From assembly GCF_033473495.1 (NCBI RefSeq), contig NC_088942.1:1178001-1242000 (forward strand): a DNA stretch of 64,000 bases, given 5' to 3'. This DNA is from Cercospora beticola. Its lineage: Eukaryota; Ascomycota; Dothideomycetes; Mycosphaerellales; Mycosphaerellaceae. The notes beneath the pieces were generated by a model that searched no databases, was not told the origin of the DNA, and saw nothing but the letters and a program-made list of their open reading frames with translations. The translations under genes and the position numbers were made by a program. Positions 1 through 64,000 of this stretch are shown piece after piece (positions within the stretch are counted from its first letter, which is position 1; each line of letters starts with the position of its first letter).

Positions 1-3000
1 TGATAGCCGCAGGTGCCTTGTCTGTTGCGTGACGTGCATGCGAGAAGACGGCGTTCAAGAGTGTTGTTGCATCTTCATACTCGCCGTTGTACCAAAATGC
101 CTCAGCCGCGCGAATGAAGAGTGTGAGTGTTTCGGCATAGGTCGCGTCGCCGGTCTCATCGTTCCATGGATTCTCTGGTAGCATTTCCAGGCATGCCTGA
201 AAGTAGTACAGCCCGGACTTTCGCGCTCCTGATTCCTTGGCCGTCTCCGCTGCCTGGTATAGCAGCTCTCGAAAGTGTGTCTTCTTTGGCGCTCGGCGTT
301 TGATTGCCTTGATGCCCTCGCAGACATGTCGTGCTTGCTCAAACAGAACCTTGTTGGGCTGGTTGACAGGGTCATATGGAAGGTGCTTCATCATAGACGA
401 CGCGACAACAAAGTGCATTTCTTCGCGCACGTAATCGTCGCACAAAGCGTCAGCTGCCGCAACATATCGATCGTGACTGAACTTGAAACGATCTTCATCT
501 TCTGTCGGCATGACGATGAATGAGGAGAGTGCCGTCTGCAGCCCCGCCACAGCATCTGTCGATTTGGGTGGGATGAGAGGCTGCGGCGCAAGATCTGAGC
601 ACGCACAACTCATGACCCGCTGCAGTACTTTGAATTGAAAGCTGTTGCCAACGATGGCGGCCCATGCCAGTACTGATTGAGCATCGATAGGCAACTCGCG
701 CATGCGTCGCAAGATGAAGTCGTTAGTCGAGAATCTGTTGCTGTCGGGTGTCGAGAATTCCTCGAACAGCTTGTCCAGACTGAACTCCCAGTGGCCACAC
801 TTCCAGCAATAGTAGATGCATTTCTTACGATATGCAGAGTCTAGCATTTCTCGAACGAAAAATGGATTGCCCTGCGTTTTCTCCTGTATGACCGCCACGA
901 GTGGAGTGACGTACTCTGCTGGACGGTGGAGTGCCTGTGAACAGTATTGGGTAGCCTGGTCGTCAGTGAAAGGGCCCACTGTCACTTTCGTCGCTCTGTC
1001 GAGCAGCCTTGTTATGGTAGGATCCGTAATTTTCTCCTCTCTGTAAGTGAGGATCAGCACGATTGGAATGTGGCTTTTCACAATTATGTGCAGCAGCTCC
1101 AAGCTTTCTGGATCTGCGTATTGCAGATCGTCCAAGCAGAAACAAACGAATCTCTGCACGGCCAGCAAGCGGAGCACGTCCAGAAAGATTGACATAAATC
1201 GAGATGACTTATTGGAGCCGCCAGAACGCAACCACTCCTGAGTACTGGCCGCGTTGCACATCTTCCTTTCCGGCATCTGTCCCAACTGCCCGTTGGGCGA
1301 GCGCTCGGCTGGGCCTTGATTGGCCATCTTTCCGTTGACTGTAGGCGACAGTAGCCAAAGCGGAAGTTCTAGGTAGGTATGTAGAATACCCCAGTATCTG
1401 CAACATAAACATTAGCATTCTGAACTGGTTCTTCGGCTGATGAACTGCTTACGGTCGGGTGAAATTGCGGATGTTGTCGTGAAAGGTTGTATTCACGTCA
1501 TTTTCTGAAAAGATCTGTCGAAATAATGAAGACATTACTCTGACCACAGGATCGAAAGGCGCCTTGCGGACCGGATCGAATTTTGCTGTCGTGAAATAAC
1601 CATGCTTCCTGATTTGGCTCTGGATGCTCTGAATAAGTGCCGACTTGCCAAAGCCGGCTTGACCACAGATGCCGATGATCTCCGTCCTGCCCTTCCTCTT
1701 AAGTTTCTGTGCGTTGCGAAGCATTGTGCTTGGTTCTGAAGTTATGCTGCCCATCTGATAGCTGGATACAGTCCTGTACAAGCTCTCGGGTGTCGCTCTC
1801 GCTCCCGACCCGAGACTGTCAAAGGAAGCGTCTCTCCGTTCGGGTCCATGTATGGTGCCATCTTCGTTTGTGGAAGTGGCAGAGGAAGCCATGCTCCCTG
1901 TGCGTGCAAGTGTCTCCAGACGATCCTGGGAGACTCTGCTGAAGCGATGGTGCTCCGGCGCTGTCGACTCCGGGATAGACGTCAATTTCGTATCATCGCG
2001 ACTGCGATCACGATCCGTTGAGGATGTGCTATCACTCATGATATCATCAAGTAGGCTCGCCGCTTGAGGATCAGTTGACATGATCGACGAGCTGGCGGAG
2101 CTCAATGTGTACAGACCCTTTCTAGAGATGGTGGCGCGAGCAGCTCTTGCTGCTGCCCTTTCGATCACTTCGATTATCTTGTTACGCTGGCTGTCCCGGC
2201 CTACAAGATCTGAAGGCAGCACGAAGAAGCACGACACATCCTTCTCGCCGAGCTTGAAGCTTGCCAGGGCGTCTAGATCGCCATCCGTCAAGATTTGTTT
2301 GAGCTTTTGCAAGTCATGCTTGACACCAGTGGTCGAATTGTAGCGGTCATCCATGTTGCGTGCGGTCATCTTCTGGATGAGTCTGGAAAGCACGTCTGGC
2401 ACATCCGACCTTATCGACGAGGCCAGAGGTATGCGTCGGGAAAGCACGTTCTGCATGATGTCCAAAGGCGATCGTCCCTCAAACGGCGGCTGCCCAGTCA
2501 ACATGGTCCAGAAAAGTATACCAAGTGAATAGATGTCGGTTCGCGCATCGGGCTCGGCAGGGAGTCGACCAGTCTGCTCGGGGGCGATGAATTGCAAACG
2601 GTGCTCCACGCCACGCTGGGCCATCAAAGTGGTCCAATTAGCAGAGGTCAAGCCGTGCTCGAAGCTCCGAACCCCAGAGCCAAAGTTGATCATGCGCACG
2701 ATTCCAGATTCCTGATTGAAGTGGAAGGCATCGCCTCTGATTTCTCCGTGTACGATATCATGCTCGTGGTGCAGAATCTCGAGGCACTCGCTGGCACCTA
2801 TCGCGACATCCAAGAAGGTGAGCAGCGCGACTTGATCATGGCGCTGGATTTGAGGTGAGTCTGGCGTCCCGGAGTAGAAATTAGCGCCAAACGAGACCAG
2901 CTCCTCTAAGTAGTTCCTTCCTGGCGCTTCTACGATGGTAATAGCCAGAGGTACCTCCCCCGACTGCCGCGCAGGCAGACGGAAGAAGTCGAGGGGCCGA

Positions 3001-3383
3001 ACGAAATGTCTGTGACTGTCGGACGAATTGAAGAGCGTCTGGCACAGCTTGGTCTCACGCTCAAGCCGCAAGATCTGTCTTGACAATCGTCCGACCACCC
3101 ATATATCCTTCTCCTTCTCTTCATCTGGAGTGTTGGCATCATAGTCGGATCGGGTCCGAATCGATGAGGGACGAGAGCCCGGATTCGAGGAGGTGCTCGT
3201 CTTGCGCGCAGCACTTGCCGCCTTGGACGGTTTCTTGCGACCAAAGAAATGCCAGTCGTCGTAGCTCGAGTGAAAGGGCGGCATGCGATCGTTGAACTCG
3301 TAGCCCGGAACATCCTCGCGTAGGCGCTCGTAGAAGCGTTTGAATGGAGCCACAGTGGTGTCGTGGTCGGTCTCGCGCTCCAT
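1..3383 (-). CDS. Hybrid histidine kinase, N-terminal part (pseudokinase + AAA ATPase), truncated by window edge
   Basis: About 1,109 residues are visible; the C-terminus lies off the left edge. The start is the ATG at 3383; the upstream in-frame TTG is unlikely. A protein-kinase-like domain spans residues ~95-370. Its catalytic loop reads HGEIRGD instead of HRD and its DFG is NFG, while APEQTG and DIYSLG remain, so it is probably a pseudokinase. A P-loop (GQAGFGKS, ~571) and a Walker-B-like LDDLQYAD after the intron form an AAA_16-type ATPase. An intron of 55 nt (1398-1452) joins the two exons in phase 2, and exon 2 stays open to base 1. This order is that of fungal group X / S. pombe Mak2-Mak3-like stress-sensing histidine kinases, where GAF, HisKA, HATPase and receiver domains follow. 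Those domains are not in the window, so the kinase label is inferred from architecture. Confidence 0.85.
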
Positions 3384-4162
3384 ATTCGCTCGTCTGCTCA
3401 CGTACTTGCCTAATAGCAACCAGCCGCTCTCATCGCCTACTCCGAATGAATCTGTGACCCTGTCTCACTTCATGCTGTCGCCGCCGCTGCACATCTGTTC
3501 GTTGACCCGTCGAGCTCCAGTCAACCTGATCTTCGCCAATGCACGTAGATTCTCGTCGGCGCTCTCGTTGGAGATATGGGCACGAACTCGCAAAATGTCA
3601 AGGCCGATGGATGAGGACGAGGCGGCGGACGCGGGTGGAGTTGCGCGTGTTAAGGTTTCGGTGCAAGCTCTCAGCTGTAATCAACTCTTCGACATGCACT
3701 GGACCGTTGCTGCCCGGTCCCCAGACGATGCGGAGATGAGCGCGAGAAGGAGCGACTATCAGACAGCGGGCGCGACTTGCAGCAGAAGGAAGCAGTGGAG
3801 AGGATGACTATGCGCAGAGTGAGAGCTCGGTCAGCACTCGCCTGGCACACGAGCTGTCTGCCGTTGCTGCAAGCTGCTGCGTGTTTGGCGAGACGATGCA
3901 GCTACCAAACAATCCCTGCCACGCCTCCCATTCTATGCGGCGGCCCGCTCATGCACGCTCTCACATAGCCGTCTAGTCACCGATCAGATCAGATCCGCAC
4001 ATCTCGACACACGTCGGTCTCGACTGAATGCCCCGATATCCTCGTACGCGCCGCTGCCTGCTGTCACTGCTCTGGTCACAGTGAGCAGAGCCCGGCACGT
4101 GTCCATCCGGCGGGGAGGGGCCTCGATGAGGCGGGCATCCCCACACGCGAGCAACTCTCGCC
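3384..4162. other. Divergent intergenic region
   Basis: About 780 bp separate the histidine kinase start from the ankyrin-DIL start; both genes read outward. I see no convincing ORF or RNA. It should hold both promoters, but I identify no specific site. Confidence 0.6.
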
Positions 4163-6664
4163 ATGGACCCAGCAGCAGCAGATGCCAGTCGCCGCCATGA
4201 CGGTCGCGGAGAACATGATGAGGCGGGCGAGGACGAGGAAGAGCAACAACACATCACGCGCCCGAGAGAGCTGCCTGCCGACCTGCCGCGCTCCCTAGAC
4301 GATCGAAAGAGCTACAGCTATGAACCACCGCAAGAGACTGAATACTACGATGCATGGCAGGGTGTGTGCGCCCACAGTCCATCGATGTTGTGATGTACGT
4401 GTTGCTGAGTTCCCGTAGGCCAATCGCAGTTTTTGACTGCGCCCACAATCGCAAAACCCTTCAATCTGTCCCTCAACGATCCCGATGATGCCTTTGATCG
4501 AGACTTCGGCGATGACGATGCTCGCATTGCAGCCATGATGGCCTCGCAGGCCCCACGCCAGAGCGATGCATTGGAGAGTCAGGAGGATGACATCCTCCAG
4601 GACGAGAAACTCACACGAGAGAAGAAGGCGCAGGCGCTGCAGGACTTTCTCTTCATGGCTGCCAGCAACGATGATGTGTCGAGGGTGCATAGGCTTGTAC
4701 GGGGTCCTGCATCGCAATACGTGGAGATAGATGGCGTCGATGCCGAAGGGACACCACCACTCGTGTACGCAAGTTGCTTTGGACATAGGGATGTCGTACA
4801 GACTCTATTGGATGCAGGTGCAACTGTTGACAATCAAGACAAGAACCAATGGACGGCACTCATGTGGGCCATCACAAACTCCCACAAGGATATTGCCAAA
4901 CTTCTCCTCGATCACGGCGCATCGACTGATGTGAAATCGTCTAGTGGAAGGACGCCTCTCGACTTCGTGCCTCCTGGCGGAGAAATGTCAGACTTCCTCC
5001 AGGGTAGTGGCTATAGCATTGGCACAGTCGGAGTGACGGAAGACTTCTACAATGCCGGCTTCTCGCAAGATCGGTTTGAAGAAGAGCTCGCAGAGAGCGA
5101 GCAAAGGCGACGCATGATGATGGAAAGTGCAATTAATCTGGAAGTCGATCTTGGAAACTTAGGTCTGGACGAGACTCCCGAATCGCCCGAAGACTTTGAA
5201 GACGGCGAGGAGTTCGATTGGACGCGATGTCTTAACGACCAGATGTTTGTGTTTGTCGAAAATGACATTGAGCGTATCCTTGATGTGGTAATCACGAAGA
5301 TGACACCACAAAGATCTGCAACACAGAAACCGGTGCCTGCGAATGTTGTCTTCTTGGGTGCGCGATACGCCCACTACCACTCCAGCGCTGAGCTGCTGAC
5401 AGAATGGCTCGCTACTGCTCAGGACAAAATATATGATATCGTGGATCGCAATCAGTGGGATATGACCATGCTTGCTTTCTGGCTGTCGAATGCTACACTG
5501 CTCCTATACTACCTCAAGAAGGACACCGGACTGACGGAAGCCACCACGCAATTCCAAGCACAGATGGCGGAGTTGGTCCACGAGATCTATATTCTCATTA
5601 TACGCGATGCTGAAAGGAGAATGGACAAGGTACTTGACGCTGCCATGCTCGATCACGAAACGATACCGGGTTTCGAAGATATCACCTTCCAGAACGAATG
5701 GAAATTCCTCAAGAAGAAGAGTACTGTTAAGCCTGAACCGATGGAAAAGAGGTTCCGACCACCATCGCCCAAGCGTAAAGCCCAGGTTTCGCCCCGGAAC
5801 ATCACTTCGCTCTTGTCATCTACACTCTTTGTCCTCGATTTGTACGACGTGCACTCTGTCATCGCGGCACAGATACTGTCGCAACTTTACTACTGGCTGG
5901 GTGCAGAGATTTTCAACCGAATAATGTCGAACAAGCGCTATCTCGCCCGCACCAAAGCAATGCAAATCCGCATGAACATCTCGATGCTCGAAGATTGGGC
6001 ACGCACCAACAACAGACAGCCTGAGCACTATACGAATGGTGAAACAACGGCCACCGGTGAAGCGACAGTAGAGACCGCACGACGTCATTTGGGACCTGTC
6101 GTGCAGTTGTTGCAATGGCTACAGTGCTTCTCGTCGATGGGCGAGGATCGCGACGGCATGGAGACGACGCTACAGCAGCTACCGAATCTGTCTGTAAAGC
6201 AGCTACTGCACGCTGTCAAGCATTATCGCGCAGAGGTTGGAGAGAAAACTCTAACACGACCGGCGTTGCGACATATTCAGGAGGTCAAAAGCAGGCCCAA
6301 GCCCATCCACCCTGCCCTTGCTCCCGGCGCAAACAACGACAAAGATCTTCCCCCAACACCCGCTACACCGACTTCGAAGCAAAATGGTACCCCTGCTTCT
6401 CCCATCGCGCCAGGCACTCCTGTCTACGACAACGAGGATGATGTACCTGAAAGCAACCTGATGAATCCAGCACTGTTGCTTCCCTTCCATCTACCGACGT
6501 CAACGGACATGCTAGTATCGTATGGAGCAGGCTTTGGTGGGGTTAACAAGGAGAGAGAGAGGAGATACATACCTTCAGTGCCGCCGGAATTCCTGTCGAA
6601 ACTTGATCCAGGTGGGGGGCGGAATCTGTATGAGGGAGTAGACCTGGGAAACGATAGCTCGTAG
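4163..6664 (+). CDS. Ankyrin repeat and DIL (dilute) domain protein
   Basis: Two exons (4163-4361 and 4419-6664, 57-nt intron, phase 1) give about 814 residues. The N-terminus is acidic and disordered. Ankyrin repeats lie at ~160-245 (motifs such as GTPPLVYASCFGHRDVVQTL and TALMWAITNSHKDIAKLLL). A DIL domain, also found in the cargo-binding tail of class V myosins, lies at ~525-690 (STLFVLDLYDVHSVIAAQIL and the QLLHAVKHYRAEVGEKTL region). This ankyrin-DIL pairing is a conserved fungal family without a motor domain. A cytoplasmic scaffold or transport-related role is inference from the DIL domain. The ATG at 4163 is chosen because the splice keeps the frame; the second exon's in-frame TTG is not a start. 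Confidence 0.88.
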
Positions 6665-7182
6665 GAAGGCGTTGTCCAGACCAGAGTAATGTGGCATCTG
6701 AGGAATGTGAGGCGCGGTAGGCGCGGACACGGCATATCAAACATCGGAGCATAAGATCAGTCGAGCAAATCATGACAATTGGTGGTGCATATGCGTCCAC
6801 ATCATTTATTCCCTCGATGCACTGTATGCATTTACACGCCATTTCCGCATTCAGGAGATGTTGAATATTCCGGAAGACCGCTTAGCAGTTCTCTCTCAAT
6901 GAGCTTTAGGATGCATCTCCAAATCTATAGGTCATCGTTGGTAGTCCCTCATCCCGTTGCAACTGGAGTCGATTTCTGGCACTTGGCTGCACGACTTTTG
7001 GCCTTGCCACGACGCGTCTTCGCGTTGACTTCGCGTAAAGCACTTCACGCCCACCCCTGCAAGCGCTTCAAGCACTGTCCCGCATCCAATTCAATTGCGC
7101 AAACAACACAATGAGGTACACTTGAACGATCCACATCATACAGCCCCGACTTACAGTATTCAGCTCACCACTACGACCCAGC
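6665..7182. other. Intergenic region, mcm2 promoter
   Basis: About 520 bp between the ankyrin-DIL stop and the mcm2 ATG. It contains the MCB element listed separately and further CGCG cores just after it. No other gene is visible. Confidence 0.6.
7012..7017. promoter_or_regulatory. MCB-type element (ACGCGT) upstream of mcm2
   Basis: A perfect ACGCGT lies 166 bp upstream of the mcm2 ATG, and two further CGCG-core sequences follow within 20 bp. ACGCGT is the site bound by the MBF (Mbp1/Res-Swi6) G1/S factor in yeasts, and MCM genes are typical targets. Binding in this organism is inferred. Confidence 0.55.
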
Positions 7183-9892
7183 ATGTCTTCCGCGAACAGA
7201 GGGCGTCCCGCCGCGGGCGGACGCAAACGTGGCAGAGATGCAGAAGACGACATGCCTTCGTCTGCAGCTGCACCGCCATCAAGTCGTGCGTGCAATGCGA
7301 TATGGAACTCGCAGTGGACCTGACTGACTCCAAACAGCTCCTGCCTCGTCTCCACCGATCTTTCCCGGCGGCGATGATATCGAAGAGGACGACAATCTCG
7401 ATCCGGAGGACTTGATTCAAGACATTGACGATGCAGACGAGATGGCAGAGGACGATGCAGGCATTGACCTCTTCGCCGACAACTTTGATCGCGACTACGA
7501 CCGCCGAGACGACGAGGGCTATCGTGGAGCAGACATTGACGATGAAGAAGAATACGAAGCAATGGATGCGGCATCGCGGAGAGCACTCGAAGCTCGACTC
7601 AACCGTCGCGATAGAGAACTGGCACGAGAGAAAAAGCTGCCAGGAGCCTTTTTGCCCGATGAAGAGGAAGACGTAATGGATTTGACGCGACAGCCGCGAA
7701 GAAGACGACACAGATTTGATGAGGATCCAGATGATATGGACATGCAAGAAGACATTATGGCAGAGGAATTGTCCTTGGAAGCACTTTCAGATGTCAAAGC
7801 TGCAAGCTTGACGGACTGGGTTTCTCTGCCGGCTGTCCACAAAACAGTCGCTCGCGAGTTCAAGTCCTTCTTGACCGAGTACACGGATTCTGCGGGCACA
7901 TCTGTCTATGGTGTTCGCATCAGAACGCTTGGAGAAGTGAACGCAGAGTCTTTGGAAGTCGACTGGGATCATCTCTCGCAGTCAAAGCCGACATTGGCTT
8001 ATTTCTTGGTCAACGTGCCAGCCTCAATTCTGCCGATCTTCGATGCTGTTGCCCTGGAGGTCGCTCTTTACCACTACCCGGACTACGAACGTATCCATTC
8101 CGAGCTGCATGTCCGCATTACCAATCTTCCAGTTTCTTACACCCTTCGACAGCTACGACAAAGTCACTTGAATTGCCTGCTGCGAGTCAGTGGAGTGGTT
8201 ACCCGGCGAACTGGCGTATTTCCACAGCTGAAGTACGTCAAGTTCGACTGCACCAAGTGTGGTATCACGCTGGGCCCGTTCCCGCAGGACAGCAACGCAG
8301 AAGTGAAACTATCCTTCTGCCAGAACTGCCAATCCCGGGGACCTTTCACGCTCAACAGCGAGAAAACCGTGTATCGTAACTACCAGAAGCTCACCCTGCA
8401 GGAATCACCGGGAACAGTTCCAGCAGGTCGTCTCCCGCGACACAGAGAAGTCATCCTGCTTTGGGATCTCATCGACTCAGCCAAGCCAGGCGAGGAGGTC
8501 GAGATTACTGGTATCTACCGCAACAATTACGATGCGCAGCTTAACAACAAGAACGGCTTCCCTGTCTTTGCGACGATACTGGAAGCAAATCACGTCGTGA
8601 AGACTCATGACCAACTGGCCGGATTCCGCTTGACTGAAGAAGACGAACGCAAAATTCGGCAACTCAGCAAGGACCCGAAGATCGTTGACAAGATTGTGCA
8701 GTCGATCGCGCCCTCGATCTATGGTCACGAGGATATCAAGACTGCTGTAGCACTTTCGCTCTTCGGCGGTGTGGCAAAGGTGGCACAGGGCAAGCATGCG
8801 ATTCGTGGTGACATCAATCTACTGCTCCTTGGAGATCCGGGAACTGCCAAGTCACAAGTCCTGAAGTACGTCGAGGGCACCGCCCATCGAGCAGTTTTCG
8901 CAACAGGACAGGGTGCTTCGGCTGTAGGTTTGACAGCCAGTGTGCGAAGGGATCCTCTTACCGCCGAATGGACGCTTGAAGGTGGAGCACTGGTGCTCGC
9001 CGATAAGGGCACATGTCTGATCGACGAATTTGACAAGATGAACGACCAGGACCGAACGAGTATACATGAAGCCATGGAACAACAGACCATCTCCATCTCG
9101 AAGGCCGGAATTGTGACAACACTGCAAGCTCGATGCGCAGTTGTGGCAGCGGCTAATCCAATCGGCGGACGCTACAACGGCACTGTGCCTTTCAGTCAGA
9201 ACGTCGAGCTGACAGAACCCATCTTGTCTCGTTTCGATATCCTTTGCGTCGTGCGAGACACCGTTGATCCCGAGGAGGATGAGCGCCTGGCTCAGTTCGT
9301 GGTCAACAGCCACGGAAGAGCACATCCTGTAGAGGGAGCGTCCTCTCTAGGTTCACAGACACAAACCGATGCGCCACAAAGCATGGACGTCGATGGGGAG
9401 GAGAGCACAAGCGGGCCCAAGACTGTCATACCTCAGGAACTGCTTCGCAAGTACATATTGTACGCGCGTGAGCATTGCCGACCGAAACTTTACCAGATCG
9501 ATCAAGACAAGATCGCTCGACTTTTTGCTGACATGCGACGAGAGTCGCTAGCGACTGGCGCATACCCCATCACTGTAGGTCTTGCCAATGCTTCGACATG
9601 ATCCATTTTCCCCTGCTAACAGTCCCAATAGGTCCGCCACCTCGAATCCATCCTTCGAATCAGCGAGTCCTTCGCGAAGATGCGCCTGAGCGAGTATTGC
9701 AATTCTCACGATATCGATCGTGCCATTGCGGTCGCCATTGACAGCTTCGTTGGCAGCCAGAAGGTTTCGTGCAAGAAGGCTCTTGCGCGAGCATTCGCCA
9801 AGTACACGCTGAACCGACCTGGTGCTAACAGAGCTGCTGCTGGGGGAAACCGACGAGGAGCGCGAAGTCAAGATGTCGCTGCGAGTGCGTAA
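7183..9892 (+). CDS. mcm2: DNA replication licensing factor MCM2
   Basis: A subunit of the MCM2-7 replicative helicase, nuclear. Three exons (7183-7285, 7338-9574, 9632-9892; introns 52 and 57 nt) give 866 residues, close to the usual ~870. The N-terminus is an acidic, Ser/Pro-rich MCM2_N segment. The family's Cys4 zinc motif follows (CTKCG ... CQNCQSRG). The AAA+ core has Walker [10 protein letters not shown] (~residue 532), Walker B LIDEFDKM and the arginine finger SRFD. The C-terminal winged-helix region begins [16 protein letters not shown], which is only formed after splicing at 9574/9632. Splicing of the first intron (phase 1) joins the Ser/Pro tract to the acidic [12 protein letters not shown] segment. 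An MCB box upstream suggests G1/S control. Confidence 0.97.
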
Positions 9893-11038
9893 AAGATTAG
9901 AGTGAGGGGATGCCCGTTTCAAAGAATTACAAATGTGGCGGCGTGGTGTTTGGCGTTTTTGCCGATGCGATGATCGAACGATACCTGGATGGAATGGAAT
10001 GTAGGAACTGTCCGCTTGGAGATGCATGTAGATGGGGCTAAATGCCATTGATGCTGCGATCGGATTTCGCAATCCAAACAGAGAAAAGTCCCAATAATGC
10101 CGACTATCCGCGAGATGCTGTGCATATGGTATGTACTGTACCTCGGAGGTAGCTTCTAGCTCCAGTTCACCCGCCTCGTCTTGGCGCCCGGAACTTCCTC
10201 CTCTGCTTCCAAGGCTGTCCAAATTCCATCCACAATCCCTCTAGACCATCATCGCTTCGTCTGTTGAAGTCTACACGCGTTGCGTAGACCGCACATTACC
10301 GTTCGCCACGGCTACTCTTGAATTCATCCTGTGTGCATCGTCTCTCAGGGACCATGTACGAGACTGAGAGGAGAGTTTACAGAATGAACGCCGTGGGCTA
10401 AGCTACTGCACGATACAGATAAAGCATGTCCAGATCTAGTCTCATGTGACTCCATACAGCCAATGAGCCTGCTATGCGACTCAAGCGGCGCCTGTCCATG
10501 GCTCAAAAGAAGAACGCGAACGACAAGTCCAGAATGCTGGACTGGACGCCACTTCAGATCGCTCCTCGACTACACCTGGACTGCCTACCGCATCTGGGAT
10601 CGAGCTAGATCATTAATGCAGTTTGTGCCATCTGCCTGCGACAGCAACACATTTGGATACCACTTTTCTCTACGAATTGACCAATCCTTGGAGAAATTGA
10701 CAGGCGACACGAAAGAATGAAGGCTCAAGTCGAGCGAATACACCGACACCTGAAGCCCTCAAATGTTGCATAGTAAGGAACTTGTTCCTGTTACACGGTA
10801 ACAAGGCGAGTGGTTCACCGGGCTCGACAAATGGCCCGATAATATCTGGTCTGCAGCCAGCCGTCGATAGAGCGGCAGCATGAGGGGCTCCTTGTTCTCA
10901 AGATCGCACGATGGGAATTCGAGTGTGCGAAGCACGCATATATATGTAGAGACGTCGAGGATACCGCTGAAGGTAAGACTGCTTCTATCTGCTCCGCGAT
11001 CTCATGATACTTGCGAAAGACCATTCTACCTTGCCAAA
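9893..11038. other. Intergenic region
   Basis: About 1.1 kb between mcm2 and secreted protein A. The open frame on the opposite strand at 9548-10222 is an antisense shadow of mcm2 exon 3 plus its 3' flank. Apart from the TATA-like motif near 10940, nothing is recognised. Confidence 0.55.
10937..10946 (+). promoter_or_regulatory. TATA-like box upstream of secreted protein A
   Basis: An alternating TATATAT run about 95 bp before the ATG at 11039 is well placed for a core promoter. No other promoter element was identified. Confidence 0.45.
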
Positions 11039-12070
11039 ATGCTGTCTTCCCAGGTGATACTTGCTCAAGTGCTTCTAACCATAGCCTCCGCCACACCACT
11101 CGCACTGCTCGCCGAACGCCAATCGCAGCAGGTGAACATTCAATTCTCCGTCTCAGAAGCACAATTTCGATCTTTCGAAAATGCAAATACCTTACGTTCC
11201 TACGTCCGGTCAAGAGGATTCAACTACGACTTGAACTACGGCCAGCTCTCTCAAGGAGTAGCAAGTGTTGACCGATATTTCTCTCAACGGGCAGCGCAGA
11301 CGACAAGCGGAACCGACGACAATGGCTTTCCTACCTCTGGTGGCGAACCTCAAACGAACACCGATTCCACAACTTTGCAAGGCGGCCCAAGCTACACGAA
11401 TAATACTATGAGTGCTGCAGCGAACTTGGTCGAGGTCATTAGTTTCAGTGACGGAAACGCCGCCACGTAAGATATCACAGAAGTAGACAACACCCAAAAA
11501 CGCATTTAATGCTGACCTATGCATCTTAGAGCTGGTGGCGCCATCCAGAGAAGAAAGACCAGCTCATCGACAGCTTCATCCGGTCGATCCAACAGCACAG
11601 CCACAGTATCCGACTCACCAGTCTCAATTGACGTATCCTCAACCGTAGCGGGCGCCTCCGACCAACGCAGCGTGAGAGGAAACCCTCAGGACGCACTCAC
11701 CGCAGGAAACTGCGCTGCAGGAGCAACAGGTGCATCAGCAACATCCAGCATCACCACAACCCTCACCATCCCAGTCAATGTCACTACGCCCGCTCAAAGC
11801 GTCAACAACGTCGCTCGCAGTTTCTGCGAAGCAGGTGTAAGTGCGCGCCGAGCTGGAACACCATTCGGATCCGGCACGAGTATTGGTTCCACTCAAGCAG
11901 CGTTAACAAACGGAGGTGTCGCGGCCGTGGTGAGCTGTAACGGTCGTCAGAGCAGAGGAACACCAAACGTAGTTTTCAACGTGCAGGTTCAAGGAAGCTA
12001 TACATCTGCTCAAGGATTCAGAGGGACGTTCGTGGGAAGTAGAACTGCGAGCGTTAGCGCCAGCTGTTAG
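11039..12070 (+). CDS. Small secreted protein A (uncharacterised, paralog of the gene at 44192-45398)
   Basis: Two exons (11039-11466, 11530-12070; 63-nt intron, phase 2) encode 322 residues. The ATG at 11039 is preferred over upstream in-frame codons because it directly starts a signal peptide (MLSSQVILAQVLLTIASATP). A first domain begins VNIQFSVSEAQFRSF and ends near SVDRYFSQ. A Ser/Thr/Gly-rich linker follows, then a C-terminal module with NCAAGATGASATSS, a GGVAAVVSCNG motif and a final SASC. The mature part has four cysteines. Secreted protein B in this window has the same order of blocks. I recognise no named domain. Location at the cell surface or outside the cell is inferred from the signal peptide and the absence of a transmembrane segment. 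Confidence 0.8.
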
Positions 12071-13353
12071 AGAGAACGATTATAGAAACCGAGCAGAAAT
12101 CCTAGCCCGAGGTTCCTCAAGTCACGAGGGCGGGAGGTAGAGATCAGTACAAGAAGAAAACTCACCGGCAACTGAATCACACGCCTCAAGAAGCGTGCTT
12201 CATCATCCTCGAGACTGCATGCAGTCTGCACACTATGCATGCGTGCAGTCTGTTAAGTCAGACAACCCGCGACAAGAGATATGCAAAAACACGCGACCCG
12301 TCCCCGCCATCAAACAGATCATCCCCAATCCGAATCTCATCGGCACACCGAGTCATTCGCACTTTCCTCACACGGCCAGCAGAAACACCTTTCAACACTC
12401 AAATCATGCCGTGTGCCGCACTTCCGCTCTTCCCTTCGCCTCCGACTCCGACTCCACCTCCACCTCCGCCAAGGAGAAGAGCGCTCGCTGACACAATAAA
12501 CTTTCCATCCGCATATAAACTTTCTCCTTGCCATGCGAGCTCGAACCCAAAGATAGCATCTCACAGCATTCGCGAAACATGCAGGGTCAACTTCCATGTC
12601 GAAGAAATCAGCCACATTATATACCAGGTATCCCTGACCCCGCGAAATCGGCTCAGTTCTGGACAAATTCAATAATTGGCAGGACAGGGCAAGAGCGAAG
12701 GGCAAAGAGCTGGGGTAAGATGTCAGATTCTCGGCTCTCGCCAAGTTGAGAATAAAATTGCAGGAAACATTGGCTCCAAGATATTATGCTTGGGAAAGAT
12801 GACGATGACAGTGAGCCCAGACTCGCATCAAGCGACGTCTGTGAGGGAACAATTAGTTGTAGATACATCATCAACAGCAGAAAAGACTGACAAGAAAGGT
12901 AACGTAAGACTGGTAACTGATGAGATAAAATATGCACAAGATGATCTCTCTCTCACTCTACACACACTCTTGACACACGAAACGCACTTCACACAGTGCC
13001 ATCGTTCAGCATCTCTTCTCTTTTCCACGCGGACACAAAAAGGAGCCAATTCCCACTAATTCTCTCTTGAACACAGGGGAAAATCTTCTTCTTCTTCGCC
13101 ATGTCTGTAGATTTTTTCCACCTTTCCAGGCACTGTGCAGTCCAGGGAGTTGAAATGAGCGTGTGCCACAGAAAACTACTCTTTGGTAGTTGACATGCGC
13201 ACAACAACTCGCAACAACTCGATCCAACCCTTCTGTCATCAAATAATTACCAGCGTCTTTCCAGTTCTCGAAACGCAATGCAGAGAGTACGGTTTATCAA
13301 CAAATACGAAACTTCTTCATGCGGCTGGGCATTAGGTCTTAAAACTTAGACAT
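12071..13353. other. Convergent intergenic region
   Basis: About 1.3 kb between the 3' ends of secreted protein A and tyrosinase. It contains a pyrimidine-rich CCNCC stretch near 12450 and A-rich tracts. No gene is supported. Confidence 0.5.
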
Positions 13354-15840
13354 CTAGTATTGCTTCGCGTATGCTGTCGCGGTGGGTTGCTGTGGTGCTG
13401 CTGTTGACTCCGTGCAAGGGCAGTACGTCACGTACTGCGTCGTGTAAACCGTGGTCGTGACTTCCTCCTCCTCAGGCGGCGATGGGTAGCTAGGAGGGTT
13501 CTGAGATGGTGGTGCAGTCGTCGCTGGCACTGGCGAATCCTCAGTCTTGCCTGGGTACGACGGCGCAGAAGAGGCGGATCCATAGCCGTGTGGAGCGTTG
13601 CTGTTGCCGTTACCACTGCCGCCTCCGATGATACCTCCGATGATACCACCAATGTTGTCACCGATGTCGCCGACAGCATCACTGAGAGCATCGCCAACAC
13701 CGCCGAGCAGTCCCTCCACGGCCTCGGTAATACCACCAACCTTGTCCTTGGTAACATCGACTTGAGGCAAGAGGTTCGACCAGCTTGGCAGCTCACCATC
13801 AAGGATAGGAGAAAGGAGACCAGACAGGAAAGAGGCCTTGTAGCCGTTGAGAGACTCAGGGTTGACACGCTCGCCATCGTAGACGATGATCCAGTTGAGG
13901 TTCTTCTTCATGTACGGGAGGACAACATCCTCGCTCAAGGCAGAGATCTTGCCGGACATGTACAGCTTTTGCAAGTAGCGGGTGATCGGAACGGAGCCAG
14001 CGGAGACAACCTCGTGGGCCATATCGCCACCTGCAAGAACACCGATTTGACCGATGCAGTTCTTCTCGCCGAGCCACTCGCTTGTGTCGTTGGTGCCTGG
14101 CTGTCCATCGAAGACATAGACAGTGTACGAGCCATTGAGAGCGTAGCGAGGGGTCTCGATGTTGCATTGGTATTGGTAGACGCTGCCGTTTGGTGCAATG
14201 AAGGCGGGGTTCAATGGAGCACCGGTGCCGGTTGGGGCTGGGTAGCCGGCGGTCTTGGTACCATTCCATGCGCCAGTGACAGTTGGGTAAGGACCGCTAC
14301 TAGCGCCTCCAGTGGGCTTGTTCCATGGCAGACCGATGGAGATGCTGATAGGACCAATTCCAATGCCAATGCCAGAGCCAGAGCCAGAGCCACCAGTCTG
14401 AGAGCTTGCAGGGCTGGAGGAGCTGGAAGACGAACCACCGTAACCTTGTGGTGCCTCAAGACCACGTCCTCCGTTACCGCCTTCGGTGTTGCTGCCGTTC
14501 ACAGGCTCGGCACGAGCAGAGAGAGCGGAGGCGGTCAGAGATGGGCTGGAGCCGTAAAGCTGGTTGATGTAGTTGACGATCGTGTTACGCTGTCCGTCAC
14601 CAACGATGAATTCAGGGTAGGTGTAGGCGAATGTAGCGGCGAAGTCGCGAACGTCGTTGGTGGTCCAGTACTGATCGGCGGCCTTGCGGAACGGCATCAA
14701 AGGAGAGTTGGCGTCTTGGTTCGAGCCCTGAGCAATGGTCCAAGTGGAGTGAGGAGCGACCTGGCTGGCTCCGTAGGTGCTCGGGTTGGCGGTCTGCCAC
14801 AGAGTGAACAAACGGTCGACGTTGCAGTGGTGCAGAAAGAAAATTGGGTCGAAAGCAGCAAGTGGCAAGAAGGTCATGTGGCCACCAGACACACCGTTCG
14901 AGCCAGGACCTCCTACGTTGGTGTGGATGGTGTTGTGGATACCCTCCAGACTGTTGGCGCAGCGCTGGTCTCCAGAAGCGTCGGTGGCGAAACCAAGGTA
15001 GCTCTTGCACTGTGTCAAGAGCTGGTAGACCTGATCCTGCAGGTTGCCGTTGAGGTTGGAGAAAGCGTCAACGGCCTGTTGCTCTTGGCTGTGCGCGTCC
15101 TGGTTGTTTGAGTTGGGCCAGCGGAAAGTGTCTGGCCAGTCGACGAAAACAGAAAACTCCATGTCGGAGGAATCGGTGAAGTGATAGCTGTAGAGAGGGT
15201 TGTCGACGGTCTCTTGGCCATTGGGGCCCTCGATAGTCACCTGTTGGCCACTGATGAAAGGCGGCAGAGCGGTCGAGCCTTGGTCTGGGTTGGCTGCCCA
15301 ATCCCAGAATGGAGCACGCAGTGCCTGTGCGGCGGCCTTCATGCGGTCTCCGAAAGCGCCATCGAAAGAGTTGGCAATCTCGAGGGCGTGCTTGATCAGC
15401 TCTTGCTCGAAAAGGGCCATGTACGCTCGGTGCCATGCGGGGAAGTGGACAGAGTCATGTGTGCAGTAGCCATCTGCGCCATCGCAGTCGTCACATTTCT
15501 GCACACCATCCCAGTCAATGCGAGGGACACCGTGAATCTTGGAGATGCCCCAGTAGCCGGTCCAGTCGTCCTTCGGGGCCTCTTTCCACTGGGCCATGGT
15601 GCGAATGTAAAGCGACCACATGTCGGGTCTGTTGTTGGCGAGTTCGTTGATCTCTAGTCGTACGTGCACACGGCCGTCTCCGAGCCCGCGGGCGCCCGTG
15701 GTGATGACCTGGCCCGCCTGGCGCTTGTCGAGCGGGGCGGCGAGGTCATAATTGTTGTTGTTGAGTTCATTGCCTGAAGCTGGCTTGGACACGGCGACGT
15801 TGACCAACGCCGCCGCGGTAAGGAGCGAGGAAAAGTGCAT
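13354..15840 (-). CDS. Secreted tyrosinase (type 3 copper phenol oxidase)
   Basis: An intronless ORF of 828 residues. It starts at the ATG at 15840; the TTG two codons upstream is ignored. The signal peptide is followed by a Lys-Arg dibasic site at ~39-40, so a Kex2-type propeptide cut is likely. The CuA region (CTHDSVHFPAWHR, ~126-138) includes a CysXHis pair like the thioether in fungal tyrosinases. The CuB region has HNTIHTNVGG and FFLHHCNVDRLF. After the catalytic core come a Ser/Gly linker, a tyrosinase C-terminal domain (around CNIETPRYALNGSYTVYVFD) and a long Pro/Glu/Thr-rich tail ending in a TTTVYTTQYVTYCPCT motif typical of fungal wall proteins. Expected reactions are o-hydroxylation of monophenols and oxidation of diphenols to quinones, feeding melanin. 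The tail is longer than in most tyrosinases. Confidence 0.95.
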   Translation of the reverse strand: MHFSSLLTAAALVNVAVSKPASGNELNNNNYDLAAPLDKRQAGQVITTGARGLGDGRVHVRLEINELANNRPDMWSLYIRTMAQWKEAPKDDWTGYWGISKIHGVPRIDWDGVQKCDDCDGADGYCTHDSVHFPAWHRAYMALFEQELIKHALEIANSFDGAFGDRMKAAAQALRAPFWDWAANPDQGSTALPPFISGQQVTIEGPNGQETVDNPLYSYHFTDSSDMEFSVFVDWPDTFRWPNSNNQDAHSQEQQAVDAFSNLNGNLQDQVYQLLTQCKSYLGFATDASGDQRCANSLEGIHNTIHTNVGGPGSNGVSGGHMTFLPLAAFDPIFFLHHCNVDRLFTLWQTANPSTYGASQVAPHSTWTIAQGSNQDANSPLMPFRKAADQYWTTNDVRDFAATFAYTYPEFIVGDGQRNTIVNYINQLYGSSPSLTASALSARAEPVNGSNTEGGNGGRGLEAPQGYGGSSSSSSSPASSQTGGSGSGSGIGIGIGPISISIGLPWNKPTGGASSGPYPTVTGAWNGTKTAGYPAPTGTGAPLNPAFIAPNGSVYQYQCNIETPRYALNGSYTVYVFDGQPGTNDTSEWLGEKNCIGQIGVLAGGDMAHEVVSAGSVPITRYLQKLYMSGKISALSEDVVLPYMKKNLNWIIVYDGERVNPESLNGYKASFLSGLLSPILDGELPSWSNLLPQVDVTKDKVGGITEAVEGLLGGVGDALSDAVGDIGDNIGGIIGGIIGGGSGNGNSNAPHGYGSASSAPSYPGKTEDSPVPATTAPPSQNPPSYPSPPEEEEVTTTVYTTQYVTYCPCTESTAAPQQPTATAYAKQY

Positions 15841-18800
15841 GTTCAAGCGAACACGCTTTCAGCAAGAAGAGGTAAGGAAAGAGTGTGGAAAGTGCTCAAA
15901 CATGCGCAGTCGGCATGGGACGACGAAGGGGAAGAGGGATGTCAGAAGAAGCGAGAGTCGGCGGCCGGGGCCAGCAGGTGTATGCGAGGTGCGCGGTGTG
16001 GGCGTGGAGTGCGAGGTCGAGCGGACGGGCACGAGTGAGCAGGAGACGGGAGATTGAGATGTGCTTGTCCCGGGCGCGTGCTGGGGCCTGCCCGCCGCCG
16101 TCATCAATCAAACCGCACCGCGAGTGGCCGTTGCGCGCAAGTGCCGAACTTCCGTGCGAAACCACGTCGTTTCAGTGCTGCTGCGCCCTGGCCCACCGCG
16201 TCCCTGACACCGACGCACCTGGAAATGAAGCAACTCGCTAGCCGCACGTGACGGAGGCTCAAGTCGCGACGAGTTCCACCACTGCGCTCCTCACTGGTCG
16301 GCTGCGGCGCTGATCGTCAGGTACGCGTACGCCAAACGCGACGGGAAGCGCCCAAGGTTCGCCTGGTGCGACGCCGCCCGCTCCTCTAAAAGCAGCCCTC
16401 TCGCCGTGTCGTGTCGCTGTTCGCACTCGCGCTCCAGCAGTTTCAGCCGCAGGCGTGCAGCGACACGGCGAGTGGTGGCTGTCGCAGAAATGAAGCCACC
16501 AGCGCTCGTCGTGTCGCTGCACATGGCGCTCGCGAGACTGCGCAGTGTATCTATCCTCTACTGTACGACCGTACTGTACGAGAGAGGGCAGCCCGCGCCG
16601 GTGGAGACTGGCTTCGTGACATCCTGGCCCAGCAAACGTGCCCGGTTTCGTCCTTCACACGCGGTCGCCGGCCCACACGGCATCTGTTCGTATCGTTCTT
16701 CAATCACTCCCTATCCTCGCGACGCTACTCCTTCTATTGCTGCTCTCCTCGTGTGTTCGTCGACAAGCCGTCACTTGCCATGCTCGGGCTATGTTGCCGG
16801 AGGATCACACCCACGCGTCGTCCCTATGCAGTATCTCCTCCACTTCAACTTTCGGTACGTTCCGAGCCTTTCACGAGCTTTTCAGGAGAAATACACTTCG
16901 ATGGAGTGGAGGTGTGGCCCCAAAAATGACGATGGCAACCTCGCATTCGTCAGCTTCTTCAATAGTGTCATGAATGATCACGCCGAGTCGTCAATTCTTG
17001 CTGGCCATGGGCGAAACGTCCCAACGGCATCGTGCTGCTCCTCCACTTCTACGAGCGCGCCGGGACCACCAAATGTTTGCTGCTGACAAATCGTGCCGTC
17101 TGCCGGACAGATGCAGCTGAGCCCTGACCAGCGACCGCATTGATAGCACAGCAGACACGTCGCGCCACCTATCACACCATGGCGGTGGCGGTCTTCATAT
17201 CGTTCTGCAGCTCAATGATGATCTTGGCGTCGTTCGCTCACTGTCCGAGAATAGAGTTCATTCGACTAGGGCTGTTCTGTTCGGCCACCTCTGCCGATGT
17301 TTTCAATGGATCTGTAGCACATGCGATGCACAGCAGAGGTATCTGGCCGTTTCGCCTTCTGGAAGAGGTCCGTTCCTAGGAGGTATGCGATGATGGTCAT
17401 GTAAAGCGCAATCGCGACACGTCTCTGGTTCCTTGCTCATTGAGGGCATGGCGGTCTGGGAAATTATTGTCGTACATGTCGACGCTCGATCTCGAGGAAA
17501 GAAAAGCCGTACACGCGTGTCTGCCCACATGGTGCTGACGACGACAGGTTCGCAGAATCGTGGACAAGCACTGAAAATAAGAAGCGAATACGGAATAAAT
17601 TGAACTTTCGATTCTGAAGCTTTTGGGGCGCACGCCAGGCGTATGCGCCTTCCTTGGCAGGAATGTGCCTGCCAACGTAAAATCAACGACATCTGTTCTT
17701 GTCTACGGTATGCGCAACCACCCTAAAAGAAAGCCTTGTGTTTGGAGGCGCGAGTCCAGAATGTTGGAGGGTGCATATGCGCTTCTGGCAGGCTCACCAA
17801 TGTGATACTGCAAAGCGTCGGATCGCCGTCCCTCGTAACTGCCTGGCGCTACACAACTCTCGGACACGACTGCCGTCCATCCCTTAGCACCTGCCGTATC
17901 GTCGCAAAGGCTTCGTTGCCGCAACATCCGCATGTTCATTGCCTCAAATGCTACATGATACGGGACATTGTCCTTGTCCTTGTATCGGATGTCAGTCCTG
18001 CCTCAGGCATCCCAAGCGGAGGCTGCCGTATGCGAAGACCGAGAGAACTGCGAGCACTCAGGTGAAGCGACGCAAAATATTGTTAAAAGGCGAGACTGTT
18101 GAGTTGTGCGGCTCGCTCACCTGGATGAGATGTGTTGAGGCGTCGGGCGTGTCATTCAGAAGCTGACTCCACAGGCGATACCAACCACGGACCAAAGTCC
18201 TTCATTGTGAAACCTGAAGAACCGAGAATTACTATATCGGTACACATCTGGACCAAGCCGATTTGGGCATCATATACATGAAACATTCGGGACATGGGCC
18301 ACGCGATTGGTTCAAGTACGAGACGACACTTTGGGTCTGACCATCAGCGCTCAGAAAGCAATAATGTTTCTTTAATGTGATATGGCTGCGCGCAGCGGCG
18401 CAGGCTGAATGCCTTGTCGCGATGCACAGGCACCCAGTATGCATTTTCATTGGACTGTAGGAGGATGTACGCAGATACGGCCACCATCGCACACTCGCTG
18501 CGCCGATGCACTCGCCAATCTGGCGCGATCACCTTGAGCATTCGTCTTGGTCTCTTCACTCGTCCGAACACTGCGTGAAGTGCAGCGAAAGGGCCCGAAA
18601 TATACGAGCTTCATCATGACGACAGAATTTAACTTCATGGCATGGAAGACACGCGGCGGGGAGTTGTGCTAACGGCGGCCGAACCAAATATCAGCAAATT
18701 TCGCGACTCGATCAGGAAGCGTACAACGGTTCATGACGCAGCTCCACGCGAGCCTGTTTGACGTGGAGCTGTGCTTCATAACGTTGGCAACGGAAACGAG

Positions 18801-19806
18801 ACCAACCTCCTTGTCGTCCTTGACGAAGAACCAGACTTTGAAGCCGGTGATGTTGATGACGATGGCCACGTAAGGTGGCTTGCACCGTTGTCGGCAACAT
18901 GATCATTAAGCTTTGAGGCCCAATGCTGGAGAAGAATAATGAAGCAGTAGAATACTCGTCGAAAGCAGAGACAGTCTTATCCTGGATGATGTCGCAGATG
19001 GTCACAAGGCCAACCTCAACAACCCCGACACCAGCGCGGAATTCAAGGAGCACTCCAGACAGGTACTCAAGAGTTTAAGTGGCGGAGAACACCGTTGTCC
19101 GCAGACGTGGCAAGGACCAAGGTAAAACCCCAAACAACGTGTGAGTTTCTTTTCTGTACTGCCCGAAATTCCAGCTTCAGACCGCTGGGGCCTCCAGCCA
19201 CATCTCCATAGCCCCTCGACGACAACACACCCTCAGCAAACTCCCGCCCTGATATGGAGCCCAGATATGAAGCCCGCGGCCTGACTTTAGAACCAAGCGT
19301 GGCATGTAATTAGGAGAGCATGTTTCTTAGCAATCAATCATCCTAAGACAGCCCCTGCTCTGCCCGATGGACAGTCGCCGATGACTTCGTGCAAAGCTAC
19401 AGGAGTGACGGCGACGAAATGATGCTCATAGAAGATGACAGGACAATGCACTGCGGTAAAGTTGAATTCATAAGGAAGTGAAAGTGAGTGAACGGCTCCA
19501 CGTCGCCCCGCAGCAAACGTGCAGTCGCACAGGCTGGTACCTTCCTTGAATGTAGAAGCCCGTGCGTAACCATCGCCGCCATCAGCAAGACCTCTGCAGA
19601 GCCCCCAACTCGACCTGCGCAGCAACAACAACATCGACTTTAGCAGCAGCGGTCCATAACTACTACAACTGCCTGTGCCGCAGGGTGGCGACAGCACAGA
19701 ATATCTCCGTTGCCTTTCTGTCGACAGGTCTCCAGTCGCGCGGACGAGTGAGGGCACTAACGAAGCCTCAACACACCACACCTCTTGTGACTCGCCTCAC
19801 GGCGGC
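15841..19806. other. Gene-poor 4-kb region
   Basis: No ORF here has recognisable domains, consistent splicing and coding-like composition together. The longest open frames (e.g. 16406-17086) are low-complexity, Arg/Ser-rich and overlap other open frames on both strands, as expected of GC-rich noncoding DNA. The tyrosinase promoter lies at its left end. A possible decayed duplicated gene is listed at 18669-19105. Confidence 0.5.
18669..19105 (-). pseudogene. Possible decayed gene with two related segments
   Basis: Two segments about 208 bp apart on the minus strand start alike (GACAACGGTG followed by a GCCAC motif, at ~19100 and ~18892). They continue with similar peptides in different frames: VEVGLVTICDIIQDKTV from the first and KEVGLVSVANVMKHSST from the second. 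Stops and frame changes break any single ORF. This looks like a duplicated protein-coding segment that has decayed, or a gene with introns I could not place. I recognise no family, and the call rests on weak similarity seen by eye. Confidence 0.25.
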
Positions 19807-20623
19807 ATGGCGTTCGAAGATGAGGTTCAGCAGGCCACAAATACCATTGAAGAACTCGCACGCACACAGCTGCGGAGTCAATTCCCGTACCTGAAGATTG
19901 AAGCTCTCGAGGAGTTATTAGCCGAAACTGCGAATGTTATCGTTTCGAGACTTGTCGAACAGTGAGCAGACTACCCGTGCGAGCGCTTTTCCCTCATTCT
20001 GACATTGATTTAGGAAGAAGGAAACCTGCGCCGCCCGGTCTCGCACAAGCTTCATGTCGTTGTCGGCAGAACTACGCAACATAATCTACGAGATGGCGCT
20101 CAAAGTCGAGGGGACAGTCAACGTGTCCCACCAGGACGTCGTTTGCCAGCACACGACACTGCTCCTAGCGAATCGACAAGTCTATGAGGAAGCACGCCCT
20201 ATCTGGTACGGTATTAACATTTTCAAGTGCCGAATTGGTGACCCAGTGTTTTGGCGGCGTGCACAAGATCCCGAGACGGACTTTGACTCTCCAAGATCTG
20301 TCCGCAAGTGGCTGGAGAATCTCAGATCTGGTGCAGCTATGGTCAAGTCAATCACGATGCGCACTTGGGGGTCGGATACAATAGGGTCAGCTTTGTCGAA
20401 AATCCTGAGCTTTGGCGGTCGAGGTCTTGACTTCAATGGTTTGACTGTGCATCAAGGGGTGCTTAAGTCTTGTGGTTTGCTTGATAGAGGTGTCTCGCCC
20501 AAGATCTTTACATTCTTGATCCGCGACGGCCTGGAAGCAGGAGAGGATCTGTACGAAGCTGCAGGCGTGAGCGGGGAGGATCTTCTGACTGAAGAGCTGA
20601 TCAAGCGGTTGAGATACAAGTAA
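19807..20623 (+). CDS. 2EXR/F-box-like small protein, copy 1
   Basis: Two exons (19807-19961 and 20014-20623; 52-nt intron, phase 2) give 254 residues. A short N-terminal helix-rich segment (MAFEDEVQQATNTIEELART) is followed by the characteristic SLSAELRNIIYEMAL motif at ~residue 65, the 2EXR/F-box-like signature of a family greatly expanded in filamentous fungi. Downstream motifs ANRQVYEEARPIWYGINIF and LTVHQGVL are shared with copy 2. Exon 1 length, intron length and intron phase are all identical to copy 2, so the two arose by tandem duplication. The function of the family is not established; substrate recognition in a ubiquitin ligase is only a guess. Confidence 0.82.
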
Positions 20624-20987
20624 GGGGAAAGTTCGTCACGAATTCGTTGGAGGGTGTGATGGGACCGCAAGGCTCGCGGCAAGCCCAATCATTGAATGTA
20701 TCGAGAGCAGAATCAGGCTGGCATCTGCTCGCACGACGCAAGACTGGGCTGCGCTGCATCAAGTGAAGTGGATAAGTGGGTCAAAGCGGACATCGAGCAA
20801 ACGCTTACTATTCCGAAGCGCCTGCCTGATTTGAAAGCAAACATCGACTCGCATGTTTTCCCTTCCGACTCATACAACGTATTTAGCCTTTCCTACTCGA
20901 GGTTGCGCTCTCTCGCGCAGACAGTAACAAGCCCTTCGATCGCAGCTGCAGACTCACCACCCCCTCCTCTACCTACCGCACGACAAG

Positions 20988-21825
20988 ATGCCCTTCCACG
21001 ATGAGGTTGACGAGCTTACATCGAGCATCCGCGAAGCGAACGCGCTCCAAGTGCGTACTCAGTTCCCCTATATGGGAACGGCTACTCTCGAGAAGCTTCT
21101 TGACGATTCTGTTGGTCGCCTGAAGCTCGGTATACTGCAACAGTACGACCTCGACAAGACATACTTGAACGGCTGTACTGACTTCGAATGACAGGGAATC
21201 GGAGGTGCGAGTCAAGCAATCACGCTCGAGCTTCATGTCCTTATCTGCAGAGCTGCGCAACATGATCTACGAGATGGCCCTATGTTCCAAAGATGGAGTC
21301 CATATTCGCTGGGATCGGACTCACATGACTGGCCGACACCCTTACGTATCGCTGGTATCCGTAAATCGGCAGATTCGTGAAGAAAGTCTCACGATCTGGT
21401 ACGGCATGAATACATTCAAACACACCATCAGCTGGTTACCAGGAGAAAATGCAAACTCTCGAACGTGTCTTTCGCGCTTCGGCAGGCCGGAAAACCTGAG
21501 CGCGTGGCTCAAGGAAGTCGGAGCCAATGTGGCGCTGATCAAGACGATCGAGCTAACGTTGAGCCGCGGCCGCAGTTCAACCTGGTTGACAACACTGCTT
21601 AGAGCAAGCGACGACGGCCTTCTTGGTGCCGGCTTGACCGTGCACCAGACAGTACTGCACTTGTTTGGACTGTTAGATGCGGGTCTAGCAGCTGAAGTCT
21701 TCCAGATGAAGGTCGACGTTCGGGACGACTTTGGAGAACCCGAGACACTGGCAGACTTCTACGAAGTTGCAGGCATAGACGGTCAGGAGCTTTTCACGCG
21801 TGAGCTTCTGGATCGACTGGAGTGA
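20988..21825 (+). CDS. 2EXR/F-box-like small protein, copy 2
   Basis: Two exons (20988-21142 and 21195-21825; 52-nt intron, phase 2) give 261 residues. It starts MPFHDEVDELTSSIREANAL and has the SLSAELRNMIYEMAL signature, VNRQIREESLTIWYGMNTF and LTVHQTVLHLFGLLDAGL. It lies 364 bp downstream of copy 1 in the same orientation. The central region between the conserved blocks has diverged strongly from copy 1, so the duplication is not recent. Function unknown. Confidence 0.83.
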
Positions 21826-22685
21826 TATGAGAAGTGCGAATCACCACGGGTACCTTGGAGGGTCAACACGGCGGTACAGGTAATCTCAATCGCATGCTAT
21901 GAGTTCATGAGACCATAAACGCTGACAATATCGTAGAAGACCGGGGACTCCCACAAAAGAACGCAACCTATGCAAAGTAGCTCTCCCGATGCTAGATCGG
22001 GGACGTATCGCACGAGCAAGTGCTGATTTCGTAGACCACTTGGGATCAAACGTGCAGAGCACTTTTAAGGGGTCGCGAAGGATCAAGAGCTTCAGCTCTC
22101 CTATACGCCTGTGCCCACAGCGGACGCACTTTGGGAGCAGCGGTGCCATGGATGACCCTCAATAGAGGTCACATGGAAACGATAGCTGTCCACTACACAT
22201 GCCAGGTGACTGGAGATCGGACAAGGCGTGGTATATGTGCGTCGAGCCGTTGTCAGTCTCACCTCAATAGCTACGCACAATACCATGTTTTCAACACGTT
22301 TCACGGATCGCGCATTGACTCATCCTGCCTCTCACACCTGGCTCAGTTCCCACCGAAAGACTCCAAGCCCATTTTCGTTAGGCCGTCAGGCGTATCTCTG
22401 CACCTCTTGATGTGATGTAGAACTCACTCGACACAGGATTTGCAGTATGGTATCAGAAGCAATATACAATGTACGAGCTATGATAAGGCTCTGAACTGCC
22501 ATACAAGATTGAAGAATGAGAAGATGGAAGCCATGCATGGGAAGAAAGATCTCGAACCCCATCAAGTTTAGGCATGCATTGTATCATAGTGTAAGTAGTA
22601 GCCAGCGAAGCCGCTTTAGCAAGCAGGCGCCGTCACGCATTGCAGAACTAACCTGAGTCAAGCAGCACTTGCTTCAGATTTCTCC
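21826..22685. other. Convergent intergenic region
   Basis: About 860 bp between copy 2 of the 2EXR-like pair and the 3' end of atg7. No gene or repeat is recognised. Confidence 0.5.
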
Positions 22686-25200
22686 CTATATCAGTTCGCC
22701 CTCTTCATCCTCATCAGGCCACTCATCTTCTTCGTCTTCCATTGCCTTGGCAGCCTCCTCTGCCTGCCTCTGCACCTCCGCCAGTCCACTGACTTCTTCC
22801 ACGAAGCCCCGTTCATTCATTGCCCGCTTGACAAAAGCCCATCCGTCTCGCTCGTAAGCTCCTAGAATTTTGGGCGAACAGGCAGAACAGCAATCGTAGG
22901 CCTTGCCCTTGATCTGCAGCGTTTGCCAAGTCGACATGTACCCGCGAAGCTGGTGTGGAACTGTGCCGAGAGGATGTGAGTCCGGTGATTTGGGGTCCGT
23001 GGGAGGTGCTGATGCGATAGCTGTTGATGTGGGAGGCTGTGATGCCGGTGCAAAGCCTTTCAGTCTATGTTGTGTCAGCGAGACAAGAAGTTCGACTGCA
23101 AGTGCTGATGCGATCGGAGCTGCTCCAGGTCTCGTCACTGTACATTGCTGGTCGAGGGTCGCAGACTTCTGGCTATCCGCCGGTGCCACCACGTCAGAGC
23201 AGAAGTAGCAGCTGAGCTCATCTGTCTGGGTGGCAACAGCACTCGTGCCATTTGACGGTATGCCTGCAGCAGTCTTGAGTGGATCCGGATCGTCGGCAGC
23301 CTGTATTGTGACTGTGCTCTCGTCTCCACCTTCTGTTGAGGGTCGCTCCCGCATACCATGTCGCATGACCATATACGAGTCGAATCCGAGTGCTGCGTTG
23401 ATGACAATCTTGCCTGCTGTCTTGCCCATGACGGTCGGTAACCATCTGGACTCGCGCGAGTCCATCAACAAAAAGATGGCATCGTGAGCATCGATTAGCT
23501 TCTTAAGCTGCTCGTACTGTCTCTCAATCTTGGTCTCATCGCCGATAATCGGATGCCCTGCCATGGGAACACTCAGCACCACGCCTTCCGCGTCGATGCC
23601 AGGATAAATCTCGTGCAACATGTCGGCGGCCCTCTGAGCTTTGTAAACTCCGCCACCTTGGCAATCTTTAAAGTCGTAGAGCGGCTGTCGCACAGGGTTC
23701 GAGTAGCTGACGCGACCGTTGTCGATGAAGGTAATCTTTCGCACGCCCCAGCCCATCAGGTTTCGTGCCACATACGCTCCCAAGGTTCCTGCCCCGAGCA
23801 GCAGACATCTGGTGCTCTTGATCGTGTCCAGATCGATAGACGGCGCTATCCGCCACTTGATGAGTTTGAGGTTGAGATCCACGGCTTGATCCGCAAGTCG
23901 TGAAGGGTCAAGATATGCCGCCAAGTCCACTGTTCGTGAAGCGACCTTGTTCTGCTCAGCACGTTCCCATCCTGTGACCTTGGGGAATTTGAGGGCTTTC
24001 TCCGGTGGAGGCCGTATTGGCAGCTCCTTCGAGTCCGCTTTCCGTTCGACTGGCTCCTCCACGATTAGTTCGCCAAATTGATCGACTTGACCGGGCAGTA
24101 GTGCGGACGAGCCACTCATCTCCGTCAACTTCTTGAGCTGGTCCTCAGCAGCAAAGTCGTAAACTGGCTCTGAGGTTTGCAAAGTCATGATTAATGATGT
24201 TGGCTTGTCTCGTCTCGCATGCGTGTCTCTGTAGCTCAAGATCTGGACTTTGTCGAGATGCCATCTCTGGCGCACCAAGACTAACAGATTTCGCAGCATC
24301 CACCCTGGGTTTGCTGGGAAGGTTGAAGGGTCCGCGAAGCAAACATAACAATCCTCTGGTCGAGCGTTCTTGAAGAATCCCGTCTCATAGCTGCTGAGCG
24401 GGCCAACCCACCACAAGAAGCCTAGCTCACTCAGACTGGAAGATCGTGTACTCTTCTTTCTCTTCGAGCATAGATTCCCGTCCTCTTCCTCTTCCTCCAC
24501 CTCACCCCACCCTCTCTTCCACTCTTCCTCGAGCACTGCCTTTCGTAATCGCTTTGCCAGGAAGAAGCCGTGTTGTCTGGCATCCACGCTATACCTCCAC
24601 GTCTGCACTGCATCCACAAGTAATGTGGTTTCTTTCGATTCGAGCTTCGTCATGGCAGCGTCTGGATTGTTGTTTGGCGCGACCATGCGCCATTGTGGGT
24701 CTGAGTGAAGGGCAGGATATGCGAAATGGTAGGTGAACTTGTACTTCTTGAGATCGGCGAAGCAGAGAGCTGTGAAGGAGCACAACAGCGATGGGCACTC
24801 GTAAATAGTTCCGTCTCGAATGGCGTCCCAGATCATCCGCCCAGCTCGCTCGATGTGTGCAGCCTTGTCGACCTCTCGGAACTCCTCCACAGTATTGAAG
24901 TTCTTTATCAGGCCCTCGGCGCGGTAAAGTCCGTTGGGTGTTCTGAGGCCCATCAGCATGTAACCCTGCTCTCCTTGTGTCTACTCCCACCACCTACTCA
25001 TCATTTGTAAGCGCCGAGCCGTGTATCTGCATCCTCGTACTTCGCTCAGGCGCATCCGAGTGCTTGATCTCGTACAGGCCGAGCACCTTACGCGCGGAGG
25101 AGTCAAGTTTGTCATGGTTGATCTTCAGGGAGGCGAGGGCTGAGTAGAAAGCGAGTTCGACGTCGGTCGTCCATGGCGCATACTGCAGCGGTTGTAGCAT
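22686..25200 (-). CDS. atg7: Autophagy E1-like enzyme ATG7
   Basis: It activates the ubiquitin-like proteins Atg8 and Atg12 by adenylation and a thioester, then passes them to Atg3 and Atg10. Exon 1 (25200-24998) and exon 2 (24942-22686) are joined over a 55-nt intron with a CTGAT branch site. The splice, in phase 2, gives [17 protein letters not shown], matching the usual Atg7 N-terminus. The adenylation domain has the glycine-rich [21 protein letters not shown] and the nucleotide-binding [15 protein letters not shown]. The active-site Cys lies in QQCTVTRPG. The acidic C-terminus ([16 protein letters not shown]) follows the Atg8-binding region. At 819 residues it is longer than typical Atg7 (~700), through low-complexity inserts. 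The ATG at 24959 lies inside the proposed intron and is not the start. Confidence 0.95.
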
Positions 25201-25801
25201 GCTGGCGGTGGTCGTGAGGGGTCGTTCGGAGGATGTTGATGGTATTCGGTTCACGGAGGAAGGTCGTCGCTGGGTCAGTAATCAAGGAGGAAAGTCATCA
25301 GAGACGTATCACGCGATGGAGAGTGTCGAGATGCCGGTCACGAGACAGTGCCTGCTAATGAAGCCGGAGCTGTCGAGTGCTCCTGCCGCGTGAGCTGCTT
25401 CCCTGTGCCGTCGTTCCTGCAGAAGCGGGGCAGGCCCAGGCTAAGGAAGGCTCGAGTGATGAGTTGACTCGTGCATCCGAGTGTTGAACCCTGATGGAAT
25501 GAGATCCGGCGACAAGAGACAGTGAACAAAGACAGCCTCCCACCTGATCTCGCAATTGTGAAGCTGTACAGCTGCTTGTCGAGCTCGTGAGCTGGTTCAT
25601 CGCCGGACGTCACGAAGCCGATCCGTCTGCCCTGCAGCTTCCCGCTCTCCGCGTCGCGTCTCACAAAGACGCGCTAGTAAACTCAAAATCGACGTGCCAT
25701 CTTCTGCTCCTGGAGATGTCAAGATGAACAAAGAAATCACAAAACATCCCAAGTCATATGTCGCGAGAGACCATTGCTGTGATAGCACTACATAGCTGAC
25801 A
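25201..25801. other. Divergent promoter region atg7 / dCMP deaminase
   Basis: Six hundred bases between two divergent genes. An inverted pair of CGCG-core sites (CGCGTC at ~25655 and GACGCG at ~25669) lies ~130-145 bp before the deaminase ATG. These resemble half-matches to the MCB element and might give S-phase expression, but neither is a full ACGCGT. Confidence 0.4.
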
Positions 25802-27040
25802 ATGCTCATCGGAATTTGCGGAGGTATACTTCACCTACACAGCACACAACGTTTACCGCCAGCTCACACTTATGCTTCAGGTATATGCTCAGGCAAGAAT
25901 TCCGTTCTCGACTATCTTGTGCAACGTCACAACTTCCAAGTCCTCACACTGTCCCGAAGTACTACGACACCAAGTGTAGAAAAGTCTGCTTCAGAAGCAC
26001 ACGTCCCATCGAACCACCTCCATCCCGGCACAACTTTTACCAAAATCGAGGACCTTCTCGACTATGCCACAAAATACTGGCAAGAGAATTTCGTCACGAC
26101 TTCAATACACGATGAGTCAGTCCTTGATGTCTTGACAAGGCGCCCGTTCTTCATTCTTGTCCACGTAGACGCACCAATTTCAACGCGCTGGGCACGTTTC
26201 ACCAACAAATGCATCCAAGCGAGCTTGACTCCTCCGACGCTCGAACAATTCGTCATCCGCAACGATGCACATCTCTACGACACATCGACAAACCTCGCAA
26301 CAGTAGCAAGCAGAGCCCAGATAAAACTCCTAAACTCAACTCCGTCATTACCAAAACTCTGGGCATCACTCGATGCCCTCAACCTCACAGACCCGAGCAG
26401 AATCCGTCCAGCATGGGACCACTACTTCATGACACTTGCATCTCTCGCCGCCCGAAGATCAAATTGCATGCGGCGACAAGTTGGCTGTGTCTTAGTCCGA
26501 AACAAACGAATCCTTGCCACAGGCTACAATGGCACGCCGAGGAACATCAAGAACTGTGCAGAAGGTGGGTGTCCCAGGTGTAACGGTACTGGAGCTACCG
26601 GACTGTCTGGAGGTGCAGATCTGAGTACTTGTCTCTGCATTCATGCAGAGGAGAACGCTTTGCTCGAGGCTGGGCGGGAACGTGTGGGCGATGGAGGAGT
26701 GTTATATTGCAATACATGCCCTTGCTTGACATGTACAATCAAGATCGTGCAGGTGGGCATCACGGAGGTCGTCTACAGTCAGAGCTACTACATGGACGCC
26801 GAAGCGGCCAAGATCTTTCAGGAGGCTGGCGTGAAGTTGAGGCAATTCAGTCCGCCGAAGGAGGGTTTGGTGGACTTGGATCGGCAGTGGGAGGACTTGG
26901 TAAAGACTGGCAGATCACCGAGACGGACAGGGAGGTTGGGCAATGTGGAAAGTTGGACGCATGGAGTATTCACTGTGGAAGATGGAGGGGAGGCTGCGGC
27001 TCCGAAAACGAATGGCGTAGCGCATGCACAACATGACTGA
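25802..27040 (+). CDS. dcd1: Deoxycytidylate (dCMP) deaminase
   Basis: It converts dCMP to dUMP, supplying thymidylate synthase. A 22-nt first exon and the main exon (25881-27040) flank a 57-nt intron with donor GTATAC and acceptor TTCAG. Splicing gives 393 residues beginning MLIGICGGICSGKNSV, the P-loop-like N-terminus seen in fungal dCMP deaminases. The intron has no stop and is a multiple of three, so an unspliced mRNA would simply insert 19 residues into that loop. The zinc-binding deaminase core has CIHAEENALLEAG (His plus catalytic Glu) and CNTCPCLTCTIKI (two Cys ligands), with a preceding CPRCNG. The C-terminus is extended and unremarkable. It points toward the TBC gene, with the small RNA array between them. 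Confidence 0.95.
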   Translation: MLIGICGGILHLHSTQRLPPAHTYASGICSGKNSVLDYLVQRHNFQVLTLSRSTTTPSVEKSASEAHVPSNHLHPGTTFTKIEDLLDYATKYWQENFVTTSIHDESVLDVLTRRPFFILVHVDAPISTRWARFTNKCIQASLTPPTLEQFVIRNDAHLYDTSTNLATVASRAQIKLLNSTPSLPKLWASLDALNLTDPSRIRPAWDHYFMTLASLAARRSNCMRRQVGCVLVRNKRILATGYNGTPRNIKNCAEGGCPRCNGTGATGLSGGADLSTCLCIHAEENALLEAGRERVGDGGVLYCNTCPCLTCTIKIVQVGITEVVYSQSYYMDAEAAKIFQEAGVKLRQFSPPKEGLVDLDRQWEDLVKTGRSPRRTGRLGNVESWTHGVFTVEDGGEAAAPKTNGVAHAQHD

Positions 27041-27567
27041 TCGCATATAGGTCTATGGAACAATCGAAAACATTCCAAGACCTGCACGTGAGCCGCAAAC
27101 CAGGATATTGAGTCCCACTGTTTCGCACAATATTGCGGCCCGCATGCCCGCCTGCCATTGCCCGGGGGCAAAGCATCGGGATCGGTATCGCTCGTCAGGC
27201 ATTGGTCTCCGTGGCTGACCGCACACAACGGTACGCCTTACTCGCGCACGAACGCTTCTCCGAGGACATGTCTCTTCGCGGAAGAGACTTACCAAGCTCT
27301 ACCAACGAAGGCGTCAGTATCAAGAAGAGACGAACTGTGCCATGTCTCGCGATGCCAGCTGTTATCGAAAAGACAATATAGCCAAACTTCGAAGGGGAGG
27401 CAATCTCGACGAGTCATTGAGTGCCAGAGGTAGCAAAACATCATCCACTACGTTGCCCTTCATCGAGAAATTACGGCTTGGAACAGAAACTCGCAAGTCC
27501 CCACCTCGCTTTGTCAGAACGACTACGACCTAACACAAAATCATAAGAGAATTGTCAGCTCTGGGAC
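27041..27567. other. 3' flank of dCMP deaminase before the RNA array
   Basis: About 500 bp without a recognisable gene, ending where the first RNA unit's T-run begins. Confidence 0.5.
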
Positions 27568-27730
27568 AAAACAATCGTTCTCGGCTTGCGTGAAAGACGC
27601 AAATTGGCATGATAACAGCCTATGCTAAGCTGTTTATCGGCAACCGTCATCCATCAATGCGTCAAACACTGACTTATTTGGCAAGCTGGCGATTTACTGA
27701 CTTGACCACTTAGCCAGAGAAACGATCGTT
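27568..27730 (-). ncRNA. Putative Pol III small RNA, unit 1 (last in minus-strand order)
   Basis: The predicted RNA is 163 nt. A TATAAA-type motif (CATATAAA, plus-strand reading) lies ~23-30 bp upstream. The A-box-like element TGGCTAAGTGG matches the tRNA A-box consensus exactly, and the B-box-like block is GTTTGACGC. The stem AACGATCGTT / AACGATTGTT continues with CTC/GAG after one bulge. The T-run is only four long, the weakest of the set. Confidence 0.55.
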
Positions 27731-27828
27731 AGGAGATCAGGGTTGAACACAACATATAAAGGTTATATTTATGTCCCTAAGAATGAAAAGAAGAACGGAA
27801 CAATCAAGCAGGAATGGTGTTAGAAAGC

Positions 27829-27995
27829 AAAAAGCGATCGAGCCCCTGCGAAATGATTGCCGAGAGGTTGTCTGGCACCGAGAGCCTCTAATCTGGTCTT
27901 GAGTCATACATCCATTGCTCGGAGACATCAAATACCTGCCTTTTTCACAAGCTGGCGAATTACTGACTTGACCATCTAGCCAGGGAACGATCGTT
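27829..27995 (-). ncRNA. Putative Pol III small RNA, unit 2
   Basis: The predicted RNA is 167 nt with a T5 terminator. It has the best TATA box (TATATA at about -25 to -30). The A-box-like element is TGGCTAGATGG and the B-box-like block ATTTGATGT is weaker. The stem uses a 3' CGATCG that pairs in full with the 5' CGATCG, so the G-T pair is G-C here, with one bulged C and two mismatches. Confidence 0.55.
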
Positions 27996-28078
27996 GAAAG
28001 AGGTAGGAATGGATATTGTATATAAGCATTCAATGTCCAAACAGTCAGGCAGCAAAAGAAGTGAAGCATAGCAAGAAC

Positions 28079-28243
28079 AAAAAAACGACCAGCCTCCAGC
28101 TAGACAGACCACGGGAGTCAAGACCATGTACAACGAAGCCACTGCAGTTGTCGAAGGTACGACACCATTAGGTCGGAGCATCAAACGCTAGCCTTGAAAC
28201 CAGCGATTTACCGACTTGACCACCTAGCCAGAAACTGATTGTT
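28079..28243 (-). ncRNA. Putative Pol III small RNA, unit 3
   Basis: The predicted RNA is 165 nt with a T7 terminator. The 5' arm is AACAATCAGTTTC rather than AACGATCGTTCCC. The 3' arm is changed to GAGGCTGGTCGTT, keeping all but one of the pairs: G-C and T-A of other units are replaced here by A-T and G-C. This is the clearest covariation in the array. The A-box-like element is TGGCTAGGTGG; the B-box-like block is GTTTGATGC. Confidence 0.6.
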
Positions 28244-28331
28244 AAGAAAACATGGTCCAAGATCGATTGTAAACACTGAGCGGCCATCTCGAGACCGCAA
28301 AAGAAGAACGCGAAAGTGGTTGACATGCAGC

Positions 28332-28504
28332 AAAAAACAAACCGTTTCCCAGTCAGGATAGCACACATCATTGGACTGTTCTGGAACCGTGGTCTATTTA
28401 AGACTCGAGGCAGCCAAGAAAGTTATACTGCAGCGTCAAACGCAAGCTTCTTCAATAAGCCGGCAATTTACTGACTTGACTATTCTGCCAGGTGAACGAT
28501 CGTT
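28332..28504 (-). ncRNA. Putative Pol III small RNA, unit 4
   Basis: The predicted RNA is 173 nt with a T6 terminator. A TACATAAA motif (plus-strand reading) lies ~21-30 bp upstream. This copy's core has diverged most, yet its A-box-like element TGGCAGAATAG still fits the consensus TRGYNNARNNG exactly. The B-box-like block is GTTTGACGC. The terminal stem needs one bulged T and has two mismatches. Confidence 0.55.
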
Positions 28505-28616
28505 AAAGAAGAAGCATTACAGCTCATACATAAAGATCTCCCAACGCCGTTCACATGCCACAAAGAGCCCATGAGTTGAGGTCAAACGAAAAATGTTGAA
28601 GTGAAGCAAAAGAAGT

Positions 28617-28788
28617 AAAAAACAACCGTTCCCCAGGGAGGAGAAAGGCCAAGTATGGGTGCACAATACGAGCTCGCAATGGACTTGTAGTTTGTGAAAC
28701 CAAGTCTGCCAGAGCGTCAGACACCGGTACTCTTCGAAGTGAGACTGGTGATTTACTGACTTGGCCATCTAGCCAGGGAACGATCGTT
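28617..28788 (-). ncRNA. Putative Pol III small RNA, unit 5
   Basis: The predicted RNA is 172 nt with a T6 terminator. The TATA position holds a weaker TATGTG-like sequence (plus-strand reading). The A-box-like element TGGCTAGATGG is present, and the B-box-like block is GTCTGACGC. The terminal stem AACGATCGTTCCC / GGGAACGGTTGTT is continuous and can extend to 16 bp. Confidence 0.6.
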
Positions 28789-28893
28789 GATCAACCGGCA
28801 CACAGTTCGTATGTGAAGGTCACCTACTACCAGTCAGTAAGTAGCCTGAACAGCTGAGAAGACAAAACGGCCTGAAGTTACGCAAAAGTAAGC

Positions 28894-29049
28894 AAAAACA
28901 ATCGTCCCCCAACAAGAGACTAATGGCCGCGCTCCACAAATTCAAACCCGCAACAGGCTTGAGACTTGCGAACCCAGTGAGCCATATGATCAAACACTAG
29001 CTAACCAGCGATTTACTGACTTCACCATCTAGCCGGAGGAACGATCGTT
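28894..29049 (-). ncRNA. Putative Pol III small RNA, unit 6
   Basis: The predicted RNA is 156 nt with a T5 terminator. A GTATATG motif lies ~22-28 bp upstream. The A-box-like element is CGGCTAGATGG and the B-box-like block GTTTGATCA. The terminal stem pairs AACGATCGTTCCTC with GGGGGACGATTGTT over 14 positions without a mismatch. A T-A pair replaces the T-G of other units. Confidence 0.6.
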
Positions 29050-29158
29050 GAAAGGCCGGCGCGTTAGTAGGTATATGAAGATCTGCAGCCATGCCAAATA
29101 AAGCTATATGTAAAAGGTCCGACAGATGGGAAAAAGTCGAAGCGAGGCAAAAGGTGGC

Positions 29159-29313
29159 AAAAAACAACCGCTCCTAGACTGGAGAGTAGCCTTGGTAATC
29201 TCAGTGTCCAGCTCCTATGCGCTCGAGATGTGTAGACAAACAAGCTGAAGCGTCAAACACCAGGCAGCCTGGCGGTTTACTGACTTGACCATCTAGCCAG
29301 AGGAACGATCGTT
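29159..29313 (-). ncRNA. Putative Pol III small RNA, unit 7 (first in minus-strand order)
   Basis: The predicted RNA is 155 nt. A TATA-like CATATG lies at about -24 to -29. The A-box-like TGGCTAGATGG lies near +15, and the B-box-like GTTTGACGC ~30 nt after it. Six Ts end the unit. The 5' AACGATCGTTCCT pairs with the 3' AGGAGCGGTTGTT throughout. Here the 5' CCC of other copies is CCT and the partner GGG is AGG, a compensatory change. Confidence 0.6.
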
Positions 29314-29345
29314 GGAGCAGCATGGCTGGGAATGGCATATGAACG

Positions 29346-29596
29346 TTGATCTATCGCCTGTGAGACGGACTTGATCGCTCAGTTCGCGAGAAGAGAGGCG
29401 AAAAAAGAGATAGGAGCATTGTTGTGCACATCATCAATTGATTCCAACGGCGAGATGCCGTGTTCGTATTCGTACCTTGCTTTCCATCCCATCTTCTCTG
29501 ATTCCACCCTAGCAGCATACCAAGGGTATATCCATCCCAGCGTTTGCTTCTGTCTTCATTCCCTCCCAAGAGCCGTTCATGACTTCGGGTTGCATT
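29346..29596. other. 3' flank of the TBC GAP gene
   Basis: About 250 bp between the RNA array and the GAP stop codon; nothing recognised. Confidence 0.4.
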
Positions 29597-31539
29597 TCAC
29601 AACTGCAAGCCTCTCCCGCCCTTTCCTTCCCCAAGCACGCCTTGACTTCCCTGCCTGACGTGCGCTTTACTCCCCGCAAACAGGCTTTTCCAGATGAAAG
29701 CCTCACTCAGCAGCAATTCCACATCCTTCTCTGTCCAGTCTTTCGTAGGCAAAGACTGTAGAAACATCATGATCTCCTGGAAATCCATTTGTTGTAGACG
29801 ATCCGACCATTTGACCAGAAACGCTGCGCAGACGTATAAGTGGAACGCTGAGAAGCCTTGATCTTCGGCCTAAGCAGAAAAGAAAGTTTAGTCAGTAGTT
29901 GTTGGATGAGAAGGGAGGAAGGGAAGCTCTTACAAGATATGTATCCCACATCCGAATAGTATTCCTCACGGAAATTTCCCGCATGAGGAGGCAATTCATC
30001 CATCGAAAGGAGAATTGAATGAACTCCACTCCTTCATTCTCCATGTGTTTCGCTAACCCGCCATCGATGCGCGCTGTCAAATCTCGTAGTTGCGCGACTT
30101 GTCTTTGAATTCCAGGTTGGGCGTGAATATAATTATCTTGAATCCCATCAAGAAGTTTGGTCAGACACCAGAATGAATCAGCCTCGACTGCGTCCAGCAC
30201 AGCTTTCGGTAATTGGCCAGGATCCATTCCCGAGTCGACTTCGGGATCTGTGATGTACTGTCCCAAAAAGACCTGCCAGAACGGCGTCACAAGATCGTTG
30301 ATGCCTTGCACGTAACCGGATGCGGGATGTCGAATGGCCCATACATACAATATTCGTTCCAGTGATCGCTGTGTGGCCTCGTAGCTGTACAACTCTAAAT
30401 GTGGATTCGTTCGAGGGACGTCGATACTGATCTGATGCCAGATGGCTTCATCAAGACCTCGCCCGCCCACCCGAGGAGATTTAGGTGAAGTAGGCATGTC
30501 TGCCGACCTGTCACCCCGCTCGAAAGCTTGCCTCACTCCATCGAGGTACTCTTTCCGCTTTCGTTCCAGTGTGGCGACACGACGCTCGGAGCTTGTGGGA
30601 AGATAGCCTAGCAGCAGCTGCCAGGTCATGGCTCGCACTTCAGGAGGTAGACCTGACCAGGCAGAGTCTCGCAATTCAGCCAGATTGACCGAGGATGCTT
30701 GCAGTATTCGCTTGAACTTGTTTATTCGCGTGATTCGTGCGGAGTGTGCCTCGGCCTCTTTTGCTGCCGCATTCGGCGGTAATGAAGGATGCGATATCAG
30801 GTGGAGTGAGTTGGCAGGATCTCGGAGGATTTCCTTGTATTGTGGTCGCAAGATCTTCTGTCCCTCCGTGCTCTTCTTTAATGACGGGTAGGCTGGTATC
30901 TGAGTGCGCATCTCTGCCATGTCGCCATTGTCCATTGCCCATGATGCGGAAGACAGCGAAGTCGCGCCCCCATTCCCAGTCAGTGCCCCGCCGAACTGCT
31001 TGCTGCTACTGCTGCTGCCTTTGCCTAGCCCTCCCCCTGGATCCTTGGCCTTCGCTTTTGATAATCGCTTGTTCTTCCTTCGCATAGACGCTATGCTGGG
31101 CAGGCCGAACTCATCTTCATCGTCCTCCTCCAGACCGAATGCGTCGCCATCGTCGTCATCGTCGTAGGCATTGCTCGACTCGGCCAGGAAGGAGGAGTAT
31201 TTGGGTCGCGTTGGCGGTGATCGCGTGTTTCCAGGCGAGGGCGTGTTCTTACTGTTGCGGGGATCGGTGGGCGGTGTTCGTGGTCGATCGTTGCCAGAGA
31301 GGGATCTACCTACATGCATGAGCGCATTGTCGCGAGAAGTGGCTCGATGCAGCGTACAGTTGATTGAAGTTCAGGATATCGGCATGGCTGTAGGACGCTC
31401 CAATGACCTTGCGCGTTGTCGGCTCGGGCGTGTCCGCGTTTGGGGTGGTAGAGGGGTTATTCGCATTGTGGCTGCTGCTGCTGCGATTGCTGGTGGCCGA
31501 CGTGGATCGCCAGAAGGGAGACGTAGTGCTGCTCCACAT
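29597..31539 (-). CDS. gyp1: TBC-domain Rab GTPase-activating protein (Gyp1-like)
   Basis: It accelerates GTP hydrolysis on Ypt/Rab GTPases, probably at the Golgi. Three exons (31539-31358, 31305-29934, 29869-29597) give about 608 residues. The last intron has a CTACTGAC branch site and joins WDTYL to AEDQGFSAFHLYV. The TBC domain (~residues 270-570) has the dual-finger motifs: the arginine finger in IDVPRTNP and the glutamine finger in GYVQGINDL. The N-terminus is Ser/Pro-rich with an acidic patch. The first exon (MWSSTTSPFW...) and its 52-nt intron are inferred from phase matching. A start at 31319 inside the second exon (MHVGRS) is the alternative. The Gyp1 assignment over other TBC proteins rests on overall layout. 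Confidence 0.87.
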
Positions 31540-32089
31540 CAGTTACGATGTAGTCAGAGTGACTGAACAGACGCCAACTCACTCGGTGCGGTCTATGAAG
31601 GCCCAAATGTCCATGTCAGCGGCCGGTCTGGTAATAACGTGGGTGGCTGCGAGCGTTGGTCGGCGGGTGGATGAGGGCGCGACACGAACCGACCTGGACC
31701 ATCTCCTGCTGCGACGCCGTTAGATTTGTCGGAATTGGAAGAGAGGAGTTGGTCAGAAGGGACACACCTGGTGGGAGGGCTTTCTGAAGTTCATGTTCAT
31801 TGTGACAGCAGACAGCGACTAGCAGAAGACGTCGGCTTGAAATCGAGATGATCTTCCCAATGCAGCCAACATCTGCTTCCCCATCTCGTGACGCATTAGC
31901 GTGCAGGTGCTGCGTCCTCAGGCACCGCTCACCCGCCGCTGACACAAACTGCAGCTTCCGCTTTCTGCACCACCACCACTCCACCCACCGCACCCACCTC
32001 GTCCACTCTCTTTCATCGACACCACCCGCATTCCTCCTCGCATCTGCGACATCCTCTACCGCGCATCCTCACTCCGACCCGCCGCGACC
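31540..32089. other. Divergent promoter region gyp1-like / hrp1-like
   Basis: About 550 bp between two divergent genes. Open frames on the minus strand (31616-31993) do not resolve into a protein I recognise. It may also hold an untranslated exon of the GAP gene. Confidence 0.4.
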
Positions 32090-35000
32090 ATGGCCGAGCC
32101 GGGCATGGACGACGAGGATCTCTTCGCTGATCTGTGAGCCCGCCCGCCGACCTTCCACCTCCCGCGCGCGACACTGACTGCTATTAGCTACGACGGCGAC
32201 GACACCGCAAACGACGCGCCCGCTGCGCCCACCAAGACCGAACCCGCACCACAAGCTGCTGCTGATGCCGATGCTGCGGCTGCGGCTGCCGCTGATGATT
32301 TCCTCAACCAACAGGCCGCAGCGCCGACAGTCGAGTCACACCAGGGCAACGGCGCCAGCGGTCATCAAGAGCAGCAGCCTTCGTACGATCAGAACATGGG
32401 CAATCAACATACCGAGTACAGAGATCCGACTCCGGACAATAGGCCCCTGATCGGAACCAAGGAGGATGGGTAAGTATATCTCCTTTCTTTCATCTGCCTT
32501 CTTCTGCGCGGCGTGAGCAGCGGTGAGCTTCATCTACTCAACACTGGTATCTCTGAGGCCTACGGCACGTGATTATTGAAATCGAGTGCGATGCGAGAAA
32601 GATGTCAAGCGTAACACAGTTGAGAGACAAAGCGCAACGTCATGCGACGAATCTCAGTCGCTTCCACTTGAGAACGGCAAATCGGCTCGTCCTCAAGAAG
32701 AGAGGCGACGAAGACTGCAAAGTTCAACTGGTGTTCTGTCAACTGGTGACGCACATGCACCGTGCATCATGTCCTCATCAGCCAAACATCAAATATTCCG
32801 GAAACACATTACCTGGAAAAACCATCGCGTCGACGACTGAACAATCTTATAATGGAGGGGTCGGATTCTGGGATGGACAAGGATGATTTCAGCCTCGCAG
32901 ATATTGAGTCGCGTCAGATACTTGGTGCACATTGTTGCGTATCTTGGCAGACGAGGAAGCCGATATATACTGGATCATGATCACACTACCATACTACAGC
33001 CTTGATCGTGATTGCTCGAAGGGAGGAAAGAGGGGCCGAATCAGGATCGCAAGTACACAACACAGAACAGCGATGATAGCTTCAAGCCAATAACCTCGCC
33101 TCAAGCGACAAATAGCAGATCATGCAGACAGACAGGCAGTCATCATCATCATCGTCAGAGAGGAGATAGCCGATGTAGCTATGCAGCCGCGCCAATCTCT
33201 GCCACGCCTAGACGTGCGCACATGGCCGGCCTTGATAGCATGCGTTCAGCTTGAGAAATCGAAGACGCGCAAGAGCGAGAAGATATACTACTGCTGCATA
33301 CCTCAATCGCCATCGTCGATGATGAAAAGGGAATTCTTTTCCTTTGGACAAAGTTCATGGTCGTCGGCTACCCCACATGGCTGGCTGGCATGCTGGCATG
33401 AGATGGCTTCCCGCACGCTCGTATCGTGCCTCCGCGGCACGTGCGACAGCCACAACCTCAATGCAATACACGCCGCTCTCGTCTTACGATGACATGACGG
33501 CCTGGTCTGCCGTCAGCAATGCAACGCACTCTGGTCCTGTCGCCCTACGTCCCTGAGAGATGCGGAAATCTTTGCTTGGCAAAATCTGTGGCGACTTGTT
33601 CCGGAGATCAACTGGGCATAGATGGTGTTGGGGGCCGGACGAACGCACTAACGCCAGCTCACGCTCACGCCGCGCTGTACTTTACCATTATATTCACGCT
33701 CAGATAGCTAACAATATGCCTGTAGAAAAATGTTCATCGGAGGCCTTAACTGGGAGACGACTGATCGTAAGCATCAATCCACGTCATGTGTCCAATCTAC
33801 ACAGCGTTTTAACAAATCATCACAGAGTCTCTTAAAGACTACTTTTCTCAATTTGGAGAAGTCGTGGAATGCACTGTCATGCGTGACGGCGCAACAGGCC
33901 GCTCTCGAGGTTTCGGTTTCCTCACCTTCAAGGACCCCAAGACGGTCAACACAGTCATGGTCAAAGAACATTCCCTCGACGGCAAACTTGTAAGATTATG
34001 CAACGATGTTCCCCTTTTTGCAACGACTTGTCGTGTCAAGCGCAAGACGAAAAGAAGTAAAAGAAAGAAGCCTAACACAACTTGTACATTACAGATCGAT
34101 CCCAAGCGTGCTATCCCTCGCGACGAACAGGAACGTACGGCAAAGATCTTCGTTGGCGGTGTCTCACAGGATGCGACAGAGCAGGATTTCGAAGCCTTTT
34201 TCCAGAAGTTTGGTCGTGTGCTCGATGCCACGCTCATGATGGACAAGGATACCGGACGACCACGTGGTTTCGGATTTGTGACGTTCGACAACGAAATGGC
34301 TGTTGAGCGCACCCTCGAGGGTCCACTGGCCATCCTTGGTAAGCCCATCGAGGTTAAGCGCGCTCAGCCGCGTGGCAAGATGGGCGAAGAAGAAGGCTCT
34401 GGCGGCCGCGGCGGTTTCGGTGGGCGTGGAGGACGTGGCGGTGGCGGCTTTGGCGGCGCTGGTCGTGGAGGAGGCGACGGTGGATTCGGGGACAACAACC
34501 AGATGGCCGGAGGTCCAGCTCAATCCGATGGAAACGCGAACCAGATGACGCCTGCCATGATGGCACAATACTGGCAACGCATGCAGCAGTATTTTGCTCA
34601 GATGCAAGCTATGCAGCAAGGAGGTGGCATGAACCCCATGATGGGCGGCATGAACCCGATGATGATGCAGCAAATGCAAGCTATGCGTGCTGCTCAGCAA
34701 GGTGGCGGACAGATGAATCCGGCCATGATGCAGCAAATGGCTGCCATGCAGGGTGGTGGCGGCGGCGGCGGCTTTCCCAACTCACAGTCTCCCATGAACG
34801 GCGGTATGGGACGCGGCGGACCAGGCAGTGCCGGAGGAAACGGTAACGGCAACAACAACGGCGGTGGTCAGCAAGGTCAACAAGGTGGCTTCACCGCTCA
34901 AGATCAACTCATGTTCGAACAACAGAAATATGAACGCCAAACCATGGCCCGCATGCAAGGACAGAACTTCGGAGGCCAGAACACCTGGGATGGAATGTAC

Positions 35001-35237
35001 GACGACGTCCCACCTCCGGACAACATGATGGGTCCCGGTGGCCACAACAACCGCGGCAACTTTGGCGGACGCGGAGGTCGCGGCGGAGGTCGTCAAGGTT
35101 CTGCTCAGCCTCCCAACGCTCCAGCCGGAGCTCCCACAGGTCCTAAGAACCCCGGAAAGCCCGGCGGAAACTACCGCGGCGGTGGTCGCGGAGGCCGCGG
35201 TGGAGGCTTTCATCCATATGCGCGAGGCGGGGCCTAG
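32090..35237 (+). CDS. hrp1: Hrp1/Nab4-like two-RRM RNA-binding protein (cleavage factor IB type)
   Basis: In yeast this hnRNP binds UA-rich signals in nascent mRNA for 3'-end formation and shuttles with mRNA. Five exons (32090-32133, 32188-32469, 33726-33766, 33826-33989, 34095-35237) keep frame throughout and give 557 residues. The N-terminus is acidic (MAEPGMDDEDLFADLYDGDD). RRM1 has RNP2 MFIGGLNW and RNP1 RGFGFLTF; RRM2 has IFVGGVS and RGFGFVTF. The C-terminus is rich in RGG and Met/Gln repeats and ends FHPYARGGA, the usual end of this family. Intron 2 (32470-33725) is 1,256 nt, about twenty times the other introns. The frame stays open for 101 codons after the TAG. Confidence 0.94.
32470..33725 (+). 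other. Unusually long intron of the hrp1-like gene
   Basis: The donor is GTAAGT and the acceptor CTGTAG, with a TAGCTAAC branch-like sequence just upstream. No embedded ORF is convincing. A short CAT repeat lies at ~33140 and an ATGATGA near 33318, but I found no matching CTGA partner to support a snoRNA. Confidence 0.7.
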
Positions 35238-35543
35238 GAGGTTCCGATTTCTTTCGAGGAGGATGCGAGTGGGCGTAGAAAGCCTGCGATCACTACTCAC
35301 GCTGCTGTCACTACTGACCGAGTCTTGCCTGGGTTGGTTTTCAGACCCAAGACGAACTTTGCCACGGGAGTGAATGCTATGCAGCAGCAGCAGAAGAAGA
35401 TTGGGGTGTTGAAGGGTGGGGGCGGTATCTCCAAGCCCTATCGGCGCACTAAGAAATTCGATCTGGACAGACAGAAGAAAGGCGCTATGGAGGAGATGGT
35501 GGGGCTGGACTATGATGATGCGGATTCGGTCATGGAGGAATAG
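35238..35543 (+). other. In-frame open extension after the hrp1-like stop codon
   Basis: Directly after the TAG at 35235-35237 the same frame continues 101 codons to a second TAG. The peptide looks like real protein: EVPISFEEDASGRKPA, VLPGLVFRPKTNFATG, SKPYRRTKKFDLDRQKKG and an acidic end DYDDADSVMEE. Within it lies CACTACTGAC followed by TTTTCAG at ~35343, a good intron 3' end. A donor upstream of the TAG would create an isoform with this tail, but I see no strong donor. Readthrough, alternative splicing or a separate small gene are all possible. Confidence 0.45.
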
Positions 35544-36175
35544 GGTCTTCGATTGCCCTATCACCTCTGCGAAATTGGTCAGGCGTTGCGGCTGCGGCGA
35601 CTCGATCTGATCTGATCACCTGCAACAAATCCGCGGCTCTTTCTTCATCAATGCTTGATGGAAAGATGACTGGAGCAAGGTCCCGAAAAAGAAAAGAAAA
35701 CTGGCGTTTCTTACTTCACATGGCATGACTCGGCTGGGGCGCTGGGTATATGATCAGCATCTGGTATGGTGTTCTTTCTGGCTGTTTCTGATACGTTAGC
35801 TGGCATGAAGGGATGCATGGACGGAACTCTGTCTTGCGTCCTCGGCTTGCGAAAGGGGATCACTGGCACTTGCTTTGCAGATCATAGGTAGAGCTTATGA
35901 TGATCAGTGGTCGAAAATTAGAAAAAGTCTCATTTCACTCTCTCGGCTTTCGCCTTGTGCTGTCGAGCTTGGAGGGTCCTACTACTCTATGCGATTCTCT
36001 CAAAACGTGCGATGAAGTTGCCATGATGAACCCATTGATGTGTAGGCTCCCTGTACTACTCTTTCGGCAATGCGACTGATGTAGCAGAATTCAATCGCCT
36101 CCCTCGCTCCCATCCCCAATCCAATCTCATCTGCTTCAATTCCATCAATACCACAAGCCACTGCTCTCCAATCTC
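35544..36175. other. Convergent intergenic region
   Basis: About 630 bp between the hrp1-like extension and the 3' end of the next minus-strand gene; no gene recognised. Confidence 0.5.
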
Positions 36176-37311
36176 TCAAACGGATCCTCTCTCACGCAAC
36201 CTCAAAAACATGCTCGCAACAAAATCCAAATCTCCCAACTTAAATCCACCCTTCCCTTCCCACTCCTCCTTGGGTCGTGCTGCAACCTGATTCATCGCCA
36301 CGCTAATCTGTTGCCTGACCGGACCACGTGGCCAATTCAACCAGTCGTACTCGTAGCCCTCAAGCATCACCGCTGAAACTTCCACTTCATACAGACCTCC
36401 GATGCCATTTTTGACCCACTTCAGATACAGCACGCCCAATGTCCGGAAAGCAGTTCCGATCTCCATTTCAACTTTTGGGAGTTCCAGACCTACTCTGCCC
36501 GAGTCCAAAACCTCAAGCCGCATACGCACGTTGGGCGAAAGGATGAGTCTCCCGCAGTCGCTAAGACGTGGTTCGTCGTCGAAGAACTTCTTCTTAGAAG
36601 CATCGTAGTTGGACCAGACTTTGACGTTGAAGGTGTTGAGTTTGATGTACAGATCTAGCAGCTCGTCTTTGACGTCGGGGAAGTTTTTGGAGATGGGGGG
36701 GTAGCGGAGGGAGGAGAGAGGGATGGGTTGGTCCTCGAATAGATCTTGAGCAAAGGAGGATTGGTTCTTGAGACCGAAGGGCCGGAAGGCGAGTTCTGGT
36801 ATTGGCTGTGCGATTGCTTCTAGCATTTCTTTCTCAGTGCCGTTGGGGCCGAACGGGTCGACGTATTTGAGTGCTGCTTGGGCGTTGGCGATGTATTCTT
36901 CATCGGAATCCGTGGCGGGTGGTGCTGAGGTGGCTGCGGGAGGGGTTGTTTCTTCGTCATTAGTGGTTTCCATGGGCATGTCTTCGGAGATCTGGTATCT
37001 GCGTTAGATGAGAACTCGAAAGACGCACGGGATGAAATACGAACATTTGACTCTTGGGGCTTGCCTGGCGAAGGAGGCGGCGGTGTCTGTTCGCTGAAAT
37101 ACGTGTAAAGACCGGCGAGGTTGTTGGCAATCTTGCGTGAGGCGCCGATGACATTGTCATTATCCCCATCGAGGGTGACAGTGCTGCCGCGCGAGAAGGA
37201 AGGCGATGTTAGCGGCGATATCGACTGCCGCTTCGCTGGTCTGTCGCCAGTCGCCATATCTGCAAACGGTCGCTTCAACTCCACCTTGGAAGGAGTGTTG
37301 TTGAGATCCAT
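36176..37311 (-). CDS. Conserved-looking hypothetical protein, probably nuclear
   Basis: Two exons (37311-37045 and 36991-36176; 53-nt intron with a CTAAC branch site, phase 0) give 360 residues. The N-terminus has basic clusters (VELKRPFADM, DRPAKRQS) next to Ser/Pro sites, resembling a nuclear localisation signal under kinase control. A short helix (NVIGASRKIANNLAGLYTYF) and an acidic/Pro-rich linker follow. The C-terminal ~200 residues form a globular-looking domain (LLDLYIKLNTFNVKVWSNYD ... FRTLGVLYLKWVKNG). I do not recognise the family. No transmembrane segment or signal peptide is visible. Confidence 0.75.
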
Positions 37312-37856
37312 CTTTGTCGGAGGCGAGTGCGATGTTCGAGTCTAAGTGCCAGTGACAGCTGAAGGCTGATCAGCACAATTTTGGACCCGCTTGAAGTGAA
37401 TTGCTGCTGAGGTGAATGGCAATAAGATGGATTAGGCAGCTCTGTGTCACACCAGTCACTGTCACTTCGACTCGACCCCATGCTCACACGCGGGGCAAAT
37501 GTCTGCGCTCCGTCGCACAGGTACCATTACGCATCTTTCCATTCATCGCACTCAGCAGGCCCAATCTCCATATCTCCTCCTCGCCGCCCGAGTTCTGTCC
37601 ATCTCCTCTCCAGGTCCACGCTCGTCTGCGCGCACATGATGAAGAGAGGAACGAGCCATGAATGCATTTGTCGTGATGAGGCATGACTGCCCTTTTCCGG
37701 TCCATAGGCCGGCCAGCAGGATCGGTATCAGAGAAAGAAATTCGCCGTTGTCATGTGGAGGAAGGATGGGGAGAGGGAAATGAGGAACGAGAAAGACAAA
37801 TACAGAAATGAGGCATTCAGGCATCCGTGCATCCGAGCGACAAACATCTCCCTCTC
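37312..37856. other. Intergenic region with a 50-bp element also found at 47.5 kb
   Basis: About 545 bp between two minus-strand genes. It is pyrimidine-rich and holds the shared element listed at 37599-37648. No gene is supported. Confidence 0.5.
37599..37648. repeat. Dispersed 50-bp element, copy 1
   Basis: Matches 47488-47537 at 43 of 50 positions, in the same orientation. It reads TCCATCTC, then CTCCAGG, then CCACGCTC, then GCGCGCACATGATGAA. Similarity ends sharply on both sides. Confidence 0.6.
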
Positions 37857-38849
37857 CTAACCTCGTGATGGATCTGCCCACAACCTTGCGATCGCCCCTC
37901 CCTCGACAAGTCTATCAATTCCTGCCGCGATTCCATCGAACGGTATTTCCTCATTCGTGGTCTTGAACTTTCCTGCCGCGATCAGATCCATACATGCCTG
38001 AATTTCATCCGGCGAAGCGCCGGTCGTGCCCTTCAAGACAACATTCCTCAACACAAACTCAAATGTGTTCAGCGTGCACTCTTTGCTGCCGAGCCCCACT
38101 AACACGATAGTGCCTCCTTGTTCTGTGGACATCACAGCGTCGGACGTCGTTATTCCTGCACCTGCAAAGTCAAGTATCACATCAAACCTCTTTCCCGGAA
38201 GGCCAGCGAAGGACTTGGCGCATCGTCTCACTCCAAAGCTCAAAGCTGCGGCGAATCTCTTAGGATCCAAATCGATCGCTTGGACCTCTGCGCCGATGAC
38301 ACTCGCTGCAAGCTGCGCTGCACACAAGCCAAGCCCACCGAGGCCGACAATGGCGACTTTGTCCTGAGATTTGACCTGCCCCGCGGTGAAGACTGCGTGA
38401 TAAGCTGTGCCCACAGCATCAGTTGCCACAGCTGCATCGGCGAAACTGAGACCTGGGGGAATGCGTAGCGCTTTGTGCTCCTCAAGAATGACATACTCCC
38501 CGAAACCGCCATCATAACCAAGGCCTGGCATGCTTGCCGCATCATGAAGCTTGAAAGGACGTTTTGCAGCGATAACAGCGACGACTACATCACCTGCTGT
38601 GAGCGTTGTCACACCGGAGCCCGTTTTTGTTACAACACCAGCGAGTTCGTGGCCAAGAGTAATGGGGCGCTTGAACATAAATGTCGTGTCGAGGCCCGAT
38701 ATGACGTTGTAGTCTGTGTGGCAGAGCCCGGCGGCTTTGACCTGGACGAGAACGTGGTTAGGTCCTGGCTCCGGGATCGGAACCGTCTTCAGTTCAAGAC
38801 CATGCGAAGGATCTGTGAACTGCCACGCCTTCATTGTTGTTGCAGACAT
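37857..38849 (-). CDS. Zinc-type alcohol dehydrogenase (MDR family) lacking the structural zinc lobe
   Basis: An intronless ORF of 330 residues. The GroES-like N-terminal domain has catalytic zinc ligands in GLCHTD and GHELAG. The Rossmann domain has GLGGLGLCAAQLA and the acidic residue in IDLD that usually indicates NAD preference. The four-cysteine structural zinc loop that should follow GDVVV is missing; a short AKRPFKLHDAAS segment takes its place. The ATDAVGTAYHAV motif is closer to bacterial-type ADHs. The substrate is unknown. It is transcribed away from the interrupted hydrolase and lies 2.2 kb from the P450 3' end, so the three may once have served one pathway. Confidence 0.9.
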   Translation of the reverse strand: MSATTMKAWQFTDPSHGLELKTVPIPEPGPNHVLVQVKAAGLCHTDYNVISGLDTTFMFKRPITLGHELAGVVTKTGSGVTTLTAGDVVVAVIAAKRPFKLHDAASMPGLGYDGGFGEYVILEEHKALRIPPGLSFADAAVATDAVGTAYHAVFTAGQVKSQDKVAIVGLGGLGLCAAQLAASVIGAEVQAIDLDPKRFAAALSFGVRRCAKSFAGLPGKRFDVILDFAGAGITTSDAVMSTEQGGTIVLVGLGSKECTLNTFEFVLRNVVLKGTTGASPDEIQACMDLIAAGKFKTTNEEIPFDGIAAGIDRLVEGGAIARLWADPSRG

Positions 38850-39372
38850 GTTTACGGACTAGGTGGCTTGTTGCTAAAGGCTTGCGATACCAACGGCTCT
38901 GCATGGCCATCATGCTTGAAAAGCGCATCTTTATGGATTTACCATTTACACGTCCGCAGTTTGTTCGTCAGGATTCCGGAGCGGAGCATACTGAAATTAT
39001 GGTGATCAGCCGAGGCGGGTTGCTGCGTTGCACTGTAGGTCTATGATCACGTTGCGCTCACTAATCATGCGAAAACGCCAAGCTCCACATTCAGCCAACT
39101 TTGTCGGCGTCCTCGCAGATTTCACTCAATTTACTCTATGGTCGATGGCGCTCCGGAGCGGAGGAACTGAACATAGAGGTGCTCGTGATTTATAATCTCG
39201 GAGAAGAGGTTGTTCTGTTCAGAAAGCTGAGTGATTACCAGGAAGTTCCGAAAAGCCGGCGAAGATACAACGCAGCGATGGATGCTATAAAGACAAAACG
39301 TTTATGCTTGGACTGAGGCTCATAGACCCAGACGCTCTTGTTTCCTCAAACGAATCACCACAGGTCTACGCC
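38850..39372. other. Divergent intergenic region
   Basis: About 520 bp between the ADH start and the hydrolase start; would hold a shared promoter if the two are co-regulated. No specific site seen. Confidence 0.5.
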
Positions 39373-40224
39373 ATGTCGACCTACCAGACCGTTCCGACAC
39401 AGTACACGACTGTCGATGGCATCAAAGTTGCCTATCGACGCCTCGGAAAAGGAGATGGCGTTCCTCTGGTGTACATCAATCACCTCAGAGGTTCCATGGA
39501 CACAATCGATCCACTCTTTGTCAAATCGATTGCCAAGAATCGCGAGATCATCGTCTACGACAGCTTCGGCATTGGACACAGCGAAGGCACCGTCCCTAAT
39601 TCAATCGAAGGAATGGCCGACATCGCTGTCAAGTTCTTGAAAGCTATTAACGTGAGCCTGGTTGACCTGATAGGCTTCTCCATGGGCGGAGGGATCGCTC
39701 AATATATTGCCTGAACCCATCCTAATCTCGTCCGCAAACTCGTACTCGCGGGAACCCAATCATCGATCGGAGAAGGTGTGGCCCTACCACCAAAAGAAGT
39801 CCTCGAAGGTGCAGGCGATAACGAAGCACCACCAAGTCTGGAACAAATGTTATTCCTCTTCTACTACCCCACCGAAACGAGCAAAACGCTTGGCGAGGCG
39901 TGGTGGAAGAGAGTTCATGAACGACAGCTCCCCGACGAGCCACGAAAGGACTACTTACTTGGTGCTGGAGTACGGAACCAGTTGGCTGCTATTTTCACTT
40001 TCACGGTGAATGAAAGTAATTTCGATCGTTTGAAGGATATCACAGCGCCGACCTTGGTCACGAATGGGCATACGGATGTTATGTCTCCTACGGTGAACAG
40101 TTATGTGCTTTATCAGAATATTCCGAATGCGAGTCTTGTGCTGTTCCCTGATTCGGGACATGGGCATCTATTTCAGGAGCCGGAGTTGTATGCGCAACAT
40201 TTGGAGATTTTCTTGAGGAGGTGA
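39373..40224 (+). pseudogene. Alpha/beta hydrolase interrupted by a single in-frame TGA
   Basis: The frame runs from the ATG at 39373 (MSTYQTVPTQYTTVDGIKVA) to 40224, 283 sense codons if read through. Only the TGA at 39712-39714 breaks it. The nucleophile elbow GFSMGGG lies before the stop; the acid in NGHTDVMSP and the His in SGHGHLFQ lie after it, so the catalytic triad is split but intact. The codon stands where ...QYIA-x-THPNLVRKLVL is expected, and a Trp (TGG) would fit. No splice site spans it. The rest shows no other damage, so inactivation is recent, polymorphic or a sequence error. The family resembles bacterial-type haloperoxidase/esterase hydrolases; substrate unknown. Confidence 0.82.
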
Positions 40225-41057
40225 TGAGAGGTGTTGATAGGATAAGACGGGCTTAGAGGGCGTAGAGACGAGGCTCGGTCAAGTGTGCAAAGGGCGTAGG
40301 AGTGTAGTACCAACCATACCGTCACAGTCTCAATGACATGTTTAATATCTATTCTTCCTAGGGACACCAACTGCTTGTATACTAACAGATCCTGGCAAGT
40401 CTGTTGCCACAAAAAGAACATAATTTCCCTCCACACCACCAGGCCGTCGCATAAGTCTAGATGTAATCGTAGCTGTCAACAGCTCGCAAACAAAGTGCAT
40501 AGCAGAAGGCGTGAACAACAAGCTCGCGAGAGGAGTTGACTCCAATGCAAATCAGCGACGAATGTATACAGTATCAACCCAAAGACATCTTACTGACAGG
40601 AGCAATCACATGCATCGATCAGAATAGTAACACATCCAGTATTTGTCGTGTCTGTTTCCATCTCAGCCCAACGGGTTATCGCTTGGTCTGACAAGCCATC
40701 ACATTTTTCAATCAATGTGTCGTGAAATTTCATTGGGATAATTTGAACGCTTCAATTCAACAAAAACCTCCGTGGAGGCTGCTCTCGCTAGTTAGTCTTC
40801 GGATCGGCTGGGAATTTTTGGCAAACTGAACCTGCAGGGGGGCGAATCCTGCCAACTTTTGGCGACATTGGCAATCACTGTTCTGAACGGCACATGATCA
40901 CCCGCCCGCTGAGGCATCGCTTCGACGCAAGAGCTGATCCTTACTCCAAGTCGCCTCCTGCAACATATAGCAAAACAGATCTTGAAGCCAATGACGGGAT
41001 GTCATTGCAAGAGCCCATCATGTTTTGCTGGTTGCTCTACTTGTTCCATACTCGGAA
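40225..41057. other. Convergent intergenic region
   Basis: About 830 bp, AT-richer than its surroundings; no gene recognised. Confidence 0.5.
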
Positions 41058-42695
41058 TCAAGTTCTATCTGTAAACCGAACTTGTAGACCAGGTGACAGA
41101 ACCTGGTATGTAAACACATCCCGAATTTTCATGTTCGGCGTGACCAACTCCATATCGAAATTGCGGAAAAGGTAAGTGATGGCGAGTGTGACTTCAGCAT
41201 GAGCGACACTACAATTTGATCAGTAAACGAGCTGAAAAAGAAAGACGGAGGTTACATACTTGATCCCAATACATTGCCTGGACCCCTTACTGAACGTGGC
41301 GAGCCCAGAGTCCAAAGTCTTCGCCTGCTCTCCAAGCCATCGTTCAGGCTTGAATTCCTTCGCGTCGGGGCCCCAGAGCTCCTCGGAGAAATTCATAGTA
41401 TAGACTGACATGCCGACAACCGTGCCTGGAGGAACGACCTTGCCATCGACCATGAATGGCTGACTGCGTTCCGGAACCACCCTTGGAAGCATTCCTGGGA
41501 CAGCCATAGCAAAGCGTAAGGACTCTTTCACTACAGCGAAGAGATATGCATTCTTCTCAAGCTCAATGAATGAAGGGAGCTTGTGAAGATCGGGCATAGC
41601 CTCATCGGCCGCAGCGACCACCTTCTGCTTCAGATGTGCATTGGAGAGCACAGCGTTCAAGCAGACGGTCAATGTGAAGGCAGTCGTGTCAGAGCCAGCA
41701 ACAAGGATATCTATGCTCTCTGTGACTTGTTGGTCAATTGGAACGCCCATCAAGCGATCGAATATGATTGGGTGCGGCGATGATTGCTTTTCCTCATCGT
41801 TGCGTCGAATGAACCGGGCGTGTGAATCCTTGGCGTATCTTTGCAGCCTGGCTAATTCTCCTAGACCAGTGTCCAACTTTCCAAGCACGTCCAGCGGTAC
41901 CAGACTGGAGGCGAACTTTTGTAGTGGGTTGTAATACATGCCGTAGATCGCGGCGCCGGCAACATCGAACGCTTGCAGGAACGCAGCCTCGAACGAATCC
42001 TTGGATTCCCCAATGAGACCTAGTGAACTGCCGAATGCCAATTGCGATATGATGTCCACCGTCATTGATCTTGACCCATTAGTTTCCTTGTGCAGCTAGT
42101 GATGGATTAACAGCCTCACCTTATCATGTTGTTCACTTCAATCGGACCATTTTCACTGATCCTTCGAACTTTTGTCCCAACTTGATGTAACTTCTCAGCC
42201 ATTACCGGTTGGAATTGCTCCACGCCGGTGCGCGAGAACAATGGATTCAACGTCTTTCGTCGCTCTTTGTGTAATAATACATCGGTCTCCACGAACAACG
42301 TGTGTGGGGTGTTGAAACATTCGTAAAAGTAGTCATGCTTGGGGAAAGGGTTGGTCTGGCTGTATATCGTCTTGTAAAGCTTCACGTCGCTGATATGCAG
42401 TTCATTGGGGCCGATCCGAAGGGCTTGACTGTCTGCATAATCGAATCAGGGCCAGTGAAGGTAGCAAAAGACCTTGCAGAGTAGACCGACCGTATCGCTT
42501 GTGCAGTCGCTCGTACTCTTGTTCTGGAGCACCGGCCAGCACCACGCTCCCTTGCCAGCTTCGAGAGATGGCCGCATACTTGGGACCAGGGAAGCGCGCC
42601 AGTGGATGCACCAGCAATCGATACAAAGCGCGAAGCGTCAAGAAAACGCTGAAAAGTCCAGCGACGATCACAATGCGGTGAAGCGCAGAGTCCAT
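41058..42695 (-). CDS. Cytochrome P450 monooxygenase
   Basis: Four exons (42695-42491, 42432-42120, 42069-41260, 41208-41058) keep frame and give 492 residues. An N-terminal membrane anchor (IVIVAGLFSVFLTL) is followed by the Pro-rich hinge ARFPGPKYA. The I-helix oxygen-binding motif is AGSDTTA, the K-helix ExxR is ESLR, the meander has FKPERWL, and the heme loop is FSKGSRQCIGIN. The last Asn of that loop is formed by splicing. The first donor is GTCGGT, slightly unusual. The GPNELHISDVKLYKTIY segment is typical of microsomal fungal P450s of secondary metabolism or xenobiotic breakdown (CYP65/CYP58-like range, not certain). Substrate unknown. Confidence 0.95.
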
Positions 42696-44191
42696 GTTGG
42701 AGTCGTTCGATCCAACATCGTTCCTAAGGTCCAAGACGTTGGACTTGAACTAGAGACCGCGATATCCAGAGCCGCTCCGCTACAGTAGGAAAGATGTTTC
42801 GGTCGAATTACAAAACCCGAGTACGAAGGCACTTTGTGCTGCGTGCCCGGGTCGGAGCTTCAAAGTTGCGGTTGCACGAATACATCCAATGAATGTCTAC
42901 GGATTAGCCAACCGAATTGTGACCGCTGTGGTCACTCTTCCGGAAAGAATGCTATCTCCGGAAACATGTGGGGGGAGCACTTACGGTCACAGTGCGCGGC
43001 AGTAACACTGCTACTTGCCATGCTCCATCACGCCCTGATACTTCCGAAAGCCGTGAGGACATGGTATCGCACGAGAATGGGTCTTGGTGTTTCACTGTAA
43101 GTCAGGCAGCAAGTTCATAATTTTGTCGACTGTCTCCTGTCGGAAGGTCTTAGGACAACGTCGAATTCTCGGAAGCAACAATGTGGTAGGTCCGACGATC
43201 TGCAGAGCCCGAGCTGTCGCGTCACGTCACACTGTTCTTCAATGGATTGGATCGGCTGCGGATGGTGCAGCTTGAACTGGGGACATGTTGCTAATCAAGC
43301 GCGCGTGTGCGGATGAATGTGGACAAGGCTTGGCTATTGGATGTCTTGGCAAGCTTACTGCAGTCTATGGTTCCCGCAAGAGCCTTGACCAGTGATAATT
43401 CTTGGAATGCCGAGTAATCTTAGGACAAGCTCTGCGGTGTTACAAAGGCCCCTGTCGGTTATTCGATCAAAATTGGTCTTGAGGTCTACCGTACACGACC
43501 TTCCGTGTCCCCAATTTGTCCCTGTCTCCTTCTCGGCCCGACTTGGCTTCCATTCACGTGCTGAATAGTCAATGTTGGTCAAATTTTGATGTGGCTCTTG
43601 GTGATCGGCTTGACGCGTCGGAAAAAGGGTGTCGGTGGATAAGGAAAGTAGGAAGATGGTTTTGGGGTGGAAGGTGGCGTGCGACTACCATATATATCGG
43701 CAGAGGTTAAAGCAGAAGTGACATGTCCGGAGCCGGCAACCCTTGTTCCGAAAGGGCAGATTTGTCCACCTCGTTTGTGCTCAGCGCCGACACATCATAC
43801 AACGCCTCAGACTCACCCATCATCGAGGCAGGGCAGAAGTTTCTCTGGGACCGTGTCGCTACCGTCAGCGCAGTGTGGAGACCGATACTGGCAATAACAC
43901 TGCAGGAGAAGTCGCTCAGCTGTACGTCCACATCCTGAGCGGCCTTGTGGAGCAGCTCCGCGAGTTGGAGAACTCCAAAGCAGAGATTTGTCGGAGTGAA
44001 ATGTCATCGAGCAGACGTGGAGATTGCTAAACTAACAAACGGCAAATAAATCAAAGTAATCATCAGCCGTAACTCGAAGATTCGGACACCACCCAAGAGC
44101 TTGGCCCATGATGGCGCGGATGCCAAACGACTTTGCTGGAGAGTCCAGCAGCGTACAGGCTGCTCCAAGATGGCGGACCGACGAATCACTA
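42696..44191. other. Intergenic region
   Basis: About 1.5 kb holding the P450 promoter. A TATATAT run at ~43690 precedes a 71-codon ORF (43723), but that ORF loses its coding look after a frame change, so I do not call it. Confidence 0.45.
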
Positions 44192-45398
44192 TCATTTACA
44201 ACTCGCCGCCACACTCGACGTCTTCTTGACAGTCAAAGCACCCACGAACCCTTTGGCACGGGTGAACGTCCCCTTGATCTTGATAGTGTATACCACCTTG
44301 GACTTCTGCTGTGGCGCGGATATCCCATTGCAACTGACCACCGCCTTGACACCTCCTTCCGGCAAATAGTCCGGTGCTCCCTGCACCCGGCTCGTGCTCC
44401 TTCCCTCATAAAACGGCACGCGTCTATTCCGAGAGCTCACACCCGCCATGCAGGTCGAACAGCCGTCGTAACCAAAGGTTTTGTTGGCAGATGGGTTGTT
44501 GATCGGCCAGACCAATGTGGTCGAGAAAGTACTCGTGGCCTTTGCTCCAGTAGCCCCGGCAACACAATTGGCTAACAGTAACAGATCGTCAGGTCTCTGA
44601 CCTGTGATACTGTACGAGCCATCTTCACCCCCGATACCTGAGCAGTCACGACAACCACAGGTCCAGTAGTGGGTTTGACAAATTCTTGATAATTGGCATC
44701 ACAGTCAGCAGTTGTACTCCCGCCGAAACCGGGCGCCAAAATGGAGCCAAACACTTCTGCAGCGGCTTGTCGTCTAGGATCAGGATCAGTTCTGCCCGGT
44801 CCGAGATTGTTGCAGGCAGCTCCTCTGCGGAAGCGGGGTCCGTAGAGGACGCCGGCGGCACTAAGTGGGAATATGTCAGTACTATTGCACTGCCGCTCGG
44901 TGCCACTGGCTAAAATGCCACTCACAATGCAGCAAGACCATTGGCAAAGCCTCCCGCAGAAAGACTTGAATCATCAGCACCGTTAGGCCCAGCAGCTCCT
45001 GCCGCCGTGTGTTCGGAGTAAATTGATTCATCATCAGGGTTGTTGTTCACTGGACTCGTGCTTGGGACCTTGCCCTCTCCGGGGCCGCCTGAGAACGTCG
45101 CGCCTAGACGAGCCGCGGCGTCGGGACCTTCACTCAAGAATCGATCAATGACGAAGAGACCTTGGGCAAGTTGTTTGATGTCCAAATTGTTGTAGCTCTG
45201 GCCGCGATTCGATCCAGACTGGGTCTCCTTCCGGAGGTAATTGCTCAAGAAATTTCCATTGCTGAGAGCCGAGAAGATAGAGCCCGGGACAGAGAATTGC
45301 AAATTGATTGGTACGGCGGTATGTCGCTCTGCGAGCACGCTCCCTTCGACGGCTCGAATGGCCAGCAGAGAAGTGAGGATATGGATCGAGCAGAGCAT
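44192..45398 (-). CDS. Small secreted protein B (paralog of the gene at 11039-12070)
   Basis: Three exons (45398-44926, 44860-44638, 44596-44192) give 366 residues. It starts with a signal peptide (MLCSIHILTSLLAIRAVEGS). The first domain PINLQFSVPGSIFSAL ... LFVIDRFLSEG aligns with VNIQFSVSEAQFRSF ... VASVDRYFSQR of protein A. The C-terminal block NCVAGATGAKATSTFSTTL ... GGVKAVVSCNG ... GTFTRAKGFVGAL ... SVAASCK aligns with the matching block of A. It has extra cysteines (e.g. YDGCSTCMAG) that A lacks. The second intron is only 41 nt; it is accepted because it restores the frame and the match to A. Function unknown. Confidence 0.78.
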
Positions 45399-47164
45399 GG
45401 TTGCCGATTTCGAATAGAGACGAGGGAAACATACTGGAACGTCTATTGAGGGCTCAGGCCAGCTTTCAGCAGGTGCTCTTCACGCCGCCGCCGCCCTCGT
45501 TGAATGTCGACACGACGGCATCGCCGTTGGCCGTAGGCAAACGGTCTAGACATCGCCAAGTGCCAAATGTTCTGCAATGCGGAAGCTTGTTGCATTGCCA
45601 GCTAATCGGGTAGGTGTGACAATCCGCATATTGTACAGCAGCGAAAACGTGGCTGGCTGACTACGCAAGTCGCGACCTCGACGGGTGCTGGTCAACCGAA
45701 CTGTATGACAAATCGATTCGAAAGAGGAGTCGATGCTAGCCAAAGCTGGAAGGTCATTGGAGATTTTCTCCAGCTTGAACGAGTTTCCGTGATAGTGGCT
45801 TGAACAGCTGATGTTATTGAGCGCCACGTGATCTGCGCTGGCTCCACCGACCTTACACCTCTCAAGCCAAACCAGTTCCTCACACTGATCATCTAAATCA
45901 TTAAAAGCGCCCGACAGGAATTCATACTGCGTCGCCACCTCTCCATTCGCCAAAAGCAGAGCCTTGTCACTTCCACCAAGCAACTAGCAACAAGCAGCCG
46001 CGACAAGATCTGAACCGGAGACAGGTACACTGAAACGAAGTTGTACAGTTTCCTGGGATACAGGCTTCGTCCTCGAGACCTGGAAAGCGTGAAGATGTTG
46101 AGGGATGTAGAAGCTAGATCATGTCCTTCGATCCATGCCGCTCTATATCCGTCCGACAGATTGTATTGACAGAATCAGTCAGACATGCTGTGAAGGACCC
46201 GGTCTGGCCAAGGGACACGCAAAATTCCCATCTCCTTAGTCTCGATGGGCAGTCGAGGAACAACGGTGGTCGCAGCAGGCGGGTGAGCTCCGCAAGAAGA
46301 GAACCACTGTAGACCTCAGCATATATGTATCATATGTTCGAGCAGTCCGCTTTCGCATGGCTGCGTCTCACATTTTTGATGTTGATCTTTCGACCCCTTT
46401 TTTCATCACAGGTCTTGGTTCCCCTCGTCGGCTGCTGGCACGCGTCGCGCGCTGGTTTGATGCGGATACGAGGAAGTCGATGTGGTATTCAAAGAGGTCG
46501 CCGCAGAGCTTTCTTCCGCGCTTTCCTGCTCTGGCAAGTCAGAAGTGCCAGCTGGAGACAGCGGACCATGGTCGAGCCGAACGAATCCTCAATTGTCTTT
46601 CTGATATTGGTTGAAAGTCGCCAAGAGTTCGGGATGCACCTGATTGTCTGGAGTTTTGGAAGGTCGACGACAGCTCGTCTCGTGGTAGGTATTGTCCGCG
46701 CATGTGCTGCAACGCAAAGCAGCTCGCGAGGCCGGAGATGACCTCCTCGTTCGTGAACGAATAAAGCTACGGAGTCATGTTGCATTGAAACGCTGCAGAG
46801 ACTGTTGTCACAGAGGTAGTAAGGACTGTCCCGCGGAGTAGCGTGTTGACAGCAGGTACGGCTGGTCGGAAGCGGTTACTGAACTCCGGAGAGGCAATGC
46901 CTTTTCTGCACACCAGAGCAATGCGAGAAACTTCGCTGCAGTATATTGTGGACCCAGCTTCAGAGCGAATGTCTTGCGATCACTGGCCTGGAGCTCTCAT
47001 CGATCGGTCGCCGACTTGCCCATCGGCTGTCCGCCAGACCTGGCCCAAGCCAATGCAAACCGCGATTGAGCCCTTGCTTATGACACGCGCATGTAGACGC
47101 GATTCCGCAGTCCTCACGCCTGTTCATCTTGCTGCCCACTTCAGGGAGGCTCCCGGGTCTCTAT

Positions 47165-47518
47165 ATGATCCTGCATCTTGCCGTGTTCCCTGCTTTTCTT
47201 CCTTCGATCCTCCTTGTCGCGTGCTCGTTACTATCGCAGCGCGGTTCGGCGTTCGCAGTGTCGCAGGTGCAGTTCGAGGATGGTGTTCCGGCATATGAGC
47301 CTGTAGAGCTCTTTCAACATGTCTGCTTGCCGAGCGGATCGCAAGGCGACACTGCTGGCGGCGTGGTGTCGCAGGTGGACGATTCCAAATCAGATCGCGT
47401 ACTCGAACGCGTCTTGACCAGTGCCGATGCGCCGGCGGTGATGCGGATGGCGATTCTGAAGGCGCATCGGCGGCTGCGGAAGGGGATTCCATCTCTTCTC
47501 CAGGCCCACGCTCTGTAG
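47165..47518 (+). CDS. Candidate small secreted protein, unverified
   Basis: An intronless ORF of 117 residues from an ATG just after a TATAT-like sequence. It begins with a strongly hydrophobic stretch (MILHLAVFPAFLPSILLVAC) ending near SAFA, a plausible signal peptide. The remainder (VPAYEPVELFQHVCLPSG ... RVLERVLTSADAPAVMRMA) has ordinary protein composition and only two cysteines, one of them in the signal region. Its last codons fall inside the 50-bp dispersed element. No family is recognised, and chance occurrence cannot be excluded. Confidence 0.28.
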   Translation: MILHLAVFPAFLPSILLVACSLLSQRGSAFAVSQVQFEDGVPAYEPVELFQHVCLPSGSQGDTAGGVVSQVDDSKSDRVLERVLTSADAPAVMRMAILKAHRRLRKGIPSLLQAHAL

Positions 47519-47537
47519 CGCGCACATGATGAAAAGA
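47488..47537. repeat. Dispersed 50-bp element, copy 2
   Basis: Matches 37599-37648 at 43 of 50 positions in the same orientation; four of the seven differences are adjacent, in the middle. The flanks are unrelated. Confidence 0.6.
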
Positions 47538-47967
47538 AATCTCAACAATACTGTTGATGGTAGGTTGCCAAAAATTCCCAGCCGATCCGAAGACCAACTG
47601 GAGCAGTCAGTTGATAGTTTTCAACTAGCAAAAACGCAATCTCGGACGAATCCTCACTGATATGCGTAATGCCCTTGCACTCGGATGAAGAAGAAAAGAA
47701 GGAGGAAGCGGAGGTTGGACAACCTTTTTGTGCTGCGGATTCGTTAGCGCCGGCAGTGGCCGCATTAGCTAAGCAGAGTTCTGACTCATCACATGGCTGC
47801 CTGGCGAAGTGACGGGCTCGCCATCAATATGGCTGTCAAATATTGAACGGAACACGCTCGTCGCGAAACATCCGACGCGAACTTCACATGCGCGAACCAG
47901 CGCAGCAACCAGTCTCGTTCCGTTGCCTGCAATCTGTCCAGCGCACACTGTCGCGCATACCATCAAG

Positions 47968-49260
47968 ATGCAGAACCCGTAAGTGCGACCGAGATCATCT
48001 AACGTATGCCTGCTAACAGCATCCAGCTCACAAGGAGTCGCTCCTCAACTGGCGCAACATGTCCACCTCATCTCCTCGCACCGATTCCCATACATCGCAA
48101 CGTTAGGCGTCGAACAGGCCTATCGCTACCTTCTCGATGCGCCCACGATCGTCAAGCAGCTCGCGCCCATGTCATGGCATTACGTGACCCCACCGCAAGA
48201 CGGCACCGTTTGGCTCGAATGGATACCGCAAGAGAAACTGGATCACCCATACCCTTCAGATGGCTACGTGTGGGGAGATGTCGAACATTCTTATCGTCAT
48301 GACTTCAACGGATACACGCTCGAACTGCGCGTCCAGACAGTAGGCTATCGGCCCGGTCACGATAATATGGCGACGCACGCTCGAACACGCTACCACTTCA
48401 TCGCGAAGAGCCCGACTGTCGCCGCTGCAAACCCCGATCCGAGTCTCTGGATTGTACACTATCACTCTGCCGACCACAATCAGATCATGCCAGCGAGTCA
48501 GGTTCCAGTCAGCCAGCACACTCAAACAATTGTCACACAGAGAAGATGGCTCGAAGGTCAAGGGAGACTAGAGAGAAGAGAGTTCATGCTACACGACCGC
48601 GAACACTGGCCCACACTGCACCTCCCAGGCCAAGCACAAATGATGCAAAATGCGCACCCACAACAACAAAGACCATACCCCGCGTACCCACAACAAGGCC
48701 CTCCTGCCAAGAAGCCACGCGTAGCAGGACCTCCCGGCCTGCCTGTGGCCGGCAGCTCGAGCGAAGCAGCAGGCATCCCCGATATGACCATTGAAGCCGA
48801 AGAAGACACCTCTCTTGGCGACTTCTTCGACCACCTCACGCAACGCGACATCAGCCTTGCACGCTACATGCAACACCACCGCTGGATGGAGGAAGTATTC
48901 TCCTCACCCTACGCTACCAGCCAAATCGTCCCACCAGATCTCGGCCTCGGCTTGATGGGCGAATTGAAAGGGCTAACAGATGGCATTCTTGCTCCGCCGA
49001 ATGTCGACGTCCGAGCAGACAGTGACCCAACGACCAAGCCCCCGAAACCGAAAGAAGCAGATGCGTTCACGAATCTGACAAAAGAGCAACTTGAAGAGTT
49101 TAACCAGCGAGTCGCGAAGCATTTGGAAGAAGGACAGAAAGAAATCGAGAAGATGAAAGCTGACCACGCGGCAGCAATGGCAGAATGGAAGAAGAAGAGA
49201 GCACCGATGTTGAAGTTTCAACAGCAGCAACAAGGGGCAGCTACAGCTTCTGCGCAATGA
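47968..49260 (+). CDS. ssr4: SWI/SNF and RSC complex subunit Ssr4-like (DUF1750)
   Basis: Probably a subunit of the fungal SWI/SNF and RSC chromatin remodellers, nuclear. An 11-nt first exon (47968-47978) and the main exon (48027-49260) are joined over a 48-nt intron in phase 2. The product is 414 residues beginning MQNPSQGVAPQLAQHVHLIS. The N-terminal ~180 residues (SSHRFPYIATLGVEQAYRYL, PPQDGTVWLEWIPQ, GYTLELRVQTVGYRPG) match the fungal DUF1750/Ssr4 N-domain as I know it. A Gln/Pro-rich linker with KKPR follows. The C-terminus has a conserved-looking GDFFDHLTQRDISLARYMQH block and a coiled coil (QLEEFNQRVAKHLEEGQKEI). The family call is from memory of motifs. Confidence 0.85.
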
Positions 49261-50169
49261 TGAAGATCGATGATGCGGCGAGAGAGGAACAGATTCTCGT
49301 CATTCTTGTGAGACTATTAGCGTGGGCGTTTACTTTTGCTCAAAAACAATGGAAAAATGAAATGACACTTTTGCCCCTTACCTACAGTTTGTCGAAAGCA
49401 CCAGAGCCGTCGTGTCAATTCGACCAATTTGCAAGGCGATAGATACGAAACAAACCTTCAATTCGATGACGATTCACGAGCGTCGCCTCCTTACAAAGTA
49501 CGAAGTAAAGCTCTGCTTTAATCTGGCTGGCATGAGCGTCGTGCGGGAGTAAGATAAACTGAACCGAGAATCTTCCTCACTTCGATCTTTTTTGCCAAGA
49601 GGATGCACTGAACCATTAAGATCCGCATAGCCCCTCTCACGATGACCGGAGGGGAGGAGACTGCGAAGGGGCGAGCACGGCAGAACTTCTGACATGACCT
49701 CAGGACGCCGCGACTTGCACGTTCTGCGGCAGGAAAGACCAAATATCGATCAGCAGAACCTCGGGACCAGTGCCTGACGTTTCCTTTGATGACTGGCAAG
49801 GCATGAATCATGAGGACAACCATGTCGCTGGAACTCAGAGTCAGCCCTACACGCCTGCCTCCGTACAATAACCTTCTGGAGACTGGACCCCGAAGCTGGA
49901 GGTTTGGTCATAGTTGATTAATTGCGTCGAAGCTGATTGGTAAAATAGGTCGGGGTTAGCTATGAGGAGTCGGGCATGGTAGTAGAGATCATCAAGGGAG
50001 AGGACTCCGCAACCCAGCGAGCCAAGAGATATCTGAATCGACCTTCGGTTCGAGATGCTAGAAAGAGGCAGTTCGCTCAGGGCAGGTCCTAGATGATGAC
50101 GATCTTTGCGGAGAGAAGTGCGTAATCGTAAGTCTGACGTCTTGGTGTCTGGCATCCATCGCTGCTACA

Positions 50170-50210
50170 GCCTGCTACTGTTGCTGTTGTTGCTGTTGTT
50201 GGTTGTTGTC
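50170..50210. repeat. CTG/TTG trinucleotide microsatellite
   Basis: About 13 imperfect CTG/TTG units. On the minus strand it reads as CAA/CAG and would code polyglutamine in a short unsupported ORF. Confidence 0.7.
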
Positions 50211-53204
50211 GGAAGAGGGCAGACAATGTGGGGTGCGACATGGGATCCCTATTTGTCGATGAGTGATCCACGAAGTTCGAGAACGGAAAATGCGGTCTCT
50301 AGGTTGGGCTGGGGTGGTTCTTGGTGTCAGCGATGCTGGTCGACCGGATGACGAGTGTAGATCGCCCGTGATGCATCGGACAGCAACGCGATTGCGCTCA
50401 TTGTCGGGAGACCCTCCGATGTCATACTGCATCCATGCTATTACGTCGAATGAGAGCATGGTAGTGGTAAGAAAGTGTAGGAAGGGCTTCTCCAGAAGTT
50501 CGCGCCTCGCGTGAGACCAGTGCGGATTCCAATGAGGGATTGCATGTCTCGGGGGCTCCGGTTGCTACTACAATGTGGAGCGGAGGTCATTGGTCCAAGG
50601 GCATATCATTCGACATGATTTGTGGCTCCTTATCGCATGACAACGACCCGAAGTGAGGTGCAGCGTAAGTCTCTCGCGCAAATGACTGTGTACGGCTGGC
50701 GTAGTGTGGCCGACTAGGCTAAAGCTGTTGCTATCAGCAAAAATACCTCGCGCTGTGGTACTTCGCTAGGGATGATCTCTGGCCCAGAAGTCGTGACAAA
50801 CGGCGCTCGCGTCTAGTACCAGTCGAGCCAGTTCAAGTTTGACGTCAAAGCCCGATTTGTGAGACTTGCCCTTGCGCAGGCTCTTGCGTCAGAATAGTCC
50901 TTGTCAGTCATGCTGTTGGAGGGCATGCCTTGCCATCGAGAAAGCTCTAGCGTCTAGCGCACGTGTCGATTCAGGCTGGGCGCCGTTTAAGGTGCCGCAC
51001 ATGGATGCGGACACGTCGTTGTGAGGACTTGATCAGTTCGCTGCGGTGATGACGAGAACTGCTGCAGGTTGTGCTCCATTACCTGTCAGCTCGTCAGGCT
51101 CGATGACGAGAATTGCATTGCGTGGGACACAGTAGCACCAGAATCAGCTCTTGACCTGCGTGGGTTGCTGCCAGCTCATACTCTGTATCGTATTAATCGG
51201 ACGGCGGACTTGTCCGGACGCATCGTGCTCTGGAGTTGTCAGTGTCTGTGATCAGCAATTCTCCTTGTTGAGCAGCAGCAGCGTCTGGCCACCGCCTGAC
51301 GTGCTACTGCCCCATTCTTCTGTGCGAGGATGAGGTGTGGTGCTATACAGTCACCAATGTCTTCATCAGGGCGCAGTCTGCAGCAGGCCGTGTGGGCGCG
51401 CGTTACACCCGCGCAGCAAGGAGAGCGCGGCCGTGGGGTGACGACGTCGGTCGCTGCTCTCAACCGGCGGAAGCACGTCTTTTATCCGAAACTGCACAAT
51501 GGGTCAAATGCGATACATTATCGCGGCGATGCGGTTGAGCGAAGACGGTGTGACAGGGAGGCAGGAAGCAGCAGACTCCTCCACTGCTGGCGGATGTGCT
51601 GTCACAGCCCGGCGCGGAGCCCGAGAGTGGGGCACTGCCGACATCGTTCTTGCCAGATCGCCAGCAGCGCAGCCTCAACGAGCAGCTGCTCGATAACAAC
51701 GTGGTTTTGATTGTTCCGACGATCTCTGGGACGTGACCCGGCAGCGCAACCTTGGCAGCTGAGGCGCTGCCATGATGCATCCCATCATAGTGGCTCTGGA
51801 TCGCTTTGAGACAAGGCGTTGCGTCAAGTACCCGATGGCCTGGACGCGAACCCAAAGGGCATTGTCTTTGGTCGTACAACGATTTCGATCTGAGCTGTCG
51901 GTGTACCGTTCTTGTCTCGTGCCCACCCTATGCCATGCAAGATTCGCTGGAGCCGGATAGCATAGCACCAAGCACCTCATGAACCGGAATTGGGGTGGGT
52001 GGTATGTCGTCTGCCGGTGACTACTTCCGCAGCAATGCCGGTCTGCCTGGTCGAGTCAGAAGCACAGCGGTAAGCTGACGAGCAAAGCTGCACAAAATTG
52101 GCGTGCTAGTTCCATTGAGTCCAAGCAAGCACGACATATCGGCCCAGCTTTCTCGCGAAAGTGCGGTCAGTCTGTGTCGTTGTTCTTATTGTTTGGATCG
52201 CCTTTGATGCCGTGGCTCCGCACGGCACTGCAGACGAACCCGGGACTAGCCAGCGTTTCGATGCCGGCGGGAACCATTTCGCTCTTGTGTGCAAATCCCT
52301 TCCTTCACTGAACTTCGAGACCAGCACGAATCGTGCGGACTCAGAAAGGCCAGTGCCGCGAATCACGGTAGAAGAACGGCAACTCAGTGAATCCTTGTGC
52401 TCGGCAACGTGACGGCGCGCCTGGACATGCGGATTTGTGCATGGGCAGCCCTGCATTTGCATCTGCTGCCAGAGAGACCAGACCCCCTGCCTTTCACGGC
52501 TCGTCCACAGCAGCTTTGTGACTGCTAGTTCATCACAATGCAGAGATCGAAAATTGTGTATTGTGCAGCAGCTCTGCGATGGCTGAGTCGGTCGGTGAAA
52601 CAGAGAGACGTGCCCCACGCCCACGCCGCCCCCATCGGTATTCTGCAATGCTTGGACTGGACTGGCGAGAGCCGAGCGCTGGTTCAAGGGGACCACGCTA
52701 CGGGATGTGCTCCATACTGGTTGTCCGTGGGTTGAGAACAATGTCTCGGATGGCTTCCTATTCCACACGGTCGAGCCACTTCTCTGAGCGTAGGCATCGT
52801 GGCGATCCCATTTCGCCCGTCTGCCTCGGTACACTGCGCCATGCGTCCGCACACATTTGAAGCGACGCCATGGCGGAGGTGTGCGACGCGGTCTGCGGAC
52901 GTGACAAGTCGCCTGCTGTGCGTGTGGTATGCATCCACGTCGCGCGAGGTGGTTGTCGGCGTGGTGAGGCACGACCTCTCGTCCTCGCGCTTAGCTGCTA
53001 AGGTTCATCGGACCGGATAACAGCTACCTCTTAGCTGGGAGAGCTACTGGGCACTAGGCAGGGTTTTGGTGCTTGTGATGAACAAGAGCAGAGCTCAACG
53101 AGAAATCGATCGTGGGCGGAAGTGATGCGTCTGCTCTCGATGGCCGCCGTGCGCGACAGAAAAGGGCAGCAGGTCGCGTCGAGCAGTCGAGCGATGAATG
53201 CAAT

Positions 53205-53242
53205 GCAATCCATACGGACGCATGCAATCCATACGGACGCAT
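53205..53242. repeat. Tandem duplication of a 19-bp sequence
   Basis: GCAATCCATACGGACGCAT occurs twice back to back without a mismatch, in noncoding DNA. Confidence 0.85.
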
Positions 53243-54579
53243 GCACGCAGGCTGCAGCATGCACGCACGCTGGATGCAGACGCGCAGGCGTTTGAGATGG
53301 CTCGACTGCCGGCGCACGCTGCTCGCTTGTGGGGAAGACGGCGGCGCCACGAAAAGTTGTAGCGGAGCCTGCGAGCACGGCTGCGTCCAACAGCGGCGAC
53401 GAGAAGACCCCATACACCAGATGCCACGGGCCATGGGTGCATGGCGCTGGCGGGACTGCTGCTTTAGAACGAAGCCCAGGCGGGCAGCTCTCTCAAAAAT
53501 GTGAACACGGCTTCTGATCCCCGCCGGCATGCTCTTAGTCGTAACTCTGAATGCTAATTGTCTTGGAACTGCCCGCGACCCTTCTGCTGCGTGCGAGCGA
53601 CTCTTTTCCTCCAACCCTCTCTGCAATCGTCGTCCTCCTTCCCACTCTGCACCAGATCACCGTCGCTCCAGACTGTGAGCCCGCCCCGCCCCTCCTCGCC
53701 AGCACGCGGGATCCTCGTCGTGTCGTGCCGCCCAGCGCCAGACCACGTTCACCACACGTGCTCGGGGGCATCGAAAATCGTTCCGGAAACAGAGCCCCCC
53801 TCCAGGATCCAATCCCAGCCTGTTACACCTCCACCTGCCGCCCTTCTTCCCTCTCCTCATCACGCCTACAGACCTCCCGGGCCCCCCAAGTTCTGCTGGC
53901 AGACTTTGACTTTGCAACCACCCAATTGCTCGCTGTCCGCCGTGCTAGCTAGAGCTGCTGGCGTACCAACATCCCACCTGCGCGCACTAGTCGCCCATCT
54001 GTCTTCCGGCCGCCGATCAACACCTTCTCCGCCGCTCCAGGAGAGGCATTGTGTGCGCAGCGCGCCCACAGAAGTCCTGTCCCCTCACCTCCTTCCGGAC
54101 CCTAGCTGATCTCATCATTGTGCCCACACCGCGCCTGCCCGGCCGAGCCTGAGCAACACCATCGACATCGGCCTTTCTCCGCGACCTTCGGACTGCCAGC
54201 CCCCGATTCTCCCACCTTTACGGCGTCTTCTCGCTGCACCCTCCAGCTTCTGTCCCGGTCGGCGTCAAAAGACGTCAGCTGCAGCACCTCCCATCCCTAC
54301 CGTCGCCATCCTTCGCGGCCTTCGTGCGGCCATTCGACTTCGCCAAGCACCTGCCATTGGACCACGGGCGAGCCCGTACCCGCCAGACACAGTAGCACTG
54401 CGGCCGGCGCGTGTGCAATTGGTTGCCGCCACGCTATCGCATGAGGGCAACGTGCCACGAGGCACGCAGCACAACGTCAACAGGAGTCGCCTGACGAGCG
54501 CGCGACGGAAGTACAGCCTTTATATCTCATCTTCGGGCACAGCTCGCACACGGGCGATAGAACGCCAACAGCCGCCATC

Positions 54580-55384
54580 ATGTCGCACGGCAAAATGACG
54601 CTGTACAAGCTGGTGGTGCTTGGAGACGGAGGAGTGGGAAAGACCGCCTTGACGATTCAGGTGCGTGAGACGCATATCGCGTTGGTGTTGACATCCAAAC
54701 TCCGCTGACCACGTCTTCCAGTTATGTTTGAACCACTTCGTAGAGACATACGACCCCACCATCGAAGATTCGTACCGCAAACAAGTGGGCATCGATGGAC
54801 AATCCTGCATGCTAGAAGTGCTGGACACAGCAGGCCAAGAAGAATATACAGCATTGCGAGATCAGTGGATAAGAGATGGAGAAGGCTTCATCCTGGTCTA
54901 CAGCATATCTTCGCGCTCCTCCTTCACGAGGATACAGAAATTCCACCACCAGATCCAACGAGTCAAGGAATCGACATCTGCAGGCTCGCCGACCTACCCT
55001 GGGTCGCCGCTTTCTCAAACCATGAGCTCATACGGGCCCGCTCCTATCATGCTGGTGGGCAACAAGTGTGATCGGGTGACCGAGCGGGAAGTGTCGACAC
55101 AAGAAGGCCAAGCACTTGCTAAGCAGCTGGGCTGCGAGTTTGTCGAAGCATCCGCAAAGAACTGCGTCAATGTGGAAAAGGCATTCTACGACGTGGTCCG
55201 TCAACTACGAAGACAGAGAGCAGCAGCACCAGCGCGAAACAGCAAAGCCTCCCAGCACTCAGATCCAGGACTACGAGCAGCCCGGACGAACGGGAGCGAA
55301 TACTACGCAGATCGAGGCGACAAGAAGCGATACCGAAGAGAGCGTGCCAAAGATCGAGGGGGCAGCAAATGTGTCATATTGTGA
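54580..55384 (+). CDS. ras2: Ras-family GTPase, Ras2/RasB type
   Basis: A signalling GTPase controlling growth and morphogenesis. Two exons (54580-54660 and 54722-55384; 61-nt intron, phase 0) give 247 residues. It has the P-loop [11 protein letters not shown] with Gly at the position equivalent to 12, switch [10 protein letters not shown], switch [10 protein letters not shown] with the catalytic Gln, the guanine motif NKCD and the EASAK loop. An insertion ([20 protein letters not shown]) between the central strands separates it from classical Ras1 and is typical of fungal Ras2 proteins. The C-terminus is a CAAX box CVIL; a final Leu suggests geranylgeranylation. The hypervariable region is strongly basic ([14 protein letters not shown]), for membrane attachment. 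Confidence 0.96.
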
Positions 55385-58184
55385 TCGACTGAGATGTTGG
55401 ATTCTACGCGAGAAATTGCTTGCCCGCCACGCTGCATTTGACGACGCGGCCAAGTCGAGGTTTTCTGTTGAGGATCTGCCATCCAGTCGCTACCATTGCG
55501 GCGAACCGACGGTATTCGAAGCGAGTTGCAAAATTCTGCACGCAACCCGAGACCTCGGCCATGGTGTGGCGGCGGCTTTATGATCCTACACGTGTGAGGC
55601 CACGATGTCGGGCAGCAGCGCACAACACCATTCATGTGTCGGCGAATGGGATTTCCAGCATCCAGCACATTACAAGTGATTGGCAGCGCAATCGTCTCCC
55701 TCTGTGTACTCCACCACCGTCGGTTACACACCGCAAAGGATGCGCGAAAGTCTGGATGCCGCGAATGTCGCACTTGGCAAGGAGCATACCCCGTGCGATG
55801 TGCCAGGGGTCCGGCATCCTTGGTTATCGGCTGAGTGGGCCACGTTCGCGGTCATGGAACCGACTCCGAGACCGCGCACCCACACGAGGCAAATGAGCAA
55901 GCGGCAGTTCTGCAGGATGAACCGGGATCTACAAACATTGCACCAATTCTTATTCCCGGGTGGGGTTATGTTCTGATGTGATCTATGGTCGGAATGTAGA
56001 AAGCGTGGGCAAGAGATAGAATTTAGGGTGGCGGCTTATCTTGAGCAATCCAGACGAGGCCAAGGAAGAAAGGCAGAAACGGAAAGACAAAAATCTAGGA
56101 ACGTGTGTGGTGTTGCTTTTTCTTGGGAGAACAACATATTTTTGGTAGGAACAGACAGTGAGATAGGATACCCATGTACGCGCCACAAAACCCCAGAGGA
56201 AGGAACAAAAAAGGAAATTACTCAAAACACGTTCGACTTCTGACGATGCTATTCGCTTGCATAGGCGATACTTTTTCTTGTCTACTTTCTCGCGACGGAC
56301 ATGTCCGAGCGATGGCGCAAACGAAGTTTGCTGGGTGATGTTGGCAGAATCGCTGACTAAGTGATTAGCCAGACGAACCCTCTTGTAGAACACGGCTATC
56401 CAATTTATCCGGGCGAAACGATGCGATGTGTCAACGATTCTACGGAGAAGCGAGAAATGGAAAGCTCGTCTTGCATCATCCATTTTATCCTGTTCTGTTA
56501 TTTCGGGGCCGACTGTCCAGCTTAGATCAGGTTGGTTGGTGGTCATCGTCAGAACTACATCATATGGTTAAAGGGCTCTCAAGACGAAGAAGGTTAGAAT
56601 CGGGATCCGAATATGTTCCTATTTACCACTCGCTTCTGGTCCGAAGTCTTTCTGCTGGTGATGATGTCTGCTATCTTGGAAAAACAGTCGTTCGAAAAAG
56701 AGAGGGCGCTGCAGGAGAAAAGCTTTTGTGCTGTGCCTTCTCATGTGAAAGTTAGTATTCCCACTTGGGAAGGTGTTAGAACACCTAATTTTTGTTGGTG
56801 AATGAGTGGGCGGAATGTTCATTCGATAAGATCAAGAGAGTTTGGGAGGAGGTGGAATCTCGGTTCGAACAGGTGAGGTGCCGCTGGAGAAGGTCGACAT
56901 GTGATCTAATGCTGGTCGTGGACAGGGAGTTGTTGCGACGAAGTTATCGGGTTGCTCTATCAGGTTGCATCTGTTCCATGCCTTTGGAATATGCCATGTA
57001 GTCTGCCCTTGGGGCCTTTTTATACTCGGACTCTTTGGGGTAGTTATGCCACACTTGCAGGTCTTTCTGGTCGCCACGTGGATGGTCGAGCTCGAGAGCT
57101 ATGTGCTCGCTAAAGTTCGCGCTCTGCGATTTTACAAATCTGGAGGTCGCGATCCCGAGCATGTCCAGGGCGTTGCGTTCTAGTCGAGAGCTTTGTCGCG
57201 CTCATGACTGCGTGTTAGATGCCTGAACGACATCGTTCACAAGTAAAGCCGTTCGGAGGAAGGATGTCGGTCTTAGACAAATCTCTAGGGCATGATGTGG
57301 TCCCGGATCAAGCTGATGAGCAGTGAACTATCTCCCTTGGTAGAGAGAGAGCGCTGCTGATCGTGCTTTCGCCCAGAGGAATGCCCTGGATGACAGTCTT
57401 GCACTTCGTCAGGCTCATGAGCTGGGCCCTGCTCCAATTCTCGGAGAAGGATAAGGCTGTCCGCTTGCCGTGCACTTCTGACGGATATCGGGCACTTCAT
57501 CGCGGAACCAGCATGTTTGTTCGGCTGCGGAAAGGCATGAAGCCGTGAACTGGTCTGTCGGGCAATGCTCGATAGCACACGTTTCGTCGTATGGCAATGT
57601 GCAGTCAGTAAGGAGTGGCAGTGTGCATCAATGCTCGGCTTGGCAGGTGCGTGGCACCCTTGCCGGAACGCTCGACCGTGCTTCCATTGTTTCCACTTTT
57701 ACAGACCTCACCCATCAATCTCGAGGCAACTCGCCGCCTGAAACTCACCAGCTTTTGTAGTACAGAGCTGTCCTAGCCTGGAAGACGCCTCTCTTGTGCT
57801 CATGCTCGACCAGAGAGCAGGCGGCGCAGCAGCGTGACGCGGACAAATCATGCCACCTCGAACGGCCGCGTACGCGTCTACGGCGTGTCAGCATCGAGGA
57901 AAGGTCTCGTACACGTCTCCGGGTTGCCAGAGCAAGACTCTGCAGGACCTGATCTAGCCGGTTTGGAGCTCTATTATGCAGGTCGTTGCCACAGCCGCTG
58001 CGGTCATCAGAGCTGGTCGCCATGCCGAGGAGCCGCACAACAGAGTTTGTCGACGAGCAAACAGAACGACATGCCACTTTCATTGACGATAGCTGTACAC
58101 ACTTGACTCAAGATCTTGACCTATTGTGTTGGAGACCTTCTGTGGACTCGAGACTTGGTGTGAACACTGGCGCCGCACGCGACA
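55385..58184. other. Gene-poor 2.8-kb region
   Basis: Contains the 3' end of the ras2-like transcript and the GH72 promoter. Short frames rich in aromatic residues near 57.0 kb have no support from splicing or motifs. Confidence 0.5.
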
Positions 58185-59920
58185 ATGGCTCTCACAACCC
58201 TACTCGCCACCGCGAGTGTCCTGCTGAGCTATGCTGGCCATGCGACAGCTCAGGATGTTGATACTATCGTGATCAAGGGCTCGAAATTCTTCTACAGCGG
58301 AAACGGTACCCAATTGTGCGTGACTAACCCCGGCTTGTGTTGGCGAATCCGGCTGACCATGTCCCAGCTATATCAAAGGCATTGCTTATCAGCAAGACTT
58401 TGTCGCAGGCCGCGGCGATGCTACAACAACAAACTACAATGATCCGCTCGCGGATGCCGATGGCTGTCGACGAGATATCCCGTACCTACAGCAGCTCTAC
58501 ACCAACACGATCCGCGTGTACGCTATTGATCCCGCACAAGACCACGACGAATGCATGGCACTCTTGGCCAATGCCGGAATCTATGTTGTCGCCGATCTTG
58601 GTGCTCCCTCCGAGTCCATCGAGTCCAATAATCCCGCTTGGAATACAGACATTTTCGCGAGATACACTAGCGTGGTCGACGTGATGGCGAAGTATTCCAA
58701 TACTCTTGGATTCTTCGCCGGAAACGAAGTGGTTAATCAGCCAAATCAGACCATAGCCGCACCTTTCGTCAAGGCTGCAGTCCGAGACACCAAGGCATAT
58801 ATCAGGTCGAAGAACTATCGCGCGATTGGCGTGGGCTATGCGACCACCGACAACGTGGACATTCGAGAGCCACTCGCCAATTACATGGACTGTGGCAATC
58901 CCGATGATGGCGTGGACTTCTGGGGTTATAATGTGTACAGCTGGTGCGGAGACTCTTCGTTCGAGAACTCGGGATACGAGGCCAGGACTCAGGAGTTTGA
59001 GAGTTACAATGTTCCCGTTTTCTTTGCCGAGGTGAGAGGCGCCTCAGCCCACATGATGTTCAAAGCTGACAATTTCTAGTACGGATGCAACACAGTGCAG
59101 CCACGAACTTTCGGAGACACTCCCGTGCTCTATGGACCACAGATGGACTCTGTGTGGTCCGGAGGCATAGTTTACTTGTATTTCCAAGAAGCAAACGACT
59201 ACGTAAGCTTTGTTGAAGGCTGACTGGATCATTTCTGCGAACTAACACCTTTCCCAGGGCCTTGTCTCAGTCGACGGCGACTCTGTCTCCACGCTGGATG
59301 ACTTCAACAACCTCCGTTCTCAGATCGCGACAGTCTCGCCAAGCGGCGTCAACTCGAACGATTATAACCCCACCAACTCAGCTCAGGCCTGCCCAACTCA
59401 GGACGCCAGCTTCAGCGCCGTGCCAACAGTCTTGCCTCCTAGTCCGGACACAAGCGTCTGCGAATGCATGTACAACTCACTTTCATGCGTAGCCTCCGAC
59501 GAGGCCGACAACTCCACCTACGCCGAGCTCTTCGACTACGTTTGCGGCATGGGCGGTGATCTCTGCAACGGCATCGCAGCCAACAGCACGACAGGCACTT
59601 ATGGCGAATTTGGAATGTGCAGTCCCCAGCAGCAATTGGGCTATGTGCTGAATCAGTACTACAGCAGTCGTGACTCGGCGTCTACGGCTTGCGATTTCTC
59701 GGGATCTGCCACTCTCCAGCAGGCTACGAGCGCGACTGGAAGCTGTGCTGCTGCTTTATCTTCTGCAAGCTCTGCTGCTGGTAATGGCGGCGGCGGCGCA
59801 TCTACGAGCGAGGGTGCAGCTGCTGGTGGTCATGCTGTGAGTGGTACTGTGGAGTACATCACGATGGCCGTTTTGGTGCAAGTTGCGCTCATCTCGGGCA
59901 TTGGGATGATTGTGCTTTGA
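58185..59920 (+). CDS. GPI-anchored beta-1,3-glucanosyltransferase (GH72, Gas/Gel family)
   Basis: It cuts and re-joins beta-1,3-glucan chains in the cell wall. Four exons (58185-58315, 58368-59031, 59080-59202, 59258-59920) give about 526 residues. The N-terminus is a signal peptide ([20 protein letters not shown]). The GH72 core has [12 protein letters not shown], the acid/base Glu in [10 protein letters not shown] and the nucleophile Glu in VFFAEYGCN, the latter formed exactly across an intron. A cysteine-rich X8/CBM43 module ([10 protein letters not shown] ... CGMGGDLC) follows. A Ser/Gly/Ala stretch then leads to the hydrophobic C-terminal GPI signal ([18 protein letters not shown]). The presence of CBM43 places it in the Gas1/Gel4-like (GH72+) group. 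Confidence 0.96.
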
Positions 59921-61282
59921 AGAAATGAGAGCAGATTTTCCAGATGGAAGAGCGGTTGGTGAAGGCATAATGGCGATGACGAGGAGCAGCCAACCTCCTC
60001 GAGAGATGATGATTGATGATATGCTGAATGACAGTCATTTTTGATAGGAACTGTTTAGATATAATGTATCATCGAGCCAGCAGGCCGCCCAGTCGCTCGC
60101 AGACATGTACGTTTGGTGGTTGCTCGTTGCTGACTCGTTCTTTCGCAGATCTCGCTTCGACAGACAGATTCTTTCGAGTATACCTTACAGTGGAGAAGCA
60201 GGAGGTGCCAGGAGCGTGCGCAATCCGAATTACTCTGGCGAACTATGCGGAGCCAAAGTCCTACTTTCTGTATTGCTTTCTGCTGATAGGCTGGGTCACA
60301 AGGAAGCCAACCTCACCCAATCATGTCAGCTACAAGATGAAAATAGTAAAGCGGATCTCACATTGTATCGAGAGAGCCAGCCAACAGCTTGACAGATTCA
60401 GTACTCGCTATCGAGAGCCGGAAGTATCTCCTTGTTAGCGATCGTGTCGGCGGCAGGACAGAGCAAGCAATGGCAGCAGAAAGCATGGCATGGAGCTCGC
60501 TACTTTTGTGGCTTGCAGTTGCAGCCATCCGCATCATGCTCCGCAGAACAACAATGCTGCTGCTGCATGGATGTGAGGCATCGGCCGACGGCAGGCACCG
60601 GCCACGTTGTTCGATTTCTGTGGGCTCGGCCTGTGGCATCTCTGCGAAAGGCATGTTGAGCTGTTGATCTGCTGGGAAGAGCAGCTCGTCCGACAGCGCC
60701 TTTCGTGCAAGCGAGACGCGCACAGCCAATGACACTCACGTGCACGCCGTTAGCGAGGCACATATCGAGTCTTGGCTTTAAAGATGACGTTCGTCGACTG
60801 CGATCCCTGATCATGATTCGGGAGGCTCCTCCTCATGTCGCTGTGCGGTGCGCGACGTGGAGCACGAAGGCAAGTAATGGGATCCATCTCTCTTCGGTAT
60901 TCGCTCTCATTGTAACAACAACCACAATCGCATTGCTCTCACACCCGTCCCGTCCGCTGAGCTGCGGTACCAGCTTTCCAGGCACACAGCACACCGACCT
61001 GCAGCAGCAGCTGTTCGCCACACACGCGCCATCTCGCTTCTCACATATATCCCCCGGGTCAATATTTGCGGAGCAGTTTGCGCCGACGCATCGAGTGCGC
61101 TGGAGATCCGCAACGCGACACTGTCCTGGACGAACTGCTGGACATTTGTTGGTTTATGAACAACTCTTGAACCTCTGAAACCACTGGCGGCTCCTGCTTC
61201 CTCCGCCGAGGATAAGCTTCTCGTATTATTACTTGCAGCAGTGGGTGTGCTCCACCAAAATTAGCGCACGCCAGACTGGGGA
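59921..61282. other. Intergenic region
   Basis: About 1.36 kb between two plus-strand genes; no gene or repeat recognised. Confidence 0.5.
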
Positions 61283-63762
61283 ATGGGACCTTCACCAAGG
61301 ACTTCTGTTTTTCGTGAGCACCTGGATTTCGAACCTGCTTCATCACTGAATACCGGCAAGAAACGCTCACGGCCTACGCCGAGCGTGCGCTTCCGGAGCA
61401 AGGACGACGTGCGAGTCGTGGAGCAGTACGACGATGCTGTTTCCGAAATAGGTCGCGAGTCTCACCACAACACGGAACCGCGTAACGACAAGCAGGCACA
61501 ACCTTTCTCGACACCGACCATTTCTCCAGCGCACATTCAGTCACCACTACCGGTGCGAAACACCTCTAGCATGTATCGCTTGGGCGTGTTTACCTTCTTG
61601 CTCGTCGCAGTCGTTCCGCTGCTGCAGAGCACCTCATTCTTTGGCCACGCCGCTGTCCTCCAGCCTGTCAGTGGCAGTGTATTGCCGGCGCGAAGCGAGC
61701 TTCAGACTCTTCAACGCAGAGCGGATAGCCCAACCAATGTCTGCTTCAGATGGGCTCAACAATCCGCGCTCGTCAATGGAACGCTGTATACGTATGGTGG
61801 CCAAGCAACGACAGAGCCCGGACAGGACAGCGATGCATGGAATAACTACTTCTTGTCATTGGACTTGACGAAGACATGGCAAATAGCGACTCCAGCATTG
61901 ACTGGACGTGCACAACCCTCCGGACCTCCAAACGTCTCTCTGGGATACCTGTGGAGCTCTCGAGAAAGTCTTTTCTTGTATGGTGGCCAATACTCATGGA
62001 AACCACCCGTGGCGCCAACAGCATACTCAACCTGGGAATATGTCATTGCCGATGACGAATGGGTTGAGCACAACCAGCCTGTAACATCTTCAGGTCCAAG
62101 TGCGCCGAGTAATGATGATCCAGTACAGCGTGCTGCTGAAGGAGCGGGAGCAAATGTGCCTTCTCTTGGACGTGGATTCTACTTCGGCGGGCATCTGGAC
62201 TCCTACACGACAGAGGGGTGGAGCAACGCTGTCCCTCGTGTCTACTTGCAGTCGCTTCTCGAGTTCACGTTCCCGGGAGCGACCAACAACCAAGTCGAGT
62301 CGTTGTCAAACGACCGTGCGGCGGGCTCAGATGGGGTCTACCGCAATGTCACGGAGGGCGGTCAACAGGCCCAGGTTGGCTTCACGCAGCGCGCTGATGG
62401 CCTGCTCATCTACGTGCCAGGCTTCGGTGAACAGGGAATCTTGCTTGCCATTGCAGGTGGAATCAACGACACCTTCACCCAAATGAACAACATCGACGTC
62501 TACGACATTGCGACCAGCTCGTGGTATATTCAATCGACATCTGGTCCGACCCCTGAGATTCGTGTCAACCCATGTGCGGTCATTGCTGCCGCACCGGATG
62601 GCACTTCGTACAACATCTACATGTTCGGAGGGCAGAATCTTATTCCATTCGGCAACCAAACCCAATTTAACGACATGTGGATCTTGACTTTACCGTCTTT
62701 CACCTGGATAAGAGTCGACACCGACGATCAGAGCGTGCCTCCTGGACGATCCGGACACACGTGCAACATCTGGGATGCACAAATGGTGATGGTAGGAGGA
62801 TACACAGGAGATGGAACTTTGACTTGTGAAACGCCAGGCATTTACGTCTTCGACTTGAGTGCGCTACAATGGGTCAACCAATTCACTGCATTGTCAGCTG
62901 GGGTCGATGACGATTCGCGCACAGCTCAGAAGTCAGACGGCAGTGATTCGACTGGCTCTAACAATCCGTAAGTAAGTCCTGTGTTGCAAATTTGCATTGT
63001 ACTGACATTGGCAGATTCAATCAACAGCCAGCACAGAAGTATAGCGCTGAATCTCCTGGTGGCCTCGAGGGCTCGTATGGATACAAAGTGCCCCAAGCTG
63101 TCATCGACGTCGTGGGTGGAAACGAGGATGGCGGCGCCACCGTGACAACACCTGTGAACACCGCCACCGCCGGTCCTCTCGCAACAGGAAGGCCGATTAC
63201 TTACACGAATGCCGACGGCAGTACCTCAACTTCGAGTCCAGATTCCAGAGGTGGCTCCAACGGCGGCGGCAGTTCTGGACCCAATATTGGTGCTATCGTA
63301 GCAGGCGTTATTGCTGGCGTATTCTTCATCATTGCCTGCTACCTCGCTTTCTGTGCCTATGTGTACAGAAAACAGCTACAACTCTACAAACGCCACGTGG
63401 AAATGAGTCAAGCTGCTGCGCGAGGTGAGAAGACGCCAACGATTCCAGGACTGATTGGCACCAATGCCGATTATTCGACTGGGAAAAACACCCCATCAGA
63501 TCCAAGCCGCTTTGGAGGCTCTGTCGCCAAATGGAACACCAACAGCGAAGCCGGACGAGTCAGCGGGAGTGGGCATAGTCGCAACGAAAGCGGTTCTAGT
63601 AGTCGTGGCGGGACAGGCGTCACTGCGGCTGGCTATAATGCTGTTAGGAGGAATAGCGATGCCAGTGATGGCGAAGAAGATTTGCTGGCAGGGCAGGAGC
63701 CTACGTTTGTGGGTGTCATGCTGAATCCGAGAAGGAGCTTGAGGGTTATCAATCGTGATTAG
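61283..63762 (+). CDS. Kelch-repeat membrane protein
   Basis: Two exons (61283-62967 and 63015-63762; 47-nt intron, phase 2) give about 810 residues. Kelch-type beta-propeller repeats span ~160-540 (YTYGGQA, LFLYGGQYSW, LLAIAGGINDTFTQMN, IYMFGGQNLIPFGNQ, MVMVGGYTGDG). A Ser/Gly-rich stalk and one transmembrane helix (AIVAGVIAGVFFIIACYLAF) follow, then a basic, Ser-rich cytosolic tail. The start is ambiguous. The ATG at 61283 adds 96 hydrophilic residues before a second hydrophobic stretch (MYRLGVFTFLLVAVVPLL). An ATG at 61571 would make that stretch a cleavable signal peptide, giving a simple type I cell-surface protein. I favour the later start biologically but report the full frame. Ligand and role are unknown. 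Confidence 0.85.
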
Positions 63763-64000
63763 AGCGACAGGTCTACGACTTTGCCAGGTGTATTTGGAGC
63801 ACAGGACAAGCGATTGTTTGTACAGATTATGTTGATGACAAGAAACGGCAACAGAGACAGATCGGTTAACAGCATCGAGCGTAGCATGGTAATGGATAAT
63901 TCTGTATTATTGGGTCGACGACTCGTGTACCTGCTGCATTCTCGGCCTCATGCTACATCTCCTGTTCTGAGAACCTTGTGGTCGTGGCTGCCTTCAAGCT
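63763..64000. other. 3' flank to window end
   Basis: Nothing recognised. Confidence 0.4.

Follow-up and report, generated by a model that had tools for sequence, protein, structure and literature searches.

Introduction

A 64,000-nt stretch of the Cercospora beticola genome, here called the window, contains seven short tandem units on its minus strand that a first-pass annotation described as copies of a small RNA gene of RNA polymerase III (Pol III) type. The question raised by this locus is what the units encode, and whether the proposed gene layout and RNA structure stand up to comparison with the host's own Pol III genes. To our knowledge, there has been little exploration of what filamentous fungi transcribe by Pol III apart from tRNA, 5S, U6, SRP and RNase P/MRP RNAs. 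An Rfam-negative, multicopy, structured family with a promoter matching the TATA spacing of the host SRP and U6 genes would, if the reading is true, represent one of two things, a previously unknown Pol III RNA-protein particle or a cluster of Pol III precursor genes for microRNA-like RNAs (milRNAs).

An array of seven units

The minus strand between 27568 and 29313 consists of seven tandem units, each 155–173 nt long and spaced 248–285 nt apart (Table 1), confirming the positions and lengths of the first-pass annotation. We named the units u1 (highest coordinates) to u7 (lowest), and took the first A of the AAC at the start of each unit as +1. The array is flanked by two ORFs in convergent orientation, encoding a dCMP deaminase and a RabGAP-TBC protein, and ATG7 lies beyond the dCMP deaminase as seen from the array. 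The dCMP deaminase next to the array is 94% identical to a protein of Cercospora kikuchii.

Table 1. Coordinates in the window of the units, their predicted elements and the flanking ORFs.
Feature	Position	Strand	Remark
Unit u1	29159-29313	-	predicted transcript 155 nt
Unit u2	28894-29049	-	predicted transcript 156 nt
Unit u3	28617-28788	-	predicted transcript 172 nt; P1 unbroken over 16 pairs
Unit u4	28332-28504	-	predicted transcript 173 nt; weakest copy
Unit u5	28079-28243	-	predicted transcript 165 nt; altered 5' arm and matching 3' arm; without a good TATA hexamer
Unit u6	27829-27995	-	predicted transcript 167 nt
Unit u7	27568-27730	-	predicted transcript 163 nt; T-run of 4, the shortest of the seven; sole A-box score in tRNA range
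TATA-like CATATG, u1	29336-29341	-	at -28
TATA-like CATATA, u2	29072-29077	-	at -28
TATA-like CACATA, u3	28810-28815	-	at -27; 1 mismatch
TATA-like TATGTA, u4	28527-28532	-	at -28; 1 mismatch
TACAAT, u5	28266-28271	-	at -28; 2 mismatches, the miss among the seven
TATA-like TATATA, u6	28019-28024	-	at -29
TATA-like TATATG, u7	27753-27758	-	at -28
A-box-like element, u1	29289-29299	-	TGGCTAGATGG
A-box-like element, u2	29025-29035	-	
A-box-like element, u3	28765-28775	-	
A-box-like element, u4	28480-28490	-	
A-box-like element, u5	28220-28230	-	
A-box-like element, u6	27972-27982	-	
A-box-like element, u7	27706-27716	-	
P1 5' arm, u1	29302-29313	-	
P1 3' arm, u1	29163-29174	-	runs into the T-run
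P1 5' arm, u5	28232-28243	-	
P1 3' arm, u5	28084-28095	-	compensates the altered 5' arm
dCMP deaminase ORF	25796-27040	+	
RabGAP-TBC protein ORF	29892-31370	-	

A 23-base core of the units, allowed up to three mismatches, had seven matches in the 36-Mb genome, all within the array: three exact, two with one mismatch, one with two and one, u4, at the three-mismatch limit of the search. The reversed core pattern had no match in the genome. BLAST of the genome with u1 recovered, besides the query, four of the six other units, and with u5 it returned only u5. By the core pattern and these two BLAST searches there is no dispersed copy in the genome, a result of limited sensitivity because BLAST misses known sister units, so that strongly diverged copies elsewhere could escape detection. 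Within 8 kb, a covariance model built from the seven copies gave the units 125–141 bits, and the next match, on the opposite strand of u3, had 11.8 bits. An eighth, diverged copy in 24500–32500 was considered and rejected, as the best other same-strand match reached only 6.2 bits (E 0.51) with filters off.

The array had no match to any Rfam family at the gathering score and only two sub-threshold matches at E ≤ 10 (16.8 and 16.2 bits); the same tool recovered the U4, U6 and SRP RNAs of the same genome as positive controls. The earlier remark that no named RNA with this sequence is known holds for Rfam families over the gathering score. ARAGORN found no tRNA in the window. None of the ten longest of the 22 ORFs overlapping 27500–29400 had a Pfam match at E ≤ 0.001, on which ground a protein-coding origin was rejected; one sub-threshold Pfam match (E 0.065) lies in an ORF outside the units. 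No relative was found in IMG/VR or in prokaryote genomes, viral and prokaryotic collections whose silence means little for fungi, and among the open-access literature matches listed there was no description of such an array. A search for RNase P RNA gave no match, and its controls gave none either.

Unequal conservation along the units

When the seven copies were aligned, mean pairwise column identity was 0.80–0.83 over columns 1–46, with 0.80 in the 5' arm of the terminal stem described below and 0.82 in columns 26–46. It was 0.69 in the block proposed as a B-box and 0.51 in the 3' arm of the stem. The 3' interior of the units showed 50% pairwise identity as compared with 47% after shuffling, bearing out the earlier observation that the sequence between the blocks has diverged, and the spacers showed 52% as compared with 48%. 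Since the 5' part is about 80% identical while the 3' interior is near random, the 5' part of the unit looks constrained, and its retention amid randomised interiors is, in our reading of the alignment, probably the best sign of function. Columns 26–46 lie beyond the A-box-like element, and their conservation is therefore not explained by known promoter elements alone.

Putative promoter and terminator elements

The hexamer pattern [CT]ATAT[AGT], used here for a TATA-like element, is based on two genes of the same genome, the SRP gene with CATATG at -28 and the U6 gene with CATATA at -31. Six of the seven units carry a match to this pattern at -27 to -29, one mismatch being allowed; four of them have no mismatch, whereas u5 has two mismatches; the TATA-like motif previously ascribed to all units is thus upheld for six and not for u5. 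Such hexamers occur at 3.5% of random starts in the rest of the window and at 6.3% over the minus strand of the array. When the 60-mers upstream of the seven units were shuffled, 0 of 5000 rounds reached six in seven, a figure to be read in the light of the units being paralogues, so that the seven TATA matches are not seven independent trials. In the tRNA reference set, made up of the 27 nuclear genes among 30 tRNA matches after exclusion of three mitochondrial-like ones, the stretch from -45 to -20 contains such a hexamer, again with one mismatch allowed, in 19 genes (null 23%) and a mismatch-free one in 13 (null 2%).

Every unit has an A-box-like element, the first base of which is +14 or +15. 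We scored it with a matrix built from the 27 tRNA genes, to which these genes also contribute when they are themselves scored. Six of the seven units score above the 95th percentile of background, and u2 is at background (p 0.18); u7 alone falls in the tRNA range, the other six lying below all 27 tRNA genes. Of the two host references, the U6 gene has a low A-box score (1.3) and the SRP gene has 11.7 bits. The exact consensus match earlier reported for two units, numbered 1 and 4, was recovered and corresponds to u7 and u4 in our naming.

The internal B-box fared differently. The block GTTTGACGC, or a variant of it, is present in the units and had been proposed to serve as this element, but within +41 to +100 none of the seven units scores above background (p 0.16–0.65). 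The B-boxes of the 27 tRNA genes of the same genome score 7.8–18.3 bits, and no site in 27300–29800 reaches the lowest of these, the best having 7.1. With no unit above background and no site in this interval at tRNA level, we rejected an internal B-box. The B-box-like block may instead be one strand of a hairpin, P3, a tentative assignment considered below. The host SRP gene has an internal B-box (8.4). In the host U6 gene (L006, C2:3146896-3146997), the best B-box (11.1) lies about 105 nt past the T-run, the arrangement of yeast SNR6.

All seven units end in a T-run, of 6, 5, 6, 6, 7, 5 and 4 residues in u1 to u7, in agreement with the T4–T7 run claimed before. No unit body contains a T4, and T4 or longer runs occur in all six spacers; the lack of an internal T4 was also seen in 664 of 5000 random sets and is thus weak evidence by itself. 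By eye, several units are followed by another short run of T residues (CTTTTGC or the like), for example at 29147–29153 and 28606–28612. Such a run, also noted by eye, comes after the SRP gene and a number of tRNA genes as well, and it resembles a backup terminator. Taken together, the proposed Pol III layout stands for three of its parts, a TATA element with the spacing seen in the host's U6 and SRP genes, an A-box-like element and a T-run, but not with respect to the internal B-box.

A terminal stem and a tentative hairpin

The first 12–18 nt of a unit are able to pair with the bases right before the T-run, forming a terminal stem that we call P1 and that the first-pass annotation had overlooked. 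In each unit, the pairing between the first 30 nt and the last 42 nt was set against that obtained after dinucleotide shuffling of the 3' end; of 1000 shuffles, 2, 8, 0, 81, 0, 9 and 2 were equally good for u1 to u7. An end-to-end stem next to the T-run, as looked for in a precursor of the Neurospora milR-1 type, thus beats at least 991 of 1000 shuffles in all units except u4. The ensemble probability that columns 1–12 pair with the 3' end is 0.71–0.96 across the seven units. Only in u3 does P1 run through 16 pairs without a break; in the other six it contains bulges or mismatches. In u5, three double changes preserve the pairing. The unit's own 3' arm is the best of all seven for u5 and u3; in the remaining five, a 3' arm taken from another unit pairs equally well or better.

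Folding of the whole predicted transcripts gave z values of -1.62, -4.91, -3.67, -0.11, -2.97, -1.02 and -3.91 for u1 to u7. It is clearly unusual in four units, each equalled by no more than 1 of 300 shuffles, and not clearly so in u1, u4 and u6, for which 15, 129 and 46 of 300 shuffles, respectively, were as good. Among the reverse complements, only that of u3 is equally unusual (0 of 200 shuffles), and none of the six spacers shows a folding excess (z -1.17 to +1.13).

For a consensus structure of 24 pairs, 91.1% of cells in the alignment can pair, a level reached by 15 of 500 shuffles, and versions of the structure slid along the alignment gave 30–55%. Its number of double-changed pairs was reached by 66 of 500 shuffles, and its number of pair types by 270 of 500. 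When the extended P1 is considered alone, the share of pairing cells is 85.7%, which 92 of 500 shuffles attain, and its double changes, all of which come from u5, were reached by 28 of 500. The covariation term of RNAalifold is -0.83 of -20.88. Covariation support is modest. In the inner hairpin P3, the B-box-like block forms the 3' strand, and pairs are kept in 100% of cells in the outer helix and 88% in the inner helix; thermodynamic prediction returns the inner helix in five of the seven units and the outer helix in one. Based on the shuffle and ensemble results for these helices, P1 is well supported and P3 is tentative. The suggestion of a multicopy structured non-coding RNA is accordingly supported in part: the units are multicopy, and they are structured at least in the terminal stem.

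Six units, u1–u4, u6 and u7 but not u5, begin with the perfect palindrome AACGATCGTT, which has no other occurrence in the window. For a sequence confined to six unit starts, a role as a DNA-binding site or in RNA-RNA pairing is also conceivable.

A predicted RNA family and its rivals

On balance, we consider it probable that the seven units are a predicted Pol III-type gene family for an undescribed, structured RNA of ~165 nt, likely to bind protein. What can be read directly from the sequence are the units, the TATA spacing, the position of the A-box-like element, the T-runs, the ability of the two ends to pair and the difference in conservation between the 5' and 3' parts. In the predicted course of events, Pol III would use the TATA element at about -28 together with the A-box-like element, and TFIIIB placed by the TATA element would initiate at or near the AAC. 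The transcript would end within the T-run and its ends would pair as P1, leaving a short U tail. Short U tails of this kind are targets of the La protein. The 5' arm and the region following it, perhaps partly as hairpin P3, may form a domain that holds a protein partner, and the seven copies could supply dose. By analogy with the Y, vault or 7SK RNAs, a scaffold or decoy role would be the most likely kind of action. A more specific version, which we put forward tentatively, is a lineage-specific fungal RNA-protein particle whose RNAs, from a seven-gene Pol III family, would have paired ends and bind protein through a conserved 5' domain. Such a particle would be a counterpart, in kind and not by descent, of the Y, vault or 7SK RNAs.

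Y RNAs are small Pol III RNAs with paired ends, an oligo-U tail and several paralogues side by side. The likeness of the array to them is one of layout only (paired ends, U tail, adjacent paralogues), because no TROVE/Ro60 domain was found in the genome, in a search whose control was positive in 1 of 14 genomes; Y RNA membership was rejected for the same reason, and the array has no Rfam Y RNA match. Vault RNAs have an internal A-box, paired ends and clustered paralogues, but the array has no Rfam match and no B-box above background. The major vault protein family MVP (PF01505) had no match anywhere, the controls being equally without a match. With the U6 gene of the yeast SNR6 type, which has a TATA element at about -30, an A-box-like element and a T-run, the array has all three in common, and it differs by having no B-box at or above 7.8 and by an unrelated RNA. 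Similarly, the host SRP gene resembles the array by its CATATG at exactly -28, an A-box near the start and a T-run, but differs in its internal B-box, its single match in the genome and its RNA, which is unrelated.

The main rival is a milR-1-like precursor. The array would then be a cluster of Pol III-transcribed hairpin precursors of microRNA-like RNAs, the stem of which would be cut by Dicer and one arm of which would enter Argonaute. The pri-milR-1 of Neurospora crassa, also a filamentous ascomycete, is an intergenic RNA of ~170 nt made by Pol III from a TATA-like-dependent promoter with no predicted A or B box, and in milR-1 to -4 a T-run comes right after the milRNA (PMC3547838). The lengths of our units and a stem that abuts the T-run agree with this layout, the C. 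beticola genome carries four Piwi and two Dicer-dimer loci, and the 5' arm is better kept than the 3' arm, as for a guide strand. The array differs from milR-1 in its seven tandem copies, its A-box-like element and its conservation past the stem. This conservation, through columns 26–46, would not be needed by a duplex precursor, and the interruptions of P1 in all units but u3 also speak against one, so that we regard the milRNA reading as rather unlikely.

A different view is that the array acts as DNA, its TATA and A-box-like elements gathering TFIIIB and TFIIIC to form a boundary between the RabGAP-TBC and dCMP deaminase genes, with the RNA as a by-product. Pol III elements serve as boundaries elsewhere, and the convergent orientation of the two ORFs would suit such a role, but the B-box is the main TFIIIC contact and no unit has one above background; moreover, neither the terminal pairing nor the conserved columns 26–46 would be necessary, and we find this view improbable. 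The same low standing is given to the idea that the units are decaying remains of a tandemly amplified tRNA-like gene or SINE. It draws on the A-box-like element, the degenerate B-like block, the parts lost in u4 and u5 and a D-arm-like pairing of columns 14–18 with 41–45 that is kept in 97% of cells, but this pairing was equalled by 214 of 500 shuffles and has an ensemble probability of 0.0 in all seven units. A tRNA or SINE origin was rejected, as there is neither an ARAGORN tRNA nor an Rfam tRNA match at E ≤ 10, and no dispersed copy was found by the searches of limited sensitivity described above; nor would plain decay be expected to keep the 5' part and randomise the 3' interior. Finally, a chance or compositional repeat with no function is hardly credible, considering the phasing of the TATA-like elements and the wide gap between the scores of the seven copies and of the next match, obtained with a model built from these copies.

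Other RNA genes in the window and genome

Apart from the array, the window contains a U4 spliceosomal RNA gene at 47550–47686 on the minus strand (101 bits to RF00015). The three mitochondrial-like tRNAs excluded from the reference set (L026, L034 and L037; C2:3502591-3503121) are AT-rich and clustered on a 5.2-Mb contig, and they are possibly a mitochondrial insertion. Among the tRNA loci listed (L014–L043), a subset of those in the genome, 19 of the 27 nuclear matches are 81–171 bases long, and introns (or long variable arms) therefore seem to be common among them.
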